A stretch of DNA of 10,538 nt from Oscillospiraceae bacterium. Lineage in GTDB: Bacteria > Bacillota > Clostridia > Oscillospirales > Acutalibacteraceae. The translations under genes were made by a program, and so were the position numbers. The stretch lies in assembly GCA_003517915.1 (NCBI GenBank), contig DOZQ01000139.1, forward strand, positions 3,938 to 14,475, read 5' to 3'. The notes under the pieces were generated by a model. It ran no database searches. It was not told the DNA's origin and was given only the letters and a program-made list of their open reading frames with translations. Below are positions 1 to 10,538 of the stretch, in pieces. Position 1 is the stretch's first letter. Every line of letters starts with the position of its first letter.

Positions 1-1946
1 CAATAAAGCGCCCCGTCGGCATTAAGCACCCCCACCAGCGTCACCCCGGGGAAATCCAGCCCCTTGGCGACCATCTGCGTGCCGAGCATTATATTATATT
101 CACCGGCGGCAAAGGCGGCGAATTTCCGCTCGTGCGCAAATCTTGAAAGGGTCGTGTCAGCGTCCATCCTGAGGATTTTCGCCTGCGGGAACAGGCCTTC
201 AAGCTCCTGCTGGGCGCGCTGGGTGCCGCAGCCCGCGTATTTTATGTGCCCGCCGCCGCATTCGGGGCAGCTTTCGGGCAGAGGCCTCGAAAATCCGCAG
301 TAGTGACAGAGCAGCCTGCCGTTTGCCGAATGGTAGGTAAGCGAGATACTGCACTGCGGGCAGGTCATGACATGTCCGCAGGATCGGCAGGAAACAAAGG
401 TATTGTGCCCGCGACGGTTGAGCAGTAAAATCGCCTGCTTTCCGTCCTTCAGCACACCCGACAGGCTTTCGGTCAAAGTGGCGGAAAATACGCCGGTGTT
501 GCCGCGCATTATTTCCTCGCGCATGTCTGCCGTGATAACGCGGGGCAGTCTGGCTCCCCCGTACCGCTTTGACAGGATTACGAGCTGGCAGCGGCCTGTT
601 TTCGCCGCGCTGTAGGTTCCTATACCCGGCGTCGCGGAGGCTAAAAGCAACATCCCTCCGTGAAACGCGGCGCGGAAGCGCGCGACCTCCCCCGCGTGAA
701 AACGCGGCGACGCTTCGGATTTATAGGTGTGCTCCTGCTCCTCGTCCATTATTATAAGCCCTAAATTATCGCAGGGCGCAAAGACTGCCGAGCGGGTACC
801 GACCGCGATGACCGCCTCCCCGCTTTTCATCCGCTTCCATTCGTCCACGCGCTGCCCGAGCGACATCGCGCTGTGAAACACCGCCACCCTCCCGCCGTAG
901 CGTGCGTAAAAAAGCGACAGTGTCTGCGGGGTCAGCGCGATCTCCGGCACCATGACTATAACCGAACGCCGGTCTTTTATCACATGGTCGATAAGACGCA
1001 AGAACACCTGTGTCTTGCCGCTGCCGGTCACGCCGTAAAGCAGCGACACCCCACCGTTCTTTTTTTCGTAGAGGGAAAGCAGGCTTTCGTAAGCCCCGCT
1101 CTGTTCCCCGGTCAACACCGTATCCGCCGTATTCTCCGGCGGCGTAATATCATAAGGCCTGCGGTAGACCTCACTTTCAAAATATTCAATAATCCCCTTT
1201 TTGTGCAGCGTGTCCGGCACGGCACGGGTCACACCCGCAAAATAGATGAGTTCCTTCACCGAGGCGCTTCCGGCGTCCCTCAGCAGGTTTATCACGGATT
1301 TTTGCTTGTCGGTAAGCCCCTGCTCCTCCTCGGGATCATAGTCCTCCTTAAGCCTCGCCATCTGCACCGTCGCGTCCCCGACGCGGCGCACCGCGCCGTC
1401 CAGCCTTTCGACAAGACCCTTTTTACACAGCCGTTCGGGCATATCGTCCGCTTCGTCCAGCCCCATTATTTCCATGAGCCTGTCCCGACTGACCGCCACC
1501 CGGCTTTTCATAAGCCATGAAAGCATACGGCGCTCGTCAGCGCTCAGCGCGGGATTCTCCGCCGCGCTCTCGTCCGCAGTTTCGGCTATGCGGTAAGAAA
1601 CCTCCATGCGCAGGCTGATACCGGCTGGCAGCATGGCTCTGTAAGCGTCAAAAAGAGTACAGAAGGTATGCTCCTTTAACCAAATGCCCAGCTTTATCAT
1701 CTCACCGCTTAGCACCGGACTTTTGTCCAGCACCTCGGATATCGGCTTGAGCTTTAATATATCCTCTCCCGGGCCGAGCGACATAATAACGCCCTGCCGC
1801 TTGCGGTTTCCCTTTCCGAACGGTGCCAAAACCCTGCATCCGGGCCGAGCCGTCGGCACAAGCGGTTCAGGGACAAGATAGTCATATGGCTTGTCAAAAT
1901 GAAAAGCTGTCTCGGCAACCGCTACTTGCGCGACGACAGTTTTCAT
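1..1946 (-). CDS. priA: Primosomal protein N' (PriA), replication-restart helicase, C-terminus outside window
   Basis: PriA is a 3'-to-5' superfamily 2 DNA helicase that recognises stalled forks and reloads the replicative helicase. The frame is open from ATG at 1946 to the window edge, giving 648 codons; full-length PriA is usually 720-830 residues, so roughly the last 100-150 are missing. The N-terminus fits the PriA DNA-binding domain (FDKPYDYLVP, near residue 17). Helicase motifs are in frame: Walker A GVTGSGKT at residues 305-312, Walker B MDEEQEH at about 400-406 (family usually DEEH), and SATP of motif III. Eight zinc-binding cysteines lie at residues 520, 523, 529, 532, 547, 550, 560 and 563, followed by the GCGTQ motif. 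The visible end reads VGVLNADGALY, the expected start of the last conserved block. An AGGGGTGG ribosome site (about 1952-1959) precedes ATG 1946. It is the last visible gene of the remA-gmk-rpoZ-priA run. Identification is secure. Confidence 0.96.
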   Translation of the reverse strand, partial: MKTVVAQVAVAETAFHFDKPYDYLVPEPLVPTARPGCRVLAPFGKGNRKRQGVIMSLGPGEDILKLKPISEVLDKSPVLSGEMIKLGIWLKEHTFCTLFDAYRAMLPAGISLRMEVSYRIAETADESAAENPALSADERRMLSWLMKSRVAVSRDRLMEIMGLDEADDMPERLCKKGLVERLDGAVRRVGDATVQMARLKEDYDPEEEQGLTDKQKSVINLLRDAGSASVKELIYFAGVTRAVPDTLHKKGIIEYFESEVYRRPYDITPPENTADTVLTGEQSGAYESLLSLYEKKNGGVSLLYGVTGSGKTQVFLRLIDHVIKDRRSVIVMVPEIALTPQTLSLFYARYGGRVAVFHSAMSLGQRVDEWKRMKSGEAVIAVGTRSAVFAPCDNLGLIIMDEEQEHTYKSEASPRFHAGEVARFRAAFHGGMLLLASATPGIGTYSAAKTGRCQLVILSKRYGGARLPRVITADMREEIMRGNTGVFSATLTESLSGVLKDGKQAILLLNRRGHNTFVSCRSCGHVMTCPQCSISLTYHSANGRLLCHYCGFSRPLPESCPECGGGHIKYAGCGTQRAQQELEGLFPQAKILRMDADTTLSRFAHERKFAAFAAGEYNIMLGTQMVAKGLDFPGVTLVGVLNADGALY

Positions 1947-1964
1947 GACAAGCCACCCCTAATA

Positions 1965-2168
1965 TTAATATATGCGCCGATACTGTTCTTCTCCGGCGCC
2001 AGCCTTAACCAGATCATACAGCGCCAGATCCACCGGCTTTTCGGTGGGCGCGTCGGTATCCCCGGCCATTTGATCGGCGATTTTGCGCGCGTGGCGTGCG
2101 ACGTCTATCACCAGCTGATAGCGGCTGTCATACATTTTGAGAAGTTTGCCAATTGACGGATTGAGCAT
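1965..2168 (-). CDS. rpoZ: DNA-directed RNA polymerase omega subunit
   Basis: The omega subunit is a small RNA polymerase component that helps fold and assemble beta'. The product is 67 residues, the same length as the B. subtilis protein. It begins [10 protein letters not shown] and carries the core signature [17 protein letters not shown] at residues 14-30, corresponding to the family pattern D-S-[RK]-Y-x-L-V-x-x-x-A-R-x-A-R. The C-terminal part (about 45-56, KPVDLALYDLVK) matches the family's K-P-[VL]-x-x-A-L-x-E-[IL] segment. A GGGAG site ends 9 bases before ATG 2168. The start lies inside the end of gmk, overlapping by 41 bases, and priA begins 18 bases after its stop, so it is embedded in the operon. 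The gmk-rpoZ-priA order is standard in Firmicutes. Confidence 0.95.
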   Translation of the reverse strand: MLNPSIGKLLKMYDSRYQLVIDVARHARKIADQMAGDTDAPTEKPVDLALYDLVKAGAGEEQYRRIY

Positions 2169-2772
2169 CCTTTAGCACTCCCTTCACTGTTTCGGTCATA
2201 TTTTCAGCGCGGCAGCCCTGCGCTTCAACAACGCATTCAAGCTGGCGCACGGCATTTTGCAGCCGGTCATTTATAATTATATAATCGTAAGAGCCTGCGC
2301 ATTCCATCTCCCTGAGTGCCTCGAGCAGGCGCTTTTGCGCGGTTTCTTCATCCTCGGTGCGCCGCCCGGCCAGCCGTTCCCCAAGCTCCCGCATGGACGG
2401 CGGCATTACAAAAATGCTCACCGCATCCGGCAGCTTTTTTTTGACATGCCCGGCACCATTTACATCAATTTCCAATATGACATCGGCTCCGCTTTGCAGC
2501 CAGGCTTCCACCTGAGCGCGCGGAGTACCGTAGTAGTTTCCTAAATAAGTATTATACTCTAAAAACTCACCGTTATCAAGCATTCTTAGGAATTCGTCCT
2601 TGGTGATGAAATTATAATGCGAACCGTTTAGCTCGCCCGGTCTCGGCGCTCTTGTTACCGACGAGACAGAAAGCTTTATTTCGGGGCGTTTTTCCATAAG
2701 AGCTTTTATCAGCGTATCCTTGCCCGAGCCCGAGGGACCCGAAATTATAAAAACCTGCCCGGGTTTATTCAT
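2128..2772 (-). CDS. gmk: Guanylate kinase
   Basis: Guanylate kinase phosphorylates GMP to GDP with ATP, a step in purine salvage and GTP/dGTP supply, in the cytosol. The 214-residue product has a P-loop GPSGSGKDT (residues 12-20), the GMP-binding segment [13 protein letters not shown] (about 36-48; many family members read SVSxTTRxPRxGE, so the first Thr is Val here), HYNFIT, EFLEYN, YYGTP and the lid/RR region [10 protein letters not shown] (about 133-142). Length is normal for bacterial Gmk (200-215). Its ATG overlaps the remA stop by 8 bases (ATGAATAA). The ribosome site GAGGAGGAG (about 2783-2792) lies within the codons for the acidic tail of RemA, indicating translational coupling. The last 41 bases overlap rpoZ. 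In Bacillus and Clostridia this gene sits directly after remA, as here. Confidence 0.97.
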
Positions 2773-3043
2773 CGTCCAAAAGCTCCTCCTCGCATTCGGT
2801 TTCCTCCCCGCCCTGCGCGAGCCGGTTCGCCACCGTTTCGGACTGCAGATAGGTCAGCACTATATGGTCGCTGTCGGTGACTATAACAGCGCGGGTGCGC
2901 CTGCCGTGCGTCGCGTCTATCAGCATGCCGTTTTCCTTGGCTTCCTGAATAATGCGCTTTATAGGCGCCGACTCCGGGCTGACAATAGCCACCAAGCGGG
3001 ATGCCGACACCATATTCCCGAATCCAATGTTTATAAGCTTCAT
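2765..3043 (-). CDS. remA: RemA family extracellular-matrix regulatory protein (DUF370)
   Basis: RemA is a small DNA-binding protein that activates biofilm-matrix and osmoprotection genes in B. subtilis; other Firmicutes carry orthologues whose targets are less known. The 92-residue product reads [20 protein letters not shown] and contains the very conserved block [14 protein letters not shown], then [13 protein letters not shown] (arginines thought to contact DNA), then [19 protein letters not shown] Glu/Asp-rich tail (EEELLDDE at the end) extends a little past the usual C-terminus, and its codons carry the ribosome site for gmk. I chose ATG 3043 because GGAG at 3050-3053 is 6 bases upstream; the GTG codon directly before it (3046) would leave only 3. 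The gene is separated from yicC by about 330 structured bases, unlike its tight packing with gmk downstream. Identification is secure; the regulatory role in this organism is inferred. Confidence 0.95.
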
Positions 3044-3112
3044 CACGGTCTCCGTTCCGCCGCGCTGTGCGGCCTTATCTGGCGGGGATATCGAGGATAT
3101 TAGGTAAGCTAT

Positions 3113-3167
3113 GATTAAAAATACGAAAACATGTGTTTCGTGCAGGGAACGACCCCCGTGTCGTTCC
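3113..3167 (-). terminator. Possible intrinsic terminator (tandem hairpins then T-run) upstream of remA
   Basis: On the minus strand an 8-pair hairpin (3160-3167 with 3146-3153, loop of 6) is followed at once by a second hairpin (ACGAAA at 3141-3136 with TTTCGT at 3128-3123) and then ATTTTTAA. The second stem is short and AT-rich, so termination could be partial. If active, it would reduce read-through from yicC into remA-gmk-rpoZ-priA or define the 3' end of a small RNA made from this spacer. Confidence 0.35.
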
Positions 3168-3207
3168 GCCGATATTTACCGGCTGCTCCGGGGCGACGCG
3201 CCCGGCG

Positions 3208-3238
3208 TTTTTTCGGGTTCGGGCGCTCGGCGCTCTAT
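3208..3238. repeat. 31-base direct repeat, copy A
   Basis: It matches positions 3350-3380 at 28 of 31 bases by eye. The shared core GGGCGCTCGGCGCT is preceded by a T-run and a CGGG(T/C)TC block. The bases on either side of the two copies are not alike, so only this segment is repeated. The core contains GCGC-CGA-GCGC (read on the minus strand), able to form a tiny hairpin. Confidence 0.75.
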
Positions 3239-3292
3239 CAGGCACGCCTCGTTCGCCCTCCCTCCTCCGAAAAAAGTTCCTCCGGCTCTGAC

Positions 3293-3343
3293 AATCGCCT
3301 GATTTGGATTCCCCCCAAATCTCTTTAGGCGATTCTTTCGCCT
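3293..3343 (-). promoter_or_regulatory. Mutually exclusive hairpins in the yicC-remA spacer
   Basis: Bases 3293-3300 (AATCGCCT) pair perfectly with 3327-3334 (AGGCGATT). Inside that, 3301-3307 (GATTTGG) pair with 3315-3321 (CCAAATC), giving 15 base pairs around a 7-base loop with a 5-base bulge. The segment 3327-3332 can instead pair with 3338-3343 (TCGCCT) in a 6-pair, 5-base-loop hairpin. The shared strand means only one form can exist at a time. The layout resembles an attenuator or switch, but no T-run follows either hairpin, so a terminator function is not shown here. Confidence 0.45.
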
Positions 3344-3349
3344 CCGTCA

Positions 3350-3380
3350 TTTTTCCGGGCTCGGGCGCTCGGCGCTTTAT
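3350..3380. repeat. 31-base direct repeat, copy B, ending on the yicC stop codon
   Basis: Second copy of the repeat at 3208-3238 with three mismatches. It spans the yicC TAA stop (3377-3379), so one boundary of the repeated or inserted material coincides with the end of that gene. This suggests that a repeat element landed at, or grew from, the end of yicC, though chance placement cannot be excluded from one window. Confidence 0.75.
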
Positions 3381-4264
3381 TCTATATTCTGTACCTGCTC
3401 ACGGATTTTTTCAATCTCCGATTTTATATCCACGACCCTGCCCGCAAGCTCGGCGTCCTGTGCCTTCGAACCTATGGTATTGGCCTCGCGGTTCATCTCC
3501 TGCACTAGAAAATCCAGCTTGCGCCCGACCGGTTCTTCCGCCTCGAGCATTGTCCGCATCTGGCCGATATGACTGCGCAGCCGCACGGTTTCTTCAGATA
3601 CGGCAATTTTGTCGGCAAAAATCGCCGTTTCGGCAAGCAGTCTTTGTTCGTCAAACTGTACGTTCTCAAGCAGTTCACGCATTCGCTCCTCAAGCTTGGC
3701 GCGGTACTCCAGCACAGTCTGGGGCGAGCGCTCCTCGACATAATCCACATGAGCCAAGATTGTCCGCATACGGTCATCTATGTCTTTTTTCAGCCGTTCA
3801 CCCTCTGTCAGGCGCATGTCCACAAGCGATTCGCAGGCTTCTCTCAGCACCGGCTCCACCGCCTGCCACACCGCCTGCTCGTCCTCGATTTCCCTTCTCA
3901 GCGACAGAACGTCCGGATATCTCGCCAAATCATGCGCGGTGACATTGTTTGCCACGCCGCATTCCCGCGCTATGCGCTCGAGCGCGTCGAAATAATCCTT
4001 TGCGAGCGACGCGTTGACCTTTACCGCGCCGGACTCCGATTCGACTATGTCAATGTTGAGATAGACGTCGACCTTGCCTCTAGAAATCGAGCCCTGCAAA
4101 AAGGCTTTGATTTTATCCTCAAGAAAGGAGTATATTCGCGGCATTCTCGCGGAAAATTCAAAATAGCGGTGGTTGACCGATTTAATTTCCATCGTGACGT
4201 CCATGCCGCTGTGGCTGCCCTCGGCCCGGCCGTAACCAGTCATGCTTTTCAAACAGACATTCAT
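3377..4264 (-). CDS. yicC: YicC/YloC-family endoribonuclease
   Basis: YicC/YloC proteins are endoribonucleases linked to RNA turnover and stationary-phase survival in E. coli and B. subtilis. The roughly 295-residue product has the normal length. It carries the N-terminal signature LKSMTGYGRAE, then EIKSVNHRYFEFSARMPR, ISRGKVDVYLNI, and the C-terminal DUF1732 block with EEPVGRKLDFLVQEMNREANTIGSKA and a final KSEIEKIREQVQNIE, the expected family ending. The middle (about residues 150-215) is helical and charged. The start is uncertain: GTG 4267 and ATG 4264 are adjacent to a GAAAGG motif and too close to it, while TTG 4252 would give MKSMTGYGRAE, closer to the usual family N-terminus. The gene is first in the minus-strand operon, with a sigma-A promoter at 4368-4397, and is followed by an unusually long spacer before remA. 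Confidence 0.95.
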   Translation of the reverse strand: MNVCLKSMTGYGRAEGSHSGMDVTMEIKSVNHRYFEFSARMPRIYSFLEDKIKAFLQGSISRGKVDVYLNIDIVESESGAVKVNASLAKDYFDALERIARECGVANNVTAHDLARYPDVLSLRREIEDEQAVWQAVEPVLREACESLVDMRLTEGERLKKDIDDRMRTILAHVDYVEERSPQTVLEYRAKLEERMRELLENVQFDEQRLLAETAIFADKIAVSEETVRLRSHIGQMRTMLEAEEPVGRKLDFLVQEMNREANTIGSKAQDAELAGRVVDIKSEIEKIREQVQNIE

Positions 4265-4283
4265 CACCTTTCAAGTCGTCGGG

Positions 4284-4341
4284 ATATTACTCCGGCAAAT
4301 TGGCACTTCAAATTTCCTACATTTAAGTATCGGAGTAATAT
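4284..4341. repeat. Operator-like inverted repeat pair (motif CGGARTAATAT, sites 1 and 2)
   Basis: ATATTACTCCG at 4284-4294 is the exact reverse complement of CGGAGTAATAT at 4331-4341, with 36 bases between. The same motif, with A in place of G, recurs at 4467-4477, 4490-4500 and 4501-4511. This pair lies in the yicC leader, downstream of its predicted promoter, so it could be a protein-binding site or, in RNA, an 11-pair stem with a large loop. Confidence 0.6.
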
Positions 4342-4367
4342 AATTAGTATCACTTTCAGATTATATT

Positions 4368-4397
4368 ATAATACCAAAAAGTGACTCCTTTTGTCAA
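4368..4397 (-). promoter_or_regulatory. Sigma-A promoter for yicC and the minus-strand operon
   Basis: On the minus strand a consensus -35 TTGACA (4397-4392) is followed after 18 bases by TATTAT (4373-4368); an overlapping TATAAT (4370-4365) would give a 21-base spacing. The implied start near 4361 leaves a leader of about 95 bases before yicC, which contains an inverted pair of the CGGARTAATAT motif (4284-4294 and 4331-4341). Confidence 0.65.
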
Positions 4398-4441
4398 TGG
4401 GGAGCACGCGCATTTTCATGGCAAAGATGCGTGAAGTTTTG

Positions 4442-4470
4442 TTGCATTTAACAGGCGTCTGTGGTAATAT
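4442..4470 (+). promoter_or_regulatory. Sigma-A promoter for the racemase-like/decarboxylase operon
   Basis: TTGCAT (4442-4447), 17 bases, then TAATAT (4465-4470), preceded by a TGTGG stretch. Transcription would begin near 4477, giving a leader of about 90 bases before ATG 4569. The -10 box is part of the motif site at 4467-4477, so a protein bound there would block RNA polymerase. Confidence 0.65.
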
Positions 4471-4513
4471 TATTCCGATATCAAAATGCCGGAATAATGC
4501 TGGAATAATATTA
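4465..4513. repeat. Operator-like cluster (motif CGGARTAATAT, sites 3, 4 and 5)
   Basis: Site 3 (ATATTATTCCG, 4467-4477) is inverted relative to site 4 (CGGAATAATGC, 4490-4500) and site 5 (TGGAATAATAT, 4501-4511). Sites 4 and 5 are direct repeats exactly 11 bases apart, one helical turn. Site 3 with flanking bases (4465-4476) pairs perfectly with 4502-4513 over 12 bases, or with 4490-4498 over 9. The cluster covers the -10 box and start point of the plus-strand promoter, the usual place for a repressor operator. The cognate regulator is not in this window. Confidence 0.6.
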
Positions 4514-4568
4514 GTTTCCAACATATTTTTTAGAAATTCTCAATGATAAATCCCCGGGAGGCGCGGAC

Positions 4569-5615
4569 ATGACCGGATATATGGTACAGACCGAACGGAT
4601 TTTAGACAATTTCAGACTTATTAAAAAACGGGTGGGCAAAACCCTTATCATCCCGGTGCTCGCCGGCAACGCGTTCGGTCTGGGCGACGTCGCGGTCGCG
4701 CGTATGCTGGCCGAGGCGGAGGGTATACGGCTGTTCGCCGTTTCCCGGCTGGAGGAAGCCGAGCGGCTTAAAAGCTCCCTTCACGGCATCGACGTGCTGC
4801 TTACCACGCCTTACACAACCGAGCAGGATCTTGAAAAGATAATCCGCGCGGACATAATCTCGTCGGTCGGCACCAACGAAACCGCCGTGCGCCTTTCCGG
4901 CATAGCCGCGCGCATGGGGCGAAAGGCAAGGGTTCATCTCAAGTTTGACACCGGCTGCGGCAGAACCGGCTATCTGCCGGAGGACGCGACAAAGGCGGCG
5001 CAGACGCTTAAATTCCTTGACGCGCTGGCCATAGAGGGCACCTACACCGATCTTTTGGGAGTAAAAAAAGAAAAGAAAGCCCGTATCCAGTATGAACGCT
5101 TTCAGCAGATTCTGCGCAGTTTTTCCAGAGAGGGACTGCCCTATGGCATGACGCACATAGTTTCCACCGGCGGGGCAATGCTCTTCCCATGGGCCAAAAT
5201 GGACGCGGTGCGGGTCGGTGAGGGACTCACCGGGCGGCTTGAAATCGCGGATAAATGGGGCTTTAAAAAGGTCGGGCGGCTGGTTTCCTATGTGTCGGAT
5301 ATCCGCTGGGTACCCGCCGGACACACTGTTTCGGAAAACGGGGCTGTGCGCATACGCAAAGCCACTAAAATCGCGGCGGTGCCGGTCGGATATGCCGACG
5401 GACTGTTTGTCGGTCGCAAACGCGGCTTCGCGCTTTACGGCAGAAGAAAAGCCTTTTGTGAAATTGCGGGCAAGCGCGCGCAGATAATAGGCCAGCCCGG
5501 CTATACCACCACCATCATCGACGTCACCGACATCGAGTGTACTCCGGGAGATATGGCGTCGTTTGACGTCAGCCCGTTTTACGTAAATCCAAGTGTGAGG
5601 CGGGACTATGTCTGA
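4569..5615 (+). CDS. Alanine racemase-fold protein lacking the PLP lysine (probable pseudoenzyme)
   Basis: The 348-residue product follows the alanine racemase (Alr, fold type III) layout from end to end: KFDTGCGRTGY (residues 125-135), QYERF, THIVSTGG, VRVGEGLTGR (from 214), VPVGYADG with the second catalytic Tyr at 275, and a C-terminal ending in DVTDIE...PGD. The motif that normally reads V-K-A-[ND]-A-Y-G-H-G is LAGNAFGLG at residues 31-39, so the PLP-binding lysine is Ala32. The usual C-M-D segment of the C-terminal domain is replaced by G-Y-T, and the family THFA histidine by Asp (GTYTDLL). Flanking motifs are in frame, so this is not a frameshift. I infer it cannot form the normal internal aldimine and is a non-catalytic or repurposed homologue. 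GGGAGG at 4556-4561 sets ATG 4569; its stop overlaps the next start by 8 bases, implying coupled translation with the decarboxylase. Confidence 0.82.
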   Translation: MTGYMVQTERILDNFRLIKKRVGKTLIIPVLAGNAFGLGDVAVARMLAEAEGIRLFAVSRLEEAERLKSSLHGIDVLLTTPYTTEQDLEKIIRADIISSVGTNETAVRLSGIAARMGRKARVHLKFDTGCGRTGYLPEDATKAAQTLKFLDALAIEGTYTDLLGVKKEKKARIQYERFQQILRSFSREGLPYGMTHIVSTGGAMLFPWAKMDAVRVGEGLTGRLEIADKWGFKKVGRLVSYVSDIRWVPAGHTVSENGAVRIRKATKIAAVPVGYADGLFVGRKRGFALYGRRKAFCEIAGKRAQIIGQPGYTTTIIDVTDIECTPGDMASFDVSPFYVNPSVRRDYV

Positions 5616-6915
5616 GCTGCCGCTCTTTGACGCTATAAAGCGGCATCTGGCCGAAAACCGGTCGCGCTTTCACACGCCCGGGCACTCGGGGCGCACCGCA
5701 AGCCTTTATCCCCTAAGCGGGATTTTGCCCTACGATTTAACCGAGATCGGTGAACTGGACTCGCTGTATGAAGCTACGGGCGTCATTGCTGAATCGGAGG
5801 TTTTGGCCGCGCGGGTTTTCGGGTCGTACTCTACCCTGTTCAGCGCCGGAGGAGCCACGCTGTGCATCCAGGCCATGCTAAGCCTTGCCGCAAAGCCCGG
5901 AGACAAGGTTTTGTTTTCAAGGAATCTTCACCGCTCGGCTATAAACGCCTGCGCGCTTTTGGATATTCATCCCGTATTCGCCTACCCCGGCCAAAACGGC
6001 CGGATACCGCCCGAGGAGATAAATCGACTTTTGGCTTCGGCGGATATAAGCGCGGTGTATCTCACCAGCCCCGACTACTACGGCCGGCTGCAAAGCATAT
6101 CCGAAATCGCCGCCATCTGCGAAATTCATAATCTGCCGCTGCTTGTGGACAACGCCCACGGCTCTCATCTTATTTTTTTTGATATGCATCCGCTGACATT
6201 GGGCGCCGAAATGACCGCCTGCTCAGCACATAAAACCCTGCCGGTTCTCACCGGCGGGGCTTATTTGAATCTGCGCGGCCAACGTTTCGCGGCGGGAGCA
6301 AAATCCGCAATGGCGGTATTCGGCTCCACCAGTCCGTCCTATCCGGTGCTGCTTTCGCTCGAGCTATGCCGGGACTGGTGCGAAAAAGAAGGCCGAAACG
6401 CTTTTTCGCGGCTTAAATCAAAGGTGGACGCTGTTCGGCATGAAGCCGTGCGGCAGGGCTTTAGATTTGAGACTGAACTGACCGATCCGGTGCGGCTGCG
6501 GTTTGATACCGGCGCTTTGGGCATTGACGCAAGGCAGGCCGCCGCCGTTTTTTTAGCGCACGGCGTACAGCCCGAGCTTGCCGACCGCTCGAACGTGGTG
6601 TTTATCCCCACCCCGTTTCACACCGAAGAGGATTTTAGCCACCTGTGCTCGGCGGTAAAATGCTTAAACCCGCTCGGGCACACACACCGCCAGTCCCCAC
6701 CTCCACGCCCCGAAACGGTTTTGCCGGTGCGGGAAGCTGCGTTTGCCGCGTGGGAATTTATATCCGTAAAAAATTCCGCCGGGCGGGTCGCCGCCGGAGC
6801 GGTCTGTCCCTGCCCGCCGGGTATCCCTCTGATTATTCCGGGAGAAAAAATCGACGGAGACGTAATACTTCATCTATTGGGGTCTGGTATTGAAACGGTA
6901 AAGGTGGTAAAATAA
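5608..6915 (+). CDS. Orn/Lys/Arg decarboxylase-family PLP enzyme (YaaO/SpeA-like)
   Basis: This 435-residue protein belongs to the fold type I PLP decarboxylases acting on arginine, lysine or ornithine. Visible signatures are FHTPGHSG (residues 21-28), DLTEIGELDSL, FSAGGATLCIQAML (PLP phosphate region), YLTSPDYYG, LLVDNAHGSHL (the PLP-ring Asp) and SAHKTLPVLTGGAYL with the Schiff-base Lys209. Length is close to B. subtilis YaaO-type short decarboxylases, which lack the large C-terminal part of the inducible enzymes; a C-terminal domain (about 365-435) with a conserved PPGIPLIIPGE segment is present. The exact substrate cannot be read from the sequence. Its ATG overlaps the stop of the racemase-like gene. 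DarA follows 33 bases after its TAA; in B. subtilis the neighbours are yaaO-tmk-yaaQ, so tmk is absent here. Context supports a YaaO orthologue with polyamine-type decarboxylation as the likely role. Confidence 0.88.
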   Translation: MSELPLFDAIKRHLAENRSRFHTPGHSGRTASLYPLSGILPYDLTEIGELDSLYEATGVIAESEVLAARVFGSYSTLFSAGGATLCIQAMLSLAAKPGDKVLFSRNLHRSAINACALLDIHPVFAYPGQNGRIPPEEINRLLASADISAVYLTSPDYYGRLQSISEIAAICEIHNLPLLVDNAHGSHLIFFDMHPLTLGAEMTACSAHKTLPVLTGGAYLNLRGQRFAAGAKSAMAVFGSTSPSYPVLLSLELCRDWCEKEGRNAFSRLKSKVDAVRHEAVRQGFRFETELTDPVRLRFDTGALGIDARQAAAVFLAHGVQPELADRSNVVFIPTPFHTEEDFSHLCSAVKCLNPLGHTHRQSPPPRPETVLPVREAAFAAWEFISVKNSAGRVAAGAVCPCPPGIPLIIPGEKIDGDVILHLLGSGIETVKVVK

Positions 6916-6948
6916 AATCAGATCAGATATCGGAGAGGATGAATACCC

Positions 6949-7269
6949 ATGAAGCTGATTATGGCTATTGTCAACCGAGATGATTCGGGCACGGTTTCCC
7001 GCGCGCTGACCGACGGCGGCTTTTCGGTGACAAAGCTCGCGACCACCGGCGGCTTTTTAAAGGTCGGCAACACGACATTTCTTATCGGAGCGGATAAAGA
7101 CCGGGTGGAGCAGGCCATTAAAATTATTGCGGAGCATTCCCAAAAGCGCACCCAGATGATGCCCGACACCTCTTCTTACAGCAGCGATTTTATCTCGCTG
7201 CCGATTGAGGTTACGGTAGGCGGCGCAACCGTTTTTGTAATGGATGTGGAGAGATTTGAAAAGCTTTGA
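6949..7269 (+). CDS. darA: Cyclic di-AMP receptor DarA/PstA (PII-like, YaaQ)
   Basis: DarA (also PstA, YaaQ) is a trimeric PII-like protein that binds the second messenger c-di-AMP; its downstream target remains unclear in most species. The 106-residue product is of normal length (about 109). It shows the family features MKLIMAIVNRDDSG at the N-terminus, LTDGGFSVTKLATTGGFLKVGNTTFLIG (residues 21-48; the TTGGFL...GN part lines the ligand pocket), and the C-terminal strand VTVGGATVFVMDVERFEKL. A GGAGAGG site at 6932-6938 precedes ATG 6949 by 10 bases. holB begins inside its last codons, overlapping by 26 bases, as expected for co-translated neighbours in this Firmicutes cluster. Presence of this receptor implies the cell makes c-di-AMP. 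Confidence 0.96.
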   Translation: MKLIMAIVNRDDSGTVSRALTDGGFSVTKLATTGGFLKVGNTTFLIGADKDRVEQAIKIIAEHSQKRTQMMPDTSSYSSDFISLPIEVTVGGATVFVMDVERFEKL

Positions 7270-8248
7270 ACCGGGTCTTGCCGGCTTTGCCGGAAACCGC
7301 CGCGCAGTCTCCTCCCTGAGGAAAATGCTTACTGAAAACCTTCTGCCGCACGCGATTTTGCTTGAAGGAGAACCCGGAACCGGCAAAAAAACGCTCGCCC
7401 GCCTTATCGCGGCGGGCACTGTTTGCACGGGGAATAATAAACCCTGCGGCGTATGCGCGGGCTGCGTCAAGGCGGCCGCGGACAATCATCCCGATATAAC
7501 GGTAACACAGGCCGAGCACGGCAAGGGCATCGGCGTCGATGAGATAAGGCGGCTCAGGCAGGACGCGTTTGTGCTCCCGAACGAGGCGGCACGCAGGGTG
7601 TATATGATTTTCGAGGCCGGCAGCATGACCGAGCAGGCGCAAAACGCCCTTTTGAAAATTCTCGAGGAGCCTCCCGCGCCGGCGCTTTTTCTGCTCACCT
7701 GCACCGCGCGCTCATCGGTGCTGCCCACGGTGCTGTCGCGCGCGGCAGTCTTTTCCCTTCACCCGCCTGTCAAAGAGGAAGCCCGCGCCGCGGTTTTAAA
7801 GCTGCGGCCAAACAGCGCGGCGCGGGATATTGACGCGGCGTATGAAAGCTCCGGCGGCAACATAGGCCGTATGCTCGAGGCACTGGACGGCTCGAACGAC
7901 AAGTCGGCGGAGTATGCCTCACAACTGCTGGACGCCATTACACACCTGTCCGAGCTGGAATTTTTAAAGCTTTCGGCCCGTTTTGACCGCGACCGGGCTC
8001 TGGTTTTCTCTGTGCTCGAAAGGCTTCTCCTCCTCCTCAGGGATGCCGCCGCGATATGCGCGCACAGCGGTGTTTCGCTTTCGGGCGAGCGCGATATCCC
8101 GGCCGCCGCTTCGAAATATGGCCTTTCCCGGCTGCTTTCATGCATGAAAGCGGTTGAAATCGCGATAGACGCGCGGCCCGCGAATCCGAACGGGGCGCTT
8201 TTGCTCACCCGCCTGTCAGCGGAACTGTACGCAGCGGCGGGTAAATAA
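7244..8248 (+). CDS. holB: DNA polymerase III delta' subunit (clamp-loader)
   Basis: Delta' is the stationary subunit of the clamp loader that puts the beta sliding clamp on DNA. The 334-residue protein has an AAA+ fold: an apparently intact P-loop GEPGTGKKT (residues 42-50), a four-cysteine zinc module (Cys 61, 68, 71, 74; PCGVCAGC), HPDI, the IGVDEIRRL segment, and SMTEQAQNALLKILEEPP, the hallmark of DnaX/HolB proteins. The clamp-loader SRC motif reads SRA (LPTVLSRAAVF), keeping the arginine but not the cysteine. The C-terminal third is helical with a Leu-rich stretch (LERLLLLLRDAA), as in the collar domain. The start is not certain: ATG 7244 has no clear ribosome site and TTG 7256 has GGAGAG only 2 bases upstream; coupling to darA, which it overlaps, may suffice. 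The darA-holB-ricT order matches Bacillus except that yaaR is missing between darA and holB. Confidence 0.95.
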   Translation: MWRDLKSFEPGLAGFAGNRRAVSSLRKMLTENLLPHAILLEGEPGTGKKTLARLIAAGTVCTGNNKPCGVCAGCVKAAADNHPDITVTQAEHGKGIGVDEIRRLRQDAFVLPNEAARRVYMIFEAGSMTEQAQNALLKILEEPPAPALFLLTCTARSSVLPTVLSRAAVFSLHPPVKEEARAAVLKLRPNSAARDIDAAYESSGGNIGRMLEALDGSNDKSAEYASQLLDAITHLSELEFLKLSARFDRDRALVFSVLERLLLLLRDAAAICAHSGVSLSGERDIPAAASKYGLSRLLSCMKAVEIAIDARPANPNGALLLTRLSAELYAAAGK

Positions 8249-8254
8249 TTTTCC

Positions 8255-8283
8255 TTTTAAAATGTCATCGCCCGTGATATAAT
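8255..8283 (+). promoter_or_regulatory. Extended -10 promoter for ricT
   Basis: TGATATAAT (8275-8283) is a perfect extended -10 element (TGnTATAAT). The -35 position 17 bases upstream reads TTTTAA (8255-8260), a poor match, which extended -10 promoters tolerate. The start near 8290 gives an AT-rich leader of about 55 bases. A strong GGAGG (8333-8337) lies 7 bases before ATG 8345. It lets ricT be made independently of the upstream operon. Confidence 0.6.
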
Positions 8284-8344
8284 AATTTGAGATATATTTG
8301 ATATATATGTTAATAATATTTGTTCCGTTTTTGGAGGATAATAA

Positions 8345-9637
8345 ATGACCAATGTAGTTGGAGTAAAATTTAAAGAATCCGGCAAGGTATATTACTTTGA
8401 TCCCATAGGCTTAGGTGTAAAGCTGGGAGATCATGTTATAGTCGAGACATCGCGCGGCGTCGAGTGCGGCGAGGTCGCCATGTCGGTAAAGTCCCTGCCG
8501 GACGATCAGATTGTAAAGCCCCTCAGGCCGCTGCTCAGATCCGCGACCGAAGAGGATAAAAAACGGCTTGCCGAAAACCGCCGCCGCGAAAAAGACGCCT
8601 TCGCCGTCTGCAATGAAAAAATCGCCGCACACGGCCTGGATATGAAGCTGGTGGACGTGGAATACACCTTTGACAACAACAAGGTGCTGTTTTATTTCAC
8701 CTCCGACGGTCGGGTGGATTTTCGTGAGCTTGTAAAGGATTTAGCCTCGGTATTCAGAACGCGCATCGAGCTTCGACAGATAGGAGTGCGTGACGAGGCT
8801 AAAATGCTGGGGGGATTCGGCATTTGCGGCCAGCCGTTTTGCTGTGCCCGTTTTTTGGGCGATTTTCAGCCGGTTTCAATCAAAATGGCCAAGGAGCAGG
8901 GTCTCTCGCTTAATCCGGCCAAAATTTCCGGAATCTGCGGCAGGCTTATGTGCTGTTTAAAATATGAGCAGGACGCGTATGAATATCTTTTGAAGATAAC
9001 CCCAAAGGTGGGCGCCAGTGTAAAATCCAAGGACGGCTACGGTACGGTGATAGAAAACAACCTTATAAGCGGCACGGTAAAGGTTCGCAGCAGCGCAAGT
9101 CCCGAAGCGGCCCCGCTCACCTACCGGCGGCATCAGCTGGAGTTTGAGCGGGACAAGGACGCGCCGCCTATTCCGATTCCGGAAGAAAAAGAAGAAACAA
9201 CTCCGGCCGACGCGGCACCGGATTATTCCTCCTTGTGGGGCTCTGCTCCCGGCAGGGAAGAAAAACCCGTGCATCAAAAGCACCATAAAAAAAACCAGCC
9301 TGAGAGGAAAGACAAAAACAGGCCGGACAAAAACCGCAAGGCGGAATCGTCGCGCCCGGAAAAGCCTACAGGAGCCGCGCAAAAGAATTCGCAGGAACGC
9401 AGGCCCAAGCCCCATCAGGAAAAAGGGCCAAAGTCCGACCTTAAAACAAATTTGAAGGAAAAAGCCAAATATACAAAACAGCTTTCAAGAGACAAGAAAA
9501 TAAGCTCGGCTAAAGCTCAGGGTGACAACCGGACGTCCGCTTTCAAGGGCGGCGAAAAGGCGGCGAAAAAGCCGTTTCATCATTCGCGTCGGCGCAAGAA
9601 CCCCGATTCTCCCAAAGACCTGCCGGAGGAAAAATAA
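8345..9637 (+). CDS. ricT: RicT (YaaT), PSP1-domain Fe-S regulatory protein with long basic C-terminal tail
   Basis: RicT is part of the RicA-RicF-RicT (Y-) complex that, in B. subtilis, carries Fe-S clusters and redirects RNase Y cleavage of mRNAs, with effects on sporulation, competence and biofilm. The N-terminal about 265 residues are the PSP1 domain: VVGVKFKESGKVYYFDP, GDHVIVETSRGVECGEV, RTRIELRQIGVRDEAKMLGG, then GICGQPFCC with Cys 161, 166, 167 and GICGRLMCC with Cys 198, 203, 204. Positions 161, 166, 167 and 198 coincide with the B. subtilis cluster-ligand numbering as I recall it. B. subtilis RicT is about 275 residues; this one has 430. Residues from about 270 on are low-complexity, rich in Lys, Arg, Pro, Glu, Gln and His, probably disordered, and could bind RNA or ribosomes. 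The stop is 99 bases before the ferredoxin start. No ricA or ricF is visible here. Confidence 0.95.
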   Translation: MTNVVGVKFKESGKVYYFDPIGLGVKLGDHVIVETSRGVECGEVAMSVKSLPDDQIVKPLRPLLRSATEEDKKRLAENRRREKDAFAVCNEKIAAHGLDMKLVDVEYTFDNNKVLFYFTSDGRVDFRELVKDLASVFRTRIELRQIGVRDEAKMLGGFGICGQPFCCARFLGDFQPVSIKMAKEQGLSLNPAKISGICGRLMCCLKYEQDAYEYLLKITPKVGASVKSKDGYGTVIENNLISGTVKVRSSASPEAAPLTYRRHQLEFERDKDAPPIPIPEEKEETTPADAAPDYSSLWGSAPGREEKPVHQKHHKKNQPERKDKNRPDKNRKAESSRPEKPTGAAQKNSQERRPKPHQEKGPKSDLKTNLKEKAKYTKQLSRDKKISSAKAQGDNRTSAFKGGEKAAKKPFHHSRRRKNPDSPKDLPEEK

Positions 9638-9674
9638 CCGATTTGTTATCTTTAGCAAACAACCCGCCGCGCAC

Positions 9675-9704
9675 TTGATTTTACTGCGGCTAATATGTTA
9701 CAAT
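9675..9704 (+). promoter_or_regulatory. Sigma-A promoter for the ferredoxin gene
   Basis: TTGATT (9675-9680), 18 bases, then TACAAT (9699-9704) preceded by TGT, making an extended -10. No clear terminator for ricT is seen between 9638 and 9674, so read-through from ricT may add to expression. Confidence 0.6.
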
Positions 9705-9736
9705 CATTTTATCTTTTATCATGGAGGTGTGTCTTT

Positions 9737-9907
9737 ATGGCCTATAAAATATCCGACGAGTGTATCAGCTGCGGCGCGTGTGAGGCTACCTGCCCCAATT
9801 CCGCTATTTCCGAGGGCGACAGCCAGTATGTGATCGACGCTAATTTATGCGATTCGTGCGGCGCATGCGCCGACGCCTGCCCGACCGACGCTATTTCCGC
9901 AGGTTAA
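9737..9907 (+). CDS. 2[4Fe-4S] ferredoxin (clostridial type)
   Basis: This is a small low-potential electron carrier. The 56-residue product has two cluster motifs, CISCGACEATCP (Cys 9, 12, 15, 19) and CDSCGACADACP (Cys 38, 41, 44, 48), and otherwise the compact acidic sequence of clostridial ferredoxins such as that of C. pasteurianum (55 residues). An upstream in-frame ATG at 9695 would add 14 hydrophobic residues, but it overlaps the -10 promoter box and lacks a ribosome site; ATG 9737 has GGAGGTG at 9723-9729, 7 bases away, so I use it. It stands alone with its own promoter and a terminator-like hairpin after it, indicating a monocistronic, general-purpose ferredoxin rather than a subunit partner of a neighbouring enzyme. 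It implies an anaerobic, ferredoxin-based metabolism. Confidence 0.95.
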   Translation: MAYKISDECISCGACEATCPNSAISEGDSQYVIDANLCDSCGACADACPTDAISAG

Positions 9908-9944
9908 ATACATATTCTTCTATGTTTTTATCGTGAATTAGCAA

Positions 9945-9969
9945 AAGCCGGAGCATGACGCTCCGGCTT
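9945..9969. terminator. Bidirectional terminator hairpin between ferredoxin and HD-domain gene
   Basis: AAGCCGGAGC (9945-9954) pairs perfectly with GCTCCGGCTT (9960-9969) around a 5-base loop. TTATTTGTAAT follows on the plus strand and CTTTTGC on the minus strand. The T-runs are short, but the 10-pair GC-rich stem and its position between two convergent genes make termination in both directions likely. Confidence 0.75.
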
Positions 9970-9990
9970 ATTTGTAATATCCTAAATAAC

Positions 9991-10482
9991 CTATATAACT
10001 CCCGCGCAGAAGGTTTCCATGACCGCACAGAATTTGTCGACAAAGCTGACCAAAAACGATTCCCGGTATTTCGGAGGCTTAAGCGTGCACAGCCACATGT
10101 GCTTTAAAATAATATCGCGTTCTTTTTCGTTCAGAAAAAAATTACGCTCCGCGTTTTCAAGCGCCATGCGGGGATGGACACGCAGATGCCGCAAGGCCGA
10201 AATAGGCGCTTCTTTCCGCTCATAATGAAACAGGTCGTGGAGCATGGCTCCGCGCGCGGCCGAACGGTGATCCCACCCTAAAAATCTGGCCGCTTTAAAG
10301 CTGTAGTACGCGACGTTCAGGCTGTGCTTGAGCCGCGTTGTACGGCTGTGCTGAAAATAATCCTCAAGCTTTTGTATTTCGGGATGATCAAGCAGATCTT
10401 TAACGCAGCTGAAAAACAGTTCGTCTTCCATAGAACGGGCTACGCAAAGCTCCATGCTGCCTGTGATAAACAGTTTAGCCAA
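9991..10482 (-). CDS. HD-domain hydrolase of uncharacterised Firmicutes family
   Basis: The 163-residue protein has the metal-binding pattern of HD phosphohydrolases: His53 in LKHSLNVAYYSF, then His82-Asp83 in MLHDLFHYE, and a late Asp in VSFVDKFCA. The linking segments RVHPRMALENA, LNEKERDIILKHMW and PPKYRESFLVSFVDK match, as I remember them, a widespread single-domain family in Clostridia whose substrate is unknown; nucleotides or phosphate esters are typical for HD enzymes. No membrane segment or signal is seen. The start is TTG 10482, because AGGAAG (about 10491-10496) lies 8 bases upstream, whereas the next in-frame ATG (10455) has no ribosome site. It is convergent with the ferredoxin gene and probably monocistronic; the AT-rich bases 10501-10538 likely hold its promoter but no clear -35/-10 pair stands out. 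Confidence 0.88.
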   Translation of the reverse strand: MAKLFITGSMELCVARSMEDELFFSCVKDLLDHPEIQKLEDYFQHSRTTRLKHSLNVAYYSFKAARFLGWDHRSAARGAMLHDLFHYERKEAPISALRHLRVHPRMALENAERNFFLNEKERDIILKHMWLCTLKPPKYRESFLVSFVDKFCAVMETFCAGVI

Positions 10483-10538
10483 CCTATCATCTTCCTTTTT
10501 AATATTGTAAATTTAAAAAATAATGTAAATACGAACAA

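Follow-up and report, generated by a model that had tools for sequence, protein, structure and literature searches.

The window, i.e., the whole stretch of 10,538 nucleotides that was analyzed, originates from an Oscillospiraceae assembly of 2.14 Mb in 280 contigs with a completeness of ~80%. It hosts the following genes and features:

3377..4267, minus strand: YicC-like gene, divergent upstream neighbor (Pfam)
4556..4561, plus strand: Shine-Dalgarno-like GGGAGG (read in the sequence)
4569..5615, plus strand: gene of a predicted pseudoenzyme of alanine racemase (Alr) fold, 348 aa (ORF, Pfam, AlphaFold, Foldseek)
4662..4664, plus strand: codon GCC of Ala32 at the column of the Schiff-base lysine Lys39 (sequence and alignment)
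5049..5051, plus strand: codon of Asp161, at the THFA-histidine column (alignment)
5334..5336, plus strand: codon GAA of Glu256 at the column of the catalytic Tyr265 (sequence and alignment)
5499..5507, plus strand: Gly311-Tyr312-Thr313 replacing Cys-Met-Asp (alignment)
5608..6915, plus strand: Orn/Lys/Arg-decarboxylase-family gene (okr), with its own PLP-lysine motif SAHK present (Pfam)
6949..7269, plus strand: cyclic-di-AMP receptor, DarA (Pfam)
7244..8248, plus strand: DNA polymerase III delta-prime-like gene, holB (Pfam)
8345..9637, plus strand: PSP1-domain protein, RicT-like (Pfam)

Alr is a textbook pyridoxal phosphate (PLP) enzyme and drug target. The open reading frame at 4569-5615 starts with ATG behind a good ribosome-binding site and has zero internal stops, and both Alr domains score above their Pfam cut-offs (Ala_racemase_N with 135.5 bits, Ala_racemase_C with 46.9 bits), confirming the intact frame described in an earlier note on this DNA. 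The structure modeling proposed there yielded a confident Alr fold, with a mean pLDDT of 93.6 (below 50 only at residues 284-292) and a pTM of 0.89. The top Foldseek matches of the model were solved alanine racemases, with a TM-score of 0.89 by query length, and Pfam, AlphaFold, and Foldseek agree on the two-domain Alr fold. The score against the Alr equivalog model TIGR00492 (NCBIfam) was 140.4 bits, missing the cut-off of 168. Named relatives among the protein matches listed include a Clostridiales bacterium (56% identity) and Neobittarella massiliensis (47%).

Roles in Alr are described for Lys39, the PLP Schiff-base lysine, and for Tyr43, Ser204, Arg219, Tyr265, and Met312 in the sections of PMC3245724 drawn on here, and for Lys129 and Arg136 in those of PMC3485190. 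The earlier note had read the PLP lysine as replaced by alanine, and Ala32 indeed occupies this column, where all 75 canonical Alr homologues among the matches listed have Lys. The loss of catalytic residues is not confined to the lysine, however, as Tyr265, the base contributed by the other subunit, is gone as well: with Ala32 for Lys39 and Glu256 for Tyr265, both proton-transfer bases are absent from the window protein. Glu256 had been overlooked, as had Phe36 at the Tyr43 position and Thr200 at that of the phosphate-binding Ser204. The exchange of the THFA histidine (number 166 in Alr) for Asp161 and that of Cys-Met-Asp for Gly311-Tyr312-Thr313 were both borne out by the alignment.

The same columns were compared across a clade set of 30 sequences and a canonical set of 75 Alr matches (P0047-P0121) among the 120 listed in the protein search. 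P0019 and P0020 were left out of the clade set since both keep the tyrosine, both having Ser at the Lys column. Lys and Tyr are both kept in 75/75 canonical matches among those listed, whereas the clade has neither Lys at its column (Ser 19, Glu 10, Ala 1; Lys 0/30) nor Tyr at the Tyr265 column (0/30). Because all 30 clade sequences lack Lys at this position, a sequencing error or recent mutation at Ala32 was rejected. The homologue comparison proposed earlier consequently supports a loss of Lys fixed across the clade but not of alanine as the fixed state, which was rejected as well: Ala itself occurs in one of the 30 sequences, and Ser and Glu prevail. Likewise, the landmarks Lys125, Arg132, Arg215, and Tyr275, previously listed as retained, are all present in the window protein, but Lys125, Arg132, and Tyr275 are not clade-wide; the K129 column holds K 11, R 9, C 8, and H 2 (n = 30), the R136 column has R in 14/30, and Tyr275 is Tyr in 14/30. 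Arg215, the equivalent of Arg219 contacting PLP N1, and His196 are kept in 30/30.

These substitutions bear on the possibility that racemase activity persists, with Lys39 replaced in function by a different lysine or by a free amine. A Lys39 to Ala mutant has reportedly been rescued chemically, going by the title of a 1999 report of Watanabe et al. cited in PMC3485190. Here, however, Tyr265 is gone too, neither Arg136 nor the carbamylated Lys is retained, and no fixed lysine column was found in the 30-row clade, the best one reaching 25/30 and lying away from the motif. We therefore regard continued racemase activity as highly improbable.

By sequence, the window protein is a member of an Alr paralogue family found in its bacterial order and split from canonical Alr by a branch labeled 100* in quick trees, which were built without bootstrap. 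We scored 158 loci of this family, one per genome, derived from searches with the window protein (best matches only) and from one order-wide search using a Lys-bearing member as query, the latter matching 130 of 394 genomes at E<=1e-45, with 2 partial matches left unscored. Rows dropped were L206 (a canonical Alr), L036 (distant), and L204 (N-terminus missing, Lys unreadable). Three copies lie outside the 158: G643 and G588 (partial), both having Lys, and G029, a broken-looking copy in two frames that is split by a stretch of N. A scan of genome contigs for the family returned one distant locus, and the intact members L016 and L018 carry an acidic C-terminal tail of ~65 residues.

In total, 114 loci keep both Lys and Tyr, 43 lost one or both, and one (L204) is unreadable at Lys. 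The altered loci fall into three lineages, namely the window's clade (family f1; 14 loci), f14 (17), and f2 (12). Within f14 the Lys column holds Thr in 13 and Ser in 4 loci, and Tyr is kept in 3 of 17; among the f14 matches, Lys is absent in 119/119 readable sequences of the 120 listed out of 1036. Conversely, f2 keeps Lys in 11 of its 12 loci and lost Tyr in all 12. The lineages f14 and f2 form one clade (98*, quick tree). A metagenomic trio (P0037, P0040, and P0044) that falls inside the Lys-bearing sister group of the window's clade lost both residues. With a group chosen after inspection of the tree, an AU test rejected monophyly of the Lys-less sequences from f1 and f14 (36 rows; p 0.0094). 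On these sequence comparisons a single origin of the Lys loss is rejected; the loss is fixed in one clade and arose independently elsewhere. P0019 and P0020, with Ser at the Lys column and Tyr kept, branch just before the 30-row clade, and their state suggests that the loss of Lys preceded that of Tyr in the window's lineage; in f2, Tyr was lost before Lys. A genome with this intermediate Neobittarella copy was sought for its gene context, and none was found. Of 398 genomes sampled from the bacterial family to which the window belongs, 360 gave no match to the paralogue family (E<=1e-36), so the role of the Alr-like protein is not essential.

The Cys-Met-Asp exchange had been counted among the changed active-site blocks. 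Among the 114 Lys-bearing family members, the Cys is kept in 3 (altered in 111) and the Met in 46 (altered in 68). Being largely common to Lys-bearing members of the paralogue family, this change is no mark of inactivation and was rejected as such.

FemAB proteins are a peptidoglycan peptide-bridge family. The place directly upstream, held by the YicC-like gene in the window, is usually taken by a FemAB-family gene (PF02388; 248 bits for one representative) in the relatives bearing Lys and Tyr. With HMM-based gene calling, 110 of the 114 intact loci were found to have FemAB immediately upstream in the same orientation, the exceptions being L022, L026, L199, and L205. It is also adjacent in L204 and upstream in G643, G588, and G029. 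Among the intact exceptions, FemAB was detected elsewhere in G069, and no match was obtained in G073, G437, and G100. None of the 40 assessable altered loci (of 43; L039, L172, and L180 have <1 kb upstream) has FemAB in this position. On genome level, FemAB was found in 24/25 intact genomes tested, and it was not found in 38/43 genomes with altered loci, an absence that is less sure in some genomes because their assemblies are incomplete. These 38 comprise 10/14 altered f1 genomes and 28/29 altered f14/f2 genomes; FemAB is present in G094 of the latter, lies elsewhere in G286, G007, and G178 of the former, and is found on another contig in G184, in which the upstream side of the Alr-like gene is cut by the contig end. 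The G184 genome has ~2% contamination, and its contig C230 (3139-5204) carries a further Alr-type match of 174 bits; a FemAB match follows at a distance of no more than 0.5 kb, in reverse of the usual order.

On the tree, five independent FemAB differences could be paired, two with and three without loss of catalytic residues (sign test p 0.5). Independent events are few and the loci are themselves non-independent, which makes the FemAB link no more than suggestive. No altered copy was found beside FemAB. Loss of this neighbor is not sufficient for the alteration, and a causal relation is inferred. Neither the FemAB association nor the repeated catalytic loss was found in the literature at title and abstract level.

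Loss of catalytic residues raises the question of whether the altered genes represent decaying pseudogenes caught before the appearance of frameshifts, for which the relaxed pocket described below would also speak. Each of the 43 altered loci, however, has an open frame of 342-358 aa (although the search itself favors open frames), and clade members, the closest pair being 94% identical, still keep length and fold motifs in pairs down to 35% identity. Pairwise dN/dS values were calculated with our own Nei-Gojobori-type script for pairs with >72% identity and dS of 0.05-2.5, i.e., for close pairs only, which share sequences and hence are not independent. Median values were 0.093 for the window's clade (7 pairs), 0.154 for f14 (13 pairs), and 0.164 for f2 (8 pairs), compared with 0.119 for intact members (75 of 91 pairs), and ranged from 0.02 to 0.28 over the 28 altered pairs. 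The altered genes do not drift freely, and these values indicate purifying selection on the protein. Together with the confident Alr fold, the medians of 0.09-0.16 sustain the earlier view of a fold under selection rather than in decay, and open frames and low dN/dS contradict the expectation of disabled sister copies. We thus give gene decay very little credence.

A different picture emerged for the pocket itself. The mean entropy of nine pocket columns, with the Lys and Tyr columns excluded, was compared with that of random column sets. In intact members, only 0.26% of the random sets reached the conservation of the pocket, versus 83% in the window's clade, 69% in f14, and 18% in f2; inclusion of the Lys and Tyr columns changed the value for intact members from 0.0026 to 0.0001. 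Relaxation is local: the PLP-pocket columns have lost their unusual conservation, most clearly in two of the three lineages. In f2, the pocket shows only partial relaxation and 11/12 loci keep Lys, so this lineage may retain some PLP chemistry.

The earlier note had left open whether the protein is a pseudoenzyme or has a new, perhaps non-PLP, function. A repurposed enzyme, in which the barrel runs another reaction without PLP or with non-covalently bound PLP or another ligand, would fit the conservation of Asn34, Asp40, His196, and Arg215 in >=95% of the window's clade as well as the frequent Tyr312 (19/30) and Thr313 (28/30) in the loop of the second subunit. Conservation of these four residues points to a structural constraint or to some ligand binding that may persist. 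A new active site should be conserved, however, and within the clade the columns of the old pocket are as variable as the average; those of the phosphate site (Tyr43 and Ser204) vary as well. This variation makes a new non-PLP enzyme the less likely of the two earlier options and a repurposed enzyme in general improbable to us, while the pseudoenzyme part of the claim is supported.

Characteristics of a pseudoenzyme were found here in three respects: catalytic residues are lost across the clade, the protein is under purifying selection, and an intact homologue is encoded in the same genome. The check for a canonical alr elsewhere returned a copy on contig C125 with intact catalytic motifs and a masked stretch inside. 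Furthermore, contig C55 (864-3455) encodes a racemase whose Lys and Tyr motifs are intact, next to genes for a VanY-type carboxypeptidase and a D-Ala-D-X ligase-type protein, an arrangement resembling VanG-type clusters. A separate, higher-scoring full-length Alr-type match, judged by the match alone, was present in 39/43 other altered genomes; in G286 and G565 it occurred only as pieces near contig ends, and in G472 and G617 no separate Alr-type match was found. In one genome (G697), eight PF01168 matches were counted.

A partner of the window protein might also be sought in its direct neighborhood. The Alr-like gene and okr share 8 bases where the former ends and the latter starts, and okr lies directly downstream in the loci whose gene order was drawn. 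Counting matches anywhere in the locus, okr was detected in 26/43 altered copies, comprising 14/14 of the window's clade and 12/12 of f2. This could indicate that the protein serves the co-encoded okr product, a fold-type I PLP enzyme, rather than Alr. Yet none of the 17 f14 loci has an okr match, so that no single neighbor goes with all altered copies, and okr as the sole partner is weakened. One fully read f14 locus (L082) places the Alr-like gene presumably between mutS and mutL, judged from protein starts; the dead gene itself spans 5989-7044 on the strand of the gene. An okr partnership is possible for f1 and f2 and is not suggested by the f14 loci; as an explanation of the altered copies in general we consider it quite unlikely.

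Taken together, the window protein has probably lost all racemase function and is retained for a non-catalytic one. The dead form would most likely act by binding or regulating another protein, the most plausible partner being the active Alr of the cell, by analogy with other dead paralogues; that the active Alr is indeed its target is a tentative assignment. The ancestor may have been a racemase that served a FemAB-dependent pathway and had a second, non-catalytic role. After loss of FemAB, selection on catalysis would have lapsed and the non-catalytic role would have kept the gene, with Lys going first in the window's lineage and Tyr first in another. The dead protein would still fold as an Alr-type dimer and pair with the active Alr or otherwise tune the D-alanine supply. 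According to the part of PMC3485190 used here, two subunits together build each Alr active site, so that a dead paralogue dimerizing with Alr would change or block it. In its broadest and more speculative form, the proposal could extend to the whole FemAB-linked paralogue family being bifunctional, combining racemization for a FemAB-dependent cell-wall step with a conserved non-catalytic function, the latter exposed by repeated catalytic loss in lineages without the FemAB neighbor. Dead forms might then be dedicated regulators, e.g., inhibitory or stabilizing subunits of Alr heterodimers, as a bacterial counterpart of the antizyme inhibitor.

The repeated loss of catalysis with retention of the protein, and without the cell-wall neighbor gene, constitutes a natural experiment that may reveal functions of the Alr fold beyond catalysis, and the altered copies offer a concrete functional test in cultured gut bacteria. 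It also matters for annotation, as some public records lacking the PLP lysine are named "alanine racemase", among them entries of Neobittarella massiliensis and, within the f14 matches, of Pseudoflavonifractor and Flavonifractor. Automatic annotation can assign this name to P0020, the Neobittarella copy without the Schiff-base Lys, because its 168.4 bits exceed the TIGR00492 cut-off of 168. A further record of 471 aa (P0156) joins a dead Alr-like protein to a D-Tyr-tRNA deacylase domain lacking its start. It was treated as a likely chimera and not as a functional link, since the deacylase domain begins only at position 26 of the model and the single member of the record comes from a contig of 1.6 kb.

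Compared with known systems, the window protein shares with Alr (TIGR00492, PF01168 and PF00842) the two-domain fold (TM 0.89), the GYADG segment, and the equivalents of Arg219 and His200, but differs by the missing Schiff-base Lys and Tyr265, the altered phosphate site, and the score of 140.4 bits versus 168. The catalytic domain of the VanT serine racemase has the same fold and was among the NCBIfam and PDB matches; VanT keeps its catalytic residues, and the window protein scores 133.8 against its cut-off of 460. Closest are the FemAB-adjacent, Lys-bearing Alr paralogues of the same order, for which no published name was found. They belong to the same family by tree, lack the longer C-terminal segment of canonical Alr as the window protein does, mostly have the Cys of Cys-Met-Asp altered, and share in part the okr-darA-holB-ricT neighborhood; unlike the window protein, they keep Lys and Tyr and adjoin FemAB. 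An Alr homologue without the lysine was not found in the literature at title and abstract level, a mention inside full texts being possible. In terms of mode of action, the nearest parallel is provided by the ornithine-decarboxylase antizyme inhibitors, dead homologues of a fold-type III PLP enzyme that act by protein binding, although these are eukaryotic, regulate ODC/antizyme, and belong to a different family. A dead paralogue of deoxyhypusine synthase, in turn, activates its partner, as stated in the part of PMC3663545 referred to here.
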